A stretch of 64,000 bases of DNA from Cellulomonas alba (GTDB lineage: Bacteria > Actinomycetota > Actinomycetes > Actinomycetales > Cellulomonadaceae): the NCBI RefSeq assembly GCF_030362835.1, contig NZ_JAUCGQ010000004.1, positions 62,001 to 126,000 on the forward strand, written 5' to 3'. Each line of letters begins with the position of its first letter. The stretch's first letter is position 1. A program made the position numbers and the translations under genes. The notes under the pieces are model-generated. The model was given only the letters and a program-made list of their open reading frames with translations. It did no database searches and was not told the origin of the DNA. Positions 1 through 64,000 of the stretch are shown here, one piece after another.

Positions 1-395
1 GCGTCGAGTCGTGGCGCTCGATCGTCGAGCGCGTCGGCGGCCGAGGAGCTCCCGCGACGGCCGAGGCGACGGTCAAGCTGCACGCGGGCGGTGAGCGCAT
101 CGTGACGACGGGCGAGGGCAACGGCCCGGTCAACGCGCTCGACCACGCCCTCCGCCAGGGCCTGATGCGCGTGTACCCGGAGCTCGAGCCGTTCGAGCTG
201 ATCGACTTCAAGGTGCGCATCCTCGACTCCATGCAGGGCACCGACGCCGTCACGCGCGTGCTCATCGAGATGACGGACGGCCAGACGTCGTGGAGCACGG
301 TCGGCGTCGGTCCGAACCTCCTCGAGGCGTCGTGGGAGGCGCTCACCGACGCGACGATCTGGGGCCTGCGCAACGCCGGCGTCGGCCCGCGCTGA
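1..395 (+). CDS. cimA: Citramalate synthase, C-terminal part (5' end outside window)
   Basis: Only about 130 codons are inside the window; the reading frame enters at base 3. What is visible is the LeuA-type dimerisation/regulatory domain: the entry motif TGEGNGPVNALDHALRQGL, strands around LIDFKVRIL, and a glycine turn VGVGPNLLEASWEAL. In this family the domain carries the feedback site. The enzyme condenses pyruvate and acetyl-CoA to (R)-citramalate, a threonine-independent route to isoleucine. The ELIDFKVRILD sequence and absence of a long insert fit CimA better than 2-isopropylmalate synthase. The catalytic barrel is not visible, so the exact paralogue is inferred. Confidence 0.85.
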   Translation, partial: VESWRSIVERVGGRGAPATAEATVKLHAGGERIVTTGEGNGPVNALDHALRQGLMRVYPELEPFELIDFKVRILDSMQGTDAVTRVLIEMTDGQTSWSTVGVGPNLLEASWEALTDATIWGLRNAGVGPR

Positions 396-408
396 CCCGG
401 CGCGTCCA

Positions 409-428
409 CCCGCGCTGACGCGCGCGGG
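409..428. terminator. Possible hairpin terminator after cimA
   Basis: A perfect 7-bp stem CCCGCGC/GCGCGGG with a 6-base loop begins 14 bases after the cimA stop codon. There is no T-run, so intrinsic termination is uncertain; hairpins without U-tracts are common behind actinobacterial genes. Confidence 0.35.
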
Positions 429-522
429 AGTCCACCCGCACGGGCGCTGGCACGGTTCGCGCCGCGCGGCCTAGCCTCGACGAGAGGCGCCCCCGCGCCG
501 CGAGCGAGCGAGAGGAGCCCCT

Positions 523-1362
523 GTGTCGGGCACGGACCCGCGGACGCCCGACGCCCGCGGCAGGTCCCGCTGGTGGTGGGTGCTCGCCGTCGTGGCCGTC
601 GTGGTCGGGCTCGCGCTGCTCGTCGTGCAGCCGTGGGAGGGCATCGAGACGGAGCCGCAGGTCACGGGCACGCACGCGTCCGAGACGACGACGCCGGCCA
701 CCCCGTCGCCCACGCCGACGGAGACGACCCCGGCGCCACCCCCGGGCTCCGACGCGCGGTTCGACGCGAAGACGCTCGCGACCCTCTTCGTCCCGCCTCA
801 GCAGCTCGTCGCCGACGTGCCGGCGGCGGCGCCCGGCGTGGTTCCCGGTGTCACCGCGGGCAGCCGTCCGTGGGGCCTGCCGGCGGGGTCCACCGTCACG
901 CCCTCGACGTGCACGACGGCGGTGACGGTCGTGGCGGCCAAGCCCGCGGCGTTCGACGCCCGCTCGTGGACCAACCCCGGCTTCGCGTTCGAGCAGAGCG
1001 TGACGCTCCTGCCGACGCCCGCGGCGGCGCAGACCGCGTTCAGCAGGCTCGTGACGACGATCGACGCGTGCCCGACGTTCACCGTGACGACCACGTCGGG
1101 CGCGACGGACCCGTGGGACGCCCAGCCCGCCATCGAGGGTCAGGGCGTGTACCCGTCGATCGTGCAGCAGGTGCTGCGCGGCACCGCCCAGACGCCCGGG
1201 TTCCACGGTCAGATGCTCGTGGGGAACGCGATCGTGACGTGGACCGCGTCGGCGCCCGGCGGCACGGACACCGACTCCGCGCTCGCGACGCTCGGCGACC
1301 CGCTGTCGCTCTCGGCGATGGTGCAGAAGCAGGCCGTCGCGGCGGTCGCGACGCTGCCCTGA
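523..1362 (+). CDS. Membrane-anchored extracellular protein, PknH-sensor-like
   Basis: Function not recognised with certainty. A short basic cytoplasmic N-terminus is followed by one transmembrane helix (about residues 19-37, WWWVLAVVAVVVGLALLVV), a Thr/Pro-rich spacer (residues 50-75) and an extracellular globular domain of about 200 residues. Two cysteines in STCTTAV and DACPTF could form a disulphide. The pattern resembles the PknH-like extracellular sensor fold (two Cys, alternating strands), but no kinase domain is attached. The GTG start at 523 has a GAGAGGAG ribosome-binding site just upstream. Confidence 0.6.
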   Translation: MSGTDPRTPDARGRSRWWWVLAVVAVVVGLALLVVQPWEGIETEPQVTGTHASETTTPATPSPTPTETTPAPPPGSDARFDAKTLATLFVPPQQLVADVPAAAPGVVPGVTAGSRPWGLPAGSTVTPSTCTTAVTVVAAKPAAFDARSWTNPGFAFEQSVTLLPTPAAAQTAFSRLVTTIDACPTFTVTTTSGATDPWDAQPAIEGQGVYPSIVQQVLRGTAQTPGFHGQMLVGNAIVTWTASAPGGTDTDSALATLGDPLSLSAMVQKQAVAAVATLP

Positions 1363-1384
1363 CGAGCCCACCTAGGGTGGAGCC

Positions 1385-2461
1385 GTGCACGGTGAGTACA
1401 AGGTGCCCGGTGGCAAGCTCGTGGCGGTCGACGTCGACGTGGTGGACGGGCGGCTCGCGAACGCGAGCGTGAGCGGCGACTTCTTCCTCGAGCCCGACGA
1501 GGCGCTGGGCGTGCTGTCGGGCACGCTGGACGGGCTCGCGTCCGACACGCCGACCGGCCGGCTCGCCGACGCGCTGACGGCGGCGCTCGACGGCGCGCAG
1601 GCCGACGGCGCGCTGCCCGGTCCCGTGGCGATGGTCGGCTTCGACGCGCGCGCTGTCGCCGTCGCGGTGCGCCGTGCGCTCGGCCACTCGACCACCTGGG
1701 CCGACCACACGTTCGAGCTGATCCACCCCGGGCCGCTGCCGCCTGCGCTGCACACCGCGCTCGACCAGGTGCTCACCGAGGAGCTCGCCGCCGGCCGGCG
1801 CGGCCCGACGCTGCGGTTCTGGGAGTGGGTCGAGCCGGCGGTGATCATCGGCTCGTTCCAGTCGCTGCGGAACGAGGTGGACCTCGAGGCGGCGCAGCGG
1901 TACGGCGTCACGGTCGTCCGGCGCATCTCGGGCGGCGGCGCCATGTTCATGGAGGCGGGCAACTGCATCACCTTCTCGCTGGTGGTGCCCGGGTCGCTGG
2001 TCGACGGCATGTCGTTCGAGGAGTCGTACGCGTTCCTCAACCAGTGGGTGCTCGGCGCGCTCGCGGACGTCGGCGTCGACGCGTCGCTGAGCGGACTGAA
2101 CGACATCGCCTCGCCGGCGGGCAAGCTCGCGGGCTCGGCGCAGAAGCGGCTCGCCGGGGGAGCGGTGCTGCACCACGTCACGATGTCGTACGACATCGAC
2201 GCCGCGAAGATGCTCGAGGTGCTCCGCATCGGCCGCGAGAAGCTGTCCGACAAGGGCACGGCGAGCGCGGCCAAGCGCGTCGACCCCGTCCGCTCGCAGA
2301 CGCAGCTGCCGCGCGAGGACGTGATCGAGGCGTTCGCGAAGCACTTCCGCGGTCGGTACCCGACGATCGACGGCGAGCTCCGCGCCGACGAGCTCGCGCG
2401 CGCCGAGGACCTGCGCCGGACCAAGTTCACCGACCCCGCGTGGACCGCGCGCGTGCCCTGA
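1385..2461 (+). CDS. Lipoate-protein ligase family protein
   Basis: Residues 1-95 resemble the accessory domain that is C-terminal in E. coli LplA but here comes first (GEYKVPGGKLVAVDVDVVDG). The BPL/LplA catalytic domain follows: RFWEWVEPAVIIGSFQSL, then RRISGGGAMFMEAGNCITFSL, the lipoyl-AMP loop equivalent of RRxSGGGAV, and DIASPAGKLAGSAQ with the catalytic lysine region. Such enzymes attach lipoate or octanoate to 2-oxoacid dehydrogenase and glycine-cleavage proteins. The swapped order and the GGGAM variant mean the exact substrate could be lipoate, octanoate or another acyl group. GTG start at 1385. Confidence 0.8.
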   Translation: MHGEYKVPGGKLVAVDVDVVDGRLANASVSGDFFLEPDEALGVLSGTLDGLASDTPTGRLADALTAALDGAQADGALPGPVAMVGFDARAVAVAVRRALGHSTTWADHTFELIHPGPLPPALHTALDQVLTEELAAGRRGPTLRFWEWVEPAVIIGSFQSLRNEVDLEAAQRYGVTVVRRISGGGAMFMEAGNCITFSLVVPGSLVDGMSFEESYAFLNQWVLGALADVGVDASLSGLNDIASPAGKLAGSAQKRLAGGAVLHHVTMSYDIDAAKMLEVLRIGREKLSDKGTASAAKRVDPVRSQTQLPREDVIEAFAKHFRGRYPTIDGELRADELARAEDLRRTKFTDPAWTARVP

Positions 2462-2479
2462 CGCCCGCGCCGACCCGCG

Positions 2480-2815
2480 TCAGAACAGCTGCCGGCCCCC
2501 GAGACCACCCGTGAGGACCACGACGAGCGCGCCGAGCCCGACGAGCACGAGCCCCGCCGCGCAGACGGTGACGAGCCGCCCGCCGGCGCGGCCCGCGTGC
2601 GAGTCCGGCGACCGCCGGTAGGCCGCCGCGACGAGCGTCGCCGACGCAGCCGACGCGACCACGGCCAGGACCCACGCCGCCGCGCCGATCACGTCCTGCA
2701 GCATCCGGCCGATCGCGACCGACCCGACCGCGAGTGCGAGCCCCGTCCGGCGCCACGCGAGGCGCGTGCGCTCCGGCGCGAGGCCGCCCGGCCGGTCCTC
2801 GTCCGCGCCGCTCAT
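2480..2815 (-). CDS. DUF202 membrane protein, second of pair
   Basis: A 111-residue protein with the DUF202 signature PERTRLAWRRTGLALAVGS near the N-terminus and three predicted membrane helices (about residues 24-45, 47-65 and 86-106). No biochemical role is established for the family. The ATG start overlaps the stop of the upstream DUF202 gene (shared ATGA at 2812-2815), so the two are translated as a coupled pair and may form a heteromer. Confidence 0.8.
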   Translation of the reverse strand: MSGADEDRPGGLAPERTRLAWRRTGLALAVGSVAIGRMLQDVIGAAAWVLAVVASAASATLVAAAYRRSPDSHAGRAGGRLVTVCAAGLVLVGLGALVVVLTGGLGGRQLF

Positions 2816-3177
2816 GCGGCGACGAGCCCGATCAGCACGAGCAGCCCCGCCACCAGGACGCCGACCACGAGCAGCGCGAACCCGGTCGGCGCGGGCAGCG
2901 GCCGCCCCTGGCGCATGGCGCGCTCGCCCCGGGCCCAGCCGAGCCACGCCGCGACCGGCGCCAGGACCCCGAGGCTCACGAGCACGATCGACGCAGCGAG
3001 CCGCACGTGCCGCTCGATGGGCAGGTCCAGCGCCTCGAGCGCGACGCCGGCCGCGAGCAGCGCGAGCGACGTCCGGATCCAGGCGAGGAACGTGCGCTCG
3101 TTCGCGAGCGAGAACCGCGCGTCGGGCTCCTGGCCGACGCCGAACACCCAGCGGGGGAAGCGGTGATCGTCGGCCAC
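2812..3177 (-). CDS. YidH/DUF202 membrane protein, first of pair
   Basis: A 121-residue protein beginning VADDHRFPRWVFGVGQEPDA with the hallmark RFSLANERTFLAWIRTSLALLAAG and three membrane helices, as in E. coli YidH. The frame is open further upstream, but the Arg-rich extension is not family-like. GTG at 3177 gives the usual YidH N-terminus, so it was chosen. Function is unknown; members are small inner-membrane proteins. Overlaps the next gene by four bases. Confidence 0.8.
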   Translation of the reverse strand: MADDHRFPRWVFGVGQEPDARFSLANERTFLAWIRTSLALLAAGVALEALDLPIERHVRLAASIVLVSLGVLAPVAAWLGWARGERAMRQGRPLPAPTGFALLVVGVLVAGLLVLIGLVAA

Positions 3178-3327
3178 GAGCCCATTGTGCTGGTCCGGCG
3201 CAGGGGTCGTGGAGCGCGCCCGGCGCGACCGGCCGAGCGACCGGCGTCGACGTCGTCGTTTCACCCGGCGAGCGATGTATCAGGCCCAGCGGCGGCTGCT
3301 CCTGGTCGTGCGCAGAGGGGGGCGGGC

Positions 3328-3540
3328 ATGGCGATCACGCAGACGACCGCGAGTGTCGGACGGGAGCAGGGGCCCGTGCCGGAGTCCGGTGTCGAGCGCG
3401 ACCTGCGCCGGCTGGCGCTGCTGCAGGACCGCGAGGTCCGTGCGGCACGCCGCCGGCGCTCCGCCGCCCTTCGGACCGTGGTGCTGCGCGGCGGGACCGC
3501 CCGGGGTGCGAGCGGGCAGCCTGGGCGGACGTTCCGCTAG
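3328..3540 (+). CDS. Small basic hypothetical protein (70 aa)
   Basis: ATG preceded by a purine-rich AGAGGGGGGCGGG ribosome-binding site. The product is strongly basic (ERDLRRLALLQDREVRAARRRR) with no membrane segment or known motif. It ends in a CTAG tetranucleotide that also supplies the stop codon of the convergent yggS gene. Size and composition leave open that it is a chance frame; codon bias and the good Shine-Dalgarno favour a real gene. Confidence 0.5.
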   Translation: MAITQTTASVGREQGPVPESGVERDLRRLALLQDREVRAARRRRSAALRTVVLRGGTARGASGQPGRTFR

Positions 3541-4283
3541 ACCGTGGCGCGGGCGCCGAACACCGCCGTGCCGACGCGCACGATCGTCGCGCCCTCGGAG
3601 ATCGCCGCCTCCAGGTCACCGCTCATGCCCATCGACAGCTCGAGCGCGTCGTCGGTGCCCGGCGCACCCGATGCGAGCACCTCGTCGCGCAGGGCCCGGA
3701 GCCGCGCATAGCCGGCGCGCACGAGCTCGTCGTCCGGCGAGCGGGCGCCGATCGTCATGAAGCCGCGCAGCCGCAACGACGGCAGCGACGCGACGCGCAT
3801 GGCCAGGTCGACGGCGTCGGCCGGGTCGACGCCGTGCTTGGTCTGCTCGCCCGACACGTTGACCTGCACCAGCACGTCGAGCTCGCGGGGCGCGCGGGAC
3901 GAGAGCCGCTGCGCGGGCTCGAGCGACTCGACCGTCTCGACGCACGTCGCCCAGCGCAGCGCGGCGTTCACCTTGTTCGACTGCAGCGGGCCGATCAGGT
4001 GCATCGCAGGCGCCGCCGGACCGACGTGCGGCCCCTTCTCGACGAGCTCCTGCACGCGGTTCTCGCCGACCAGCACGCGCTGCAACGCGGGTTCGGCGGC
4101 GCAGGCAGCCGCGTCGGCGGCGAGCGCCGCGAGAACCCGTTCGGCTGGCTGGGTCTTCGTCGCCAGCAGGATGCGCACGTCGGCCGGCTCGCGCCCGGCG
4201 GCGCGCGCTGCGGCCGAGACGCGCCGACGCACAGAGGCGAGGCGGTCCGCGATCGCGTCGTCGACGGTGACGGGCTCGGGCAT
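3537..4283 (-). CDS. YggS/PLPBP-family pyridoxal phosphate homeostasis protein
   Basis: A 248-residue single-domain alanine-racemase-fold protein. The PLP lysine is in LLATKTQPAERV (K43). Other family landmarks are VGENRVQEL, HLIGPLQSNKV, ELDVLVQVNVSGEQTKHG, LRGFMTIGA and LSMGMSGDLEAAISEGATIVRVGTAVFG (quoted here as separate anchors within one block). Family members bind PLP without catalysing a reaction and buffer free PLP and amino-acid pools. In many actinobacteria yggS sits beside sepF in the division cluster; here it does not. Confidence 0.93.
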   Translation of the reverse strand: MPEPVTVDDAIADRLASVRRRVSAAARAAGREPADVRILLATKTQPAERVLAALAADAAACAAEPALQRVLVGENRVQELVEKGPHVGPAAPAMHLIGPLQSNKVNAALRWATCVETVESLEPAQRLSSRAPRELDVLVQVNVSGEQTKHGVDPADAVDLAMRVASLPSLRLRGFMTIGARSPDDELVRAGYARLRALRDEVLASGAPGTDDALELSMGMSGDLEAAISEGATIVRVGTAVFGARATV

Positions 4284-4304
4284 GGTCGTCGACGCTACCC
4301 GTGC

Positions 4305-4802
4305 TCAGCCGCGTGCCACGTCGGCGACGGTCGCGGACGTCAGCCGCACCAGGTCGTCGGGCGCGAGCTCCACGTCCAGCCCCCGACGTCCGCCCGAGAC
4401 GAGCACCGTGTCGAACAGCCAGACCGTCTCGTCGACGACCGTCGGCAGCGCGGTCCTCTGCCCCAACGGCGAGATGCCGCCCGCCACGTAGCCGGTGGCG
4501 CGCTCCGCCGCGGCCCGTTCGGCCATCGCCGCCTTCTTGCCGCCCGCGGCCGCGGCGAGCGCCTTGAGGTCGAGCGTCGTCGTCACGGGCACCACGGCGA
4601 CGACGAGCTGCCCGTCGACGGTGGTCAGCAGCGTCTTGAACACGCGCTCCGGCTCGACGCCGAGCGCGTGCGCGGCCTCGAGGCCGTACCCGAGGGTGCT
4701 CGCGGGATCGTGCACGTACGCGTGGGCGGTGTGCGCGACACCGGCGGCCGTGAGCGCGACGAGCGCCGGCGTCCCGGCAGGGCTGCGTGCGTCCTTGGCC
4801 AC
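4305..4802 (-). CDS. ybaK: YbaK/EbsC-type Cys-tRNA(Pro) deacylase
   Basis: A 165-residue YbaK/ProX-fold protein. Anchors: ERVFKTLLTTVDGQLVVAVV (substrate lysine K55-equivalent), LKALAAAAGGKKAAMAE, and GYVAGGISPLGQR (the GGxSPxG motif of YbaK). The family hydrolyses mischarged Cys-tRNA(Pro). GTG at 4802 was chosen because the family starts just before the KDARSPAGTPAL-type segment and the longer frame upstream is shadow sequence. Lies 21 bases downstream of yggS on the same strand and may be co-transcribed with it. Confidence 0.88.
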   Translation of the reverse strand: MAKDARSPAGTPALVALTAAGVAHTAHAYVHDPASTLGYGLEAAHALGVEPERVFKTLLTTVDGQLVVAVVPVTTTLDLKALAAAAGGKKAAMAERAAAERATGYVAGGISPLGQRTALPTVVDETVWLFDTVLVSGGRRGLDVELAPDDLVRLTSATVADVARG

Positions 4803-4845
4803 GGCGCAACGGTAGGCGACCAGGTGCCGCCCGCGGGCCGACGGC

Positions 4846-5436
4846 TCAGACGACGCCGCCGAACGCGACGCCGAGACCGTAGGTGACCGCCATCGCGATC
4901 GAGCCGGCCACGACGTTGCGGAGGACCGACCGGCGGCCCGAGGCCCCCGTGAACCGCGACGAGGCCCAGCCGGTGAGCACGAGGGCGACCAGGACCGCGC
5001 CGAACGTGGCGGGGACCCGCGCCGCGATGCCCCACGGCGCGATGACGACGAGCAGCGGCACCAGGCCGCCGAGCGTGAAGGCGACGAGCGACGCGATGGC
5101 CGCGTGCCACGGGTTGGTGAAGTCGGCCTCGTCGTCGGCGCCGGCGACGGGACGGCCCGCGGCGGCCGCGACGCGCTCGGCATCACGCTGGCTGCTGACC
5201 GACGCGTACTCGCCGGCCGCCATCGACAGCGCGCCCGCGACGAGCGCCGCGCCACCGGCGAGGGCGATGGTGCTGGGTGAGGCCGCGGCGCCCGCGACCC
5301 CGACGACGGTCGCGGCGATCGACACGACGCCGTCGTTGGCGCCGAGCACGCCCGCGCGCAGCCGGTTGAGCGACGCAGACGACACCGGGCCGGCCGGGTC
5401 GGAGGGCCGCAGCAGGGCCGTCGAGAACGTCGTCAT
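4846..5436 (-). CDS. VIT/CCC1-family iron or manganese transporter lacking the metal-binding insert
   Basis: A 196-residue membrane protein. The opening segment LNRLRAGVLGANDGVVSIAA and AGEYASVSSQRD are diagnostic of VIT1/CCC1 transporters, which move Fe2+/Mn2+ out of the cytosol; five helices follow the usual order. The family normally carries a cytoplasmic helical metal-binding insert of roughly 50 or more residues between helices 2 and 3. Here SQRDAERVAAAAGRPVAG runs almost directly into NPWHAAIASLVAFTLGG, so the insert is essentially absent. Two DtxR/IdeR-like boxes lie upstream, suggesting iron control. Confidence 0.88.
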   Translation of the reverse strand: MTTFSTALLRPSDPAGPVSSASLNRLRAGVLGANDGVVSIAATVVGVAGAAASPSTIALAGGAALVAGALSMAAGEYASVSSQRDAERVAAAAGRPVAGADDEADFTNPWHAAIASLVAFTLGGLVPLLVVIAPWGIAARVPATFGAVLVALVLTGWASSRFTGASGRRSVLRNVVAGSIAMAVTYGLGVAFGGVV

Positions 5437-5477
5437 GCAGCCACGGTAGGTCGCTTCCGCGCGCTTGTCACCGCAGG

Positions 5478-5496
5478 AAAGGCTCCCCTGACCTGC
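5478..5496 (-). promoter_or_regulatory. Putative DtxR/IdeR iron box, promoter-proximal copy
   Basis: On the minus strand this reads GCAGGTCAGGGGAGCCTTT, matching 11 of 19 positions of the actinobacterial iron-box consensus TTAGGTTAGGCTAACCTAA, including the AGGT and CCT ends. It lies 42 bases upstream of the VIT start codon. Confidence 0.45.
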
Positions 5497-5502
5497 GCAG
5501 AT

Positions 5503-5521
5503 GCAGGTTTGCCTTACCTTG
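5503..5521 (-). promoter_or_regulatory. Putative DtxR/IdeR iron box, distal copy
   Basis: On the minus strand this reads CAAGGTAAGGCAAACCTGC. Its core AGGTAAGGCAAACCT is a close match to known actinobacterial iron boxes (13 of 19 consensus positions). Its centre is 25 bp from that of the neighbouring box. The only gene starting downstream is the VIT transporter. Confidence 0.6.
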
Positions 5522-5544
5522 GTCGGAGCCCGTCGAGTCGCGGC

Positions 5545-8112
5545 TCAGAGCGGTCCGACGGCCGTGATCCGGAGCCGCACCTCGCCTGCCTCGTCGCTCT
5601 CCGCGAGGTCGACGACGGCGTCGATCCGCCAGTCGTGGTCGGCGGCGGGGTCGTCGAGGAGCTGGCGCACCTGCCACGTGGCCGGGCCGGGCGTCACGAG
5701 GAACAAGCCCGGGCCGCGGGCGGGGGCGCCGGTGAGGATCTCGTCGTGGTCGTCGTAGAACGGGTCGAGCGCGGTGGCCCAGCGGTCGGCGGTCCAGCGG
5801 TCGCCGTCGGCGTCGACGTCACCGAGGCCCTCGAGCGCGCCGTACGCCTCGCGCGCGGCGAGCTCGACCCGGCGGAACATCGCGCCCCGCACGAGCGCGC
5901 GCAGCACGCGCGGGTTCGCGGTGACGGGCTCGGGGGTGTCGTCGTCGACCGCGCCCGGCGCGTCCGCACCCGGCTCGTCGATCGGGTTGGACAGGCGCTC
6001 CCACTCGTCCAGCAGGCTCGAGTCCGTCCGCCGGACCAGGTCGCCGAGCCACTCGATCACCTCGGCCAGCTCCTCGGTGCGCGCCTCCGGCGGGACCGTC
6101 TGGCGCAGCGCGCGGAACGCGTCCGCGAGGTAGCGCAGGAGCACCCCCTCCGTGCGGTCGAGCTGGTAGAAGCTCACGTACTCGGCGAACGTCATGGCGC
6201 GCTCGTGCAAGTCGCGCACCACGGACTTGGGGGACAGCGCGAGGTCCGCGACCCACGGGTTGGCGCGGCGGTACGTCGCGAACGCCGCCTCGAGCAGCTC
6301 GGCCAGCGGCTTCGGGTAGGTGACGTCCTCGAGCAGCGCCATGCGCTCGTCGTACTCGAGACCCTCGGCCTTCATCGCCGCGACCGCCTCGCCGCGCGCG
6401 CGGTTCTCCTGCGCGGCGAGCACCTGGCGCGGGTCGTCGAGCGTCGCCTCGATGACGCTGACCACGTCGTGCGCGTACGCCGGGTCCTCGCGGTCGAGCA
6501 GGTCGAGCGCGGCGTAGGCGAACGGGGACAGCGCCTGGTTGAGCGCGAAGCTCGGCGGGAGCTCGTGCGCGAGGGACACCGCCCGGCGGCGGCCCTTCGG
6601 CGCGGCGGCGTCGTCGACCCACGGGCGCTCGACGACTCCGGCCGCGCGCAGCGAGCGGTAGACCGCGATGGCGCGGCGCACGTGCCGGCCGCGCGCGGCG
6701 TCGGGCTCGTGGTTGTCGGTGAGCAGGCGCGTCATCGCCGCGACGGGGTCGCCCGGGCGGGCCAGCACGTGGAGCACCATCGCGTGGCTGACGGCGAACT
6801 GCGAGGTCAGCGGCTCGGGTGGCGCGTCACGCAGGCGCTCGAACGTCTTGTCGGTCCAGTTCACGTGGCCGGGCGGCGCTTGCTTGCGGACGATCTTGCG
6901 CTGCTTCTTCGGGTCGTCGCCCGCCTTCTCGAGCGCCTTGCGGTTCTCGATGACGTGCTCGGGCGCGAGCACGATGACCTCGCCGACCGTGTCGAAGCCC
7001 GCACGGCCCGCACGGCCCGCGATCTGGTGGAACTCGCGCGCCGAGAGGTGCCGCATGCGCACGCCGTCGTACTTGACGAGGCTCGTGAGGACGACGGTGC
7101 GGATCGGGACGTTGATGCCGACGCCGAGGGTGTCCGTGCCGCACACGACGGGCAGGAGCCCCTTCTGCGTCAGCCGCTCCACGACCCGGCGGTACTTGGG
7201 CAGCATGCCCGCGTGGTGCACGCCGACACCGTGGCGCAGCAGGCGGGACAGCGTGCGGCCGAAGCCCGGGCCGAACCGGAACGCGCCGAGCTCGTCGGCG
7301 ATGCGGTCGCGCTGCTCGCGGCTGGCCAGCGGAGTCGACAGCAGCGACTGCGCGCGCTCGACGGCCTCCTTCTGCGTGAAGTGCACGACGTAGACGGGTG
7401 CCCGGTGGGTGTGGACCAGCTCGTCGAGGAGCTCGTGCAGCGGCTCGACCGCGTAGGAGAACGTCAGCGGCACCGGGCGCTCGGCGTCGGCGATCACGGC
7501 GACCGTGCGGCCGGTGCGGCGTGTGAGGTCCTCCGCGAAGAAGCCGACGTCGCCGAGCGTCGCCGACATGAGCACGAACTGCGGGCGCGGCAGCTCGAGC
7601 AGCGGTACCTGCCACGCCCAGCCGCGCTGCGGGTCGGCGTAGAAGTGGAACTCGTCCATGACGACCTGGCCGACGTCGGCGTCCGCGCCGTCGCGGAGCG
7701 CGAGGTTGGCGAGGATCTCGGCGGTGCAGCAGATGATCGGCGCCGTCGGGTTGACCGACGAGTCGCCCGTCATCATGCCGACGTTCTGCGAGCCGAACGC
7801 GGCCGCGAGGGCGAAGAACTTCTCGCTGACGAGCGCCTTGAGCGGGGCGGTGTAGAACGTGCGCCGGCCCTGTGCCAGCGCGACGAAGTGGGCCGCCGTG
7901 GCGACGAGCGACTTCCCCGAGCCGGTCGGCGTCGAGAGGATCACGTGCGCGCCGGTGACGAGCTCGAGCAGAGCCTCGTCCTGGTGCGGGTACAGCGTGA
8001 GCCCCTGGCCGGCGGCCCACCCCGTGAACGCGTCGTACAACGCGTCGGGGTCGTACGGGTCGGCGGGGACGGCGTCGGCGAGCGTGCCAGGGGGCGTCGC
8101 GGTGCTGCTCAT
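5545..8112 (-). CDS. Ski2-like DEAD/DEAH helicase with DUF3516 C-terminus
   Basis: An 855-residue superfamily 2 helicase. Motif I STPTGSGKSLVA, Ia TAPLKALVSEKF, motif II VVMDEFHFY (DEFH box), motif III LMSATLGD, motif V GVGINVPIRTVV and motif VI HQIAGRAGRAGFD are all intact in the first 450 residues. The C-terminal 400 residues match the DUF3516 region of actinobacterial Ski2-like helicases. The ATG at 8112 overlaps the stop of the tetR gene (ATGA at 8109-8112), so it is the second gene of a coupled operon. RNA unwinding is the family expectation; the substrate is unknown. Confidence 0.92.
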   Translation of the reverse strand: MSSTATPPGTLADAVPADPYDPDALYDAFTGWAAGQGLTLYPHQDEALLELVTGAHVILSTPTGSGKSLVATAAHFVALAQGRRTFYTAPLKALVSEKFFALAAAFGSQNVGMMTGDSSVNPTAPIICCTAEILANLALRDGADADVGQVVMDEFHFYADPQRGWAWQVPLLELPRPQFVLMSATLGDVGFFAEDLTRRTGRTVAVIADAERPVPLTFSYAVEPLHELLDELVHTHRAPVYVVHFTQKEAVERAQSLLSTPLASREQRDRIADELGAFRFGPGFGRTLSRLLRHGVGVHHAGMLPKYRRVVERLTQKGLLPVVCGTDTLGVGINVPIRTVVLTSLVKYDGVRMRHLSAREFHQIAGRAGRAGFDTVGEVIVLAPEHVIENRKALEKAGDDPKKQRKIVRKQAPPGHVNWTDKTFERLRDAPPEPLTSQFAVSHAMVLHVLARPGDPVAAMTRLLTDNHEPDAARGRHVRRAIAVYRSLRAAGVVERPWVDDAAAPKGRRRAVSLAHELPPSFALNQALSPFAYAALDLLDREDPAYAHDVVSVIEATLDDPRQVLAAQENRARGEAVAAMKAEGLEYDERMALLEDVTYPKPLAELLEAAFATYRRANPWVADLALSPKSVVRDLHERAMTFAEYVSFYQLDRTEGVLLRYLADAFRALRQTVPPEARTEELAEVIEWLGDLVRRTDSSLLDEWERLSNPIDEPGADAPGAVDDDTPEPVTANPRVLRALVRGAMFRRVELAAREAYGALEGLGDVDADGDRWTADRWATALDPFYDDHDEILTGAPARGPGLFLVTPGPATWQVRQLLDDPAADHDWRIDAVVDLAESDEAGEVRLRITAVGPL

Positions 8113-8750
8113 GGTGGGTCGATGGTCGCACGGAGCGCCTCGGCGCCCGCGCAGAGCAGGGCGAGGCCGCGCGCGAACGTCTCGTCGTCGTCCACGCCCG
8201 CGGCCTGCTCGAACGTGACGGGGAACGCCGCGCGCAGACGCGCCCACGCGTGCGGGTCGAGCTCGACGTCCGGCCCGCGCTCGGCCTGCTCCTGGAGCAC
8301 GAAGCCGGTGACGTAGCCGAGCACGGTGTCCGCGACGACGCCCGCGTCGGTGCGGGTGAGGCCCGCGCCCGTGAGGGTGCTCAGGAGGCGCTCCACCAGC
8401 GTCAGCGCGCCGGTGCTCGCGAGCGACGGCGCGGCCGCGAGGAGCTCGGCGCCGCCGCTCTGGCGGCGGATCGTGGCGCGCACCGCGGTCGCCTGTGCCG
8501 TCAGGGACGCGCGCCAGTCGGCGGGGTCGGCGAGTGCCGCGAGAGCCGTCGTGCCGGCGTCATGGGCCTCGAGCGCGATGCGGTCGGCCATGAGGCGCAG
8601 GAGGGCCGCCTTGTCGGGCACGTGGTAGTAGAGGCTGCCTGCCTGGGCGTCGAGCCGGGCGGCGACCGCGCGCATGGACAGGCCCGCGGAGCCGCGCTCG
8701 GCGTACACCGCGAGCGCCGCGTCGACGATGCGCTCGGCGGTCAGCTTCAC
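8109..8750 (-). CDS. TetR/AcrR-family transcriptional regulator
   Basis: 213 residues. The N-terminal helix-turn-helix is clear: KLTAERIVDAALAVYAERG, then LSMRAVAARLDAQAGSLYYHVPDKAALLRLMADRI (typical TetR recognition helix with SLYYHV). The C-terminal ligand domain resembles the TetR_C class (WRASLTAQATAVRATI). The GTG at 8750 was chosen because the preceding codons contain no HTH sequence and run through a palindromic operator. First gene of the operon with the helicase; it probably represses itself and the divergent gene at 8865. Confidence 0.9.
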   Translation of the reverse strand: MKLTAERIVDAALAVYAERGSAGLSMRAVAARLDAQAGSLYYHVPDKAALLRLMADRIALEAHDAGTTALAALADPADWRASLTAQATAVRATIRRQSGGAELLAAAPSLASTGALTLVERLLSTLTGAGLTRTDAGVVADTVLGYVTGFVLQEQAERGPDVELDPHAWARLRAAFPVTFEQAAGVDDDETFARGLALLCAGAEALRATIDPP

Positions 8751-8771
8751 GGCGTCAGCGTAGACCGGCGT

Positions 8772-8788
8772 TTCGAACACTGTTTGAA
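8772..8788. promoter_or_regulatory. Palindromic operator for the adjacent TetR regulator
   Basis: TTCGAACACTGTTTGAA is an inverted repeat with 8-base arms (7 of 8 matching) around a central C. It lies 21 bases upstream of the tetR start and 76 bases upstream of the divergent membrane-protein gene, the usual place for a TetR operator serving both. Confidence 0.65.
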
Positions 8789-8864
8789 TTGTGTGCCGGA
8801 CACGCGTAGCGTCGACCCGCCGGACGCGCGCAGGGGGCGCGACCGCACCGATCGGAGGGCGTCG

Positions 8865-9554
8865 ATGCTCGTCGTCACGGCTGCGCTCATGGTGGTCCTG
8901 CTGCTCTGCGGGCTGCTGCTGGTCGACGGCGACACCATCCCGTCCCGGACCGTGCCGTGGCTCGCGGTGGCCCTCGGTGCGCTCGCGGTCGGCGGAGTCG
9001 TGCTGCAGCACGCGTGGCCCGGGGCGACGGCTGCGCTCGACGCCGACCCCGCGCGGAGCGGCTGGTGGCGGCACGGGACGGCCGTGCTCCTGCAGGACGC
9101 GGGGTGGCCGGGCGTGGTGTTCAACGTGCTGACGCTCGCGGCGGTCGCCGCGCTGGTGCAGTGGCACTGGGGGTGGCGGCTCGCGCTCGGGCTCGTGATC
9201 GGGGGCGCTGCGGTCCCGGTGCTCGTCGGGGCCGTCGCGGGGGCCGTGGCCGGGTCGCAGGACGCGCGCGACTGGGCCGGCAGCTCCGGGCTGACGTTCT
9301 TCCTCGCGGGGTCGCTCGCCGGCGCAGCACTCGTGGTCGGGCACGCCGGCGCGCGGGCGCTCGGGGTGCTCGCGGGCGTCGTCGGGCTCGCGGCGTGGCT
9401 CTGGCTCGCGGACGCGCACGGGCTCGTCGCGGTCGAGGGGCTCGTCGTCGGGGCAATGTGCGCCGGTGTGAGCGCGGCCGTGCGCCGCCGTCGTCGCCTG
9501 GTCGATGCTGCGACCTCCGAGCCGCGCGCCGTCGGGGAGCGGTCTGCCGCCTAG
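8865..9554 (+). CDS. Polytopic membrane protein, possible divergent rhomboid protease
   Basis: 229 residues with about six hydrophobic helices and a basic tail (RRRRR at 207-211). Three features recall rhomboid serine proteases in the right order: FNVLTL (N87, oxyanion position), AGSSGLTFFLAGSLAG (GxSG with S141) and DAHGLVAVEGLVVGA (H185). Spacings 54 and 44 are near those of GlpG-type enzymes, though the L1-loop WR motif is not evident. Divergent from tetR and likely under its control. It could equally be an ordinary small membrane protein with chance matches. Confidence 0.55.
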   Translation: MLVVTAALMVVLLLCGLLLVDGDTIPSRTVPWLAVALGALAVGGVVLQHAWPGATAALDADPARSGWWRHGTAVLLQDAGWPGVVFNVLTLAAVAALVQWHWGWRLALGLVIGGAAVPVLVGAVAGAVAGSQDARDWAGSSGLTFFLAGSLAGAALVVGHAGARALGVLAGVVGLAAWLWLADAHGLVAVEGLVVGAMCAGVSAAVRRRRRLVDAATSEPRAVGERSAA

Positions 9555-9557
9555 GGT

Positions 9558-10022
9558 GTGCGCGTGACCGACGACCTTCCCCGGGTGGAGATGTGGACCG
9601 ACGGCGCCTGCAAGGGGAACCCGGGCGTCGGCGGGTGGGGCGCGTGGATGCGGTTCGGCGAGCGCGAGCGCGAGCTGTTCGGCGGCGCGCTGCTGACGAC
9701 GAACAACCAGATGGAGCTGACGGCCGTCATCGAGGGCCTGCGTGCGCTGAACCGGCCGTGCGAGGTCACGCTGCACGTGGACTCGCAGTACGTGATGAAC
9801 GGCGTGACGAAGTGGGTGCACGGCTGGAAGCGCAACGGCTGGCGCACCGCCGACAAGAAGCCCGTCAAGAACCAGGAGCTGTGGATGGCGCTCGACGCCG
9901 AGGTCGCGCGGCACACCGTGCACTGGGTGTGGGTCAAGGGCCACGCCGGCGACCCGGGGAACGAGCGTGCGGACGCGCTGGCGAACAAGGGCGTGGACGC
10001 GGTGCGCGCCGGGGCGCTCTGA
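9558..10022 (+). CDS. rnhA: Ribonuclease HI
   Basis: 154 residues, colinear with E. coli RNase HI over the whole length. Catalytic acids are visible: D15 in [13 protein letters not shown] in [16 protein letters not shown] in HVDSQYV and D in [10 protein letters not shown]; the basic handle ([21 protein letters not shown], listed as a region) is present. It degrades the RNA strand of RNA-DNA hybrids. GTG at 9558 or GTG at 9564 could be the start; both precede the conserved core by only a few residues. Follows the membrane protein by 3 bases. Confidence 0.95.
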
Positions 10023-10025
10023 CGT

Positions 10026-10649
10026 TCAGGAGCCCGGCGGGCCCCAGTGCCACGTCGACAGCATCGCCTCGGCGGCCGCGACCGAGTCGGCGGCGACGGC
10101 GTCCGGGCTCAGGACGCCGGCCGTGACGATCCAGCCGTCGCGCTCGACCCACCACTGCGTCAGCGTGGTCGTGGGCGCCATCCGCTGGTCGGTCCGGGTC
10201 GCGGCCCCGAACGCGCTCACCTCGACCACCGGCTCCCGCACGAGCTGCGGCCCGGAGGTCGCGCGGCGCATCGCGTCGACGACGGCCTCGAGCCCGCCGG
10301 CGTCCGCCGACTTCACGCACGACACGTTGAAGCCGACGACCTTCGTCCCCGAGCGGCTCAGGGTGACGGACCAGCTGCGTGCGCTCGCGGTGTGGTCGCC
10401 GTCCGGGGCCAGGAACGTGAACGCCGGGCACGCGTAGCCGCGGTTCTCGATCTGCTGCGGCAGCGCGTCGTCGCCGATCGTCGTGGGGTCGAACGTCGAC
10501 GTCTGCGTCACGAGCCGGGGGAGCGGGGGCTCGTCCGCGCGGGCGCCGACACCGAGCCCGGTGACGACCGCGCCCGTCACGCCGCCCACCACGAGGGAGC
10601 CGACGGCGGTCGCGACCATCGTCCGCCGGTCCGTTCGCACGGGCCCCAT
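10026..10649 (-). CDS. Secreted or membrane-anchored hypothetical protein
   Basis: 207 residues. After a short basic N-terminus a hydrophobic segment (about residues 11-27, MVATAVGSLVVGGVTGAVV) gives a signal peptide or anchor. The rest is a soluble domain with two cysteines (YACPAF, VSCVKS) that could pair outside the cell. No family recognised. It converges on rnhA, whose stop lies 3 bases away. Confidence 0.6.
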   Translation of the reverse strand: MGPVRTDRRTMVATAVGSLVVGGVTGAVVTGLGVGARADEPPLPRLVTQTSTFDPTTIGDDALPQQIENRGYACPAFTFLAPDGDHTASARSWSVTLSRSGTKVVGFNVSCVKSADAGGLEAVVDAMRRATSGPQLVREPVVEVSAFGAATRTDQRMAPTTTLTQWWVERDGWIVTAGVLSPDAVAADSVAAAEAMLSTWHWGPPGS

Positions 10650-10751
10650 GATCGGGCCTGCGGGGCGTCGCCGTCACGAGGGTTCGTCCGCCTCACCCGC
10701 TCAGCGCAGCCCGCGTCGCCAGAATGGCGCGCGGCGACGCAGGATGGGGCC

Positions 10752-11636
10752 ATGGGACTGCGGGCGCGGATCGGGGAGTCACTGTTCGCGCGCGTCTCCG
10801 GTCCGGACGGCGTCGCGAACCGCGCGCGCATCCACGGGGCGCCGGGCGAGCGGTGGTTCGCGGCCGGCTCGCCGGTGCAGCGCGTGCACGGTGACGCGTC
10901 GATGTTCGTCGGCGGCCTGCGCGCACTGCTGCTCCAGACGCTGCACCCGGCGGTCATGACGGCCGTCGCGCGCCACTCCGACTTCCGCGAGGACCCGTGG
11001 GGCCGGCTCGCCCGGACCAGCACGTTCCTCGCCGAGATGGCGTTCGCCGCGGACGGGGACGCGCAGGCCGCGGTCGACCGGGTGCGGTACGTCCACGAGC
11101 GGATCCGCGGCCGGACCGCCGGAGGACAGCCGTACCGGGCCGACGACCCGCACCTGCTGCTGTGGGTGCACGTCGCGGGCACGGACAGCTTCCTGCGCGC
11201 GCAGCAGCGGTTCGGTCAGCGCCCGCTCCACGCCGCCGGTGCCGACGAGTACGTGCGTCAGGCGGGGGTCGTGGCGCGCGCGCTCGGTGCGACCGACGTG
11301 CCGACCACGGTGGCCGAGCTCGACGCGGCGATCGAGCGGTTCCGGCCCGAGCTGGGCGCGGGGCCCGACGCCGCCGAGACCGTCGCGTTCCTGGTGCGGA
11401 ACCCCGCGATGCCGTGGACGCTGCGGCCCGCCTACGCGCTGCTGCGCCGAGCGGCCGTCGCGTCGCTGCCCGACTGGGCCGTCGCCGAGCTCGGGCTGCG
11501 GGTGCCCGGCCCGGCGCGGCGGCGGATCGCGCTCGCGGGCGGCGCGTTCGTGACGCGCGTGGTGCGGTGGGTGCTCGGGCCGGACGACGCGCGCCGGGTC
11601 GCACGGCGGCCCACGGCTCCCGCGGCGCACGTCTGA
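10752..11636 (+). CDS. MpaB-type oxygenase (DUF2236 family)
   Basis: 294 residues. DUF2236/MpaB landmarks: RVHGDASMFVGGLRALLLQTLHPAVMTAVARHSDF (two blocks, with the haem-proximal HP), the RTSTFLAEMAF segment, and DDPHLLLWVHVAGTDSFL near the middle. Characterised relatives (latex-clearing Lcp and MpaB) are b-type haem oxygenases; here the substrate is unknown. ATG at 10752 was chosen over the longer open frame because the family begins with the RARI..LF..VSGPDGVANRARIHG segment. Confidence 0.85.
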   Translation: MGLRARIGESLFARVSGPDGVANRARIHGAPGERWFAAGSPVQRVHGDASMFVGGLRALLLQTLHPAVMTAVARHSDFREDPWGRLARTSTFLAEMAFAADGDAQAAVDRVRYVHERIRGRTAGGQPYRADDPHLLLWVHVAGTDSFLRAQQRFGQRPLHAAGADEYVRQAGVVARALGATDVPTTVAELDAAIERFRPELGAGPDAAETVAFLVRNPAMPWTLRPAYALLRRAAVASLPDWAVAELGLRVPGPARRRIALAGGAFVTRVVRWVLGPDDARRVARRPTAPAAHV

Positions 11637-11693
11637 GCCGCGGTCGTCACCTCCGCCGAGCGCGCGCGTGCGGCGCGCCCTAGCGTCGGCCAC

Positions 11694-12422
11694 GTGCTCC
11701 CGTTCGTGCTGCTCGCGTCGCGCGCCGAGGACCTCGCCGCCGACGGCGAGTACGAGCAGTTCCTGAGCTGCGGTGGCCTGACGCCCGAGCAGCTCGTGCG
11801 CGTGCGACTCGAGGCCGGTCCGATGCCGCGCCTCGACCTCGACGCGATCTCGGGGGTCATCGTCGGCGGCAGCCCGTTCGACGCGGGAGCGGCTCACAAG
11901 TCGCCGCTCCAGCTGCGCGTCGAGGCCGAGATGTCGGCGCTGCTCGACGAGGCCGTCGCGCGCGACCTGCCGTTCCTCGGCGCCTGCTACGGCGTCGGGA
12001 CCCTCGGCGTGCACCAGGGCGGCGTCGTCGACCGGACCTACGGCGAGCCGATCGGCGCGGTGCGCGTCAGCCTGACCGACGAGGGCCGTGCCGACCCGCT
12101 GCTCGCGGACCTGCCGGATGAGTTCGACGCGTTCGTCGGCCACAAGGAGGCCTGCAGGGTCCTGCCGCCGGACGCGGTGCTGCTCGCCAACTCTCCTGCC
12201 TGCCCGGTGCAGATGTTCCGCGTGCGGTCCAACCTCTACGCGACGCAGTTCCACCCCGAGCTCGACACCGCCGGCATCGTCACGCGCCTGACGATCTACC
12301 GGGACTACGGGTACTACGCGCCGGACGAGCTCGACGAGGTGGTGGCGCGCGTGCGGTCGGCGACGGTGACGGAGCCGCACCGGATCGTCGCGGCGTTCGT
12401 GCGGCGGTACGCGCGGGACTGA
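11694..12422 (+). CDS. Class I glutamine amidotransferase-like protein
   Basis: 242 residues with a class I GATase fold. The nucleophile elbow is FLGACYGVGTLG (Cys in GACYG), and the His-Glu pair is in TQFHPELDT, so the triad is complete. Family members release ammonia from glutamine or cut gamma-glutamyl bonds, often as stand-alone GMP-synthase-like proteins in actinobacteria. No synthase partner is adjacent, so the acceptor is unknown. GTG start at 11694. Confidence 0.85.
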   Translation: MLPFVLLASRAEDLAADGEYEQFLSCGGLTPEQLVRVRLEAGPMPRLDLDAISGVIVGGSPFDAGAAHKSPLQLRVEAEMSALLDEAVARDLPFLGACYGVGTLGVHQGGVVDRTYGEPIGAVRVSLTDEGRADPLLADLPDEFDAFVGHKEACRVLPPDAVLLANSPACPVQMFRVRSNLYATQFHPELDTAGIVTRLTIYRDYGYYAPDELDEVVARVRSATVTEPHRIVAAFVRRYARD

Positions 12423-12534
12423 CGCATGCCGGCGCCGGCGGGGTCACCCGCGCGGGTGCTGTGCGCGGGCTGTGCCGTCTGGGACGGTGTGTGCCGGTCT
12501 CGCCGGTGTGCGGCGTCCAGGGGGCGGGGTTGAC

Positions 12535-14439
12535 GTGCGCAGGATGACGACGGCTGTCGTAGCGCTGGCGGTGCTCGGCGCGACTCTCGCGGCGACGCCC
12601 GCGGCTGCGGAGGACGCGACGCACGTCGTCGCGATCACGCTCACCACCGAGCACGGGACACCGTTGCCGAGGCAGCCGGTCGACCTGCAGGTCAAATATG
12701 GGGGCGCGACGTGGTCGGCGACGTCCGACCAGAACGGCGTCGTCAGCTTCCCGGGCCTCGCAGCCGGGGACTACCTCATGGTGCTCGCGCCGGCACCCGC
12801 TTCTGTTCCGTACATCTACCGCACCATCACCGTGGCCGACACCGACGTCAGTCTGACTGTCGCCGAACCCGGCGTCTCGCTCGTGACTGGCACCGTCGTC
12901 GACGCGGCGACTGGCAACCCGATGAGAGCCTCGGTCGACCTCTCGTCCGACGCGGGAAGCTCCGACGTCATATCCGCCGAGTCCGACGGCAACTTCGTCG
13001 CCCCGGTGGCCACCGGGTCCTACTACGTCACCTACACGGCCTACGACAACGGCTACGAGCGGGGGTACTACGACGACGTGATCTCGGGTGGTCGAGCCAC
13101 GCGGCTCGATCTCACGACGCACGACTCCACGGGCCTGCAGCTCCGGATGCACCGCCCGGGCACGCTTGCCGGAAAGGTCACGCTTGCAGGGACCCCCAAG
13201 GCCTCGGCCGTCGTGGTGGTGCCCGGTGTGAACTCGGTCTTCACGAGCTCGACCGGCACCTGGTCGGTGACGAGCGCGTCGGTCGGCACCTACCGTCCGT
13301 ACGTCGAAGGAGTCGACGGCGCCACCTTCACGACCTACTACGGCAACACGGTGCGGCGGCCCGATGCACGTTCCGTCACGCTCCAGCTCGACCATGCCGC
13401 GGCCGGCGTCGACATCGCGATCGTCGCGCAGGCGACGATCAAGGGCAGCGTCCTGACAGCGTCGGGCAAGCCGGCGAAGTACATCGACGTGGAGGGGTTC
13501 AACACGACCCGCGCCGGTCATGCCACGGCAAAGACGGACGGCCACGGTCGGTACGTGCTGCGCGGGCTGGCGACAGGACCAGTGGCCGTGGCCGCGTATG
13601 CCCAAGGCGCGTCGAGCCCGGTCCGCACGGTCGGCGCCGTGCAGGGCGCGACCGTCAACGCGCCGACGCTGAAGACGTCGGACGACGCCCGGCTCGCGGT
13701 GACGATCCGCACCGTGGGCTCGAGCCCCACGAAGCAGGACGTGTCGCTGTTCGACGCGCACCACGCGATCCTCGGCACTTTCCGACCCGACTCGACCGGC
13801 AAGATCTCGCTGTGGTCGCTCGCGGCCGGGACGTACTACCTGACGATCGACGGCAGCAACGTCCAGAAGAAGCTCACGCTCAAGGCGCACCAGCACCTCA
13901 ACCTCGGGACGCTCACGCGCGGGCGGCTCGTCACGGTCTCCGGCACCGTGAAGACGGCCGCCGGCAAGCCCGCGGTCGGCGCCCTGGTGCTGGTGATGGA
14001 CGCGCGGAAGACCGTCTACAAGAGGACGCGCACCGACGCGCACGGGCACTACTCCGTGAAGGCTGCGGTGTCGGGCAGCTACCGGGTGACCGTCGACCCC
14101 ACGTCGGTGACGGTCGACGCCTACGGCACGGTCGCACTCAAGGTGACGGCCGGGCACGCGGCGAAGGCGAACGTGCGGCTGACGAGGCCGGGCACCGTGA
14201 CGGGCCGCGTGCTGAACGCCCAGGGCAAGCCGGCGGTCGGCGTCCACGTCCTCACCCTCAGCGGCCGCGACGTGCGCACCAACGCGTCGGGCGTCTTCAC
14301 GATCACGGGCCTGCACGCGGGCACGACGTACCTGTTCGAGACCGACCGGGACTATGTCGGCGGGTACCGGAACGCGTCCGAGGTCGTCACGGTGCACGCC
14401 GGCCGCACGACGACGGTCGCGACGATCCGGATCCCGTAG
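12535..14439 (+). CDS. Secreted multi-repeat carboxypeptidase-regulatory-like (beta-sandwich) protein
   Basis: 634 residues. The signal peptide MTTAVVALAVLGATLAATPAA ends near AAA-ED; the GTG at 12535 follows a G-rich ribosome-binding site and adds three residues before it. The mature part is a chain of about seven prealbumin/carboxypeptidase-regulatory-like sandwiches, each marked by G.V..AxGxP and a closing tyrosine-corner such as GHYSV, GRYVLRGL or GVFTITGL. No sortase motif, transmembrane anchor or catalytic site is visible. It is paralogous to the protein at 23155-24864 (shared NTVRRPDARSVTL segment). Likely an exported binding or structural protein. Confidence 0.75.
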   Translation: MRRMTTAVVALAVLGATLAATPAAAEDATHVVAITLTTEHGTPLPRQPVDLQVKYGGATWSATSDQNGVVSFPGLAAGDYLMVLAPAPASVPYIYRTITVADTDVSLTVAEPGVSLVTGTVVDAATGNPMRASVDLSSDAGSSDVISAESDGNFVAPVATGSYYVTYTAYDNGYERGYYDDVISGGRATRLDLTTHDSTGLQLRMHRPGTLAGKVTLAGTPKASAVVVVPGVNSVFTSSTGTWSVTSASVGTYRPYVEGVDGATFTTYYGNTVRRPDARSVTLQLDHAAAGVDIAIVAQATIKGSVLTASGKPAKYIDVEGFNTTRAGHATAKTDGHGRYVLRGLATGPVAVAAYAQGASSPVRTVGAVQGATVNAPTLKTSDDARLAVTIRTVGSSPTKQDVSLFDAHHAILGTFRPDSTGKISLWSLAAGTYYLTIDGSNVQKKLTLKAHQHLNLGTLTRGRLVTVSGTVKTAAGKPAVGALVLVMDARKTVYKRTRTDAHGHYSVKAAVSGSYRVTVDPTSVTVDAYGTVALKVTAGHAAKANVRLTRPGTVTGRVLNAQGKPAVGVHVLTLSGRDVRTNASGVFTITGLHAGTTYLFETDRDYVGGYRNASEVVTVHAGRTTTVATIRIP

Positions 14440-14449
14440 CCGCGCCGAC

Positions 14450-14842
14450 TCAGGGCAGCGCGTCGGGGTGCTCGGTCAGCCAGGCGGCGCTGACGCGCTT
14501 CGGCGCCTGGTGCAGCCACGCCTCGACGACGACCTCGGTCAGCTCGTCGCTGCCGATCTCGGCGAGCCGCACGAGCACGGCGGGGTAGCCGTCGAAGTGC
14601 GGCGTCGTGAAGAACACCTGCGGGGACGACGCGAGCAGCGCGTCCTTGGCGTCGAGGCCGGCGGTCCGCACGCCGAGGATGTCGCCCGTGGGCGCGGCGT
14701 CGCCGAGCGCCTCGTGGTCCGCGCGCCGCAGCGGTCGCTCCCAAGCGAGCGACCTGCCGTGCACCTTCCAGGCGTGCTCGGACGGCTCGTCGGTGTCGGG
14801 CAGCGCCGCGACGACCGCTCGCACGTCGTCCCAGGTGGCCAC
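14450..14842 (-). CDS. MmcQ/YjbR-family protein
   Basis: 130 residues matching the YjbR (CyaY-like DNA-binding fold) family: TWDDVRAVVAALPDTDE near the N-terminus, FFTTPHFDGYPAVLVRL in the middle and EAWLHQAPKRVSAAWL at the end. Members are small proteins whose role is poorly defined; binding to nucleic acids has been proposed. GTG start at 14842 gives the normal family length; the longer frame upstream runs into merR. Confidence 0.85.
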   Translation of the reverse strand: MATWDDVRAVVAALPDTDEPSEHAWKVHGRSLAWERPLRRADHEALGDAAPTGDILGVRTAGLDAKDALLASSPQVFFTTPHFDGYPAVLVRLAEIGSDELTEVVVEAWLHQAPKRVSAAWLTEHPDALP

Positions 14843-14889
14843 GCGGCCACGGTAGGCGCCGGTCGCGAGCGGCGCGAGACCCGGGTGCG

Positions 14890-15243
14890 TCAGACCGGCG
14901 TGCCCTGCCGCGCCACGAAGTCGCTGAGCGCGTCGCGCGCTGCCGCGAGCCGGCGGACCTTGTCGTCCATGTCGTCGCGGAGCTCCGTCGCGCGCGCCAT
15001 GAGGGCCGTGCAGTCGCCGACCGGCCCCGCCTCGCCCGTGCACGGCAGGATCTGGGCGATCAGCTCGGTGGGGAAGCCGAGGTCGAGCAACGAGCGGATG
15101 GTGCGGACGTCGCCGACCGTGGCCTCGTCGTAGCGGCGGTACCCGTTCGGCTCGCGCTCGGAGCGGATCAGGCCGTGCTCCTCGTAGTAGCGCAGCGCCC
15201 GTGGGCTCGAGCCCGTCGCGGCGCTGAGGTCGCCGATCCGCAT
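14890..15243 (-). CDS. MerR-family transcriptional regulator
   Basis: 117 residues. Winged helix-turn-helix at the N-terminus: MRIGDLSAATGSSPRALRYYEEHGLI, then GYRRYDEATVGDVRTI. A coiled-coil dimerisation helix (MARATELRDDMDDKVRRLAAARDAL) follows, and the effector region is very short. One cysteine sits in ILPCTGEAG and another in VGDCTAL, 15 residues apart; they could sense a thiol-reactive compound but do not form a canonical metal site. Divergent from the SDR gene with a strong inverted repeat between them. Confidence 0.9.
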   Translation of the reverse strand: MRIGDLSAATGSSPRALRYYEEHGLIRSEREPNGYRRYDEATVGDVRTIRSLLDLGFPTELIAQILPCTGEAGPVGDCTALMARATELRDDMDDKVRRLAAARDALSDFVARQGTPV

Positions 15244-15259
15244 CGTCGCCTCCCGGGGC

Positions 15260-15293
15260 TTGACCTTGACGCTGACGTCAGACTTTAGCGTCA
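15260..15293 (+). promoter_or_regulatory. MerR-type operator/promoter for the divergent SDR gene
   Basis: A perfect 7-base inverted repeat TGACGCT (15267-15273)/AGCGTCA (15287-15293) encloses a second palindrome CTGACGTCAG (15272-15281). A -35-like TTGACC (15260-15265) and -10-like TAGCGT (15286-15291) are 20 bases apart, the overlong spacing that MerR activators correct by twisting DNA. The repeat lies between merR and the SDR gene. Confidence 0.6.
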
Positions 15294-15327
15294 CCCCGTC
15301 CGGGTCGTCCGAGCGGTGGGAGCAGTC

Positions 15328-16248
15328 ATGCAGGTCTTCGTCACAGGTGGCACGGGGTACGTCGGGGGAGTGCTCGTCGAGCACCTGCTCGCGGCGGGGC
15401 ACGACGTGCGGGCGCTCGCGCGCTCGGAGCACGCGGCGCAGGCGCTGGCCGCGGCAGGCGCAGCGCCGGTGCGCGGTTCGCTGGCCGACCTCGACGTCCT
15501 GCGCGATGCGGCGGCGAACGCGGACGCCGTGGTGCACGCCGCGGTCGAGCAGCCGGGGGCACCGGACGCGACGGAGGCGGAGCTGCGCGCGGTCGCCGCG
15601 CTCGTCGCGGGTGCCGCCTCGTCCGGCGGCGACGCCGGCAGGACCGCGGCGCCCGTCGTCTACACCAGCACGGCCCTCGTCTACGGGTTCGACCCCGCGC
15701 AGGACACGAGCGAGGACGCGGCGCTGCCGCAGATCAGCGCGCAGCCGTTCAAGGCGGCCGCCGAGCGGCTCGTGCTCGAGTCGGCGGGTATCACGCCGAT
15801 CGTGCTGCGGCCGGGACTCGTCCACGGGCGCGGCGGCTCGGGGCTCGTCAGGAGCCTCGTCGAGGGCGCGGCCGTGGCCCGGGTCGCCGCGTATGTCGAC
15901 AGCGGGGAGAACGCGTGGTCGGCGGTGCACGTCGACGACCTCGCGGCGCTGTACGTCACGGCGGTGGAGCGCCCCGTCGCGGGAGTGTTCAACGTGGCCG
16001 AGGGAGCGCACTTCACGTTCCGGGAGCTCGCCGAGGCGATCGCGGACCTCACCGGGACCGTTGCGGCGTCCGTCCCGCTCGCCGTCGCGGAGCAGCGGAT
16101 GGGTCCGCTGGCCCGGGTGCTCGCGACGACGAGCCGACTCTCCGCCGAGCGCGCCCGCGAGGCGTTCGGGTGGCGGCCGGCCGGGCCGATGCTGCTGGAC
16201 GACGTGCGGGCCGGCAGCTATCGCGCCGCGGCGGTCACCGTGGGGTGA
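15328..16248 (+). CDS. NAD-dependent epimerase/dehydratase family protein (atypical SDR)
   Basis: 306 residues with a Rossmann N-terminus MQVFVTGGTGYVGGVLVEHLL (GxxGxxG). The segment VVYTSTALVYGF supplies the usual Ser/Thr, but where the catalytic YxxxK should be the protein reads ISAQPFKAAAERLV, so the Tyr is missing. It is therefore an NmrA/atypical-SDR-like protein that may bind NAD(P) as a sensor or reductase. ATG at 15328 has GGGAG eight bases upstream. Likely induced by the divergent MerR regulator. Confidence 0.85.
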   Translation: MQVFVTGGTGYVGGVLVEHLLAAGHDVRALARSEHAAQALAAAGAAPVRGSLADLDVLRDAAANADAVVHAAVEQPGAPDATEAELRAVAALVAGAASSGGDAGRTAAPVVYTSTALVYGFDPAQDTSEDAALPQISAQPFKAAAERLVLESAGITPIVLRPGLVHGRGGSGLVRSLVEGAAVARVAAYVDSGENAWSAVHVDDLAALYVTAVERPVAGVFNVAEGAHFTFRELAEAIADLTGTVAASVPLAVAEQRMGPLARVLATTSRLSAERAREAFGWRPAGPMLLDDVRAGSYRAAAVTVG

Positions 16249-16302
16249 GCTCGGGGCCCGCGCTCCCGGATGGCTCCGCGCGCGGTGGGTCGAGCTGCGG
16301 GA

Positions 16303-16872
16303 TCAGCCCCAGCTGGGCGGGCGCTGCGTCGGGTCCGTCGGGCCGGGCTGCGCGCTGCCCGGGTAAGGCGGCTGCTGGCCGTACTGCGGCGGCTGGCCGT
16401 ACGCCGGTCCGCCGGCGGGCCACTCGGGTGCGGAGCCCTGAGCGCCGTACGGCGTCGTCGGAGCCGCTCCGTAGGGCGCCGTCGGGGTCGAGCCGTAGGC
16501 GCCCTGGCCGTACGGGTCGCCGTAGCCCGGCGCGGGCGGGCCGTAGGCGCCGGCGGTGTACGGGACGTCCCCGAACCGCGCCGGGGAGATCGACCGCCCG
16601 CCGGCGACCGCGGCCTGGAGCCGGAGCGCGCGCAGCTCGCGCTCCACCGGCCACTCCTTGGCGGCGAAGAGCACGAAGGCCACGAGGTTCGCGAGGGGCA
16701 CGAACACGATCAGCACCCACCAGCGGCTGTAGCCGGCCTTGCCGACGATGCGCGCGTACAGCCAGAGGGCGAGGCCGAGGATCACCACGTAGCCGATGAG
16801 CATGCCGATGAGGTACCCCGTGCCCTCGGCGGACGTGCAGGTCCCGTACGCGCAATCCGTGGCCGCGATCAT
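16303..16872 (-). CDS. Two-helix membrane protein with Tyr/Pro/Gly-rich tail
   Basis: 189 residues. Two membrane helices (about residues 20-40 and 49-68) bracket a loop RIVGKAGYSRWW, a pattern frequent in small actinobacterial membrane proteins of unknown function. The C-terminal half is a low-complexity YGPPAPGYGDPYGQGAYG-like tail rich in Tyr, Pro, Gln and Gly, typical of disordered scaffolding segments. ATG at 16872 has GAGGAGGGG directly upstream. Confidence 0.7.
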   Translation of the reverse strand: MIAATDCAYGTCTSAEGTGYLIGMLIGYVVILGLALWLYARIVGKAGYSRWWVLIVFVPLANLVAFVLFAAKEWPVERELRALRLQAAVAGGRSISPARFGDVPYTAGAYGPPAPGYGDPYGQGAYGSTPTAPYGAAPTTPYGAQGSAPEWPAGGPAYGQPPQYGQQPPYPGSAQPGPTDPTQRPPSWG

Positions 16873-16967
16873 GGCCCCTCCTCCTGTTCGGCGCACCACA
16901 CGGCGCACTCACCCATCGGCACCCGTGCCCGGCGACTTGACGCTCGGGCCGCTGCCGTCGCGGCGGC

Positions 16968-16994
16968 TGTCACAGATCGGCCGCGGGCGGTGTC
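16968..16994 (+). promoter_or_regulatory. Predicted ECF41-type sigma promoter (TGTCACA-N16-TGTC)
   Basis: TGTCACA at 16968-16974 is identical to the -35 motif known for ECF41 sigma factors. After 16 bases comes TGTC (16991-16994), one base from the ECF41 -10 motif CGTC. The expected start of transcription, about 17000, leaves room for the AGGAGGA ribosome-binding site of the gene at 17027. The ECF41 sigma gene itself is the next gene. Confidence 0.75.
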
Positions 16995-17026
16995 TGGATG
17001 TCGTCAGCACCCCACGAGGAGGAACG

Positions 17027-17617
17027 ATGACCACCAGCACCCGTGTCCCGCCCGCCGAGATCGACGGCCTGTACGGCGCGCTCGTCACGCGCATGAGCCG
17101 CAGGACGTTCGGCAAGGTGCCCGACGGGCTGGGCGTCCTGTGGCACCACAGGAAGGTCCTGAACTTCAGCTTCGGGCTCGGCCGGAAGGCGGCGAAGTGG
17201 CACGCGTGCGACGAGCAGCTCAAGACGTTCGCGTCGATGGCGGCCGCCGCGAGCATCGGCTGCGGGTTCTGCCTCGACCTCGGCTACTTCGCGGCGCACA
17301 CCAAGGGCCTCGACCTCGACAAGGCCCGCGAGGTCCCGCGCTGGCGCGAGTCCGACGTCTTCACGCCGCTCGAGCGTGACGTGCTGGAGTACGCCGAGGC
17401 CGTGACGGCCACGCCGCCGACGGTGACCGACGAGCTCTCGGCGCGGCTGCTGGACGCGCTCGGCGCGGCCGGCCTGGTCGAGCTCACGGCGACGATCGCG
17501 CTCGAGAACCTCTACTCGCGGACGAACAACCCGCTCGGCATCACGTCGGCGGAGTTCGCGGACTCGTGCGGCCTGCCGCCCCTCGCGCAGCCGAGCCGCG
17601 TAGCGTCGCGCGCATGA
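17027..17617 (+). CDS. Carboxymuconolactone-decarboxylase/AhpD-like protein (ECF41 partner)
   Basis: 196 residues of the AhpD/CMD all-helical fold. The redox or proton-relay site is GCGFCLDLGYFAAH (CxxC followed by His after ten residues), as in AhpD-like alkylhydroperoxidases. Families adjoining ECF41 sigma factors are characteristically CMD, oxidoreductase or epimerase proteins, which fits. Stop codon overlaps the sigma start (ATGA at 17614-17617). Likely transcribed from the ECF41-type promoter and possibly part of the signal that controls the sigma factor. Confidence 0.88.
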   Translation: MTTSTRVPPAEIDGLYGALVTRMSRRTFGKVPDGLGVLWHHRKVLNFSFGLGRKAAKWHACDEQLKTFASMAAAASIGCGFCLDLGYFAAHTKGLDLDKAREVPRWRESDVFTPLERDVLEYAEAVTATPPTVTDELSARLLDALGAAGLVELTATIALENLYSRTNNPLGITSAEFADSCGLPPLAQPSRVASRA

Positions 17618-18492
17618 CCGACGACCCGTTCGTCACCCACCGGCGCCTGCTGTTCACGGTCGCCTACGAGGTCCTCGGCTCGGCCACCGACGCCGAGGAC
17701 GTCGTGCAGGAGACGTGGCTCCGGTGGGCGGCGCTCGACGACGAGGCTCGCGCCGACGTGCGCGACCCGCGCGCGTACCTGGTGCGGATCGTGACGCGGC
17801 AGGCGCTGAACCGGCTGCGGACGCTCGCGCGCCGCCGCGAGGACTACGTCGGGGAGTGGCTGCCCGAGCCGCTGCTGGTCGCGGGCGACGTGGCGGACGA
17901 CGTCGCGCTCGCCGAGAGCGTGTCGTTCGCGATGCTGACGGTGCTCGAGACGCTCGAGCCCGTCGAGCGCGCCGTGTTCGTGCTCCGCGAGGTGTTCGAC
18001 ACCCCGTACGACGAGATCGCGGCCGCCGTCGACCGCTCGCCCGCGGCCGTCCGGCAGATCGCGCACCGGGCGCGCTCGCGCGTGGCGGAGCGGCGGCCGC
18101 GTCGTTCCGTGAGCCGGGCCGAGCAGGAGGCCGTCGTCGCACGGTTCATCGCGGCCGTCGAGGGCGGCGACATCCAGGCGCTGCTCGACCTGCTCGCGCC
18201 CGACGTCGTGGTGGTGTCGGACGGTGGCGGCATCGTGTCGGCGCTCCCGAGGCCGATCCGGGGCGCGGGGCGCGTCGCGGCGTTCCTGTCGATGCTGCGC
18301 GAGTACACGGACGACTTCGTCACGGTGCCGATGCGCGTCAACGGCGGCCCGGCGGTGCGCGTCGACATGGCGGGCGAGCTCAACACCGTCATGAGCCTGG
18401 TGGTCGCGGATGGTCGCATCGGTGCCATCTACGCCGTGCGGAACCCGCACAAGCTGGCGCGCGTGGACCAGGAGACGGCGCTCAGCCGCTGA
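17614..18492 (+). CDS. ECF41-family RNA polymerase sigma factor (SigJ-like)
   Basis: 292 residues: sigma region 2 (residues about 5-70, DAEDVVQETWLRW), region 4 (about 105-160, AMLTVLETLEPVERAVFVLREVF then IAAAVDRSPAAVRQIAHRAR) and a SnoaL-like C-terminal extension. ECF41 signature motifs are visible: WLPEPL in the linker, DGGG in the extension and NPHKL near the end. In this group the fused domain replaces a separate anti-sigma factor and both activates and inhibits. Translationally coupled to the CMD gene. Confidence 0.92.
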   Translation: MTDDPFVTHRRLLFTVAYEVLGSATDAEDVVQETWLRWAALDDEARADVRDPRAYLVRIVTRQALNRLRTLARRREDYVGEWLPEPLLVAGDVADDVALAESVSFAMLTVLETLEPVERAVFVLREVFDTPYDEIAAAVDRSPAAVRQIAHRARSRVAERRPRRSVSRAEQEAVVARFIAAVEGGDIQALLDLLAPDVVVVSDGGGIVSALPRPIRGAGRVAAFLSMLREYTDDFVTVPMRVNGGPAVRVDMAGELNTVMSLVVADGRIGAIYAVRNPHKLARVDQETALSR

Positions 18493-18516
18493 CGCCGCGC
18501 GGGGGAGCGGGTCCGA

Positions 18517-18556
18517 GTTGCCTCGACCCCTCGGCAACACGGCTGCCGGGAGGCAG
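18517..18556. other. Two small inverted repeats ahead of the redox-signalling operon
   Basis: GTTGCC (18517-18522)/GGCAAC (18533-18538) is a 6-bp stem that could end the sigma transcript. CTGCCGGGAGGCAG (18543-18556) is a perfect 5-base-arm palindrome 30 bases before the next start codon and could be an operator. Neither has supporting context beyond position. Confidence 0.35.
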
Positions 18557-18585
18557 AGTGGGCGCATGACGAGCCTCACCCGCGT

Positions 18586-20286
18586 GTGCCGCCCGTGACC
18601 GACGCGCCATCGGGGGCCTCGGCCCCGGCGGGTTCGCGGCCCGCGATGCTGACCGTCGACGACGACCCCGCGGTGTCCCGCGCCGTGGCCCGCGACCTGC
18701 GGCGGCGGTACGGCGAGGAGTTCCGGATCGTGCGCGCCGAGTCGGGCGCCGAGGCCCTCGACGCGCTGCGCGAGCTCAAGCTGCGCGGCGACCAGGTCGC
18801 GGTGCTGCTCGCGGACCACCGGATGCCGGGCATGACGGGCATCGAGTTCCTCGAGGCCGCGATGGACGTGTTCCCAGCGGCGCGGCGCATCCTGCTCACG
18901 GCGTACGCCGACACCGACGTCGCGATCGACGCGGTGAACGTCGTCGACCTCGACCACTACCTGCTCAAGCCGTGGCAGCCGCCCGAGGAGAAGTTCTACC
19001 CGGTGGTCGACGCGCAGCTCGACGCGTGGCGCGCGGTCGCGCCGGCCGCCGTGGCGGAGGCCAAGCTGGTGGGGCACCGCTGGTCGGCGCGCTCGACGCA
19101 GGTGCGCGAGTTCCTCGCGCGCAACCAGGTGCCCTACCGCTGGTTCGCGTCCGACAGCGCGGAGGGCGAGCGGCTGCTCGAGGCGGCGGGTGTCGGCGCC
19201 GACCGGGTGCCGGTGGTCGTGACGGCGGACGGTGAGGTGCTCGTCGGACCCGGCGACGCCGAGCTCGCGCAGCGCGTCGGGCTCCAGGTCGCGCCCACCG
19301 ACGACTTCTACGACCTGCTGGTCGTCGGCGGCGGTCCCGCGGGGCTCAGCGCCGCGGTCTACGGCGCGTCGGAGGGCCTGCGCACGGCGCTCGTCGAGCG
19401 CGTCGCGACGGGCGGGCAGGCGGGCCAGAGCTCGCGCATCGAGAACTACCTCGGGTTCCCCGACGGCCTCTCGGGCGCGCAGCTCACGGACCGCGCGCGC
19501 CGCCAGGCGGTGCGCTTCGGCGCCGAGATCGTGCTGGCGCAGGAGGCAGTCGAGCTCGAGGTGACGGGATCGTCGAAGACCGTGCGGTTCGCGGACGGCC
19601 GCGTGATCGGCGCGCACTGCGTGCTGCTGGCGAACGGCGTCGAGTACCGCGAGCTCGGCGCGCCGGGCTGCGCGGAGCTGACGGGTCGCGGCGTGTACTA
19701 CGGCTCGGCGCTCACGCAGGCCGCGGCATGCGAGGGCCAGGACGTCGTGGTCGTCGGCGGCGCGAACTCCGCCGGCCAGGCCGCGCTCTACCTCGTCCGC
19801 GGTGCGCGGTCGGTGACGATGCTCGTGCGCGGTGACTCCCTCGCGGCCGGGATGTCGCACTACCTCGTCGAGCAGATCGAGGCGCACCCGCGGATCACGG
19901 TGCGGACCGGCTCGCAGGTGGTCGCTGCCCGCGGGGACGACCACCTCGACGCCGTCGTGGTGCGGGACGCCGCCGGCGCCGAGGAGGTGCTGCCGACGAG
20001 CTGGGTGTTCGTCTTCATCGGCGCTCGCCCGCGCACCGACTGGCTCGACGGGATCGTGGCGCGCGACGACTTCGGGTTCGTGCTGGCCGGCCACGACCTG
20101 CTGGTCGACGGGCGCGGTCCCGCGGGGTGGGCGCTCGACCGGCCGCCGTACCACCTCGAGACCAGCACGCCCGGGGTGTTCGTCGCGGGCGACGTGCGCT
20201 CGCAGTCCGCCAAGCGCGTCGCCTCCGCCGTCGGCGAGGGCGCGATGGCCGTCATGCTCGTCCACCGCTACCTGGAGCAGCTGTGA
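18586..20286 (+). CDS. Fused response-regulator receiver and thioredoxin-reductase-like flavoprotein
   Basis: 566 residues in three parts. Receiver (about 20-145): acidic TVDDDP, phospho-acceptor Asp in LLADHRMPGM, Thr in LLTAYAD and Lys in YLLKPW are all present. A thioredoxin/glutaredoxin-like domain (about 160-235) has WSARS where CxxC would be. A TrxR-like domain (about 240-566) has FAD motif VVGGGPAGLSAAVYGASEG, NAD(P)H motif VVVGGANSAGQAALYL and GVFVAGDVRS. The redox CxxC of true TrxR is replaced by YYGSALTQAAAC, so disulphide reduction is doubtful. First gene of a coupled three-gene operon. Start GTG 18586 or GTG 18595; neither has a strong ribosome-binding site. Confidence 0.9.
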   Translation: MPPVTDAPSGASAPAGSRPAMLTVDDDPAVSRAVARDLRRRYGEEFRIVRAESGAEALDALRELKLRGDQVAVLLADHRMPGMTGIEFLEAAMDVFPAARRILLTAYADTDVAIDAVNVVDLDHYLLKPWQPPEEKFYPVVDAQLDAWRAVAPAAVAEAKLVGHRWSARSTQVREFLARNQVPYRWFASDSAEGERLLEAAGVGADRVPVVVTADGEVLVGPGDAELAQRVGLQVAPTDDFYDLLVVGGGPAGLSAAVYGASEGLRTALVERVATGGQAGQSSRIENYLGFPDGLSGAQLTDRARRQAVRFGAEIVLAQEAVELEVTGSSKTVRFADGRVIGAHCVLLANGVEYRELGAPGCAELTGRGVYYGSALTQAAACEGQDVVVVGGANSAGQAALYLVRGARSVTMLVRGDSLAAGMSHYLVEQIEAHPRITVRTGSQVVAARGDDHLDAVVVRDAAGAEEVLPTSWVFVFIGARPRTDWLDGIVARDDFGFVLAGHDLLVDGRGPAGWALDRPPYHLETSTPGVFVAGDVRSQSAKRVASAVGEGAMAVMLVHRYLEQL

Positions 20287-21716
20287 GCATCGAACCCTGC
20301 GACATCGACGAGCTCCGCACCCTCTTCCTGTTCGAGAAGCTGTCGGACCAGCAGCTCGTCTGGCTGTGCGAGCACGGGCACATCGAGTGGCGCGAGCCGG
20401 GCTGGCTGCACCGCGAGGGCGAGCCGGCGACGACGTTCTTCGTCATGCTGTCCGGCGAGGTCGCCGTGTACCGGCAGGTGGGCGGCGACGACATCGAGAT
20501 CAGCCGGACGTCGCAGCGCGGGGTCTACGCGGGTGCGTGGGGCGCGTTCCTCGGCGAGCGCGGCGGCGACACCTACTACAACTCGATCCGGGTGCTCCAG
20601 GGCGGTCGGTACTACGTGCTGCCCGCCGCGGACTTCGCGTGGCTGATGCAGGAGTGGTTCCCGATGCCGGTGCACCTGCTCGAGGGGCTGTTCCTCGGGC
20701 AGCGAAACGCGCAGTCCGTGATGGGCCAGCGCGAGCGGCTCGTCGCGCTGGGCTCGCTGTCGGCGGGCCTGACGCACGAGCTGAACAACCCGGCCGCCGC
20801 GGCGCAACGGGCCACCGCGACGCTGCGCGAGCGCGTCGCGGGCATGCGGAACAAGCTCGGGCACGTCGCGTCCGGCGCGTTCGACGGCGAGACGCTCGTC
20901 GCGCTCATCGACCTGCAGGACCGCGCGGTGTCGGCGCGGCGCGAGGCGCGCGGGACGAAGCCGCTGACGGCCATCGAGGAGAGCGACGCCGAGGAGCGCC
21001 TGGTCGACTGGTTCGAGGATCACGGCGTCAAGGGCGGCTGGGACCTCGCGTCGGCGTTCGTCGGGGCGCGGCTCGACGTGCCGTGGCTCGAGAAGGTGGC
21101 CGACCACGTCGGCGAGGGCGTGCTCGACGGCGCGATCCACTGGCTCGGGTACACGCTCGAGACCGAGGCGCTGATGGACGAGGTGCAGGACGCGACGACG
21201 CGCATCTCCGACCTGGTCGGCGCGGCGAAGCAGTACACCCAGCTGGGCCGCGCGCCGGACCAGACGGTCGACGTGCACACGCTGCTGGACTCGACGCTGA
21301 CCATGCTCGACGCGCGGCTCGCGGGCATCCGCGTGGTCCGCGACTACGACCGGACGCTCGAGCCTGTCCACGTCTACGGCGCCGAGCTCAACCAGGTCTG
21401 GACCAACCTGGTCGACAACGCGATCCAGGCGATGGACGGCGTGGGGACGCTCACGGTGACGACGCGGCGCGCGGGAGCGGGCATCGAGGTCGAGATCGCC
21501 GACACCGGCCCGGGCATCCCGCCCGACGTGATCGGGCGGATCTTCGAGCCGTTCTTCACCACGAAGCCCGTCGGCTCGGGCACGGGCCTCGGGCTCGACA
21601 TCTCGTGGCGGATCGTCGTCGGCAAGCACCACGGCGACCTCTCCGTCAGGTCCCAGCCGGGCGACACGCGGTTCGTCGTGCGCCTGCCCTTCGACGCGCT
21701 CCAGGAGGACGCATGA
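20283..21716 (+). CDS. Histidine kinase with N-terminal cyclic-nucleotide-binding-type sensor
   Basis: 477 residues, no membrane helix, hence cytosolic. Residues about 10-140 are a CAP_ED/cNMP-binding fold (REGEPATTFFVMLSGEVAVY). The kinase core follows: H-box LSAGLTHELNNPAAAA with the phospho-His, N-box NQVWTNLVDNAIQAM, G1 DTGPGIPPD, F-box FEPFFTTK and G2 GTGLGLDI. The GTGA overlap with the receiver-flavoprotein gene suggests that the receiver is the cognate phosphoacceptor. The cNMP pocket lacks an evident complete phosphate-binding cassette, so the ligand may not be cAMP. Confidence 0.92.
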   Translation: MSIEPCDIDELRTLFLFEKLSDQQLVWLCEHGHIEWREPGWLHREGEPATTFFVMLSGEVAVYRQVGGDDIEISRTSQRGVYAGAWGAFLGERGGDTYYNSIRVLQGGRYYVLPAADFAWLMQEWFPMPVHLLEGLFLGQRNAQSVMGQRERLVALGSLSAGLTHELNNPAAAAQRATATLRERVAGMRNKLGHVASGAFDGETLVALIDLQDRAVSARREARGTKPLTAIEESDAEERLVDWFEDHGVKGGWDLASAFVGARLDVPWLEKVADHVGEGVLDGAIHWLGYTLETEALMDEVQDATTRISDLVGAAKQYTQLGRAPDQTVDVHTLLDSTLTMLDARLAGIRVVRDYDRTLEPVHVYGAELNQVWTNLVDNAIQAMDGVGTLTVTTRRAGAGIEVEIADTGPGIPPDVIGRIFEPFFTTKPVGSGTGLGLDISWRIVVGKHHGDLSVRSQPGDTRFVVRLPFDALQEDA

Positions 21717-22051
21717 CGACGATCGACCCGCTCGCACCTCCGAGCGGCACGGGCTGCGCCGACTGCGACGCGACCGGTGGCTGGTGGCTGCACCTGCGTC
21801 GCTGCGCGACGTGCGGGCACGTCGGCTGCTGCGACAGCTCGCCGTCGCAGCACGCGACTGCCCACTGGCGCGAGCGCGGGCACCCGCTCGTCCGGTCCTT
21901 CGAGCCGGGTGAGGACTGGTGGTGGGACTACGACGCGGGCGAGTACGCGGAGGGGCCCGAGCTGGTGCCGCCGGCGAGCCGGCCGGTCGACCAGCCGAGC
22001 CCGGGGCCCGACGGGCGCGTGCCGGCCGACTGGCGGCGGCACCTGCACTGA
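21713..22051 (+). CDS. UBP-type zinc-finger protein
   Basis: 112 residues. Zinc ligands typical of the ZnF-UBP fold are visible: CADC near residue 15, CATCGHVGCCD near 31-41 and the His residues in SQHATAHWRERGHPLVRSF. In eukaryotes the fold binds ubiquitin C-termini; in bacteria it is found next to TrxR-like and kinase genes with unknown partner. Overlaps the kinase stop by ATGA at 21713-21716, so it is the third member of the redox-signalling operon. The acidic Trp-rich tail (EDWWWDYDAGEYAEG) is well preserved. Confidence 0.9.
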   Translation: MTTIDPLAPPSGTGCADCDATGGWWLHLRRCATCGHVGCCDSSPSQHATAHWRERGHPLVRSFEPGEDWWWDYDAGEYAEGPELVPPASRPVDQPSPGPDGRVPADWRRHLH

Positions 22052-22226
22052 GCCGGTCGCCGCCTCGGGGGACCCTGACCCGAAGATCGGGGTGTCACCC
22101 GAGGGACGGGCACCCCGCGTCGGGCTAGCGTCGGGGCTCGCCGGTCCCCACGGGCCGGCCAGGCTTCCCGACGAGGGGCCCCGCGGCCCGGTCGCGCCTC
22201 GTCGCCACCCGAACCCGAGGTGACCC

Positions 22227-23072
22227 GTGAGCGCCGTGCGACCCGTCCTCGACCCGACGTCCGGCCGGGCGGACGGGCGGCGCGTGACCTTCCAGCGGCT
22301 GCTGCGGTCGGAGCAGATCAAGCTCTGGAGCGTCCGTTCGACGCCGTGGGTCCTCGGCGTCACCGTGCTCACGATCGTGGGACTCACGGCGCTCTTCAGC
22401 GCGGTCGTGACCCACGATGCCGAGCGGGGACCGGATGCGCACGCCCTCGCCGTGCAGGCCTTCACGGCCGTGGCGCAGACGGCGCAGCTCGCCGTCGTCG
22501 TGATCGGCGCCCTGACGATCACCGGCGAGTACTCGACGGGCATGATCCGCACCAGCCTGACCGCGGCGCCTCGGCGGACGCCCGTGCTCTGGTCGAAGCT
22601 GCTGGTGCTGTTCGCGAACGTCCTCGTCGTGACGGCGGTCGGTGTCGCGCTCGCGCTGGGCGTCCAGGCGCTGATCGTCGACTCGCGTGGGTTCTCGGTC
22701 GACTTCTCCGACCCGGTCGTCCAGCGGATGGTCGTCGGGACGCCCCTCTACCTCGCGACCGTCGCGGCGCTCGCGTTCGCCGTCGGTGCGCTCCTGCGCA
22801 ACAGCGCGGCCGCCCTCGCGACCGTCCTCGGGCTGCTGCTCGTCGTGGAGAACCTGTTCTTCATCCCGTGGAAGCCGCTGTCGTACGTGCACCCGTTCCT
22901 GCCGTCGACGGCAGGGCTGAAGCTGACGTACAACGAGGTCACCATCGCGTCGCTCAACGACCAGATGCACGGCCCGGACCTCACCGCCTGGCAGGGGTAC
23001 GGCGTCCTCGTCGCCTGGGTCGCCGTGCTGCTCGGGTTCGCGCTGTGGCGGATGAAGAAGGCCGACGCCTGA
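22227..23072 (+). CDS. ABC-2-type permease without adjacent ATPase
   Basis: 281 residues with six predicted helices and the ABC-2 family patterns: a basic N-terminal segment LLRSEQIKLWSVRSTPWVLG, ITGEYSTGMIRTSLTAAPRR and KLLVLFANVLVV. Such permeases pair with a separate ATPase, commonly for antibiotic or lipid export. No ATPase gene is beside it on either side, so the partner is distant or the system is a remnant. GTG start with GAGGTGA upstream. Confidence 0.85.
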   Translation: MSAVRPVLDPTSGRADGRRVTFQRLLRSEQIKLWSVRSTPWVLGVTVLTIVGLTALFSAVVTHDAERGPDAHALAVQAFTAVAQTAQLAVVVIGALTITGEYSTGMIRTSLTAAPRRTPVLWSKLLVLFANVLVVTAVGVALALGVQALIVDSRGFSVDFSDPVVQRMVVGTPLYLATVAALAFAVGALLRNSAAALATVLGLLLVVENLFFIPWKPLSYVHPFLPSTAGLKLTYNEVTIASLNDQMHGPDLTAWQGYGVLVAWVAVLLGFALWRMKKADA

Positions 23073-23154
23073 GCGCGCGCGACCGAGCCCCGGGCCGTCA
23101 GCCTCCGGACGCGACTCCTGCGTCAGCAGGACCGCCGCTCGGCGCCGTCGGCCG

Positions 23155-24864
23155 TCACACCGCGCGGGCGCGCAGCGCGAGCGTGGGTGCGGTCACCGTC
23201 GCATCCGTGCGGGCAGTCACCACCAGGCCGCGCGTGAGGTACCCGCCGGTGTACGGGTCGGTGACGACGAGCTTGCGCTGGCCGGCCGTCAGGCCCTGCA
23301 CCGTGTACCGCCCGTCCAGTCCGGCCGTGGCGGACACGGTGTGGCCGCCGGAGGTCACCGAGACGACGGCCCACGCGACCGGTCGACCGTGCGCGTCGAC
23401 GACCTTGCCCGTGACCGCGGCGCCGGCGCGGAGCGTGAGCGCGGCCGTCGCCGGCGTGCCGGCGTGGACCGTGAACGCCTGGGTGGTCACGGCGTACGGG
23501 CTCTCGTCGACCGCATAGGCGACGACGGTGTAGCGGCCGGGCCGCAGCGAGAAGACGGCGCGGCCGTCCGAGCCCGTCCGGTCGGAGAACTCGGCCACGG
23601 TGCCGTACGAGTCGAGGACGTCGTACAGGACGTCGGCGTGGGCGCCGGCGGGCGTGCGCACGTCGAGCGTCGTGCTCGTCGACGGCGGGAGTCGCAGGGC
23701 ACCGGCGCTCGTGGTGCGCCCCGAGCGGACGGCGACCTTCGTCGACACGTTCGTGCCGCGCGCGACCACGCGGTAGGTACCGGAGCGCAGGCCGGTGAAG
23801 GTCGCCTTGTGAGTCGAGGCGCTCGTGTACTTCTGCATCACCTGCGTGCCGTGGGAGTCGAGCACGACGACGGGTGCGCGCTGCGAGGTCGCCACGCGGA
23901 TCGCGCCCGAGCCGGGCGCCCGGGGCACGAGCGTCTTGACGCCGACCGTGCTGCCTTGGCGGGCGGTGACCACCGCACCGGCGGACCGGTTCCCGGACCG
24001 GTAGACGGCGACCTTGACCTTGCCGCCCGCGAGGCCGGTCAGCGTGTAGTGGCCGCGCTTGTCGGTCGTGCCGAACGCCTCCCCGGTGCGGTCGAGGTTC
24101 GTCGCCGTCACCGTGACGCCGACGACCGGCGTGCCGTGCGTGTCCTTCACGTAGCCCGCGACGCGTGCGGCGCTGACGGCATGGATCGTCACCTGGCTCG
24201 TCTTCTCGTCGACCAGCGTCACCGTGCGGGCGTCCGGCCGGCGCACCGTGTCGCCGTACCAGGTCGCGAGGGTCGTGTCGGTCGCCTGCACGTACGGCGA
24301 GGCCGGTCCCGCGGCGACGTAGGCGAGGGTCGCGTCGCCGTGCGCGTCCGTGGTGGGCAGCTCGTCGTCCCAGCAGTCGATCGTGCCGCCCGAGACGTAC
24401 GTGGGCGCCTTCGCCAGCGGCTTGCCGCCGGCCGTGGCGTGGACCACCACCCTCGCACCGGGCACGAGCGTGGCGTCGATCCCCGTCGTGTCGGCGCCCG
24501 CCTCGACGGTCACGGCGTCGGGGCCGCTGCCCGAGGTCGCGGGGTCGTCCCAGTACCGCGCGTCAAACACGACGCAGGACACGAACCGCACCCACCACCG
24601 GCCGGGCGCGACGGGCAGCGAGTACGTGCCGTCGTCGTCGACGGCGGCCTGGACGACGTGCTCGCCGCTCGTGTCGCCCTCCGGGACCGCGACGACCTCG
24701 AGCTCGTAGTCGTCGAGCCCCTCGGCGACGCCCTTCAGCGTGACCGTCCCGGTGATGTGCTGGGCGACGGGGTCGGCAGCGCCCGCGGGGCTCGCGAGCA
24801 GCGGTGCGCCGAGCAGCAGCGCTGCGGTGAGAGCGGTCAGTCTGGCGGCCGTGCGGTGCGACAT
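23155..24864 (-). CDS. Secreted multi-repeat carboxypeptidase-regulatory-like protein, paralogue
   Basis: 569 residues. Signal peptide of about 29 residues (ALTAALLLGAPLLASPAGA) with cleavage near AGA-AD. The mature part is a series of Ig-like/prealbumin sandwiches (for example AVTGKVVDAHGRPVAWAVV and GHYTLTGLAGG). It shares the TWYGDTVRRPDARTVTL block with the protein at 12535-14439 (YYGNTVRRPDARSVTL), so the two are paralogues about 10 kb apart on opposite strands. No anchor or catalytic residues seen. AAGGGAC is the ribosome-binding site. Confidence 0.75.
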   Translation of the reverse strand: MSHRTAARLTALTAALLLGAPLLASPAGAADPVAQHITGTVTLKGVAEGLDDYELEVVAVPEGDTSGEHVVQAAVDDDGTYSLPVAPGRWWVRFVSCVVFDARYWDDPATSGSGPDAVTVEAGADTTGIDATLVPGARVVVHATAGGKPLAKAPTYVSGGTIDCWDDELPTTDAHGDATLAYVAAGPASPYVQATDTTLATWYGDTVRRPDARTVTLVDEKTSQVTIHAVSAARVAGYVKDTHGTPVVGVTVTATNLDRTGEAFGTTDKRGHYTLTGLAGGKVKVAVYRSGNRSAGAVVTARQGSTVGVKTLVPRAPGSGAIRVATSQRAPVVVLDSHGTQVMQKYTSASTHKATFTGLRSGTYRVVARGTNVSTKVAVRSGRTTSAGALRLPPSTSTTLDVRTPAGAHADVLYDVLDSYGTVAEFSDRTGSDGRAVFSLRPGRYTVVAYAVDESPYAVTTQAFTVHAGTPATAALTLRAGAAVTGKVVDAHGRPVAWAVVSVTSGGHTVSATAGLDGRYTVQGLTAGQRKLVVTDPYTGGYLTRGLVVTARTDATVTAPTLALRARAV

Positions 24865-25086
24865 GGGGGCGTCCCTTCGCGGGATTGCGGCGGGGGGGGG
24901 CGAGCGGGGCGCGCGCGGCCTCGATGCCGACGTCGTGCTCGCAGCATGCCAGGGATCGGGTGCCTGCGGCAGCGATTCGACGGCTGACGGCCGGCGTTCG
25001 TCGTGTTTCCCCGGGCCGCGACCGCCATCCGGGTGCTTGCACAGCGCTCGCTCAACCGTCGTCCAGCGGGGGCCGAGGACTTCGCC

Positions 25087-25662
25087 ATGAGGCGGAGCCG
25101 AACGGTCGCAGCAGCGGTGGCGGGCCTGGGCGTCGCGGCGCTGCTCGCCGGGTGCGACATGGCGCCGCACGCCGACCCGGACGGCGCCGCGGCGTCGCCG
25201 CAGCACTCCGCGCCCGCGGCCGCTCCGACGCAGGACGCGGCTGTGACGCCGGTGCCGACCGCGGCACCCGTGCCGACGACGACGCCCACCACGCCCGCGC
25301 CGACGGTGACGAAGCCGCCGAAGCGGCCCGTCAAGCACTCCGCCGCGCTCGACGAGGTCGTCGCGACCACGCGCCCCAGCCTGGCGGCGCTGCTGAAGTC
25401 GTCGGGATCGACCTACGTCGACATCGACGTGGTCGCCGTCCAGCCGGCCACGCTCGAGTACCGGTTCACCTACGCGGAGACGATCGACCCGGCCGCGGTC
25501 GCGGACTACTTCGCCTCGATGGTCCCGACGCTGCAGGGCGTGGTGGACGCTGCGGTCGGCCCGGCGATGGTGTCGGCGGGCGTGAGGTCGCCGAAGGTCC
25601 GCTACACGTACCTGAACCCGGACGGGTCGACGATCTGGACGCACACGTTCACCGTCTCCTGA
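25087..25662 (+). CDS. Lipoprotein, DUF4854-like
   Basis: 191 residues. A signal peptide with lipobox LLAGC (Cys about residue 23) marks a lipoprotein; a Pro/Thr/Ala-rich spacer (about 35-80) crosses the wall. The C-terminal domain (YVDIDVVAVQPATLEYRFTY, then VRYTYLNPDGSTIWTHTF) resembles DUF4854, of unknown function. Divergent from the repeat-protein gene, with 222 bases between them containing a G-run (24889-24900) and no other feature. Confidence 0.75.
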   Translation: MRRSRTVAAAVAGLGVAALLAGCDMAPHADPDGAAASPQHSAPAAAPTQDAAVTPVPTAAPVPTTTPTTPAPTVTKPPKRPVKHSAALDEVVATTRPSLAALLKSSGSTYVDIDVVAVQPATLEYRFTYAETIDPAAVADYFASMVPTLQGVVDAAVGPAMVSAGVRSPKVRYTYLNPDGSTIWTHTFTVS

Positions 25663-25677
25663 CGTCGCGCGTCGGGC

Positions 25678-26577
25678 TCAGGGCCGGCTTCCGGGACGGC
25701 AGACCTCGACGAGCCGTCGTCGCAGCGCGCTCGATCGCTCGGCGAACCCGCGCTGCCGGTGCACGTACTCCGCCTTGCCGGCCGGCGTCTCGATGGCGAC
25801 GGGCTCGACCCCGTACGACGACACGTCGTACGGCGACGCCTGCATGTCCGTCCGCCGGATGTCCATCGCGAGGTCGAAGCAGTCGAGCAGCAGGTCGCCC
25901 GGGACGAGGGGGCCGAGCTTGGTGGCCCACTTGTAGAGGTCCATGTTCGCGTGCAGGCACCCTGGCTGCTCGAGCGCGACCTGCGCCTCCCGCGTCGGCG
26001 TGAGCGTGTTGAGCGGCTCGGCCTCGGGCGTGAAGAAGCGGAACGCGTCGAAGTGCGTGCACCGGATGCGGTGGCCCTCCACGACGGCGTCGGTGCCCGC
26101 GGCCCCGAGCCGCAGCGGGAGCGGGTGCCGGTGCGCGTCCCCCTCGCGGTAGACCATCGCCCACTCGTGCAGGCCGAAGCAGCCGGTGGCGGCGGGGCGT
26201 GCGGCGGTGGCCGTCAGGAGGCCCACGACGAACTGCACGGTGTCGCCGCGGTCCGCCAGGAACGCGTCGAGGTCGAGCGAGACGCCGCCGTCGGCATCGG
26301 GCGCGTACCAGCGCCACCGCGCCTGCGGCGCCGGCCCGTCGGCGTCCGGCAGCAGCGTGACGCCCGCGCCCGGGTGCCAGCGACGCAGCTGCGCGGGCTT
26401 CGTGGGGTAGTACTCGAAGAGGAAGTCCTCGATCGCGTGGCGCTCGCTGCGGGACCGGCGCTCGCGGTGCCCCGCGGTGAGCGCGTCGGCGCGCGCGGCG
26501 TGCGACGACGCGAGGGCGCGCCACGTGGGGGCGGCCAGGGCGACCGTGCTGCGGTCGTGCGTCGTCGTCGGGGTCAC
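25678..26577 (-). CDS. Actinobacterial protein annotated in relatives as 3-methyladenine DNA glycosylase
   Basis: 299 residues matching, by recall, an actinobacterial family named 3-methyladenine DNA glycosylase. Landmarks: HAIEDFLFEYYPTKPAQLRRWHPG, CFGLHEWAMVYREG and HANMDLYKWATKLGPLVPG. I see no helix-hairpin-helix or Gly/Pro-Asp motif of the AlkA type, so the enzymatic name rests on family annotation and not on visible catalytic residues. GTG start at 26577. Confidence 0.65.
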   Translation of the reverse strand: MTPTTTHDRSTVALAAPTWRALASSHAARADALTAGHRERRSRSERHAIEDFLFEYYPTKPAQLRRWHPGAGVTLLPDADGPAPQARWRWYAPDADGGVSLDLDAFLADRGDTVQFVVGLLTATAARPAATGCFGLHEWAMVYREGDAHRHPLPLRLGAAGTDAVVEGHRIRCTHFDAFRFFTPEAEPLNTLTPTREAQVALEQPGCLHANMDLYKWATKLGPLVPGDLLLDCFDLAMDIRRTDMQASPYDVSSYGVEPVAIETPAGKAEYVHRQRGFAERSSALRRRLVEVCRPGSRP

Positions 26578-26632
26578 CGTTCCAGGGTAGGTCGGGCGTG
26601 ACGCGGTCCGGCGCGCCCGACAGACTGGCCGC

Positions 26633-27022
26633 ATGCTCGTCGTCGCGCTCGTCCTGGCCGCGCTCGCGGCGCTGCTGCACGTCGTGATCTTCCTGATGGA
26701 GGCCGTGCTCTTCGCCCGGCCGGCGGTGCACGAGCGGTTCCGGACGCGGGCGGAGGACCTCGCGGCCGTGCGGCCGTGGGCGCTCAACCAGGGCTTCTAC
26801 AACCTGTTCCTCGCGGTCGTGGCGGTCGTCGGCGTGGTGCTCGCGGCCGCGGGCTCGCACGAGGTGGGGCTCGCGCTGGTGCTCGCGGCGTGCGGGTCGA
26901 TGGTCGCCGCGGCGCTCGTGCTCGCGGCCACCGACCGGCGCATGGTCCAGGCCGCTCTGACGCAGGGGACGGTGCCCGCGCTGGCGGTCGTCGCCGCCGT
27001 CGCGGCGCTCGCCCAGGGCTGA
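26633..27022 (+). CDS. DUF1304 membrane protein
   Basis: 129 residues, four helices. The family opening LAALLHVVIFLMEAVLF (His and Glu in the first helix) and RPWALNQGFYNLFLAV in the second are diagnostic of DUF1304. Function unknown. Lies between the glycosylase-like gene, which is divergent, and a methyltransferase gene 82 bases downstream. Confidence 0.85.
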   Translation: MLVVALVLAALAALLHVVIFLMEAVLFARPAVHERFRTRAEDLAAVRPWALNQGFYNLFLAVVAVVGVVLAAAGSHEVGLALVLAACGSMVAAALVLAATDRRMVQAALTQGTVPALAVVAAVAALAQG

Positions 27023-27104
27023 TCCCGGGCCGACCATCTCGACATACGAGCAGGTACGTCCCGCAACATGGACGATCGAACGGTTTCGACGCCAGAATGG
27101 CGAC

Positions 27105-27920
27105 GTGAGCACGCGCGAGGACGTCTACACCCACGGCCACCACGAGTCGGTGCTGCGCTCCCACCGGTGGCGCACCGCCGAGAACTCGGCGGCCTACCTG
27201 CTGCCCGCCCTGGTGCCCGGCACGAGCCTGCTCGACGTCGGCTGCGGCCCGGGCTCGGTGACGATCGACCTCGCCGCGCGCGTCGCACCGGGTGCCGTCG
27301 TCGGCGTCGACCAGTCCGAGGCCGTCGTGGAGATCGCACGGACCGCCGCGAGCGAGGCTGGCCGGGGCAACGTGACGTTCGAGGTCGGTGACGCGTACGA
27401 GCTGCCCTTCGAGGACGACACCTTCGACGTGGTGCACGCCCACCAGGTGCTGCAGCACCTGACCGATCCGGTCGCGGCGCTGCGCGAGATGCGCCGCGTC
27501 GCGCGGCCCGGCGGCATCGTCGCGGTGCGCGACTCCGACTACTCCGCGATGACGTGGTACCCGCCGTCGGCGGGGCTCGAGGAGTGGAACGCGCTCTACC
27601 ACGAGGTCACCGAGGCCAACGGCGCGGAGGCCGACGCGGGCCGCCGCCTGCTCTCGTGGGTGCGCGAGGCGGGGTTCGACCCGTCGGGCATCGTGCCCAC
27701 CGCGGGTGTGTGGTGCTACGCCACGCCGCACGACCGCGAGTGGTGGGCCGACCTGTGGGCGGAGCGCGCCGTCGCGTCGAACTTCGCGCAGCAGGCGATC
27801 CAGTACGGGCTGGCCGACGAGGTGGGCCTCGAGGAGCTCGCCGAGGCGTGGCGCGCGTGGGGTGCGCAGCCCGACGGCTGGTTCGCGGTGCTGCACGGCG
27901 AGGTGCTCGCCCGCGCCTGA
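27105..27920 (+). CDS. Class I SAM-dependent methyltransferase
   Basis: 271 residues. Motif I LLDVGCGPGSVTIDLA, acidic strand 2 GVDQSEAV and motif IV YELPFEDDTFDVVHAHQVLQH show a SAM-binding Rossmann fold of the UbiE/Methyltransf_11 type. The C-terminal half contains aromatic residues (WYPPSAGLEEWNALYHEV, ATPHDREWWADLW) that would line a substrate pocket. No pathway context; substrate unknown. GTG start at 27105. Confidence 0.88.
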   Translation: MSTREDVYTHGHHESVLRSHRWRTAENSAAYLLPALVPGTSLLDVGCGPGSVTIDLAARVAPGAVVGVDQSEAVVEIARTAASEAGRGNVTFEVGDAYELPFEDDTFDVVHAHQVLQHLTDPVAALREMRRVARPGGIVAVRDSDYSAMTWYPPSAGLEEWNALYHEVTEANGAEADAGRRLLSWVREAGFDPSGIVPTAGVWCYATPHDREWWADLWAERAVASNFAQQAIQYGLADEVGLEELAEAWRAWGAQPDGWFAVLHGEVLARA

Positions 27921-27991
27921 CGCGGAGCCCCCGCGCGGGCCGGCCCGGCGCCGCGCGGCCACGTCGTCGCCACGCGACTACCCTGGCGGCC

Positions 27992-28774
27992 GTGCGCATC
28001 GCCCGTTTCACCACCGGTCAGGACCCCCGCTACGCCGTCGTCGAGGGGGAGGCGGGCAGCGAGGAGCTCGTCGTCATCTCCGGCGACCCGATCTACACGC
28101 CGATCCAGCCGACGGGCGAGCGCATCCGGCTCGACTCGCCCGGCGTGCGGCTGCTCGCACCCGTGATCCCGCGTTCCAAGATCGTCGGCGTCGGGCGCAA
28201 CTACGCGGACCACGCGGCCGAGATGGGCAACGAGCTGCCGCCCGCGCCGCTGCTGTTCCTCAAGCCGAACACCTCGGTGATCGGTCCGGACGACCCGATC
28301 GTGCTGCCCGACTTCTCGGACCACGTCGAGCACGAGGCCGAGCTCGCGGTCGTCATCGGCAAGGTGACGAAGGACGTGCCGCCGGACCGTGCGCTCGACC
28401 AGGTGTTCGGGTTCACCGTCGCGAACGACGTCACCGCGCGTGACGCGCAGCGCACCGACGGCCAGTGGGCCCGCGCCAAGGGCTTCGACACCGCGTGCCC
28501 GATCGGCCCGTGGATCGTGCCGGGGCTCGACGTCGACGACCTCGCGGTCCGCGCGCGCGTCAACGGCGAGACCAAGCAGGACGGCCGCACCTCGCAGCTC
28601 GTCTTCGACGTCGCGTACCTCGTCTCGTACGTCTCCGAGGTGTTCACGCTGCTGCCGGGCGACGTGATCCTCACGGGGACGCCCGCGGGGGTGTCGCCGA
28701 TCGTCGACCGCGACGTGGTCGAGTGCGAGATCGAGGAGATCGGCGTGCTGCGGAACCCGGTGCTGCGCCGCTGA
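27992..28774 (+). CDS. Fumarylacetoacetate hydrolase-family protein
   Basis: 260 residues. The FAH C-terminal catalytic fold is complete: KIVGVGRNYADHAAEMG, FLKPNTSVIGPDDPI, metal ligands in HVEHEAELAVVIGK, FTVANDVTARDAQ, KGFDTACPIGPW and ILTGTPAGVSPI. Members hydrolyse or decarboxylate 2-oxo acids such as fumarylpyruvate or oxaloacetate. GTG start at 27992. Substrate not determinable; actinobacterial homologues often lie just upstream of gltX as here, with the sugar cluster interposed. Confidence 0.92.
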   Translation: MRIARFTTGQDPRYAVVEGEAGSEELVVISGDPIYTPIQPTGERIRLDSPGVRLLAPVIPRSKIVGVGRNYADHAAEMGNELPPAPLLFLKPNTSVIGPDDPIVLPDFSDHVEHEAELAVVIGKVTKDVPPDRALDQVFGFTVANDVTARDAQRTDGQWARAKGFDTACPIGPWIVPGLDVDDLAVRARVNGETKQDGRTSQLVFDVAYLVSYVSEVFTLLPGDVILTGTPAGVSPIVDRDVVECEIEEIGVLRNPVLRR

Positions 28775-28809
28775 CGGCCGCGCCGGGCCCGGCGCGAACG
28801 TCGACGGGA

Positions 28810-28857
28810 GTTCACCCGCGCGGCACACCGTTCACCCGGCCGCCGGTGACGTTCTCC
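28810..28857 (+). repeat. Three GTTCACC-like heptamers at about 20-base spacing
   Basis: GTTCACC at 28810-28816 and 28830-28836 and GTTCTCC at 28851-28857 are direct repeats 20 and 21 bases apart, that is, on one DNA face, just upstream of the nonulosonate gene. They resemble half-units of PhoP-type boxes, but PhoP units are spaced by 11. Confidence 0.4.
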
Positions 28858-28911
28858 TGACGTGTTCCTCGGCGTCGCCGACGCGTCGAACGCCGTCGTT
28901 ACGTTCGCGGC

Positions 28912-31110
28912 GTGATCGAGCAGACGATCGAGCAGCTGACGCCGGAGGACGCGCCGCGCACCGCGGTCGTCGTCATCCCGGCGCGCGGCGGCTCCGTCGG
29001 CGTGCCGCTCAAGAACCTCGAGCCCGTCGGCGGCCGCTCGCTCGTCGCGCGGGCGGTGACCAGCGCGCTCGCCGCGCGCCGCGTCGCGATGGTCGTCGTC
29101 TCGACCGACCACGAGGGCATCGCGGAGGAGGCAGAGCGGTACGGCGCCTGCGTCGTCCAGCGGCCTGCCGACCTCGCGGGCGCCTCCGCGTCGTCCGAGT
29201 CGGCCGTGCTGCACGCGCTGGACGCGCTCGCGGACACCGAGGCGCTCGCCGCCGAGCCCGACCAGACGGTGCTCCTGCAGTGCACGTCGCCCTTCGTCGA
29301 CCCGGACGACCTCGACGCCGCGATCGCGCGCGTCGCTGACGGGACGTCCGACGTCGCCGTGGCGGTCGCCCCGACGCACGACTTCCAGTGGACGCTGCGC
29401 GACGGCGCGGCGGCGCCGGTCGGGCACCCGCTGCACGAGCGCCCGCGCCGCCAGGACCGTGCGCCGCACTTCCGCGAGACGGGCGCGTTCTACGTCATGC
29501 GCACGGCGGGCCTGCGCGCCGCCGGGACGCGCTTCTTCGGCCGCATCGGCCTGCAGGTCGTCGACGCCGCGACGGCGATCGAGATCGACGAGCCCGCCGA
29601 CCTCGAGCACGCCCGCCGGCTCGCCGCAGCGGGGGACCGCGAGCCGCTCGACGTCGACGCGCTCGTCACGGACTTCGACGGCGTGCACACCGACGACCGC
29701 GCGTACGTCGACGAGCAGGGCCGCGAGTCGGTCCGCGTGCACCGCGGCGACGGGCTCGGCGTGCGGCTCGTGCGCGAGGCCGACGTGCCGGTGCTGGTGC
29801 TCTCGACCGAGCGGAACCCGGTCGTGCGCGCCCGCGCGCACAAGCTCGGCGTCGACGTGCTGCACGGCGTCGACGACAAGGCGGCCGCGCTCGCGGACTG
29901 GCTCGCCGTCCGCCGCCTCGACCCGGCCCGCGTGGCCTACGTCGGCAACGACGTCAACGACCTGCCCGCCATGGCGCGCGTCGGCTGGCCCATCGCGGTC
30001 GCCGACGCCCACCCCCGCGTGCAGGCGGTCGCCCGGCTCGTGCTCGACCGCGAGGGCGGCTCGGGCGCGGTCCGCGAGGTGTGCGACCGCATCGTCGCCG
30101 GCCGGGAGCACGCGCTCGGCGGCGCACCCGTCCTCACCGAGGAGCTCGCCTCCGAGCTCGTCGCCGTACCGACCCTCCAGACCCGTCCCCCCGCCCGCTC
30201 CACGACAGGGAGAACGTCCATGACCATCACCACGAACCAGGCGACCGTCGCGATCGGCGACCAGCTCGTCGGCGAGGGCCAGCCCGTCTATGTGATCGGC
30301 GAGATCGGCATCAATCACAACGGTGACGTCGAGCTGGCTCAGCGCCTGATCGACGTGGCCGCCGAGGCCGGCGCGCAGGCCGTCAAGTTCCAGAAGCGCA
30401 CGCCCGAGATCAGCACGCCACCGGACCAGCGCGACAAGCTGCGTCAGACGCCGTGGGGCGAGATGACGTACCTCGACTACAAGAAGCGCGTCGAGCTCGG
30501 CCGCGCCGAGTACGAGAAGATCGCGGAGCACGCCGCCGACCGCGGGCTGCACTGGTTCGCGTCGCCGTGGGACGTGCCGTCGGTCGCGTTCCTCGAGCAG
30601 CTCGACGTGCCCGTGCACAAGGTCGCGTCGGCGTCGGTCACCGACCTCGAGCTCCTGCGGGCCCTCGCCGAGACCGGCAAGCCCATCATCCTCTCGACCG
30701 GCATGTCGACGATCGAGCAGATCGACCGCGCGGTCGAGACGCTCGGCACGGACCGCCTGATCCTCATGCACGCGACGTCGACGTACCCGCTGCCGCCCGA
30801 GGAGGCGAACCTGCGGTCGATCCAGACGCTGCGCGAGCGCTACGGCGTGCCGGTCGGGTACTCGGGCCACGAGCGCGGCCTGCAGATCTCGCTCGCCGCG
30901 GTCGCGCTGGGGGCCGTGACCGTCGAGCGGCACATCACGCTCGACCGCACGATGTGGGGCTCCGACCACGCGTCGTCGCTCGAGCCGACCGGCCTGCAGC
31001 ATCTGATCCGCGACATCCGCATCCTTCAGGACGCGATGGGCGACGGCGTCAAGCGCGTGTTCCCCGGGGAGCTCGCGCCGATGTCGCGGCTCCGTCGGGT
31101 CGAGGGCTGA
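28912..31110 (+). CDS. Trifunctional nonulosonate enzyme: CMP-sugar synthetase, KdsC-like phosphatase and NeuB-like synthase in one frame
   Basis: 732 residues in one frame. 1-240: NeuA-type cytidylyltransferase (VVVIPARGGSVGVPLKNL, with Val where the common GGSKG has Lys; LLQCTSPFVDPDDL; HFRETGAFYVM). 245-400: HAD phosphatase of KdsC type (LVTDFDGVHTDD, VDDKAAALADWL, YVGNDVNDLPAM). 437-732: NeuB-type PEP-condensing synthase (GEIGINHNGD, AVKFQKR, ILSTGMSTI, GYSGHERG, VERHITLDRTMWGSDHASSLEP) lacking the C-terminal SAF domain. An ATG at 30220 with GGGAGAA upstream lies in frame at the NeuB start, so a separate NeuB may also be made. Together the three parts could turn a hexose or hexosamine 6-phosphate into a CMP-nonulosonate such as CMP-Kdn. 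Confidence 0.85.
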   Translation: MIEQTIEQLTPEDAPRTAVVVIPARGGSVGVPLKNLEPVGGRSLVARAVTSALAARRVAMVVVSTDHEGIAEEAERYGACVVQRPADLAGASASSESAVLHALDALADTEALAAEPDQTVLLQCTSPFVDPDDLDAAIARVADGTSDVAVAVAPTHDFQWTLRDGAAAPVGHPLHERPRRQDRAPHFRETGAFYVMRTAGLRAAGTRFFGRIGLQVVDAATAIEIDEPADLEHARRLAAAGDREPLDVDALVTDFDGVHTDDRAYVDEQGRESVRVHRGDGLGVRLVREADVPVLVLSTERNPVVRARAHKLGVDVLHGVDDKAAALADWLAVRRLDPARVAYVGNDVNDLPAMARVGWPIAVADAHPRVQAVARLVLDREGGSGAVREVCDRIVAGREHALGGAPVLTEELASELVAVPTLQTRPPARSTTGRTSMTITTNQATVAIGDQLVGEGQPVYVIGEIGINHNGDVELAQRLIDVAAEAGAQAVKFQKRTPEISTPPDQRDKLRQTPWGEMTYLDYKKRVELGRAEYEKIAEHAADRGLHWFASPWDVPSVAFLEQLDVPVHKVASASVTDLELLRALAETGKPIILSTGMSTIEQIDRAVETLGTDRLILMHATSTYPLPPEEANLRSIQTLRERYGVPVGYSGHERGLQISLAAVALGAVTVERHITLDRTMWGSDHASSLEPTGLQHLIRDIRILQDAMGDGVKRVFPGELAPMSRLRRVEG
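30206..30222 (+). promoter_or_regulatory. Internal ribosome-binding site and ATG for the NeuB part
   Basis: CAGGGAGAACGTCCATG: a GGGAGA Shine-Dalgarno is placed correctly before ATG 30220, the first codon of the NeuB-like domain, inside the longer open frame. It implies that NeuB was, or still is, translated on its own. Confidence 0.6.
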
Positions 31111-31179
31111 CGTCGTGGCCGGGGCGGTGGCGGGGTCGTCGGGCCCGGCGACGCCGCGGAGGGGCGAAGGGGTGCCGTC

Positions 31180-32238
31180 ATGACGCTGCTCGACGCGATC
31201 GCCGCGGTGGAGTCGCCGCTGCAGCTGCTGGGTGCGCTCGAGGCCCACGCGGCCGGGCTCGGCGGCGTGACGACGACGGTCCACGTCCGCGCGGACGTGC
31301 CGGCGCTCGACGTCGCTGCGGCCGCGATGCGGGGGGTCGGGCTGCCCGGCGGGCTCGAGCTGACGAGCCTGCCCTCCCCGCGGCCCGGCTCGGCCCACTG
31401 GCTCGTGGGCGACGCGTTCTCCGGGCGGTGGCAGGCGCAGCTCGCCCGGACCGCGCCGCACGGCGACGTCGTCCTGCTCGACGACGGGCTCGCGACCGTC
31501 GCGCTCGCGCGGCTGCTCGTCGCGGGCCGACCGCTGATCCGCCCGAGCCGATCGTCCACGGGTGCGCCCGCCGCGGGTCGGCGCGCGCTCGGCGGTCTCG
31601 TCACGCACCGGCTGCGCGCCCTGGCCGGGGCGGGTCGCCTGCGGCTGTTCACCGCGATGCCGCTCGACCCGGGGCTCCTGGGCGGGCTGCGCGACCTCGG
31701 CGTCGACGTGATGACGCACCGCTTCGAGTGGCTGGCCGGCCGGCCCGTCGTGCCGGCGCCCGCCGAACGGACCGTCGTGGTCGGCTCGGCGCTCGTCGCC
31801 GACGGCTGGGTGCGACCGCAGCCGTACGTCGAGTGGGTGCGCGCGGTGGGCGCGGGCGAGCCGCTGCTGTACCTGCCGCACCGGCGCAGCGACACGCGCA
31901 CGGTCGGCCGGATCGCCTCGATCGACGGCGTGCGCGTCCAGCCGCCGGGACTGCCCGTCGAGATGCTGCTCGGGGGGCTGCGGCCCCCGCAGCGCGTCGT
32001 CTGCCTGCCCTCGACGGCGTACGTGCTGCTCGGCGCGCTGCACGCGAGCACCGGCGTCCGGGTCGACGCCCAGCCCGTGCCGGACGACTGGTGGACGGGA
32101 CGCGCGGCGCCGCTGGTGCGCGAGCACCTGTCGAGCGTGCTCGCGCTGCGGCCGAGCACGCACGCCGGGCCGACCGCGTCCGAGGAGAGCACGGTCGACG
32201 TCGACGGCCGCCTCGACGTCGAGGGGCTCCGCCCGTGA
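31180..32238 (+). CDS. Polysialyltransferase/GT52-like glycosyltransferase
   Basis: 352 residues. ESPLQLLGALEAH at the N-terminus is the entry motif shared by GT52 and polysialyltransferase-like enzymes; LLDDGLATV in the middle, YLPHRRSDTRTV and GLPVEMLLGG, then LPSTAYVLLGAL near the C-terminus complete the pattern. Those enzymes transfer sialic-acid-like sugars from CMP donors. Its position right after the CMP-nonulosonate gene and the GTGA overlap with a second transferase gene support polymer synthesis. The acceptor is unknown. Confidence 0.8.
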   Translation: MTLLDAIAAVESPLQLLGALEAHAAGLGGVTTTVHVRADVPALDVAAAAMRGVGLPGGLELTSLPSPRPGSAHWLVGDAFSGRWQAQLARTAPHGDVVLLDDGLATVALARLLVAGRPLIRPSRSSTGAPAAGRRALGGLVTHRLRALAGAGRLRLFTAMPLDPGLLGGLRDLGVDVMTHRFEWLAGRPVVPAPAERTVVVGSALVADGWVRPQPYVEWVRAVGAGEPLLYLPHRRSDTRTVGRIASIDGVRVQPPGLPVEMLLGGLRPPQRVVCLPSTAYVLLGALHASTGVRVDAQPVPDDWWTGRAAPLVREHLSSVLALRPSTHAGPTASEESTVDVDGRLDVEGLRP

Positions 32239-33398
32239 CGGTGCACGTCCTCGCCGTCGCGGACTCCGACGCGTACCTCAAGTGGGCCGTGCACACGCTG
32301 TCCGCGCTCGGCCCGTCGCTCGGCGGTGAGCCCGTCGAGGCGCGCGCGGTCGTGCTGCGCAGCCCGGTGCTGCCGACGCCGGCGCAGGTCGCCGCCGCGA
32401 CCGCGGGCTCGACCGTCGGCCGCACCGAGGTCGTGTCGGTCTGGCAGCTGCACCGGCTGCTCCGGCGCCGGCCGCCGGACGTGCTGCTCGTGGCCGCGAC
32501 CGGGCCGGTCGCGCAGGTCGTCGGGCGGCTCGCGCAGCGCGCGCGGCGCCGGCCGGCGCTCGTCACCGGCCTGCCGGGCCTCGCGCTGCCGGCGACCGCG
32601 GTCGGCGTGCGCCGGCGCACGTGGTGCGACGCGTTCGTGGTGCACAGCCGGGCGGAGCGCTCCGCCTACGGGGCCGCGTTCGCGGCCGCCGGCACCGCAC
32701 CGGCGGTCGTGCTCTCGCACCTGCCGTTCTTCCGCCCTGCGGGCCGGGATGCGCGCGCCGCGAGCGGCTCGTCCGCACCGGTCGTGTTCGCCGCGCAGCC
32801 GTCGGTCCCCGCGGCGCGCCACGACCGCGTGCGCCTGCTCGCGGGCCTCGCGGGCGTCGCGGCGGCCGGGCACGACGTCGTCGTCAAGCTGCGCGCCACG
32901 ACGGGGGAGCGGCAGACGCACCACGAGCCGCACCCGTACGCGGACCTTTGGGAGCAGGAGCACGCGCGCCTCGGACACCCGCGCGAGCTGCTGCGGTTCG
33001 CCACGGGTGCGATGTCCGACTGGCTGCGGCCCGGCGCGACGCTCGTGACCGTGAGCTCGACGGCCGCGCTCGAGGCGATCGCCGCCGGGGTGCCGACCGC
33101 GCTCGTCGCGGACCTCGGCGTCGCCGACGCGCTGCTCAACCCGCCGTTCGCGGGTTCGGGGCTGATGACGCACCTCGCCGACCTCCCCGCGGCGCTCGAG
33201 CGCGGGCTCCCGGCGCCGGACCCGTCCTGGGCCGACGAGCACGGCTTCCACCCCGAGCCGTCCGAGCTCCCGGCGGCGCTCGCGCGGCTCGTCGCGCGCT
33301 CGCGGGCGAGCGTGCTGCCCGCCCAGCGGGTCCCGGTGCCGCGCCGGTCGGTGCTGCGCCTCGTGGTGCCGACGACCCTTGCCGCCCGCGCGCGCTGA
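32235..33398 (+). CDS. Putative glycosyltransferase (DUF6716 type)
   Basis: 387 residues of a GT-B-like two-domain protein: Rossmann first half ([55 protein letters not shown]) and a second half with [34 protein letters not shown] and [21 protein letters not shown]. The last block is the donor-binding type found in CDP/CMP-sugar polymerases. GTG start overlaps the upstream transferase stop (GTGA 32235-32238). It probably works on the same cell-surface polymer. Confidence 0.75.
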
Positions 33399-33441
33399 CG
33401 CGCGGACGAGCGCGCCCGTGGGGCGCCCTAGGCTTGACGCC

Positions 33442-34947
33442 ATGACCTCCGACGTGCCCGTCCGCGTTCGTTTCTGCCCGTCGCCGACCGGGACCCCGCA
33501 CGTCGGCCTCATCCGCACCGCTCTGTTCAACTGGGCGTACGCGCGCCGCACGGGCGGCACGTTCGTGTTCCGCATCGAGGACACCGACGCCGAGCGCGAC
33601 TCCGAGGAGAGCTACCTCCAGCTGCTCGACGCGCTGCGCTGGCTCGGCCTGGACTGGGACGAGGGCGTCGAGGTCGGCGGCCCGCACGAGCCGTACCGCC
33701 AGTCGCAGCGCGGCGACCTGTACGCGGATGTCGTGCGCCGGCTGGTCGAGGGCGGCTACGCGTACGAGTCGTTCTCGACGCCCGAGGAGATCGAGGCCCG
33801 CCATCGCGCCGCCGGCCGCGACCCGAAGCTCGGCTACGACGGCTTCGACCGCGCCCTGTCCGACGAGCAGAAGGCGGCCTACCGCGCCGAGGGCCGCTCG
33901 CCCGTGCTGCGCCTCCGCATGCCCGACGAGGACGTCACGTTCACCGACCTGGTGCGCGGCGACGTGACCTTCAAGGCGGGCTCCGTCCCGGACTACGTCA
34001 TCGTCCGCGCCAACGGCCAGCCCCTGTACACGCTGGTGAACCCGGTCGACGACGCGTTCATGGGCATCACCCACGTGCTGCGCGGCGAGGACCTGCTCTC
34101 GTCGACGCCGCGCCAGGTCGTGCTCTACCGGGCACTGCTCGAGCTCGGCGTCGCGAACGTCATGCCGCTGTTCGGCCACCTGCCCTACGTGATGGGCGAG
34201 GGCAACAAGAAGCTGTCGAAGCGCGACCCCGAGTCGAACCTGTTCCTGCACCGCGAGCGCGGCTTCACGCCCGAAGGTCTGCTCAACTACCTCGCGCTGC
34301 TCGGCTGGTCGATCGCGCCGGACCGCGACGTGTTCTCGCTCGACGAGCTCGCGCACGCGTTCGACGTCGCGGACGTCAACCCCAACCCGGCGCGGTTCGA
34401 CCTCAAGAAGGCCGAGGCGATCAACGCCGCGCACGTGCGCCTGCTGGCGCCCGACGACTTCCGCGACCGCCTCGTGCCCTACCTGCACGCGGCGGGGCTG
34501 GTGCCGACCGACTCCTACGCCGACCTCGCGGCCGAGCAGCGCGCGCTGCTCGACGCGGGCGCGCCGCTCGTCCAGGAGCGCATGACGCTGCTCGGCGAGG
34601 CGGTCGGCATGCTCGGGTTCCTGTTCGTCGGGGACGACGCGGTGACGGTCGAGGACGACGCGCGCGCGGCGCTCCGGGACGACGCCGCGGCCGTGCTCGA
34701 CGCCTCGACGGCCGCGCTCACGGCGCTCGAGGAGTTCACGACGGCCTCGACGCAGGACGCGCTCCAGGCCGCGCTCGTCGCCGCCCCGGAGGAGGGCGGC
34801 CTCGGCATCAAGCCGCGGTTCGCGTACACGCCGCTGCGCGTCGCGCTGACCGGCCGCCGCGTGTCGCCGCCGCTGTTCGAGTCCATGGAGATCCTCGGCA
34901 AGGACGCGACACTGGCCCGCGTCGCGCGGCTTCGGGCGAGCCTGTGA
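33442..34947 (+). CDS. gltX: Glutamate--tRNA ligase
   Basis: 501 residues, the standard length of bacterial GluRS. HIGH-type motif [19 protein letters not shown], then [16 protein letters not shown], and [11 protein letters not shown] as the KMSKS-type motif. It charges tRNA-Glu. ATG at 33442 fits the family start; the upstream in-frame codons are not conserved in character. Its stop overlaps the HAD gene start (GTGA). Confidence 0.97.
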
Positions 34948-35738
34948 CCTCGAGCCCGGCGCGGCCGGTCGACGGCGTCCTGTTCGACATCGACGACACG
35001 CTCGTCGACACCCGGGGTGCGTTCGGTCGCGCGCTGGGGGCGTCGGCGCGGCGCTGGCTCCCGCCCGTGCCGGACGCCGCCGCGGAGGCGGCCCGCGAGG
35101 CCGAGCTCGTGCGCGTGTGGCGCGCCGACGTCAACGGCCACTACGCCGCCTACACCCGCGGCGAGGTGTCGGGCCGGGCGCAGCGGATGGCGCGCGCGAA
35201 CGAGCTGCACGCGCAGTTCGGCGGGCCGGCGCTCGACGACGCGGCCTACGACGAGTGGGACGCGCACTTCGACGCGCAGTTCCGCGCCGCGTGGGCCGCG
35301 CACGCCGAGGCGCTCCGCGTGGTCGACGCGCTGGTCGCGGCCGGCCTGCGCGTCGGAGCGCTCTCCAACGCGGGCACGCGGTACCAGGTCGACAAGCTGA
35401 CCCGCGTCGCGCTCGTCGACCGCGTGCCGATGCTCGTCGGCGTCGACACGCTCGGCTTCGGCAAGCCCGACCCGCGCGTGTTCCTCGAGGCGTGCCGGCG
35501 GCTCGGCACGGACCCGGCGCGCACGGCCTACGTCGGCGACGAGCTCGACGTCGACGCGGTCGCCTCGCGCGACGCGGGCCTGGTGGGTGTCTGGGTCGAC
35601 CGCCCCGGCGGTCGGCGGCACCCGATCAGCGACGCGCAGATCGCCGCGGCCGCCGTGGTGCGCATCGAGTCGCTCGACGAGCTGCCCGCGGTGCTCGGCG
35701 TCGTCGACCAGACCGACGCGGCGGCGCACCACCTCTAG
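34944..35738 (+). CDS. HAD-family hydrolase
   Basis: 264 residues, HAD subfamily IA with a helical cap. Motif [18 protein letters not shown] (nucleophile and acid/base Asp), motif [11 protein letters not shown], Lys in [11 protein letters not shown] and motif [21 protein letters not shown]. Typical substrates are small phosphate esters. Coupled to gltX by a GTGA overlap. Its TAG stop shares a CTAG tetranucleotide (35735-35738) with the convergent methyltransferase gene. Confidence 0.92.
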
Positions 35739-36475
35739 CGTCGCGTCGCGCGCCAGCAGTGCGTGACGTAGGGGAAGTCGACGACGTCGCGACCGCGCAG
35801 GGCCGGGTGGATGGCAGCGAGCTCGTCGACCTCGTCGAGGATCGCGTCGCGCTCCGCCTCGGGGAGCGTCAGCAGGTGGCTGCGGCTCGCGGCGAGGCCG
35901 CGCAGGTCGGTGGGCCGGAACGGCTGGCTCCACCGGAACGTGGCGCCCTCGACGGGCCCGAACGCGTCGCCCACCACGGGCGCCGGTCGCGCCGGGTCGA
36001 GCGCGTCGCCGCGATGCAGCAGCACGCTGAACGCGGCCATCCAGTCGACGGCCTCGTCGCGCAGGTTCCACAGCACGGCGAGCACGCCGCCCGGGCGCAG
36101 CACCCGTGCGCACTCGGCGGCCGCGGCCGCCTCGTCGAACCAGTGCCACGCCTGGCCCACGGTCACGACGTCGACCGACGCGTCGGGCAGGCCGGTCGCC
36201 TCGGCGGTCCCGGTGCGCGCGTCGACGCCCGGCAGCACCGCGACGAGCTCGCCACGCATCGCGTCGGACGGCTCGACCGCGACGACGTCGAGCCCGCGCG
36301 CGACGAGAGACGCGGTCAGCTTGCCCGTCCCGGCCGCGAGGTCGAGCGCGTCGCGCGCTCGTGCGGGGACGCACCAGGCGACCGCGTCGTCCGGGTAGCT
36401 CGGGCGCGTCGCGGCGTACACCGCGGCACCGCGCTCGAACGACGCCGCCCGCTCCTCCCGGTGCCGGTCGGTCAC
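35735..36475 (-). CDS. Class I SAM-dependent methyltransferase
   Basis: 246 residues. Motif I ALDLAAGTGKLTASL, VVAVEPSDAMRGEL and post-I VDVVTVGQAWHWFD are typical of the small Methyltransf_11 group. Start GTG 36475 overlaps the stop of hisN by GTGA, so it is translated with that gene. Substrate unknown. Confidence 0.88.
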   Translation of the reverse strand: MTDRHREERAASFERGAAVYAATRPSYPDDAVAWCVPARARDALDLAAGTGKLTASLVARGLDVVAVEPSDAMRGELVAVLPGVDARTGTAEATGLPDASVDVVTVGQAWHWFDEAAAAAECARVLRPGGVLAVLWNLRDEAVDWMAAFSVLLHRGDALDPARPAPVVGDAFGPVEGATFRWSQPFRPTDLRGLAASRSHLLTLPEAERDAILDEVDELAAIHPALRGRDVVDFPYVTHCWRATRR

Positions 36476-37320
36476 GGGCGCGCGGCGTCGCCGTCGGCGA
36501 CGTGCCGGGGCTCGCTGTGCGGCTCGGGCAGCGGGTCGAGGATCGCGAGCACCTGCTCGTGCAGCAGCCCGTTGGTCACGAGCGCGGAGCCGCCGAACGG
36601 CCCGGGCACACCCTTCGCCGACGTGAACGTGCCGCCGGCCTCGGTGACGATCGGGACGAGCGCCGCCATGTCGTGCAGCGCGAGCTCGGGCTCGGCCGCG
36701 ACGTCGACCGCGCCCTCGGCCACGAGCACGTACGACCAGAAGTCGCCGTACGCGCGCGTCCGCCAGACGCCCCGCATCAGCTCGAGCACCTCGCCCATGC
36801 GGCCGCGCTCCTCCCAGCCCGTCAGGCTCGAGTACGAGAACGACGCGTCCGACAGCCGGTCGACGCGCGAGACGTGGATGCGGGTCGCGGACGAGAGCGA
36901 GCGGCCCGTCCAGGCGCCCGAGCCCTTCGCGGCCCACCAGCGGCGACCCAGCGCGGGCGCCGACACGAGCCCGACGACCACCTCGTCGCCGTCGAGCAGC
37001 GCGATGAGCGTGGCCCAGACCGGCACGCCGCGCACGTAGTTCTTCGTCCCGTCGATCGGGTCGACCACCCAGCGCCGCGGCCCGTGGCCGGTGTCCGCCA
37101 GCTCCTCGCCGTGCACGGCGTCGCGCGGCCGCGCACGCGAGAGCTGCGACCGGATCAGCTCCTCGGCGGTGCGGTCGGCGTCGGAGACAGGCGACAGGTC
37201 GGGCTTCGTCTCGACGCGCAGGTCGAGCGCCTTGAACCGGCTCGTCGTCAGGGCGTCGACCTGGTCGGCGATCACGTGGGCGAGGCGCAGGTCGTCGTCG
37301 TACCCGGTCCGCAGGCTCAT
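36472..37320 (-). CDS. hisN: Histidinol-phosphatase, inositol-monophosphatase fold
   Basis: 282 residues. Metal-binding motifs: HGEELADTG (first acid), VVDPIDGTKNYVRGVPVWATLIAL (DPIDGT core) and ELALHDMAALVPIVTEAGG near the C-terminus. Actinobacterial HisN of this type completes L-histidinol phosphate hydrolysis and is conserved beside rsgA and aroA, the arrangement seen here. Inositol or other phosphatase activity cannot be excluded. Confidence 0.88.
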   Translation of the reverse strand: MSLRTGYDDDLRLAHVIADQVDALTTSRFKALDLRVETKPDLSPVSDADRTAEELIRSQLSRARPRDAVHGEELADTGHGPRRWVVDPIDGTKNYVRGVPVWATLIALLDGDEVVVGLVSAPALGRRWWAAKGSGAWTGRSLSSATRIHVSRVDRLSDASFSYSSLTGWEERGRMGEVLELMRGVWRTRAYGDFWSYVLVAEGAVDVAAEPELALHDMAALVPIVTEAGGTFTSAKGVPGPFGGSALVTNGLLHEQVLAILDPLPEPHSEPRHVADGDAARP

Positions 37321-37405
37321 GGCGGACACCGTATCGGCCGGGTGAGGTGCCGGGGCGGGCGGCCCACGGCGGTGCGCGCGAGCCGCGACGGCGGGCGCGC
37401 TCGCC

Positions 37406-38461
37406 TCAGGGCCGGGCGCCCTCGCGCGGGTCGGGCTCGGCCGTGCCCAGCCGCGAGGCCAGCAGGCGCCGGAACGAGTCGACCCGGGCCGCCCGCGCGG
37501 GCTCGTCGGGCGCCGCCGCGACCCACTCGTCGAGCGCGCAGTCGGGGGCGTCAGCGGCGTGCGTGCAGCCGCGCGGGCACTCGCGCGCCACCTCGGACAG
37601 GTCGGCGAACGCGGCGAGCAGGTGGTCGGGCTCGACGTGCGCGAGCCCGAACGACCGCACGCCCGGCGTGTCGATGACCCAGGTCGGCTCGTCGTTGCCA
37701 GGCACACGCAGCGCGATCGCGGAGGTCGACGTGTGCCGCCCGCGGCCCGTCACGTCGTTGACGGCACCCGTGGCGCGCCCGGCCGACGGGACCAGCGCGT
37801 TGACGAGCGTCGACTTCCCGACGCCCGAGTGGCCCACGAGCACCGACGTGCGCCCGGCGAGCGCGGCGCGCACCTCGTCGAGCCCGACGATCTCGTCGCC
37901 GGCACGGTGCGTGACGACGATCCGCACGCCCACCGGCTCGTAGAGCGCGACGAGCTCCGCGGGGTCCGCGAGGTCGGCCTTCGTCAGCGCGAGCAGCGCG
38001 TCCATGCCGGCGTCGTACGCCGCCGCGACGCAGCGGTCGATCATGCGCGTGCGCGGCTCGGGGTCGGCGAGCGCGGTGACGATCACGAGCTGGTCGGCGT
38101 TCGCGACGATGACGCGCTCGATCGGGTCGGTGTCGTCCGCGGTGCGGCGGAGCACGGTGCGCCGGTCGCCGATGCGGACGATGCGCGCGAGCGTCCCGTC
38201 CTCGCCGGTCGTGTCGCCCACGACGTCAACCAGGTCGCCCGGCACCACGCGGTCGCGGCCCAGCTCGCGAGCCTTCATGGCGGTGACCGCGTGCTCGCCC
38301 GGCCCGTCCGGGTCCACCAGCACCGCGTAGCGCCCACGGTCGACGCCCGTGACGAGTGCGGGCAGCGCGTCCTCGTGCGCGGGTCGCTGCTTGGTGCGCG
38401 GTCGCGTGCCGCGACCGGGACGGATCCGCACGTCCCGCTCGTCGTAGCGCCGCGTCGCCAT
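37406..38461 (-). CDS. rsgA: Ribosome small-subunit-dependent GTPase A
   Basis: 351 residues. An N-terminal OB-fold domain precedes a circularly permuted GTPase: G4 LLALTKADLA, then G1 LVGHSGVGKSTLVNAL, then G3 VIDTPGVRSFGL. The C-terminal zinc knuckle appears as CPRGCTHAADAPDC. RsgA checks and matures the 30S decoding centre. Lies 22 bases downstream of aroA on the same strand. Confidence 0.95.
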   Translation of the reverse strand: MATRRYDERDVRIRPGRGTRPRTKQRPAHEDALPALVTGVDRGRYAVLVDPDGPGEHAVTAMKARELGRDRVVPGDLVDVVGDTTGEDGTLARIVRIGDRRTVLRRTADDTDPIERVIVANADQLVIVTALADPEPRTRMIDRCVAAAYDAGMDALLALTKADLADPAELVALYEPVGVRIVVTHRAGDEIVGLDEVRAALAGRTSVLVGHSGVGKSTLVNALVPSAGRATGAVNDVTGRGRHTSTSAIALRVPGNDEPTWVIDTPGVRSFGLAHVEPDHLLAAFADLSEVARECPRGCTHAADAPDCALDEWVAAAPDEPARAARVDSFRRLLASRLGTAEPDPREGARP

Positions 38462-38483
38462 CAGGCGGCCCCGGGGCCCGAGG

Positions 38484-39767
38484 TCATGCGGCGACCCGCG
38501 CGCCGAGCATGCCCGTCCACAGGCCGACGAAGTCCGGCAGCGTCTTCGCGGTGGTGGCGACGTCCTCGACGAGCACGCCGGGCACGCGCAGGCCGATCAG
38601 CGCGCCGGCCGTCGCCATCCGGTGGTCCGCGTACGAGCGCCACTCGCCACCCGTCAGCGGCGCGGGCTCGATGCGCAGGCCGTCGGCCGTCTCCGCGCAG
38701 CGACCGCCGAGCCTCGTGATCTCCGCGGTCAGCGCCGCCAGCCGGTCGGTCTCGTGCCCGCGCAGGTGCGCGATGCCGCGCAACCGGCTGGGGAAGTCGG
38801 CCAGCACGAGCAGCGCCGCGATCGTCGGTGCGATCTCGCCGGCGGCGTGCAGGTCGAGGTCCGCGCCGCGCACCGCACCGGTGCCGCTGACCGTCAGCAC
38901 GTCCCCGTCGAGCCGTGCCGTGCCGCCGAGCTGCTCGAGGATCCCGGGCAGCAGCCCGCCGGGCTGCGTCGTGCTCGCGGGCCAGCCCGGCACGCGCACG
39001 GTGCCCCCGACCGCCAGCGCGGCGCACAGGAAGGGCGCGGCGTTGGACAGGTCGGGCTCGACGCGCACGTCGCGGGCCGCGACCGGTCCTGGCTCGACGC
39101 GCCACGTGCCGGGCACGGAGTCGTCGACCTCGACGCCGGCCGTCCGCAGCAGCGCGACGGTCATCTCGATGTGCGGCACCGACGGCAGCGTCGCGCCGGT
39201 GTGCCGGACGGTCAGCCCGCGCTCGAACCGCGGCGCGGCGAGCAGCAGGCCGGACACGAACTGGCTCGAGCCCGACGCGTCGACGTCGACCGCCCCGCCG
39301 CGCACGGCCCCCTCGCCGTGCACCGTGAACGGCAGCCGGCCGGGCTCGCCCTCGTCGTCGACCCGGACGCCCAGCGCGCGCAGCGCGTCGAGGATCGGCC
39401 CCATCGGCCGGGCGAGCGCCTCGACGTCGCCCTTGAAGTGCACCGGGCCGTCGGCGAGCGCCGCGACGGGCGGCAGGAACCGCATCACCGTGCCCGCGAG
39501 GCCGCAGTCGACAGTGACGTGGCCCCGGAGGGCCCCGGGCGTGACGAGCCAGTCGGTGCCCGTCTCGACGCCGACGCCGAGCGTCTCGAGCGCGGCGCCC
39601 ATCAGGCGGGTGTCGCGCGACGACAGCATCGCGCGCAGGCGGCTCGGACCGTCGGCCAGCGCCGCCAGCACCAGGTACCGGTTGCTGAGCGACTTCGAGC
39701 CCGGCACCTCGACGGTCGCGTCGAGCGGACCGTCGGCGACGGGGGCGGGCCAGGCGGTGCTCGTCAT
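38484..39767 (-). CDS. aroA: 3-phosphoshikimate 1-carboxyvinyltransferase (EPSP synthase)
   Basis: 427 residues. Conserved PEP/S3P-binding segments: [22 protein letters not shown] (Lys and Ser), [19 protein letters not shown] (variant of the NAGTAMR loop), [20 protein letters not shown] and [17 protein letters not shown]. It joins PEP to shikimate 3-phosphate in the aromatic pathway. The GSKSLSNR start region and GLAGT loop are of the actinobacterial class. The neighbourhood sigR-aroA-rsgA is conserved among actinobacteria. Confidence 0.95.
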
Positions 39768-39840
39768 GCGGCCAGGGTAGTGGCGGCGTGCGACCCGGTT
39801 CGGGGCCGTCCAGCCGCCCCCCGGGCCTGCAGCCCGCGCG

Positions 39841-40356
39841 TCAGTCGTCGCTCGCCTTGGCCTTGGCGTGCTCGGCCCGCGCGTGCTGCACCCGCCAGCC
39901 GATCGACGGGCGGCCCTGGCTGTCCGCGCCGGCGAGCACGGCGCCGCCGGTGAACGCGAGCGACCGGATCAGCCGCGCGCGGCGCGCCCGGCGCAGCAGC
40001 TTGTCCCCGGCGTCCGCCTGCTTGTCGGGCAGCGCGGCCACGACGAGGGGCGCGGTGAGGATCGCGAGCACGAACGAGACGGTCCTCGGCGCCCGCCCGA
40101 GCCCGAGCAGCATGCCCGCCACGGCCAGCGCGCCGCCGTGCGCGCGCACGATCGTCGTCAGCTGCGCGTCCGTCAGAGGGGTGGCGAGCGCGGACCCGAC
40201 GGGTGTGCCGGCGGCCTGCGCCGGCAGCCGCCGGTTGAGCCGGTCGAGCACCGCGCGCATGTCCGCGACGTGCGGCGCCGGCGACCGGAGCACGTCGACG
40301 CCCTCGTTGACGAACCACGAGGCGAACATGGGGCGGGCGAGGCGGCGCAGCAGCAC
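39841..40356 (-). CDS. DoxX-family membrane protein
   Basis: 171 residues with four helices of DoxX type: [23 protein letters not shown] at the start, [21 protein letters not shown] and [15 protein letters not shown] in the middle. In actinobacteria DoxX-like proteins (for example with SodA and SseA) have been linked to redox stress; adjacency to the sigR thiol-stress gene is suggestive. GTG at 40356 has GGGAGGA upstream. Confidence 0.8.
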
Positions 40357-40483
40357 GGTGTCCTCCCGGTCGGCGGGGCTGATCCTGCCACGCTAGTGCG
40401 GGCGACGGGGGACCGCCCGGGGACGGTCACGGGCCGCCGCGGCAGCGCGAGCGGCGCGGCGGGGCGCGCGTGCGGGGAGCCGT

Positions 40484-40554
40484 GCCGGGACGTGTGCCGG
40501 AGGCGGGCCGGGAGGCGGGCCGGGAGGCGTGCCGGGAGGCGTGCCGGGAATGCC
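40484..40554. repeat. GC-rich minisatellite, six units of about 12 bases
   Basis: Units start at 40484, 40496, 40507, 40519, 40531 and 40543, with consensus GCCGGGAGGCGK. The last unit departs from the consensus as GCCGGGAATGCC and thereby contains the GGGAAT -35 element of the sigR promoter. The array lies in the doxX-sigR intergenic region and is not coding in a sensible frame. Confidence 0.8.
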
Positions 40555-40572
40555 GTGACCCGTGCGTCGGTT
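40546..40572 (+). promoter_or_regulatory. SigR-type autoregulatory promoter GGGAAT-N18-GTT
   Basis: GGGAAT (40546-40551), 18 bases, then GTT (40570-40572) matches exactly the SigR/SigH promoter consensus. Initiation about 7 bases downstream would fall within a few bases of the in-frame ATG at 40582, giving an almost leaderless message for an extended SigR. Confidence 0.8.
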
Positions 40573-40581
40573 GTGCGACGC

Positions 40582-40704
40582 ATGAGTGCCGCCCTCCCGG
40601 CCCCCGACGTGCCCGGACGCATGCTGCCGCCGCGCGTCGCGCTGTGGTCGGCCGGGGTCGAGCTGTCCGGTGGCCCCCACCTGCCGGGGCTAGGCTCGGC
40701 GGCG
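40582..40704 (+). other. In-frame 41-codon extension for a possible long SigR isoform
   Basis: ATG at 40582 ([13 protein letters not shown]...) is in frame with sigR and no stop intervenes before ATG 40705. In Streptomyces coelicolor the SigR-dependent promoter makes a longer, unstable isoform (SigR') with an N-terminal extension of about 55 residues. The arrangement here is the same, with a 41-residue, Pro/Gly-rich extension. Confidence 0.6.
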
Positions 40705-41328
40705 ATGAGCGAGGACACCCACCGCGCCCCCGAGTCCGAGGACGACGCGGCACGCACCGAGCGGTTCGAGGCCGAGGCCCTGGTCTACCTCGACCAGCTC
40801 TACGGTGCCGCGCTGCGCATGACGCGCAACGCCGCCGACGCCGAGGACCTCGTCCAGGAGACGTTCACCAAGGCGTTCGCGGCGTTCCACCAGTACCGGC
40901 CGGGCACCAACCTCAAGGCGTGGCTCTACCGGATCCTGACGAACACGTACATCAACTCCTACCGCAAGAAGCAGCGCGAGCCGCAGCAGTCGCGGTCGGA
41001 GGAGATCGAGGACTGGCAGCTCGCGCGTGCGGAGTCGCACACGTCGACGGGTCTGCGCTCGGCCGAGGCCGACGCGCTCGACCACCTGCCCGACTCGGAC
41101 GTCAAGGACGCGCTGCAGCGCATCCCCGAGGACTTCCGCATCGCGGTGTACCTCGCCGACGTCGAGGGCTTCGCCTACAAGGAGATCGCCGAGATCATGG
41201 GCACGCCGATCGGGACCGTGATGTCCCGGCTGCACCGTGGTCGCGCCCAGCTGCGGGACCTGCTGGCCGACTACGCGCGCGAGCGTGGCCTGGTGCCGGC
41301 AGCGTCCGCTACGGAGGAGACGCGATGA
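40705..41328 (+). CDS. sigR: Thiol-stress ECF sigma factor SigR/SigH
   Basis: 207 residues for the short form. Region 2 [21 protein letters not shown] and [25 protein letters not shown], region 4 [41 protein letters not shown] (listed as blocks). In actinomycetes it directs thioredoxin, mycothiol and proteostasis genes under oxidation of thiols. Followed, with ATGA overlap, by its zinc anti-sigma factor. Self-activated through the upstream GGGAAT-N18-GTT promoter. The long form from 40582 is treated separately. Confidence 0.96.
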
Positions 41329-41612
41329 ACGACGAGGAGCAGCGCACGGTGGCCGCCCGGGAGTGCGACGGCGACTGCACCGACGCGCTCGACCGGCTCT
41401 GGGAGTACCTCGACTCGGAGCTGACGGACGTCGACGCCGAGACCGTCCGGCACCACCTCGCGGAGTGCCGCGGCTGCCTCGAGGAGTACGACGTCGAGAT
41501 CGTGCTGAAGAAGCTCGTGAAGCGCGGCTGCCAGGAGGTCGCGCCCGACACGCTCCGGGTGCGGATCCACGAGCAGCTCGTCGTCATGCGGGCGACGGTC
41601 CGCGACTCGTGA
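41325..41612 (+). CDS. rsrA: Mycothiol-system anti-sigma factor (RsrA type)
   Basis: 95 residues. Zinc-binding anti-sigma (ZAS) motif HHLAECRGC (H-x3-C-x2-C), preceded by the Cys pair in [10 protein letters not shown] that in RsrA takes part in the redox switch, plus [13 protein letters not shown]. It binds reduced SigR and releases it when disulphides form and zinc is lost. ATGA overlap with sigR (41325-41328) secures stoichiometric translation. Confidence 0.94.
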
Positions 41613-41658
41613 GCGCGGGCCGCGCGAGCGGCCAGCCACGACGAGTCACCGAGAACGA

Positions 41659-41690
41659 CGAAGGCCCCGGTCGGACGACCGGGGCCTTCG
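41659..41690. terminator. Bidirectional hairpin terminator between rsrA and the bL37 gene
   Basis: A perfect 14-bp stem CGAAGGCCCCGGTC/GACCGGGGCCTTCG with loop GGAC lies between two convergent genes. There is no T-run, but the stem is very stable and correctly placed for both. Confidence 0.85.
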
Positions 41691-41722
41691 TGCTGCGTGG
41701 GGTCCCACGCCGAGCGTGCTGC

Positions 41723-41797
41723 TCAGGCGTTGGGGCGCTTGCCGTGGTTGGCGTTGCTCCCCGCACGCGAACGACGCTTGCGGCCGCGCTTGCTCAT
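41723..41797 (-). CDS. 50S ribosomal protein bL37 (24 aa)
   Basis: A 24-codon gene too short for standard gene finders. The product begins MSKRGRKRRSRAG and ends NHGKRPNA, matching the actinobacterial bL37 peptide seen in mycobacterial ribosome structures (SKRGRK..., NHGKRPN). It is extremely basic and embeds in 23S rRNA near the peptidyl-transferase exit region. AGGAGA lies 8 bases before the ATG. Location next to rsrA is the usual actinobacterial arrangement. Confidence 0.9.
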   Translation of the reverse strand: MSKRGRKRRSRAGSNANHGKRPNA

Positions 41798-41916
41798 GGG
41801 GTTCTCCTTGCGTGTCGGTCCTCGGCCCTGCCTGTCCGGCGAGCCAGTGCCGTCGACCATGGTCCCACACGTCGGACCTGCTCAAGTCCACGGCGGCGAC
41901 GTCCGATATCTGCCAG

Positions 41917-43005
41917 GTGAGCCAGCAGACGCAGTCCGTCATCCCGTTCCTGCACGCCCTCGCGAGCACGGGCGGCTCCGACCTGCACTGCAAGGTGGGG
42001 TCCGCGCCGCGGGTGCGCGTCGACGGCCGCCTGCGCAAGCTCCAGGTGCCGGACCTCAAGCCGGCGGACACCGAGCGCATGCTCGAGGAGGTCCTGCCGG
42101 ACGACCTCGTGGAGAAGTTCCGCGAGACGCACGAGGCGGACTTCGCGTACTCGCTGTCGGGCGTCGGCCGGTTCCGCGTCAACGCGTACCAGGCGCGCGG
42201 CACGTACGGCCTCGTCTTCCGCCGCGTCGCGGTCGGCGCCTCCTCGCTCTCGGAGCTCGCGCTCCCGGAGGTCGTCGGCGAGCTCGCCCTCGAGCCCCGC
42301 GGCCTCGTGCTCGTCACGGGCCCGACGGGCTCCGGCAAGACGACGACGCTCGCCTCGATGGTCGACCTCATCAACAGCTACCGCGAGGTCAACATCGTCA
42401 CGATCGAGGACCCGATCGAGATCCTGCACCAGGACAAGAAGGCGATCGTCAGCCAGCGCGAGGTCCGCCAGGACACCGCCGACTTCACGGTCGCGCTGCG
42501 TGCGGCGATGCGGCAGGACCCCGACGTGATCCTCGTCGGCGAGATGCGTGACGTCGAGACGGTCCGCGCGGCCCTCTCCGCGGCCGAGACGGGGCACCTG
42601 GTCCTCTCGACGCTGCACACCATCGACGCCGCCGAGACGATCAACCGCATCGTCGACTTCTTCCCGCCGCACGAGCAGAAGCAGGTCCGCATCGCGCTCG
42701 CGCAGGCGCTGCGCGGCATCGTGTCGCAGCGTCTGGTGCGCCGCGCCGACGGCGCCGGCCGCCGCCCCGCGATCGAGGTCATGGTCAACACCGGCCGCAC
42801 GGCCGAGGCGATCATCGACCCGCTCAACGCGCCGCCCATCCTCGACCTGATCAAGGAGGGCGACTTCTACAAGATGCAGACGTTCGACCAGCACCTCTTC
42901 CAGCTCGTGCGCGACGACGTCGTCACGTACGAGGAGGCGATCGGCATCGCGTCGAACCCGCACGACCTCACCGTCGAGCTGCGGCAGGCCGGGCTCGTCG
43001 GCTGA
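41917..43005 (+). CDS. pilT: PilT-type twitching-motility ATPase, solitary
   Basis: 362 residues. Walker A GPTGSGKTTTLAS, Asp box TIEDPIEILHQDKK, Walker B PDVILVGEMRDVET, His box TGHLVLSTLHTIDAAETINRI, and the C-terminal AIRG-like region ALRGIVSQRLV are all intact. It hydrolyses ATP to retract type IV pili. GTG at 41917 was chosen because the longer frame upstream shows no conserved sequence. No pil gene lies beside it. Confidence 0.9.
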   Translation: MSQQTQSVIPFLHALASTGGSDLHCKVGSAPRVRVDGRLRKLQVPDLKPADTERMLEEVLPDDLVEKFRETHEADFAYSLSGVGRFRVNAYQARGTYGLVFRRVAVGASSLSELALPEVVGELALEPRGLVLVTGPTGSGKTTTLASMVDLINSYREVNIVTIEDPIEILHQDKKAIVSQREVRQDTADFTVALRAAMRQDPDVILVGEMRDVETVRAALSAAETGHLVLSTLHTIDAAETINRIVDFFPPHEQKQVRIALAQALRGIVSQRLVRRADGAGRRPAIEVMVNTGRTAEAIIDPLNAPPILDLIKEGDFYKMQTFDQHLFQLVRDDVVTYEEAIGIASNPHDLTVELRQAGLVG

Positions 43006-43066
43006 CGCCCGCGGATCACCCCCGCGACACGGCCCGCGAGGCGGCCCGAACCCCTACCGTTCGGCC

Positions 43067-43330
43067 ATGGTCGCGCGCACCGTCATCCCGCCCGTCCGGG
43101 AGTTCACCTGGCTGATCGTCGGCGGGCTCGTCGTCGTGCTCGTCGGCGCCATCATCGTCGCGCTCTCGCTGCTGAGCGCGTCCGACAACGACACGCGGTT
43201 CGCCGCGGTGATCGGCGGCGCCGTCGCGCTCGCGGGCTTCGTCATGGTCCTGTTCGGCCTCGCGCGTCTGCTCGACGCGCTGTTCGACTTCCTCGCGGAG
43301 GCGCGTGACCGGCGCAACGCGTCCTCCTGA
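43067..43330 (+). CDS. Small two-helix membrane protein
   Basis: 87 residues with two helices (about 14-36 and 46-68) and a basic C-terminus EARDRRNASS. No family recognised. Precedes the DUF4097-PadR pair by 69 bases, with the palindrome lying between, so it is probably outside that module. Confidence 0.6.
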   Translation: MVARTVIPPVREFTWLIVGGLVVVLVGAIIVALSLLSASDNDTRFAAVIGGAVALAGFVMVLFGLARLLDALFDFLAEARDRRNASS

Positions 43331-43347
43331 CTTGCCTCGCGACATGA

Positions 43348-43386
43348 CGCGATATAACGTGTCTCTCAGACACGAGATATATCGCG
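43348..43386. promoter_or_regulatory. 39-base composite palindrome, probable PadR operator
   Basis: Outer arms CGCGATATA (43348-43356) and TATATCGCG (43378-43386) are a perfect inverted repeat; inner arms CGTGTCT (43358-43364) and AGACACG (43368-43374) are a second, also perfect. The run is unusually AT-rich for this genome and lies 13 bases before the DUF4097 start. Confidence 0.7.
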
Positions 43387-43399
43387 ATTGGAGCGCGTC

Positions 43400-44215
43400 A
43401 TGGCCACCGAGTCCTGGGTCGTCGCCGGCCCCCAGATAATCGAGATCGAGCAGCTCGCCTCGCTGCGCGTGCAGCTCGTCGGCGGGCGCGCGGACGTCGT
43501 CGTGCACGACGAGCCGGGCGCGCGCATCGAGGTGCACGACGTGCACGGCAAGCCGCTCGAGATCAGCCTCGTCGACGGCGAGCTGCGCGTCGGCTACAGC
43601 TCGACGCTCGGCAGCTGGGAGGGGTTCGTCGACCGGTTCCTGACCTTCCGCGGCCGCGACCGCGCCGACGTCCACGTCGCCGTGCCACGCCACGTCCCCG
43701 TCAAGCTCGGCACCGTCTCGGCCGAGGGGCTGCTCGCGGGCGTCCAGGAGGACGCATCGGTGTCGACCGTCTCGGGTGCCCTCGTGGTCGACGGCACGCA
43801 CGGGCGGCTGAGCGCGAACACCGTGTCGGGCGAGATCGCCGTGCGCGCGCACGACGGCGACCTCCGCCTCAACACCGTCTCGGGCGAGATCGCCGCGTCG
43901 GGCGCGCTGGCCGTCGTGCAGGCCAACTCGGTCTCGGGTGCGCTCACGTTCGACGTCACCTCCGGCACGTCGTCCGTCACCGCCCAGACCGTCTCGGGCG
44001 ACGTCACGGTGCGCCTGCCGCAGGGCCGCGGCGTCAACGTCAAGGCGCAGTCGCTCTCGGGGCGCATCGTCGTCGACGGCGAGGAGCACAAGGGCAGCAA
44101 GCCCGGCAAGCGGCACGTCGACCTGCGCACCGGCGACGGTGCGTGCTTCCTGTCCGCGTCGACCGTCTCCGGGCACGTCACCGTGCTGCGCGGCCAGGGA
44201 TCGCGGGTCGCGTGA
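43400..44215 (+). CDS. DUF4097-family beta-helix-like protein (PadR partner)
   Basis: 271 residues dominated by repeated TVSGEI or SVSGAL-type turns (positions roughly 115-205), giving a solenoid of short beta strands. DUF4097 proteins in actinobacteria are usually encoded with a PadR regulator, as here. No signal peptide is evident, so it appears cytosolic. ATG at 43400 follows a GGAG box. The function of the family is unknown; its role in regulation is inferred from the pairing. Confidence 0.85.
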   Translation: MATESWVVAGPQIIEIEQLASLRVQLVGGRADVVVHDEPGARIEVHDVHGKPLEISLVDGELRVGYSSTLGSWEGFVDRFLTFRGRDRADVHVAVPRHVPVKLGTVSAEGLLAGVQEDASVSTVSGALVVDGTHGRLSANTVSGEIAVRAHDGDLRLNTVSGEIAASGALAVVQANSVSGALTFDVTSGTSSVTAQTVSGDVTVRLPQGRGVNVKAQSLSGRIVVDGEEHKGSKPGKRHVDLRTGDGACFLSASTVSGHVTVLRGQGSRVA

Positions 44216-44826
44216 TGATGGCGCCCGTCTTCGCGCACGGTCAGCTGCGCCTGTACCTGCTGTCGCTCCTCGAGGGCGGCCCGAAGCACGGCTACGAGCT
44301 GATGACGGCGCTCACCGACCGGTTCGGCGGCACCTACCGCCCGAGCGCCGGCACGATCTACCCGCGACTGGCCCGCCTCGAGGAGGAGGGGCTCGTCGAG
44401 CGCGTCGACACCGACCGCAAGAGCGTCTACGCGCTGACGCCCGCCGGACGGGCGGAGCTCGAGAGCCGGCGCGACGAGCTCGGCCAGCTCGAGGAGGGCA
44501 TCGCCGAGACCGTCCGCGAGCGCGCGGCCCAGGTCCGGGACGACGTGCGGGGCTCGATGCGCGGCCTGCGTGCCGACCTCGCCGCGGCGGCCCAGCAGGC
44601 GCGCGCGTCCGCCGTGCCGCACGGCACGCCCGGCAGCGACGACCCGCGCCTGGCGTCGCACGTGCGGTTCATGGACGCGGAGGCGATGATCACGCGGTTC
44701 CGCGACGAGGTCCGGGCCGACCTGCGCCGGGCCGACGCGCACGCGAAGGTCGACCAGCTCACCGTCGACACGCTGCGCACCGTGCTGGACACCGCGCTCG
44801 CCGCGGTCCGGGCCACCCTCCGCTGA
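44215..44826 (+). CDS. PadR-family transcriptional regulator
   Basis: 203 residues. The PadR winged helix is clear: QLRLYLLSLLEGGPKHGYELMTAL, then GTIYPRLARLEEEGLVERVDTDR and the wing KSVYALTPAGRAEL. A long helical C-terminus (EEGIAETVRERAAQVRDDVRG) serves dimerisation. TGATG joins it to the DUF4097 stop; GTG 44212 is an alternative start. It likely binds the 39-base palindrome upstream of DUF4097. Confidence 0.92.
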   Translation: MMAPVFAHGQLRLYLLSLLEGGPKHGYELMTALTDRFGGTYRPSAGTIYPRLARLEEEGLVERVDTDRKSVYALTPAGRAELESRRDELGQLEEGIAETVRERAAQVRDDVRGSMRGLRADLAAAAQQARASAVPHGTPGSDDPRLASHVRFMDAEAMITRFRDEVRADLRRADAHAKVDQLTVDTLRTVLDTALAAVRATLR

Positions 44827-44852
44827 TGCTGTTCTGGCGACCGATGCTCGGG

Positions 44853-45461
44853 TCAGGCGCCGTCGTCAGGCAGCCCCAGCCACGCGTGCCAGCCGGTGTG
44901 CAGCACGAGCCAGGCGATCAGCCCGTAGCCGGCCTGGCGGGGCAGCACCCCGTCGCCGGACGCGAGGTCCGACAGCCACTGGTCGTGGGTGGCGAGCGGC
45001 GCGAACGTGTCGACGTACGGCACCCGGCGACGCGTCGCGACGTCGGCGTACGCGGCTGAGAGCTCCGCGAGCTTGTCGCCGTCGGCGACCGCACCCGGGG
45101 GCGGCCCGACGACGAACGCCGGGATGCGGCGCTGCTCGGCGACGTCGAGCACGTTCGCGAGGTTGAGCCGGCTGCGCGCGAGCGAGAGTCCCGCCGCGAC
45201 GTCCGCGCGTCCGAGCCCGATCACCAGCCGGTTGTCGGCCTCGGGGGACAGGCGACGGTCGACCTCCGCCTCCCAGCGTGCGCCCAGCCCGGTGCTGGTC
45301 TCGCCCGGCACCGCGAGCGTCAGCGCCGTCACGGGCTCCGCTGCCGGGGTGCGCGCCACGACGCGACCCACCCAGCCGAGCCCCTTCGGGTCGCCGACGC
45401 CGGCGACGAGCTCGTCGCCGATCACCGCGAGCCGCAGCGGCAGCTCACCCACACGCATCAC
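44853..45461 (-). CDS. GDSL-like (SGNH-fold) protein with degraded catalytic site
   Basis: 202 residues of SGNH hydrolase fold: block I VIGDELVAGVGDPKGLGW, a Gly-rich VIGLGRADVAAGLSL (block III position) and a C-terminal GDGVLPRQAGYGLIA. Active GDSL enzymes have Ser in block I (GDSL) and D-x-x-H in block V; here the Ser is Glu (GDEL) and the His is Leu (DGVL). It is therefore probably a non-catalytic family member, as in some actinobacterial homologues. Confidence 0.8.
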   Translation of the reverse strand: MMRVGELPLRLAVIGDELVAGVGDPKGLGWVGRVVARTPAAEPVTALTLAVPGETSTGLGARWEAEVDRRLSPEADNRLVIGLGRADVAAGLSLARSRLNLANVLDVAEQRRIPAFVVGPPPGAVADGDKLAELSAAYADVATRRRVPYVDTFAPLATHDQWLSDLASGDGVLPRQAGYGLIAWLVLHTGWHAWLGLPDDGA

Positions 45462-45537
45462 CCTCCCGCATCACTGGCGTCAGTCTCGCGGCTCGCGCCG
45501 CCCGGCGCCCTCTGCCGCGCCGTCGTGGTCGAAGACG

Positions 45538-45571
45538 GCGGACCCGGCCGCGCGGGGGCGACCGGGTCCGC
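45538..45571. terminator. Hairpin terminator downstream of kgd
   Basis: GCGGACCCGG (45538-45547) and CCGGGTCCGC (45562-45571) form a perfect 10-bp stem with a 14-base loop, 25 bases past the kgd stop codon (minus strand). Confidence 0.7.
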
Positions 45572-45595
45572 TGTGTCGTGCTCGGGGGTGGGGCG

Positions 45596-48500
45596 TCAGC
45601 GCGCGAACGCCTGCTCGACGAGCGCCGCCTGCTGGACCGCGTGCTTCTTCGCCGTGCCGGTCGCCGGGGACGCCGACTCGGGGCGCGACACCACGCGCAG
45701 CGTCCGGTTGATGAGCTGCGGGAGGTGGAGCGTCAGGAACGACCACGGGCCCTGGTTCTGCGGCTCGTCCTGCACCCACACGAGCTCGGCACCGTCGAAC
45801 GGCGCCAGCTCGCGGCGCAGGGACTCGCCGTCGAGCGGGTACAGCTGCTCGAGCCGGACGATCGCGGTGGACTGGTCGCCCGACTTGACGCGGTGCGCCA
45901 GCAGGTCCCAGTACACCTTGCCGGAGCAGAGCAGCACGCGGTCGACCTGGCCCGCCTTGGCCGCCGCGAGGTCGTCGCCGATCACCGTGCGGAACGTGCC
46001 GGTCGTGAAGTCCTCCACCGCGGACGACGCGGCCTTGAGGCGCAGCATCGACTTGGGCGTGAAGACGACGAGCGGCTTGCGCGGGCGCTGGTACGCCTGG
46101 CGGCGCAGCAGGTGGAAGTGCGACGCCGGCGTCGACGGCTGCGCGATGTACATGTTGTCCTGCGCCGCGAGCTGGAGGAACCGCTCGATGCGTGCCGAGC
46201 TGTGGTCCGGCCCCTGGCCCTCGTAGCCGTGGGGCAGCAGCAGGACGACCGACGAGCGCTGGCCCCACTTCTGCTCCGCCGACGAGACGAACTCGTCCAT
46301 GACGGTCTGCGCGCCGTTGACGAAGTCGCCGAACTGCGCCTCCCAGAGCACCAGCGCGTCGGGCCGCTCGACCGAGTAGCCGTACTCGAACCCGAGCGCG
46401 GCGTACTCCGAGAGCGACGAGTCGTAGACCCAGAACTTCGCCTGGTCGCCCGACAGGTACAGCAGGGGCGTCCACTCGGCGCCCGTCTCGCGGTCGTGCA
46501 GCACCGCGTGCCGCTGCACGAACGTGCCGCGCCGCGAGTCCTGGCCCGCGAGCCGCACGGGCGTGCCCTCGACGAGCAGCGAGCCGAACGCGAGGAGCTC
46601 GCCGTAGCCCCAGTCGATGCCGCCCTCGCGCGACATCTGCTCACGCTTCTCGAGCAGCTGCGCGAGCTTCGGGTGCACCGTGAAGCCGGCCGGCGGGCGC
46701 ACGTGCGCCGCGCCGATGCGGGCCAGCACGGACGCGTCGACGGCGGTCTTCCAGCCGATGATCACGCCAGCGTCCTCGAGCTGCGACTCCGGTCGCTCGA
46801 GGCCTGCGACGGCCTCCGCCTGCGGCGGCGGCGGCGTCCAGCCGTCCTCGCGCGTCTCGCTGAACACCCGCTCGAGCTGCGCCTGGTAGTCGCGCAGCGC
46901 CTGCTCCGCGTCCTCCATCGACAGGTCGCCGCGCGCCACGAGGGTCTCGGTGTAGAGCTTGCGGACCGAGCGCTTCGCCTCGATGAGGTTGTACATGAGC
47001 GGCTGCGTCATCGACGGGTCGTCGCCCTCGTTGTGGCCGCGGCGGCGGTAGCAGAGCATGTCGATGACGACGTCGCGGTCGAACTGCTCGCGGTACTCGA
47101 ACGCGAGCTCCGCGACGCGGACGACGGCCTCGGGGTCGTCGCCGTTCACGTGGAACACCGGCACCTGCAGGCCCTTGACCACGTCGGTCGCGTACTGCGA
47201 CGAGCGCGACGACGACGGGCCGGTGGTGAACCCGACCTGGTTGTTGATGATCACGTGGATCGTGCCGCCGGTGCGGTACCCGCGCAGCTGCGCGAGGTTC
47301 AGCGTCTCGAACACGACGCCCTGGCCGGCGAACGCCGCGTCGCCGTGGATGAGGATCGGCAGCACCGAGAAGCCGTCGCCGCCGAGGTCGATGCGGTCCT
47401 GCTTGGCGCGCACGACGCCTTCGAGCACCGGGTCGACCGCCTCGAGGTGCGACGGGTTCGCCGCGAGGTACACCTTCGTCGTCGCGCCCGACTCGGCGGT
47501 GAAGACGCCCTCGGTGCCGAGGTGGTACTTCACGTCGCCGGAGCCCTGCACCGACTTCGGGTCCTGGTTGCCCTCGAACTCGCTGAAGACCTGCGCGTAC
47601 GACTTGCCGGCGATGTTCGCGAGCACGTTGAGACGGCCGCGGTGCGCCATGCCGATGCCGACCTCGTCGAGCCCGTTCTCGGCGGCCTTCGACAGGATCG
47701 CGTCGAGCAGCGGGATGACCGACTCGCCGCCCTCGAGCGAGAAGCGCTTCTGGCCGACGTACTTCGTCTGCAGGAACGTCTCGAACGCCTCGGCGGCGTT
47801 GAGGCGGCGGAGCACGCGCAGCTGGTCCTCGCGCGGCGTGCGGGCGTAGCCGGACTCGAGGCGCTCCTGCAGCCAGCGGCGCTGCCGCGGGTCCTGCAGG
47901 TGCATGTACTCGATGCCGACCGTGCGGCAGTACGAGTCGCGCAGCAGCCCGAGCACCTCGCGCAGAGACGCGCGCGACTTGCCGGTGAACCCGCCCGAGG
48001 GGAACTTCCGGTCGAGGTCCCACAGCGTGAGGCCGTGCGTCTGGATGTCGAGGTCCGGGTGCTTGCGCTGGCGGTAGGCGAGCGGGTCGGTGTCCGCCAT
48101 CAGGTGGCCGCGCGAGCGGTAGGCGTGGATGAGCTCGGCGATGAGCGCCGGCTTGAGCGCCTCGGTGTCGGGGTCGGTCGAGACGTCGCGGACCCAGCGG
48201 ATCGGCTCGTACGGCACGCGCAGCGCCGAGAACACGCGGTCGTAGAAGCCGTCCTCGCCCAGCAGCTTGGTGGCGAGGATGCGCAGGAAGTCGCCCGACT
48301 GCGCGCCCTGGATGATGCGGTGGTCGTAGGTGCTCGTCAGCGTGAGCACCTTCGAGACGCCCATCCGGTTGAGCTGCTCCTCGGACGTGCCCGCGAACTC
48401 CGCCGGGTAGTCCATCGCGCCGACGCCGATGATCGTGCCCTGGCCCTGCATCAGGCGCGGCACCGAGTGGACCGTGCCGATCGTGCCGGGGTTCGTCAGC

Positions 48501-49444
48501 GAGATCGTCGTGCCCGCGAAGTCGTCGACGCCGAGCTTGCCGCCACGCGCCCGGCGCACGACGTCCTCGTAGGCGTTCCAGAACTGCGCGAAGTCGAGCG
48601 TCTCGGCCTTCTTGATGCTCGGCACCAGCAGCTGGCGCGTGCCGTCCGGCTTCGCGAGGTCGATCGCGATGCCGAGGCCGACGTGCGCGGGCTGCAGGAC
48701 CCCGGGCTTGCCGTCGACCAGCGTGTACGACGCGTTCATCGCGGGCATGTCCGCGAGCGCCTCGACCACGGCGAAGCCGATGAGGTGCGTGAAGGACACC
48801 TTGCCGCCGCGACCGCGCGCGAGGTGGTTGTTGATGACGATGCGGTTGTCGACCATCAGCTTGGCCGGGACCGCGCGCACCGACGTCGCGGTCGGGACCT
48901 CGAGCGATGCCTCCATGTTGGTGACGACGCGCGCGGCGGGGCCGCGGAGCTTCTCGACGTTGTCCGCCGCGTCCTGCGGCTGGTCGGCGCCCGCCGCGGT
49001 GCGCTGGGCCTGCTCGGCGTAGGGCGCGGTGGCGGGCTGGGAGATCGCGATGGGCGAGGTCACGGGTGCGGGCTCCGCGGGGTGGGTGCTGGTGACGGGC
49101 TGGGTGGGGGCCGGTGGTGCCGCTGCCGCGGCCGCGGGGGCCGGCGGGGCAGCGGGGGCCGGGGCGGCCGGCGTCGGCGGAGCGCCCGGCGGCGTCGCGC
49201 CGTTCGCGTGGCCGGTGGGGGCACCGTTGCCCGGCCGGTCAGGCCTGTAGCCCTCGAAGAAGTCCCACCACGCGGGGTCGACCGCGTTCTTGTCCTTGAG
49301 GTACTGGTCGTACAGCTCGTCCACGAGCCATTCGTTCGCACCGAAATCGGCGCGCGAGTGCTCTGGCTCCGCCTTCTGGGTCACGCGAGGTTCGCCCACT
49401 TCCGCTGCGGCCGCCAGCCGCGTCGTCGCTGGATCTGTTGACAC
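45596..49444 (-). CDS. kgd: Multifunctional 2-oxoglutarate decarboxylase/dehydrogenase (Kgd)
   Basis: 1282 residues, fused E2 and E1 as in mycobacterial Kgd. The N-terminal segment [19 protein letters not shown] is followed by an Ala/Pro-rich linker (about 65-130), then an E2 acyltransferase domain (residues about 150-370; catalytic [15 protein letters not shown]) without a lipoyl domain. The E1 ThDP core follows ([46 protein letters not shown]). It feeds 2-oxoglutarate to succinyl-CoA or succinic semialdehyde. GTG at 49444 has GGAGGG upstream. Confidence 0.95.
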
Positions 49445-49685
49445 CAAGATTACGGCCCTCCAGGGGTCCGACCTGAGCCGGGACGCCCTCCCTGACCAGT
49501 GTTCGGACGGTTTTTCACGCGGTCCGCACCTTCGGGTCAACGTCGGCAAAAGTGCCTGTTGGGCGCGCGTCAAGGAGAGGTCGGCGGCACCCCTTGCGGG
49601 TCATGGAACGGAACCTGCGTGCGCGGCGGCGCACGGCCGCGCGTGACGAGGGTCACGTCGAGCGGTCCGGTCGCGGCACGGCCGC

Positions 49686-50486
49686 TCAGGTGATGTCGCG
49701 GCGCAGGGTCGCGAGCCGGCCGGCGATCGCGAGCACCGCGACGTAGCCGAGCAGGACGAGCAGGCCCGCCCACCAGTCGAGCACCGGCCCGGACGCGACC
49801 GCGGTGTACAGGCTGCCGCCCGTCAGCGCGTCGCTCGCGGCACCCGGCAGGTAGGCCACCAGGTGCCCGCCCCACGAGGTCGCACCGAGCGCGATGCGCG
49901 CGATCGGCTCCACGAACTGCGTCCATGCCAGTACCACGACGACGACCGCGACCTGGTTCGTCAGCACCGTCCCGACGCCCACGCCGAGCAGCGCCCACAG
50001 CGCCATCGCGACGACCGCGAGCCCGACGTAGCGCCAGGTGGCCGACTGGTCCAGGAGCGTCGGGCTCCCGGTAGCCGAGAGCACGGCGGCGCCGACCCCG
50101 GTCGCGACCGCGGTGCCGACGACGCCGAACACCAGCCCCGCCCCGAGGCCGGCCGCGAGCTTGCCGAGGAGGAACACCGTGCGGCGCGGCTCCGCGAGCA
50201 GCGTGGGCGTGACGGTGCGGTGCCGGAACTCCGACGCCACCGCGAGCGCGCCGATCACGAGCGGGAACACGTATCCGACCGAGCTGCCGACGGTGTAGAC
50301 GGACCGCACGGTCTCGTCCACGGACAGGGGCGCGGAGCCCGAGCCGCCGAGTCCCTCGGGGCGCGACGCGGTCCAGGCGATGACGCCCGCGAGGAAGCCG
50401 ACGTACGCCGCCATCGCCGCGAGCAGGATCCACCACAGGCGCGTCGTCACGAGCTTGCGGTACTCGGCGACGAGGGTCGCGCGCAT
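49686..50486 (-). CDS. ABC-2-type permease of the RR/HK/ABC operon
   Basis: 266 residues, six helices, ABC-2 permease type: EYRKLVTTRLWWILLAAMAA, SEFRHRTVTPTLLAEPRRT and a final LLVLLGYVAVLAIAGR. TGATG joins the ATPase stop to the ATG at 50486, so it is the fourth gene of the operon. It probably exports a compound sensed by the operon's kinase. The 241 bases between it and kgd (49445-49685) contain no gene I can support. Confidence 0.88.
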   Translation of the reverse strand: MRATLVAEYRKLVTTRLWWILLAAMAAYVGFLAGVIAWTASRPEGLGGSGSAPLSVDETVRSVYTVGSSVGYVFPLVIGALAVASEFRHRTVTPTLLAEPRRTVFLLGKLAAGLGAGLVFGVVGTAVATGVGAAVLSATGSPTLLDQSATWRYVGLAVVAMALWALLGVGVGTVLTNQVAVVVVVLAWTQFVEPIARIALGATSWGGHLVAYLPGAASDALTGGSLYTAVASGPVLDWWAGLLVLLGYVAVLAIAGRLATLRRDIT

Positions 50487-51472
50487 CAGCGGGCCGCCTC
50501 GGGGCCGACCTCCGTCGGCGCGCCCCGGGGATCGCTCGCCGCGGCGGCCACCGGCCCCGCCGCGATGCCCGCCGGGCCGCCCGCCGCGTCGCCGGTGAGG
50601 CCCAGGAACACGTCCTCGAGCCCGACGTCGCGGGTCGCGAGCTGGTGCAGCTCGAGCCCGGCCGCGAACGCCGCCGCGCCGACCGCCGCGGCGGGCACGT
50701 CGACCACCTCGGCCTCGCCGCCGCGCTGCGGTCCGGCGAGCGTCCAGCCCGCCCGGGCCACGAGCGCCGCGAGCCCGGCCGCGTCGGGCGAGACCACCTG
50801 CACGCGCGGCCGCGTCAGCCCGGCCAGCTCGGCGAGCGACGACGAGTGCACGAGCCGCCCGCGCGAGATGATCACCACGTCGTCGACGGTCTGCTCGACC
50901 TCCGAGAGCACGTGGCTCGACACGAGCACGGTGCGGCCCTCGGCGGCGAGCGCCCGCAGGAAGGCGCGCAGCCAGCGGATGCCCTCCGGGTCGAGGCCGT
51001 TCGCGGGCTCGTCCAGCAGCAGCACCGGCGGGTCGCCGAGCAGCGTCGTGGCGAGCGCAAGGCGTTGGCGCATGCCGAGCGAGTACCCGCCGACGCGGCG
51101 CCCACCGACCTCGCTCAGCCCGACGAGCGCGAGCACCTCGTGCGTCCGGGAGTCGGGCACGCCGACCTGCGGCGCGTACACGCGCAGGTGGTCGAGCCCC
51201 GTGCGGCCCGGGTGGAAGCTCGCCGCCTCGAGCGCCGCGCCGACGACGCGGCCGGGCCGCGTCAGCTCGGAGTAGCGCCGGCCGCCGATCGTCGCGGTGC
51301 CGCTGGTCGGCGCCACGAGGCCGAGGAGCACGCGCAGCGTCGTCGTCTTGCCTGCGCCGTTGGGGCCGAGGAATCCCGTGACGCGCCCCGCGCGGACCGT
51401 GAAGGAGAGGTGGTCGACCGCGCGCACCGCGCCGAACGACTTCGAGAGCCGGTCGACCTCGACCTCGGTCAT
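50486..51472 (-). CDS. ABC transporter ATP-binding protein
   Basis: 328 residues. Walker A LGPNGAGKTTTLRVL, signature YSLGMRQRLALATTLL, Walker B VLLLDEPANGLDPEG and H-loop VLVSSHVLSEVE are complete. Like other antibiotic-type exporters it pairs with an ABC-2 permease (the next gene). ATGA overlap with the kinase stop (51469-51472). Confidence 0.93.
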   Translation of the reverse strand: MTEVEVDRLSKSFGAVRAVDHLSFTVRAGRVTGFLGPNGAGKTTTLRVLLGLVAPTSGTATIGGRRYSELTRPGRVVGAALEAASFHPGRTGLDHLRVYAPQVGVPDSRTHEVLALVGLSEVGGRRVGGYSLGMRQRLALATTLLGDPPVLLLDEPANGLDPEGIRWLRAFLRALAAEGRTVLVSSHVLSEVEQTVDDVVIISRGRLVHSSSLAELAGLTRPRVQVVSPDAAGLAALVARAGWTLAGPQRGGEAEVVDVPAAAVGAAAFAAGLELHQLATRDVGLEDVFLGLTGDAAGGPAGIAAGPVAAAASDPRGAPTEVGPEAAR

Positions 51473-52548
51473 GCCGCGCGTGCCGGGTCGGCCGGCAGCG
51501 TGACGCGCATGGTGCAGCCCTCCTCGGAGTCGGCGACCTCGATGCGGCCGCCGTGCAGGTCGACGGCCCACCGCACGATGGCGAGCCCGAGCCCCGTGCC
51601 GCCGGTCGACCCGCCGCCCGTCAGCGCGGGGGTGTTGCCGCGCACGAAGCGCTCGAACACGTGCGCGCGCTGCTCGGGTGCGATGCCCGGGCCGTGGTCC
51701 ACGACGTCGATCCGCACGTCGGGACCGACGAGGCTGGCCTCGAGGCGCACCTCGTCGTCCGAGGGGGAGTGGCGGACCGCGTTGTGCAGCAGGTTCGCGA
51801 CCACCTGGTGCAGCCGCTCGGGGTCGGCCGGCACGGTCAGGTCGGGCGGCTCGACGACCACGGGGAAGCGCAGGTGCTTCTCGGCGCCCACCAGCGCGGC
51901 GCCCTCGGCGGCCTCGTGCAGGAAGTCCGCGAGCCGCACGTCGGTGATCGCGAGCGGCACGGCCCCGGCCTCGAGCCGCGACAGGTCGAGCAGGTACGTG
52001 ACGAGGCGCCCGAGCCGCTCCGTCTGCGCGAGCATCGCCTTCATCGTCCCGGGATCGGGCGCGCTGACGCCGTCGACGATGTTCTCGAGCTGCGCCTGCA
52101 GCGCGGTGATCGGGGTCCGCAGCTCGTGCGAGACGTTCGCGACGAGCTCGCGCCGGAACGTGTCCGCCTGCTCGAGGTCGTCGGACATCGTGTTGAACGC
52201 GACCGCGAGCTGGCCGACCTCGTCCTTGCTGGTCGCGCGGACGCGCTGCGAGTAGTCGCCCCCCGCCATGCGCCGCGCCGCGTGCGTCATCTCGCGCAGC
52301 GGCGACGTCATGCCCCGCGCGAGCACCTGCGTGAGGACGAGCGACACCACGATCGCGAGCGGCAGCGTGCGCGTCGGGCCGAGGTGGTTGTAGAGCCCGA
52401 TCCACGTGATGAACGCCGCGAGCGTCACCGTCGCCGCGACGAGGACGCCGAGCTTGACCTTGATCGAGTTCAGCCGGTCGAGCGGGCGCACGTCCGGCAG
52501 CCACGACGAGCGCCCGGCCTCGCCGCGGACGTGTCGCGGACCGCTCAC
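51469..52548 (-). CDS. Membrane sensor histidine kinase
   Basis: 359 residues. Two helices (about 31-52 and 59-75) bracket a very short extracytoplasmic loop, so it probably senses within or at the membrane. HAMP and H-box ELVANVSHELRTPITAL follow; N-box LHQVVANLLHNAVRHS, G1 VVDHGPGIAPEQ and G2 GTGLGLAIV are intact. GTG start overlaps the response-regulator stop (GTGA). Intramembrane-sensing kinases of this kind often partner ABC exporters, the arrangement here. Confidence 0.93.
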   Translation of the reverse strand: MSGPRHVRGEAGRSSWLPDVRPLDRLNSIKVKLGVLVAATVTLAAFITWIGLYNHLGPTRTLPLAIVVSLVLTQVLARGMTSPLREMTHAARRMAGGDYSQRVRATSKDEVGQLAVAFNTMSDDLEQADTFRRELVANVSHELRTPITALQAQLENIVDGVSAPDPGTMKAMLAQTERLGRLVTYLLDLSRLEAGAVPLAITDVRLADFLHEAAEGAALVGAEKHLRFPVVVEPPDLTVPADPERLHQVVANLLHNAVRHSPSDDEVRLEASLVGPDVRIDVVDHGPGIAPEQRAHVFERFVRGNTPALTGGGSTGGTGLGLAIVRWAVDLHGGRIEVADSEEGCTMRVTLPADPARAA

Positions 52549-53327
52549 GCCCCGGCGGGCCCGCCGCCCGCGGCGTCGGCGGTGTCGCCGCCACCGGCCG
52601 GCTCGAACGCGTAGCCGACGCCGTGCACCGTGCGGATCAGGTCCGGGCCGAGCTTGCGGCGCAGCGCCTTGATGTGCGAGTCCACGGTGCGCGTGCCGCT
52701 CGCGTCGACCCAGTCCCAGACCTCGGCGAGCAGCTTCTCGCGCGTCAGCACGGTCTTGGGGCTCGACGCGAGCTCGACGAGCAGGTCGAACTCGGTGGGC
52801 GTGAGGTGCACCTCGTTGCCCGCGCGAGTGACGCGGCGCTGCGCGCGGTCGATCACCACGTCGCCGAGCTCGATGGGGGGCACGGGCTGCTCGGCCGCGG
52901 CGATCTCCGCGGCGCGCGTGGCGCGCTCGGTGCGGCGCAGCAGCGCCTTCGTCCGGGCGACGAGCTCGCGCATGCTGAACGGCTTGGTCATGTAGTCGTC
53001 GGCGCCGACGCCGAGACCGATCAGCATGTCCGTCTCGTCGTCGCGCGCGGTCAGCATCAGCACGGGGACGGGGCGCTCGGCCTGGATGCGCCGGCAGACC
53101 TCGAGGCCGTCGATGCCCGGGAGCATGACGTCGAGCACCACGACGTCGGGCTGGAGGCGGGACGCGAGCGCGACGCCCGTCGGCCCGTCGTGCGCCGCCT
53201 GGACGCGCCAGCCCTCCGCGGAGAGCCGGTGGACGATGGCCTGCGCGATGGCCGGCTCGTCCTCGACCACGAGCACCGTGGTGGCCGACGGACCGCGCGG
53301 CGTGGGCGTCTGTGCCGTGTTCGCCAT
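52545..53327 (-). CDS. OmpR-family response regulator
   Basis: 260 residues. Receiver: LVVEDEPAIAQAIVH, phospho-Asp in VVVLDVMLPGIDG, Thr in LMLTARDDE and Lys in YMTKPFSMREL. Winged-helix output domain (LTPTEFDLLVELASSPKTVLTREKLLAEVW, SHIKALRRKLG, IRTVHGVGYAFEP in blocks). First gene of the operon; probably controls it and the ABC exporter genes. Confidence 0.95.
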   Translation of the reverse strand: MANTAQTPTPRGPSATTVLVVEDEPAIAQAIVHRLSAEGWRVQAAHDGPTGVALASRLQPDVVVLDVMLPGIDGLEVCRRIQAERPVPVLMLTARDDETDMLIGLGVGADDYMTKPFSMRELVARTKALLRRTERATRAAEIAAAEQPVPPIELGDVVIDRAQRRVTRAGNEVHLTPTEFDLLVELASSPKTVLTREKLLAEVWDWVDASGTRTVDSHIKALRRKLGPDLIRTVHGVGYAFEPAGGGDTADAAGGGPAGA

Positions 53328-53453
53328 GACCCCAGCGTGGCACAGCGCGCGCCGGTTCGAGCGGCGACGCGGGGCGCGACCTGCGCGAAGACCCGCGTCC
53401 CGGTGGACGGCGAGCGGCAGCCGGCGCCGAGCCCCCCGTATGATGGCGCCACC

Positions 53454-54752
53454 ATGCTGACCGAGTGGCTGCTCGTTGCGCTCGGCGTGCTGCTCACGTT
53501 CGGCACGGCGGTCTTCGTCGCGAGCGAGTTCTCCCTCGTCACGCTGGATCCCGGCGTCGTCGCCAGCCAGACCGCGCCTGACGACCGCCGCGGGCAGTCC
53601 GTCGTCGCCGCGCTGCGCCGGCTGTCCACCGAGCTCTCCGGGGCCCAGGTCGGCATCACGCTCACCACGATCCTGCTCGGCTACACGACGCAGCCCGCCG
53701 TGGCCCGCCTGATCGGCGGCATGGGCGGGGGAGGGACGACCGCCACCGTCATCGCGGCCGTCCTCGCGCTCGTGCTCGTCAACGGCTTCTCGATGGTCGT
53801 GGGCGAGCTGATCCCCAAGAACTTCGCGCTCGCCGTGCCGCTCGCGACCGCGCGGGCCGTCGCCCCCCTGCAACGCGGGTTCACCACGGCGCTGCGGCCC
53901 GTCATCGGCCTGCTCAACGGCAGCGCCAACGCGCTGCTGCGTCGCGTCGGGGTCGAGCCGCGCGAGGAGCTGTCCGGCGCGCGATCCCCGCAGGAGCTCG
54001 CCGCGCTCGTGCGTCGCTCGGCCGAGGTCGGCACGCTGGACGAGTCGACCGCGACGCTGCTCACCAACTCGATCGAGTTCAGCGAGCTCACCGCGGTCGA
54101 CGTCATGACGGACCGCCAGCGCATGGTCGTGGTCCGGCGCGACGACTCGGCCGCCGACGTGGTCTCGCTCGCGCGCCGCACCGGCCACTCGCGGTTCCCG
54201 GTGATCGGCGGCTCGAGCGACGAGATCGACGGGCTCGTGCACCTGCGGCAGGCGGTCGCCGTCCCGTTCGAGCGTCGCGGCGACGTGCCCGCGGCCGCGC
54301 TCATGGTCGAGGCGCCGCGCGTCCCCGAGACCGTGCACCTGGGCCCGCTGCTCGTCGAGCTGCGGGCCCAGGGCATGCAGATGGCGGTCGTGGTCGACGA
54401 GTACGGCGGCACGTCGGGCGTCGTCACGCTCGAGGACGTGGTCGAGGAGCTCGTCGGCGAGGTCGCGGACGAGCACGACCGCCGGCGGTCGTCGGCCGCG
54501 CGCGCCGCGGACGGCTCGTGGCTGCTGCCCGGCGTGCTGCGTCCCGACGAGCTGACGGAGCTCACCGGCCTCCGCGTCCCGGACGACGGCCCGTACGAGA
54601 CGCTCGGCGGCCTGCTGATGGCGCGCCTGGGTCGCATCCCCGTGCAGGGCGACGAGATCGAGGTCGAGGGCGTGCGCGTCACGGTCGACCGGATGGCGGG
54701 CCGCCGCGTCGAGCGGGTGCGCGTGCAGGAGGGCGGGGGTGCCGATGCCTAG
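53454..54752 (+). CDS. CNNM/CBS-domain membrane protein (hemolysin family), first copy
   Basis: 432 residues: a DUF21/CNNM transmembrane domain (FVASEFSLVTLDPG, LSGAQVGITLTTILLGYTT, MVVGELIPKNFALA), a pair of CBS domains (about 200-330: VMTDRQRMVVV, GHSRFPVIGGSS, VVVDEYGGTSGVVTLEDVVEELVGE) and a CorC_HlyC-type C-terminal domain (LLPGVLRPDELTELTG). Family members move Mg2+ or other divalent cations. ATG at 53454. Divergent from the response-regulator operon. Confidence 0.92.
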   Translation: MLTEWLLVALGVLLTFGTAVFVASEFSLVTLDPGVVASQTAPDDRRGQSVVAALRRLSTELSGAQVGITLTTILLGYTTQPAVARLIGGMGGGGTTATVIAAVLALVLVNGFSMVVGELIPKNFALAVPLATARAVAPLQRGFTTALRPVIGLLNGSANALLRRVGVEPREELSGARSPQELAALVRRSAEVGTLDESTATLLTNSIEFSELTAVDVMTDRQRMVVVRRDDSAADVVSLARRTGHSRFPVIGGSSDEIDGLVHLRQAVAVPFERRGDVPAAALMVEAPRVPETVHLGPLLVELRAQGMQMAVVVDEYGGTSGVVTLEDVVEELVGEVADEHDRRRSSAARAADGSWLLPGVLRPDELTELTGLRVPDDGPYETLGGLLMARLGRIPVQGDEIEVEGVRVTVDRMAGRRVERVRVQEGGGADA

Positions 54753-55788
54753 CTGGGTCGCACTCGCGCTCGGCGTCGCTCTGCTCGCGGGCAACGCGTT
54801 CTTCGTCGCCTCCGAGTTCGCCGTGATCTCCGCGCGCCGCAGCTCGATGGAGCCGCTCGCCGCGGCCGGCAACCGCAGCGCCCGCACCGTGCTCTGGGCC
54901 ATGGAGCACGTCTCGCTGATGCTCGCGTGCGCGCAGCTGGGCGTCACGATCTGCTCCACCAGCCTCGGCGTCGTCGCCGAGCCCGCGATCGCGCACCTGA
55001 TCGAGGAGCCGCTCGAGGCGCTCGGCGTCGACTCGTCGTGGACGCACCCGATCGCGTTCGTCATCGCCCTCGCGCTCGTCGTGTACCTGCACGTGGTGCT
55101 CGGCGAGATGGTGCCGAAGAACCTCGCGGTGTCGGGCCCGGACCGCGCCGTGCTGGTGTTCGGGCCGCCGCTGGTCTGGCTCGCGCGCGGGCTGCGGCCC
55201 GTGATCGCCGCGCTGAACTGGCTCGCCAACCACGCGCTCCGCGTGCTCGGCGTCGAGCCCCGCGACGAGGTCGCGTCGGCGTTCACGGCCGAGGAGGTGC
55301 AGTCGATCGTCGAGCGCTCGCAGGCGGAGGGGCTGCTCGAGGACTCGCAGGGGCTGCTGACGGGTGCCATCGAGTTCTCCGACCGCACGGCCGGCGACGT
55401 GATGGTGGTGCCGGACCGGCTCGTCGCGGTGACGGCGGCGGGCACGCCGGCCGAGGTCGAGCGGCTCGTGGCGCGCACCGGCTTCAGCCGCTTCCCGGTG
55501 CTCGACGACGACGGGCGGCCGGTCGGCTACCTGCACCTCAAGGACGTGCTCTACGCCGACGAGACGAGCCGCGACCTGCCCGTCCCCACGTGGCGCGTGC
55601 GCTCGTTCGCGGTCGTCGCGCCGGAGGACGAGGTCGAGGAGGCGCTCGCCGCGATGCAGCGCTCCGGCGCGCACCTGGCCCGCGTCGAGCACGACGGCGA
55701 GACGGTCGGCATCGTGTTCCTCGAGGACATCCTCGAGGAGCTCGTGGGCGAGGTGCGCGACGCGATGCAGCGCGACCAGCAACCCTGA
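54745..55788 (+). CDS. CNNM/CBS-domain membrane protein, second copy
   Basis: 347 residues with the same DUF21 (FFVASEFAVISARRSSMEPLA, QLGVTICSTSLGVVAEPAI, VVLGEMVPKNLAVSGP) and CBS architecture (VMVVPDRLVAVT, GFSRFPVLDDDG, GIVFLEDILEELVGEV), but ending without the CorC_HlyC domain that the first copy has. Its ATG overlaps the first gene by 8 bases, so the pair is co-translated and likely heteromeric. Confidence 0.9.
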   Translation: MPSWVALALGVALLAGNAFFVASEFAVISARRSSMEPLAAAGNRSARTVLWAMEHVSLMLACAQLGVTICSTSLGVVAEPAIAHLIEEPLEALGVDSSWTHPIAFVIALALVVYLHVVLGEMVPKNLAVSGPDRAVLVFGPPLVWLARGLRPVIAALNWLANHALRVLGVEPRDEVASAFTAEEVQSIVERSQAEGLLEDSQGLLTGAIEFSDRTAGDVMVVPDRLVAVTAAGTPAEVERLVARTGFSRFPVLDDDGRPVGYLHLKDVLYADETSRDLPVPTWRVRSFAVVAPEDEVEEALAAMQRSGAHLARVEHDGETVGIVFLEDILEELVGEVRDAMQRDQQP

Positions 55789-55795
55789 TCGCGAC

Positions 55796-55817
55796 GTTCA
55801 CCCGGCGTTCATCGGCG
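55796..55817 (+). promoter_or_regulatory. Two GTTCAYC units at 11-base spacing (PHO-box-like)
   Basis: GTTCACC (55796-55802) and GTTCATC (55807-55813) are direct repeats exactly 11 bases apart, the spacing and near-consensus of actinobacterial PhoP box units. They lie just after the upstream stop codon and about 110 bases before the predicted start of transcription of the VanY-like gene. Confidence 0.45.
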
Positions 55818-55859
55818 TGTCGTCACGGCGTGTCGCCACGTGAGACCGATTCGTCCGAC

Positions 55860-55873
55860 TGGACACCCGTCCA
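55860..55873. promoter_or_regulatory. Operator copy 1 (TGGAC-N4-GTCCA)
   Basis: TGGACACCCGTCCA: perfect 5-base arms, N4 spacer. Its centre is 20 bases upstream of that of a second identical-class palindrome, so both lie on the same face of the DNA. Confidence 0.6.
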
Positions 55874-55878
55874 GGGGC

Positions 55879-55908
55879 TTGGACCGCGGTCCAACGTGCC
55901 GTTATGGT
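55879..55908 (+). promoter_or_regulatory. Operator copy 2 overlapping a sigma-A-like promoter
   Basis: TTGGACCGCGGTCCAA (55879-55894) is a perfect 16-base palindrome containing TGGAC-N4-GTCCA. Its first half is also the -35 box TTGGAC; after 18 bases comes TATGGT (55903-55908) as -10. A protein bound here would block RNA polymerase, the classic repressor layout. Confidence 0.65.
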
Positions 55909-55996
55909 TTCGTGACCGCTGCTCCGGGCGGCCCCTCCACATCGGGGTCCTTGCCGTGCGCCGCGGGTGAACGACGACGTAGCGCAAGGAGGTGCA

Positions 55997-57769
55997 GTGG
56001 CGGACGAGCAGGTCCCTTCGGGCTCCTTCCCGACGCGGCGCGCCCTCCGAGAGGCGGAGCGCCGCGCCGCTGCTGCAGCGGCCGCGCAGCACGCCGAGCC
56101 GGCCGTCGTCGGTGCGACCGTCGCCGACGGGCCGCTGGGTCGCAGCGCCTCGGCCGAGGGCGGCCACGGGCACGGCGGCTCCGGGTCGTCCGTCGCGACA
56201 GCCGTCGCCGCGCCGCCCGCCACGCGCCGGGCCGCACGCACCGCCGGGCAGGCGCCCTTCGCGCCGGCTTCTGCGCCGTCGTCCTCGACGTCCGCTCCCG
56301 CGGCCGAGACCCGCCGGTCGCGCGCCGCCTCGACCCCGGCGCCCGCCGCGTGGTCCGCGGCGCAGCCCGCACCTCGCACGGTCGCGACGCCGCCGACCAG
56401 CACCGCCACGCCGGTTCGCCCGACGTGGGCGTCTGCGCCGTCCGCCGCCCCGGCCGCGTCGTCGCTGCCGGGCGCCGCCTCGGACGCACGGAGCGTCGCG
56501 GTGGCCCCGGCCCGGCCGGCGCCGAGCATGGGCGAGACGGCGTCCGGGCCCGCAGCAAGCGCTGCCGAGAAGGCGGTCCTGCTGGCGCCGAGCGCCGACG
56601 AGACGGCGATGCTCCCCGCCGTGCGCGCCGAGGCCGAGCCGGCCGACGCGCGCGTCGCGCCCGCCTTCGCCGCGACGTCCGCCAGCCCGTTCGCCGAGCT
56701 GCGCGAGGCTGCGGCAGCGGCCCGCGACGCGAAGCGTCAGCAGACCGTCGCACCCGTCGCCGCGCCGTTCGCCCCGATCCACGAGCCTGCCGCCCCGGTC
56801 CACGAGCTCACCGCTCGCGCCGCGGAGCAGACTCCCGCCGCCGCGCAGCGCCCCACCTCGCACGGTGTCGCCGCGCACCACGCCACCGCGCACGACACCG
56901 CCGCGCACGGTACGACCGCGCACGACGCCGTGCCGCACCCCACGCCGGCCGCGCAGCCCCAGCCGACCCGCGCCTCCGGCGCGTCCTCCTCGACCCGCCG
57001 CGCCGCCACCGCCCCGGCCGGGCGCACGTCGAGCGGCCACCGTCGGCCCAGCCGCGCGGTCGCACGCCTCGGCGTGCTCGGGTCGCTCGCAGCGGTGACG
57101 GTCGTCATCCCCGTCGCGCAGGGCCTCGTGCACAGCGCGGCCGCCGACGAGGGTCCGGTCACGGCGTCGAGCGACTCGCACCTGCCGAGCACGGTCATGG
57201 CGCTGACCGGCAGCGTGCTGGGAGCGGAACCACCGGCGTCGCTCATCGTCCCGGCGGGCGCCGTGGCGGTGCGCGACACCGAGGTGAGCCGCGACCTGAC
57301 GCGCTCGCCGCTCGAGCACTGCTCGGGCCTGGTTCCGGACGAGAAGACGTCGACCAACGGCCACGTCCCCGCGCGCGACCTGTGCACGCTGTGGGACGGC
57401 CACACGCAGATCCGCGCGGATGCCGCGGTCGCGCTCGCCCAGCTCAACAGCGCGTACGCCGCGCGGTTCCACCGGAACCTCTGCCTGTCCTCGGGCTACC
57501 GCAGCCTCGCCATGCAGTACGTCGTCAAGGCGGAGCGCGGCGGCCTCGCCGCCACCCCGGGCACGAGCAACCACGGCTGGGGCCTCGCGATCGACCTCTG
57601 CAGCCAGGAGACCGGCGGCGAGGCCTGGACCTGGATCAACGAGAACGCTCCCGTCTACGGCTGGAAGCACCCGGCGTGGGCGCTCCCGGGCGGCGTCGGA
57701 CCGCACGAGCCGTGGCACTGGGAGTTCGCGTCGGGCGTCGAGGCCGACGGCTCGTTCTCGGGCTACTGA
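55997..57769 (+). CDS. Membrane-anchored VanY/DD-carboxypeptidase-like protein with long disordered N-terminus
   Basis: 590 residues. About 350 residues of Ala/Pro-rich low-complexity sequence (including an HGVAAHHATAHDTAAHG-like repeat) precede one helix (about 357-374, VARLGVLGSLAAVTVVIPVA) and then the extracellular peptidase domain. VanY zinc motifs are present: SSGYRSLAMQY, TSNHGWGLAIDLCS (SxHxxGxAxD) and HEPWHWEFA. The enzyme would trim D-Ala from peptidoglycan stems. GTG at 55997 follows a perfect AAGGAGGTG; GTG 55967 upstream lacks one. Controlled by the palindromes ahead. Confidence 0.9.
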   Translation: MADEQVPSGSFPTRRALREAERRAAAAAAAQHAEPAVVGATVADGPLGRSASAEGGHGHGGSGSSVATAVAAPPATRRAARTAGQAPFAPASAPSSSTSAPAAETRRSRAASTPAPAAWSAAQPAPRTVATPPTSTATPVRPTWASAPSAAPAASSLPGAASDARSVAVAPARPAPSMGETASGPAASAAEKAVLLAPSADETAMLPAVRAEAEPADARVAPAFAATSASPFAELREAAAAARDAKRQQTVAPVAAPFAPIHEPAAPVHELTARAAEQTPAAAQRPTSHGVAAHHATAHDTAAHGTTAHDAVPHPTPAAQPQPTRASGASSSTRRAATAPAGRTSSGHRRPSRAVARLGVLGSLAAVTVVIPVAQGLVHSAAADEGPVTASSDSHLPSTVMALTGSVLGAEPPASLIVPAGAVAVRDTEVSRDLTRSPLEHCSGLVPDEKTSTNGHVPARDLCTLWDGHTQIRADAAVALAQLNSAYAARFHRNLCLSSGYRSLAMQYVVKAERGGLAATPGTSNHGWGLAIDLCSQETGGEAWTWINENAPVYGWKHPAWALPGGVGPHEPWHWEFASGVEADGSFSGY

Positions 57770-57848
57770 CGGCCGGACCGGCGCGTCGGCGCTCGTGACG
57801 GCACGCCGCCCTCACTGACGCCGGACGGCGGCCGCTGAGCCCGCCGGC

Positions 57849-58763
57849 TCACTCCAGCCGCAGGCCCCAGCGTGCCTCGTGGGTGTCGCCCGGCTCCAGG
57901 CGGATCAGGTCGGTGCCCGTGCGGAACGCGTCGGCGACGCACGTCATCGGCTCCGCGGCGACCGCGGTGCGCTTGATCGCGTCGACGTGGTCGCCCGTGC
58001 AGACCTGCCACGCGCGGAACGCGCCGTCGGCCCACATGGCCACCGTCGAGCCGTCCGGTGCGCCGAGCCGGATCCACGACAGACCCGCGTCGTCGCGCCG
58101 CAGGCCGACCCACGCGTCGTCGAGGTCGCGCCCGCGCAGCGAGGCCTGCTCGCGCAGGTCGTAGACGCCCGCGACGGGCTCGAAGCCGGTCGGCAGCAGC
58201 CGGCCGTCGACCGTGACGTGCTCGTCGGCGTCGACCCGCAGCGTGCAGTCGTCGACCGCCGCGCCGCCCGTCGAGAGCCACGGGTGGAACCCGAGCCCGT
58301 ACGGGGCCGCCGACGTGCCCCGGTTCGTCGCGCGCGTCGTGACCTCGAGGCCGCCGTCCGTCAGCGCGTAGGTCACCGCGATGCGCACCGGCCAGGGGTA
58401 GCCCGTGCTGGGCACGATGGTGTGCTCGAGCGTGACGTCGTCGTCGCCCTGAGACGTCGCCTCGAACGACACGAAGGGGAGCAGACCGTGCAGCGCGGTG
58501 TGCCTGCCGTGCTCGCTGACCGGCACCTGGTAGCTCGTGCCGTCGAACGAGTACTCCCCGTCGCGCAGGCGGTTCGGCCACGGCGCGAGCAGCTTCCCGG
58601 CGAACGCGGGCGCGAGCTCGTCGGCGTCGTGGGGGAGGACGAGGTCACGGTCGCCGACCGCGTAGGTGCGCAGCCCTGCGCCGACCGACGCGATGATCGC
58701 GGTCTGGTCCCCGCGGGTCAGGACGTGCTGGGTACCGGAGACAAGGCTGGCCGTGTTCGTCAC
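57849..58763 (-). CDS. Aldose 1-epimerase family protein
   Basis: 304 residues of galactose-mutarotase fold. Anchors: FAGKLLAPWPNRLRDGEY, HGRHTALHGLLPFVSF (His of the active site), PYGLGFHPWLSTGG (second His) and EPMTCVADAF near the end. Interconverts sugar anomers, feeding sugar metabolism. GTG at 58763 chosen; GTG 58769 is two codons further. Converges on the VanY-like gene. Confidence 0.9.
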   Translation of the reverse strand: MTNTASLVSGTQHVLTRGDQTAIIASVGAGLRTYAVGDRDLVLPHDADELAPAFAGKLLAPWPNRLRDGEYSFDGTSYQVPVSEHGRHTALHGLLPFVSFEATSQGDDDVTLEHTIVPSTGYPWPVRIAVTYALTDGGLEVTTRATNRGTSAAPYGLGFHPWLSTGGAAVDDCTLRVDADEHVTVDGRLLPTGFEPVAGVYDLREQASLRGRDLDDAWVGLRRDDAGLSWIRLGAPDGSTVAMWADGAFRAWQVCTGDHVDAIKRTAVAAEPMTCVADAFRTGTDLIRLEPGDTHEARWGLRLE

Positions 58764-58989
58764 GCGCACACGGTAGTGGCCCGACGGGGCGCGAGGTGCA
58801 CCAGCCGGGCCCGGCGAGGTCTGGCGCGTCGCAGACCGGCGCACGCCGTCGGGTCCTGGGCCGCCGGGCTCGCGTCCCGTCTGTGGACAGGGCGCTGCGC
58901 AGGGTCGCCCGGATCGTCTACAGTCCGCGTGCATTCGGACATGACGGACATCACGGGCGCGCTGACCAGTGCCGGGCAAGGGGGCAGGC

Positions 58990-60216
58990 ATGGACGGCGT
59001 CGCCATCCTCGAGGGCGAGGTCCGTGAGCTGATCCGGCGCCGCGGCGTCGATCCCGTCCGCGACCGCGCCGGCGTGGCCGCACTCGTCGCCGACGCGCTC
59101 GCCGACTACGACGAGCGGTCCGTCGCGGGTGCCGTCCCGCCGCTGCCCGACCCGTCCGCCGCGCACAAGGCCGTGATCGACGCCGTGTCGGGGCTCGGCC
59201 CGTTGCAGCGCTACCTCGACGACCCGGAGGTCGAGGAGGTCTGGATCAACGAGCCGTCGCGGGTCTTCGTGTCGCGCCGGGGCGAGGCCGAGCTGACGAC
59301 CACGATGCTCACGTCGGCCCAGGTGCGCGACCTCGTCGAGCAGATGCTCAAGGTGTCAGGCCGCCGGCTCGACCTGTCCAGCCCGTTCGTCGACGCGTCC
59401 CTGCCGGGCGGCGAACGGCTCCACGTCGCGATCCCCGACGTGACGCGTCGCGACTGGGCGGTCAACATCCGCAAGTACGTCGTCCGGGCGCACCACCTCG
59501 ACGAGCTCGTCTCGCTCGGATCGCTGACGCCGCACGCGGCCGCGTTCCTGCAGGCGTCCGTCCGCGCGGGGCTCAACGTGCTCGTGTCCGGCGGGACGCA
59601 GGCAGGCAAGACGACGGCGCTGAACGCGCTCGCAGGCGCCATCCCGGCGCGCGAGCGCATCGTCTCGTGCGAGGAGGTCTTCGAGCTCCGCCTGGCGGCG
59701 CGGGACTGGGTCGCGCTGCAGTGCCGGCAGCCCAGCCTGGAGGGCACAGGCGAGATCTCGCTGCGGCGGCTCGTCAAGGAGGCCCTGCGGATGCGACCGG
59801 GGCGGCTGATCGTGGGGGAGGTGCGCGAGGCCGAGGCGCTGGACCTGCTGGTGGCGCTGAACTCGGGCATCCCCGCGATGGCGACGATCCACGCGAGCTC
59901 GGCGCGCGAGGCGCTCGTCAAGCTCTGCACGCTCCCGCTGCTCGCGGGGCCGAACATCTCGGACCGGTTCGTGGTCCCCACCGTCGCGTCGGCCGTCGAC
60001 CTCGTCGTGCACCTCGAGCTGGACGCGACCGGCCGACGCCGCACGCGCGAGATCGTCGCCGTGCCGGGTCGCGTCGAGCGGGGTGTCGTCGAGACGACGG
60101 ACGTCTTCACGACGCGCGACGGGCGGCTCGTGCGCGCTGACGGCTTCCCGCCGCATGCCGAGCGGTACGCGCGTGCGGGCACCGACGTCGTCGCGCTGCT
60201 GCGCGGGCGGGAGTGA
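58990..60216 (+). CDS. CpaF/TadA-type secretion ATPase of a tad operon
   Basis: 408 residues. An N-terminal helical domain leads to the PilB/CpaF core: SGGTQAGKTTALNALAG (Walker A with QA replacing the common GS, as in many actinobacterial CpaF proteins), GRLIVGEVREAEALDLL (Walker B) and PAMATIHASSAREAL (His box). It powers Flp-pilus or competence-like secretion. ATG at 58990; GTGA joins it to tadB. No tadZ/cpaE lies upstream in the window. Confidence 0.93.
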   Translation: MDGVAILEGEVRELIRRRGVDPVRDRAGVAALVADALADYDERSVAGAVPPLPDPSAAHKAVIDAVSGLGPLQRYLDDPEVEEVWINEPSRVFVSRRGEAELTTTMLTSAQVRDLVEQMLKVSGRRLDLSSPFVDASLPGGERLHVAIPDVTRRDWAVNIRKYVVRAHHLDELVSLGSLTPHAAAFLQASVRAGLNVLVSGGTQAGKTTALNALAGAIPARERIVSCEEVFELRLAARDWVALQCRQPSLEGTGEISLRRLVKEALRMRPGRLIVGEVREAEALDLLVALNSGIPAMATIHASSAREALVKLCTLPLLAGPNISDRFVVPTVASAVDLVVHLELDATGRRRTREIVAVPGRVERGVVETTDVFTTRDGRLVRADGFPPHAERYARAGTDVVALLRGRE

Positions 60217-61079
60217 CCGTGGGCGTCGTCGTGGGTCTGCTGCTCGGGGCGGGAGTCGCCTGCCTGTGGTGGTCGTGCTGGCCGCCGCCGCCCCACGCGG
60301 CTGAGTCGCGCCGGCGTCGGGGGTCGCGCGTGGCGGACCTGCTCGTCCAGGCCGGCGTCGTGGGCGTCACGCCCGGCGCCCTCGTCGGCGCGAGCGTCGC
60401 GCTCGCGATCGCCGTGCTCGCGGTCGGCGTGGGGGTCACGCACGCGCCGGCGATCGCGCTCGCCTTCGCGCTGTTCGCCGGTGCAGCGCCCGCCGCGTAC
60501 GTCCGCGGGCGTGCGCGCCGCCGGCAGGCGCGGCTGCGGAGCCTGTGGCCGGAGGTCGTCGACCACCTCGCGTCGGGCGTGCGGGCCGGGCTCGCGCTGC
60601 CCGAGGCCGTCGCGCAGCTCGGGGAACGCGGGCCGGTCGAGCTGCGACCGGCGTTCGTCACGTTCGCGCGCGACTACCGGGCAACGGGGCGGTTCGCCGA
60701 CTGCTTGGACGCGCTCGCCGCGCGGCTCGCCGACCCGGTGGCGGACCGGATCGTGGAGGCGCTGCGGCTCACGCGCGACGTGGGCGGCACGGACCTCGGG
60801 CGGATGCTCCGCACCCTCTCGTCGTTCCTCCGGGACGACCTGCGCGTGCGCAGCGAGCTCGAGGCGCGGCAGAGCTGGACGGTCTACGCGGCGCGGCTGG
60901 CCGTCGCGGCGCCGTGGGTGGTGCTCGCGCTCCTCTCGACGCGGCCGCAGGCCGCCGCGGCCTACCGGACGCCGGGAGGCGTGCTCGTGCTGGCGGTCGG
61001 CGGGGTGTGCACCGTGGTCGCGTACTCGGCGATGCTGCGGATCGGACAGCTGCCCGAGGATCCGCGGGTGCTGCGGTGA
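60213..61079 (+). CDS. tadB: TadB-type secretion membrane protein
   Basis: 288 residues. T2SSF/GspF-like helical repeat with RLRSLWPEVVDHLASGVRAGLALPEAV, DPVADRIVEALRLTRDVGGTDLG and membrane helices at the N- and C-termini. It forms, with TadC, the inner-membrane platform of the tad system. GTG overlaps the cpaF stop (GTGA 60213-60216). Confidence 0.9.
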   Translation: MTVGVVVGLLLGAGVACLWWSCWPPPPHAAESRRRRGSRVADLLVQAGVVGVTPGALVGASVALAIAVLAVGVGVTHAPAIALAFALFAGAAPAAYVRGRARRRQARLRSLWPEVVDHLASGVRAGLALPEAVAQLGERGPVELRPAFVTFARDYRATGRFADCLDALAARLADPVADRIVEALRLTRDVGGTDLGRMLRTLSSFLRDDLRVRSELEARQSWTVYAARLAVAAPWVVLALLSTRPQAAAAYRTPGGVLVLAVGGVCTVVAYSAMLRIGQLPEDPRVLR

Positions 61080-61996
61080 GCCCCGCCGCGCAGGGAGCGC
61101 TCGTGGGCCTGCTCGGCGGCCTCGGCGCGCTGCTCGTCGTCAGCCGCCTGCGGGCACGGCGCATCCGCCTCGACGACCGGCTGGCGCCGTACCTGCGGGC
61201 GGCCCGCACCGAGTCCGCCCTCATCGCCGACGCGCCACCTGTCCGCGGCCCTCTCGCGGCGCTCGAACGCCTCGCGGCGCCGCTGCTCCTGGACGCGCAG
61301 CGGCTGGTCGCGCGGCTCGGATCGCCGGCGACGGAGCTCCGGCGGCGGCTGCAACGGGCCGGACGGACCGAGACCGTCGAGCAGTTCCGCGCCGGCCAGG
61401 TCGTCTCCGGGGCGCTCGGGCTCGCCGCGACGCTCACGGTCGCTCTCGCGCTCGCCGCGTCGCGGCCGGTGTCCGTGCTCGCTCTCGTCGTGCTCGTGGG
61501 TGTCGGCGGAGTCGCGGGCGTGCTCCTGCGCGACTGGTCGCTGACGCGCGACGTGCGGAGACGCGAGCAGCGGATCGTCGCCGAGCTGCCGACCGTCGCG
61601 GAGCTGCTCGCGCTGGCGGTGGCGGCGGGCGAGGGCCCGCTGGGAGCGCTGGAGCGCGTCGTCGCGAGCGCGCACGGTGCGCTGGCCGCCGAGCTGGGGC
61701 TGACGCTCGCCGACGTGCGGTCGGGCGTCTCGCTGGTGCCGGCGCTCGACGCGCTGGCCGCCCGGACCGGGGTCTCGTCGCTCGCCCGGTTCGCCGAGGG
61801 CATCGCGGTGGCCGTGGAACGAGGCACGCCGCTCGCGGACGTGCTGCGGGCGCAGGCCCAGGACGTGCGGGAGCACGGGCGGCGCGAGCTCATGGAGTCG
61901 GGCGGGCGCAAGGAAGTCGCGATGATGGTGCCGGTCGTGTTCTTGATCCTGCCGGTCACCGTCGTGTTCGCCGCTTTCACATTGTGGGCAGGTTAG
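61076..61996 (+). CDS. tadC: TadC-type secretion membrane protein
   Basis: 306 residues, GspF-like: RIVAELPTVAELLALAVAAGEGPLGALERVV in the central helical domain and ESGGRKEVAMMVPVVFLILP at the C-terminal membrane end. GTGA links it to tadB. The genes that normally follow (flp pilin, tadE and tadF/G) are absent; the next sequence is unrelated and reads the other way. Confidence 0.9.
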   Translation: MSPAAQGALVGLLGGLGALLVVSRLRARRIRLDDRLAPYLRAARTESALIADAPPVRGPLAALERLAAPLLLDAQRLVARLGSPATELRRRLQRAGRTETVEQFRAGQVVSGALGLAATLTVALALAASRPVSVLALVVLVGVGGVAGVLLRDWSLTRDVRRREQRIVAELPTVAELLALAVAAGEGPLGALERVVASAHGALAAELGLTLADVRSGVSLVPALDALAARTGVSSLARFAEGIAVAVERGTPLADVLRAQAQDVREHGRRELMESGGRKEVAMMVPVVFLILPVTVVFAAFTLWAG

Positions 61997-62047
61997 GGGC
62001 GGCGCTACGCGCTCGATCCGCCTGATCGCGCGCGAGTCTCCGTCGGG

Positions 62048-62857
62048 CTAGTCCTCGTCGCCCTCGTCATCACCCGCGTCCTCGTGGAAGCGAATGCCAT
62101 GCAAGCGCCACCAGAGCGTGGCCATTTCCTCGCTCATCTTCTCGCGAGGCCACTGCTCCTCTGGGACCCGGGGGATCGACCAGTGGAACCGCAGCCGCTC
62201 AGGCGGCCACGGCAGGTCGTCGTCACCGTCCACCAAAGAGGCGTTGAGGTCGTGTGGCGGTGTGACGCCCGCGTTGACAAGGCATCCGGTCAACGACTCG
62301 GTGACTTGGACCAACCAGATCCGAATGTCAGATAGTGCGACGCCGTCCGGGCCGCCGATTGCGGCGTCACGCTTATCGAAGGCAACGAGCCCGGCCTTGA
62401 TGTTGGGGTGGTTCTCGGCAAGGTTCCGCGCCGACGGACCCCACTCCTCGTCATAGTGCTCGGTGATGTTGCGCAGCAGCCCAGCAACGTCCTGGTTCCC
62501 GATCTCAGCACGAACGTCGGCCGGCAGCCGGTCGACAGCGCGGCTGACGTTGTTGACCGCGACGAGCAGGAAGTGCATCTCCGCCGTCTGCTGCATCCAC
62601 AGCGACGCGGTTGGGACGCGAAGCGGGCGCTCGGGATCGTGCTGCTCGTACCTGTCGAAACTCGCCCTCCACTGGCGGGTCAGGGCGGTGTCCTCCGCCA
62701 GCCTCGAACGCATCTGCGCGTCCAGGTCTGCTGACTCGATCTCGCGCAATACCTCCTGCAGGCGGTACGCCTGCATGTGGGCCGCTTCGACCCACAGGAG
62801 GCCCTGCCACCAGACGTCGGCGTCGGTCGCCCTACGTCGCTTGGGAGTCGCACTCAA
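62048..62857 (-). CDS. Hypothetical protein of the accessory region (269 aa)
   Basis: Not recognised. A mostly helical soluble protein with charged segments (EVLREIESADLDAQMRSRLAED; GLLRNITEHYDEEWGPSARNLAENH) and an acidic C-terminus HEDAGDDEGDED. Composition is less GC-rich than the flanking chromosome. The start appears to be TTG at 62857, preceded by GGAG; no ATG or GTG in frame precedes conserved-looking sequence. Alternatives include a phage- or defence-related accessory protein, for which I have no direct evidence. Confidence 0.6.
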   Translation of the reverse strand: MSATPKRRRATDADVWWQGLLWVEAAHMQAYRLQEVLREIESADLDAQMRSRLAEDTALTRQWRASFDRYEQHDPERPLRVPTASLWMQQTAEMHFLLVAVNNVSRAVDRLPADVRAEIGNQDVAGLLRNITEHYDEEWGPSARNLAENHPNIKAGLVAFDKRDAAIGGPDGVALSDIRIWLVQVTESLTGCLVNAGVTPPHDLNASLVDGDDDLPWPPERLRFHWSIPRVPEEQWPREKMSEEMATLWWRLHGIRFHEDAGDDEGDED

Positions 62858-63073
62858 GGCGTTCGCTCCATCCCGCTCTCGGACCGCGACTCATTTGTAG
62901 TCGAGGCGCTCGTCCCATGGCGTCTCGCTCAGCCGCCCCCGTTCTTCTTCGGTCGCCGCGGTGTACAACTTCACCGCCTTGAGTCATGGCCATCGCTCCC
63001 TCACGTGGCAGGGGTGACGCGGAACCGGCGGGGCAGCCGAGCCCGGCCTCGTCTCGCCGGTAGGTTCCGACCC

Positions 63074-63619
63074 ATGTCCAGCGCCGTGCCCGACTGGCTC
63101 CAGGTGGCCCAGGCCGTCGGGGAGACAATCGCCGGGGTCGGCGCGGTCGCCGCAGTGCTCATCTCGCTGGTGGTCCTCAAGGCCGAGTCGAGGTCCCGGC
63201 GTGCAGAGATGAACGACCGCAAGGAGGCGGCCGCGCGGCTCGTCACCGTCGCACGGGACAACACAGACGCGAGCACGATGTTCGGTGGGGGCCGGGTCAA
63301 GGTCAGCCGTCCCGTGATCGTGCACAACCGAGGCGTTGAGCCGGTGCGGGAAGTCGTCCTGAGGTGCGACCTCGTAACTTCGGACGACGCGCCTGAGGCG
63401 ATGAAGTTGTGGTCCGTTCGACAGTCGACGGAGTGGGACGTCATCGCCGGGGGCGACTCGGAGGTCTTCGCCCCGGCCTGGTCCTGGCCGACCGATCGGA
63501 CGCAGATCGAACAGATCATCGTGCACGCGACCGTCGAGTTCACCGACGTGAGCGGCCACCGGTGGTTGAAAGCGCTCGACGGCACATTGTTCACTCTGGA
63601 CGTTTCGACCGACCGCTAA
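63074..63619 (+). CDS. Membrane-anchored hypothetical protein (181 aa)
   Basis: Not recognised. One helix near the N-terminus (about 11-35, VGETIAGVGAVAAVLISLVVLKAE) leads to a basic, coiled-coil-like segment and then a soluble beta-rich domain (PVIVHNRGVEPVREVVLRCDL; IIVHATVEFTDVSGHRWLKAL). Comparable architectures are frequent in actinobacterial genomic islands, but none of known function is identified. ATG at 63074. Confidence 0.65.
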   Translation: MSSAVPDWLQVAQAVGETIAGVGAVAAVLISLVVLKAESRSRRAEMNDRKEAAARLVTVARDNTDASTMFGGGRVKVSRPVIVHNRGVEPVREVVLRCDLVTSDDAPEAMKLWSVRQSTEWDVIAGGDSEVFAPAWSWPTDRTQIEQIIVHATVEFTDVSGHRWLKALDGTLFTLDVSTDR

Positions 63620-63644
63620 GTCGCGCCGCTGCTCGGCGCGTCTC

Positions 63645-63926
63645 ATGAGACGGCAGCCCGCCGGGGATCACCATCGGCGAGTGGCGATCTTTGAGGACGA
63701 GACCCTCCGAGCGGTCGGTGAACTCCTGGCGCTCGGCGAGCAAGAGGGGTACGGCATCACGTTCGAGCCCGACACCGAGGGCTGGAAGGTCGGATACGTG
63801 CGCGGCATGAGCGGCGGCGATCTCAGCGTCGGCTACGACCTCGGGGAGACTGCCCGCGCCGCGCTTCGACCCCTGGTCGAGTTGGCGCGACGGCATGAGC
63901 GAACGCGCGAGGGGCGCGACGGCTGA
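63645..63926 (+). CDS. Small hypothetical protein (93 aa)
   Basis: Not recognised. A soluble 93-residue frame with VAIFEDETLRAVGELLALGEQ and SVGYDLGETARAALRPLVELARRH. ATG 63645 or GTG 63681 may be the start; neither has a clear ribosome-binding site. Lies 25 bases after the membrane-anchored gene on the same strand and may be co-transcribed with it. Possible antitoxin- or partner-like size, without evidence for a toxin. Confidence 0.5.
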   Translation: MRRQPAGDHHRRVAIFEDETLRAVGELLALGEQEGYGITFEPDTEGWKVGYVRGMSGGDLSVGYDLGETARAALRPLVELARRHERTREGRDG

Positions 63927-63930
63927 GCCC

Positions 63931-64000
63931 TCAAGTCCGCGCCAGGTCGTCCAGCAGTGTGGCACGGAGGGCACGCAGGCTCGACCACTCGGCGTTGGAC
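63931..64000 (-). CDS. C-terminus of an unidentified gene running off the window
   Basis: On the minus strand the last bases read as an open frame ending in TGA (63931-63933) with the tail SNAEWSSLRALRATLLDDLA. Composition looks coding, and the frame converges on the small gene ending at 63926. The product cannot be named from 22 residues. Confidence 0.55.
   Translation of the reverse strand, partial: SNAEWSSLRALRATLLDDLART

Follow-up and report, generated by a model that had tools for sequence, protein, structure and literature searches.

The window analysed here is a stretch of 64,000 nucleotides from Cellulomonas alba, and on its forward strand positions 28912-31110 are open throughout, with 732 codons and no internal stop. 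Pfam and NCBIfam models place a synthetase at residues 19-235, a phosphatase at 248-399 and NeuB at 479-714 of the encoded protein, confirming the claim of a preliminary description of this DNA that one frame joins three nonulosonate enzymes. The features of the locus are listed below.

28810..28836, + strand: two GTTCACC repeats, PHO-box-like, starting at 28810 and 28830 (20 nt apart)
28900..28905, + strand: TACGTT, a -10-like element 6 nt before the start codon, suggesting a leaderless mRNA
28912..31110, + strand: single CDS of 732 aa with a GTG start and the stop TGA at 31108-31110
28966..29616, + strand: CMP-nonulosonate synthetase domain, residues 19-235 (cytidylyltransferase by Pfam/NCBIfam)
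29653..30108, + strand: KdsC-type HAD phosphatase domain, residues 248-399 (Pfam/NCBIfam and structure matches)
30109..30219, + strand: linker, residues 400-436 (pLDDT below 50 at 404-441; GC by codon position)
30209..30212, + strand: internal Shine-Dalgarno (SD) sequence GGAG, 7 nt before the ATG
30220..30222, + strand: internal ATG, the putative start of a free NeuB, at the same place as the ATG of split NeuB genes
30220..31107, + strand: NeuB-type synthase without SAF domain, residues 437-732 (Pfam/NCBIfam, structure, residue alignment)
31180..32238, + strand: co-oriented gene for a 352-aa protein without a Pfam or NCBIfam family; a homologue lies near the locus in 67 of the best 80 named loci
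32235..33398, + strand: DUF6716 putative glycosyltransferase gene, overlapping the 352-aa gene by 4 nt (GTGA)

The host genome (7 contigs, 99.99% complete) holds one full match to the protein; the other match is confined to a 69-residue HAD stretch. The synthetase domain scored above the cut-off of CTP_transf_3 (64.8 bits; cut-off 22.6) and the catalytic barrel of NeuB matched PF03102 with 275.7 bits. More specific models stayed below their cut-offs: TIGR03569 (NeuB/NnaB equivalog; 266.8 of 399.65 bits, curated cut-off), TIGR01670 (KdsC phosphatase subfamily; 96.7 of 106.95 bits) and NF058599 (Kdn-9-P phosphatase; 96.4 and 100.2 of 180 bits). In an alignment of 51 fused proteins the HAD residues D254, D256, S298, K323, D347 and D350 are invariant, and the motifs that we take to define KdsC-type HAD enzymes (DxD, S, K, GNDxND) are present in all 51. 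The NeuB residues E464, K492, K570, H653, E672 and H674 are likewise kept in 51/51; aligned by eye, they are equivalent to Glu25, Lys53, Lys129, His215, Glu234 and His236, presumably the catalytic and metal residues of NmNeuB. The preliminary description had said that NeuB lacks the SAF domain; the protein indeed terminates at roughly the point where NeuB would continue into it, and a C-terminal SAF domain is absent from all 179 distinct sequences of our survey, in which 270-299 aa separate the VYVI motif from the stop.

Comparison with solved structures placed each part next to a known enzyme. The nearest solved CMP synthetase is PpNeuA (9t4z, the Prymnesium CMP-Kdn synthetase), narrowly ahead of Neisseria 1eyr, and the NeuB part is nearest to Leptospira 6ncs by both sequence and fold; 6ncs is similarly short (290 aa), but its chain has no fusion partner. 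The phosphatase is matched by the 3e81 series, presumably the Bacteroides phosphatase. Murine 1qwj matches the first domain of the window protein and 3ewi, which we take to be the C-domain of mouse CMAS, matches the second. Animal CMAS thus resembles the window protein in joining a synthetase to a further KdsC-like C-terminal domain in one chain, but it has no NeuB, and the window phosphatase retains the HAD catalytic residues. The abstract of PMC8636478 describes this two-domain layout and states that what the vertebrate C-domain does is unknown. A fused NeuB occurs in a Kdn/Neu5Ac producer, Serratia marcescens KL1, where, according to PMC9000132, the partner is instead an isomerase/epimerase domain and the locus is a capsule locus. 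Our literature search on the fusion and the locus, chiefly in open papers, found no description of either; the enzymes are known, and their arrangement is new and evolutionarily labile.

To place the fusion among relatives we searched four overlapping genome samples: genus (81 genomes, 19 with a match at E<=1e-30), family (221 genomes, 53 matching), order (396 genomes, 108 matching at E<=1e-60) and class (394 genomes, 80 matching). A scan of named genomes, of which the best 80 loci were taken, favours fused loci and was left out of the frequencies, which cover the family, genus and class samples. Samples and scan together gave at least 219 loci with an adjacent phosphatase-NeuB pair, at least 182 of them distinct; 14 loci without an adjacent HAD-NeuB pair were left out and 3 rows were dropped as too short for the tree. 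The 179 distinct sequences that remained divide into 87 fused and 92 split, L199 (genome G882, 81% complete) being scored as split with possible indel errors.

The locus was fused in 23 and split in 30 of the 53 family genomes that carry it. In the genus sample 5 were fused, 8 split and 6 unclassifiable, so that the frequency rests on 13 of 19 genomes; in the class sample 16 were fused, 33 split and 31 unclassified (49 of 80 usable). The preliminary description had named homologues that are always split, and a frameshift or missing stop produced by sequencing, as findings that would speak against it. Neither agrees with these counts. A sequencing or assembly error that removed the stop or shifted the frame would be plausible for a single genome only, and the recurrence of the open junction in these 23 genomes of the family, as well as in named genomes from different strains, makes it barely credible.

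Fusion is also found outside the group of the window. A second fused lineage comprises 63 sequences, 58 from Streptosporangiaceae and five from a family coded f35. In the class sample, 14 of the 18 classified genomes of this coded family are fused and 4 split, with 1 more left unclassified, and two of the four split ones match named Nocardiopsidaceae. Unlike the window, all classified genomes of the class sample coded f37/g126, presumed Streptomyces, are split. Isoptericola/Krasilnikoviella-type sequences are fused in 13/13 cases despite several linker lengths. The gene order is not universal: the NeuB match is distant from the synthetase match in G656, and it lies 5' of the synthetase match, with about 1.2 kb between them, in G254, G186 and G144.

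We then considered the start of the NeuB part, which the preliminary description had said retains its own Shine-Dalgarno sequence and ATG. Both are present (GGAG at 30209-30212, ATG at 30220), and both are shared. The 24 fused sequences outside the Streptosporangiaceae group (from Cellulomonas, Cellulosimicrobium, Isoptericola, Krasilnikoviella, Arthrobacter castelli and further members of the family of the window) have each retained a core SD, placed 5-10 nt ahead of an in-frame start codon that is ATG in 23 and GTG in one (Krasilnikoviella). These sequences are related to one another and are not 24 independent cases. As a null we took equal-length in-frame windows from elsewhere in these genes, within the phosphatase and NeuB regions, and found SD plus ATG in 132 of 7316 (1.8%) and SD plus ATG or GTG in 1717 of 7316 (23%), showing that retention of SD and start is above chance. 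The SD was counted by a core rule; a looser definition admitted chance matches such as GATC. In the short-linker Isoptericola-type genes the SD is embedded in the last phosphatase codons (HRKDPVM). The RNA around the internal start of the window was not more structured than shuffled sequences and was slightly less folded (z +1.31). Among the 63 fused Streptosporangiaceae-group sequences, none has an SD-preceded ATG before NeuB and 3 have an ATG of any kind; GTG with SD occurs in 11 of the 63, which is less than the 26% of null windows that have SD with ATG or GTG. With no ATG and SD left, the fusion in that group looks permanent. From the conservation in the other 24 we infer that a free NeuB of about 32 kDa is probably also made in the window, and of the possibilities raised in the preliminary description a dual product is the most economical reading.

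The DNA between phosphatase and NeuB had been described as former non-coding sequence. Its last stretch does resemble the NeuB leader of G071, a split relative, but the linker is now codon-like, with GC at the three codon positions of 24/29, 17/29 and 26/29. The other two frames of the 40-codon linker of the window are likewise free of stops, as are all frames of most linkers, so that an open linker alone is weak evidence, and we rejected the absence of stops as proof of coding. What places the open junction above chance is its recurrence in other genomes together with the codon-like GC3 of the pooled fused linkers (GC1 244/334, GC2 226/334, GC3 298/334; p = 5e-12 for GC3 against the other positions, pooling that ignores shared ancestry); split intergenic DNA gave 0.713/0.672/0.587 by the same positions. 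The long Isoptericola/Krasilnikoviella linkers lack a codon-like pattern (51, 48 and 43 of 57). An AlphaFold2 model built from the 51 aligned of the 87 fused sequences had a mean pLDDT of 79.2 and a pTM of 0.47, with folded domains and a linker predicted to be disordered. Short low-confidence stretches also fall within the domains (257-261, 275-278, 624-627, 678-690 and 710-732), and the relative placement of the domains is not to be read from this model.

The history of the junction was traced on two trees. On a tree of 68 rows and 644 columns, hand-chosen from the 179 and including 11 of the 63 fused Streptosporangiaceae-group rows, the fused/split label needs seven changes, all forced by starred branches. 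A tree of 152 rows, which kept 35 of 62 F- rows after thinning (the F+/F- division following the looser SD rule), needs eight, six of them so forced; gain and loss of fusion are not distinguishable on either tree. Streptosporangiaceae, the Cellulomonas-Isoptericola group and A. castelli stand at separate places. The nearest neighbour of the window, G071, is split (branch support 93/66). G062, placed among fused species, is also split, apparently again: 71 nt separate its phosphatase from the ATG, against 72 nt in two sisters, and the one-base difference creates a stop overlapping the ATG (ATGA) while SD and ATG stay untouched. A recent fusion through loss of a stop codon, as had been suggested, is partly supported: the split state of G071 agrees with it, but fused loci are spread over Cellulomonas, Cellulosimicrobium and Isoptericola, with changes in both directions. 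Among pairs compared for linker length, the split-split pairs comprised 10 of equal length, 18 differing by multiples of three and 14 that did not; of the seven fused-split pairs, one differed in frame and six out of frame. We rejected this test as proof of selection, fused-fused pairs being in frame by definition. The fused/split junction flips easily in Cellulomonas, and selection for the fusion there is not shown.

Such repeated switching speaks for near-neutrality in Cellulomonas, and the stop may simply have been lost there, the free NeuB doing the work and the attached copy being tolerated baggage without a role. The seven changes on the smaller tree, the split G071, the one-base-shorter linker of G062 and linkers mostly without stops in any frame all fit this idea. 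We nevertheless regard it as unlikely: the uniformly fused Isoptericola-type clade, with its several linker lengths, and the 63 fusions without ATG and SD, in which the fused chain can seemingly be the sole source of NeuB, argue for a working fused chain, and the pooled linkers are codon-like at GC3. The opposite extreme, a strictly trifunctional enzyme whose internal SD and ATG are an unused relic, draws on the same 63 sequences, in which a free NeuB appears not to be needed. It accounts poorly for the SD and start retained in all 24 members of the other group while their linkers vary, and for an internal start region without strong structure, and we think it distinctly improbable. A trifunctional chain accompanied by free NeuB remains our preferred reading; in Cellulomonas its junction would be labile since NeuB could be made with or without a stop codon ahead of it.

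To assess the likely substrate, we examined the neighbouring genes and the rest of the genome for epimerases. None of the neighbours is an epimerase, in agreement with the earlier remark that no NeuC-type gene is adjacent, and a search of the 99.99% complete genome for three families, NeuC, NanE and N-acylglucosamine epimerase (AGE), recognised none. The protein matching Epimerase_2 is WecB, with 400.8 bits against a cut-off of 210, and the NeuC model gave only 76.5 of 236. A marginal hit to NanE came from TrpC, and the member of the AGE family was nearest to D-mannose isomerase, below the cut-off for that enzyme. None of the three families searched thus supplies ManNAc or ManNAc-6-P. The genome encodes a phosphomannose isomerase, and mannose 6-phosphate is predicted to be available in the host. 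Judged from these genes, the locus most likely serves to make CMP-Kdn out of mannose 6-phosphate, and the route put forward in the preliminary description stands as the best guess.

A pathway that instead yields Neu5Ac or another nonulosonate from ManNAc or ManNAc-6-P would find some support in WecB, which can supply UDP-ManNAc and so could feed a ManNAc route of another kind, and in NeuB_NnaB as the best-scoring model for the NeuB domain. We consider it rather improbable. Besides the missing epimerases, the phosphatase implies a 9-phosphate, and the SAF domain is absent together with its Arg314, presumably a functional residue; mutant structures are 4ipi and 4ipj. The wall polymer of Streptomyces coelicolor contains Kdn, according to PMC11481543 and PMC7831098. 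In Bacteroides and Prymnesium, mannose 6-phosphate and PEP give Kdn-9-P, which a phosphatase and a synthetase convert to CMP-Kdn (PMC6200933). The window shares with this pathway the structural matches of synthetase and phosphatase described above, but there the enzymes are separate proteins, and the window phosphatase falls below the NF058599 cut-off. For residues that tell Kdn from Neu5Ac phosphatases, our search found no open paper.

The genes downstream suggest a destination for the sugar. A DUF6716 homologue lies near the locus in 71 of the best 80 named loci, and homologues of the 352-aa protein, of DUF6716 or of both lie in the flanks of 75 of these 80, mostly on the opposite strand; the 352-aa protein is possibly a new transferase of the polymer. 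In the Cellulomonas relatives L065, L123 and L136 the 352-aa homologue follows the locus, and a tblastn match to DUF6716 is absent from the stretch searched. The S. coelicolor genes SCO4873-SCO4882 form a PhoP-controlled teichulosonic-acid cluster, as PMC13011467 has it, and by that description they resemble the window in combining sialic-acid-type synthesis and glycosyltransferase genes with phosphate regulation. For Planobispora rosea, PMC8269224 reports corresponding genes, among them one for a 'sialic acid synthase'; their expression is PhoP-like, and they are taken there as teichuronic acid genes. Supply of CMP-Kdn for a phosphate-free wall polymer would be the best-supported role of the locus.

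At the upstream end of the frame, the sequence TTACGTTCGCGGC followed by ATG or GTG is common to six of seven Cellulomonas-type loci compared, and one base is different in the seventh (G071); the start codon is GTG in the window and ATG in the others that share it. A comparable -10-like element stands 6-7 nt ahead of the ATG in Cellulosimicrobium and Isoptericola. The conserved sequence and the -10-like element just before the start codon indicate that the start at 28912 is well placed, and the mRNA of this first start is likely leaderless. The GTTCACC-type repeats are spaced by 11 nt in several relatives, against 20 nt in the window. Scored with a PHO-box consensus that we presume to be the accepted one, 46 of 145 upstream regions score above the 95% quantile of the background and 33 of 145 above the 99% quantile, with the highest scores in Cellulomonas and Cellulosimicrobium relatives; the window scores a moderate 13.2, between the two quantiles (12.8 and 13.5). 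A stricter test for close GTTCACC-type pairs picks out 2 of 122 upstream regions, the window included (background 1/1440).

We propose, and consider fairly probable as a whole, that this one frame gives both a trifunctional chain and a free NeuB, converts mannose 6-phosphate to CMP-Kdn for a wall polymer and has a labile junction. Ribosomes starting at the GTG at 28912 meet no stop before 31108 and would make a chain of about 77 kDa ending in NeuB; with no earlier stop, synthetase and phosphatase can be made only within this fusion, barring later cleavage. Ribosomes entering at the SD and ATG at 30209-30222 would add the free NeuB of about 32 kDa. NeuB would form Kdn-9-P by condensing mannose 6-phosphate with PEP, the phosphatase would strip the phosphate and the synthetase would then yield CMP-Kdn, from which the neighbouring genes would probably assemble a phosphate-free polymer (teichulosonic acid) under phosphate scarcity. 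A further idea, which we hold tentatively and think somewhat doubtful, is that chain and free NeuB co-assemble through NeuB oligomerisation, so that Kdn-9-P is handed from synthase to phosphatase and the product on to synthetase within one particle; the ratio of the two forms would be set by the leaderless first start and by the internal one with its SD. If such mixed assemblies exist, the steps from split to fused with an internal start to fused without one would let the course of an enzyme fusion be seen, with a way back for as long as the internal start persists.

Related bacteria offer a natural series of this gene pair (split; fused and keeping the internal start; apparently split once more; fused without such a start), and in these harmless soil bacteria simple changes of stop and start codons could show what enzyme fusion is worth. 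A complete enzyme from mannose 6-phosphate to CMP-Kdn in one chain, as predicted here, would be a useful biocatalyst, and Kdn polymers are predicted in the walls of Cellulomonas, Isoptericola and Streptosporangiaceae.

The exact 11-nt double repeat occurs at two sites in the host genome. One, PHO-box-like (L252:1501-1518), lies upstream of a PBP_like_2, pstS-like gene that itself follows a response-regulator gene. The other, GTTCACCCGGC GTTCATCGGCG at 55796-55817 of the window, stands ahead of an ORF for a VanY-type D,D-carboxypeptidase (55967-57769), a cell-wall gene that is possibly also under PhoP.
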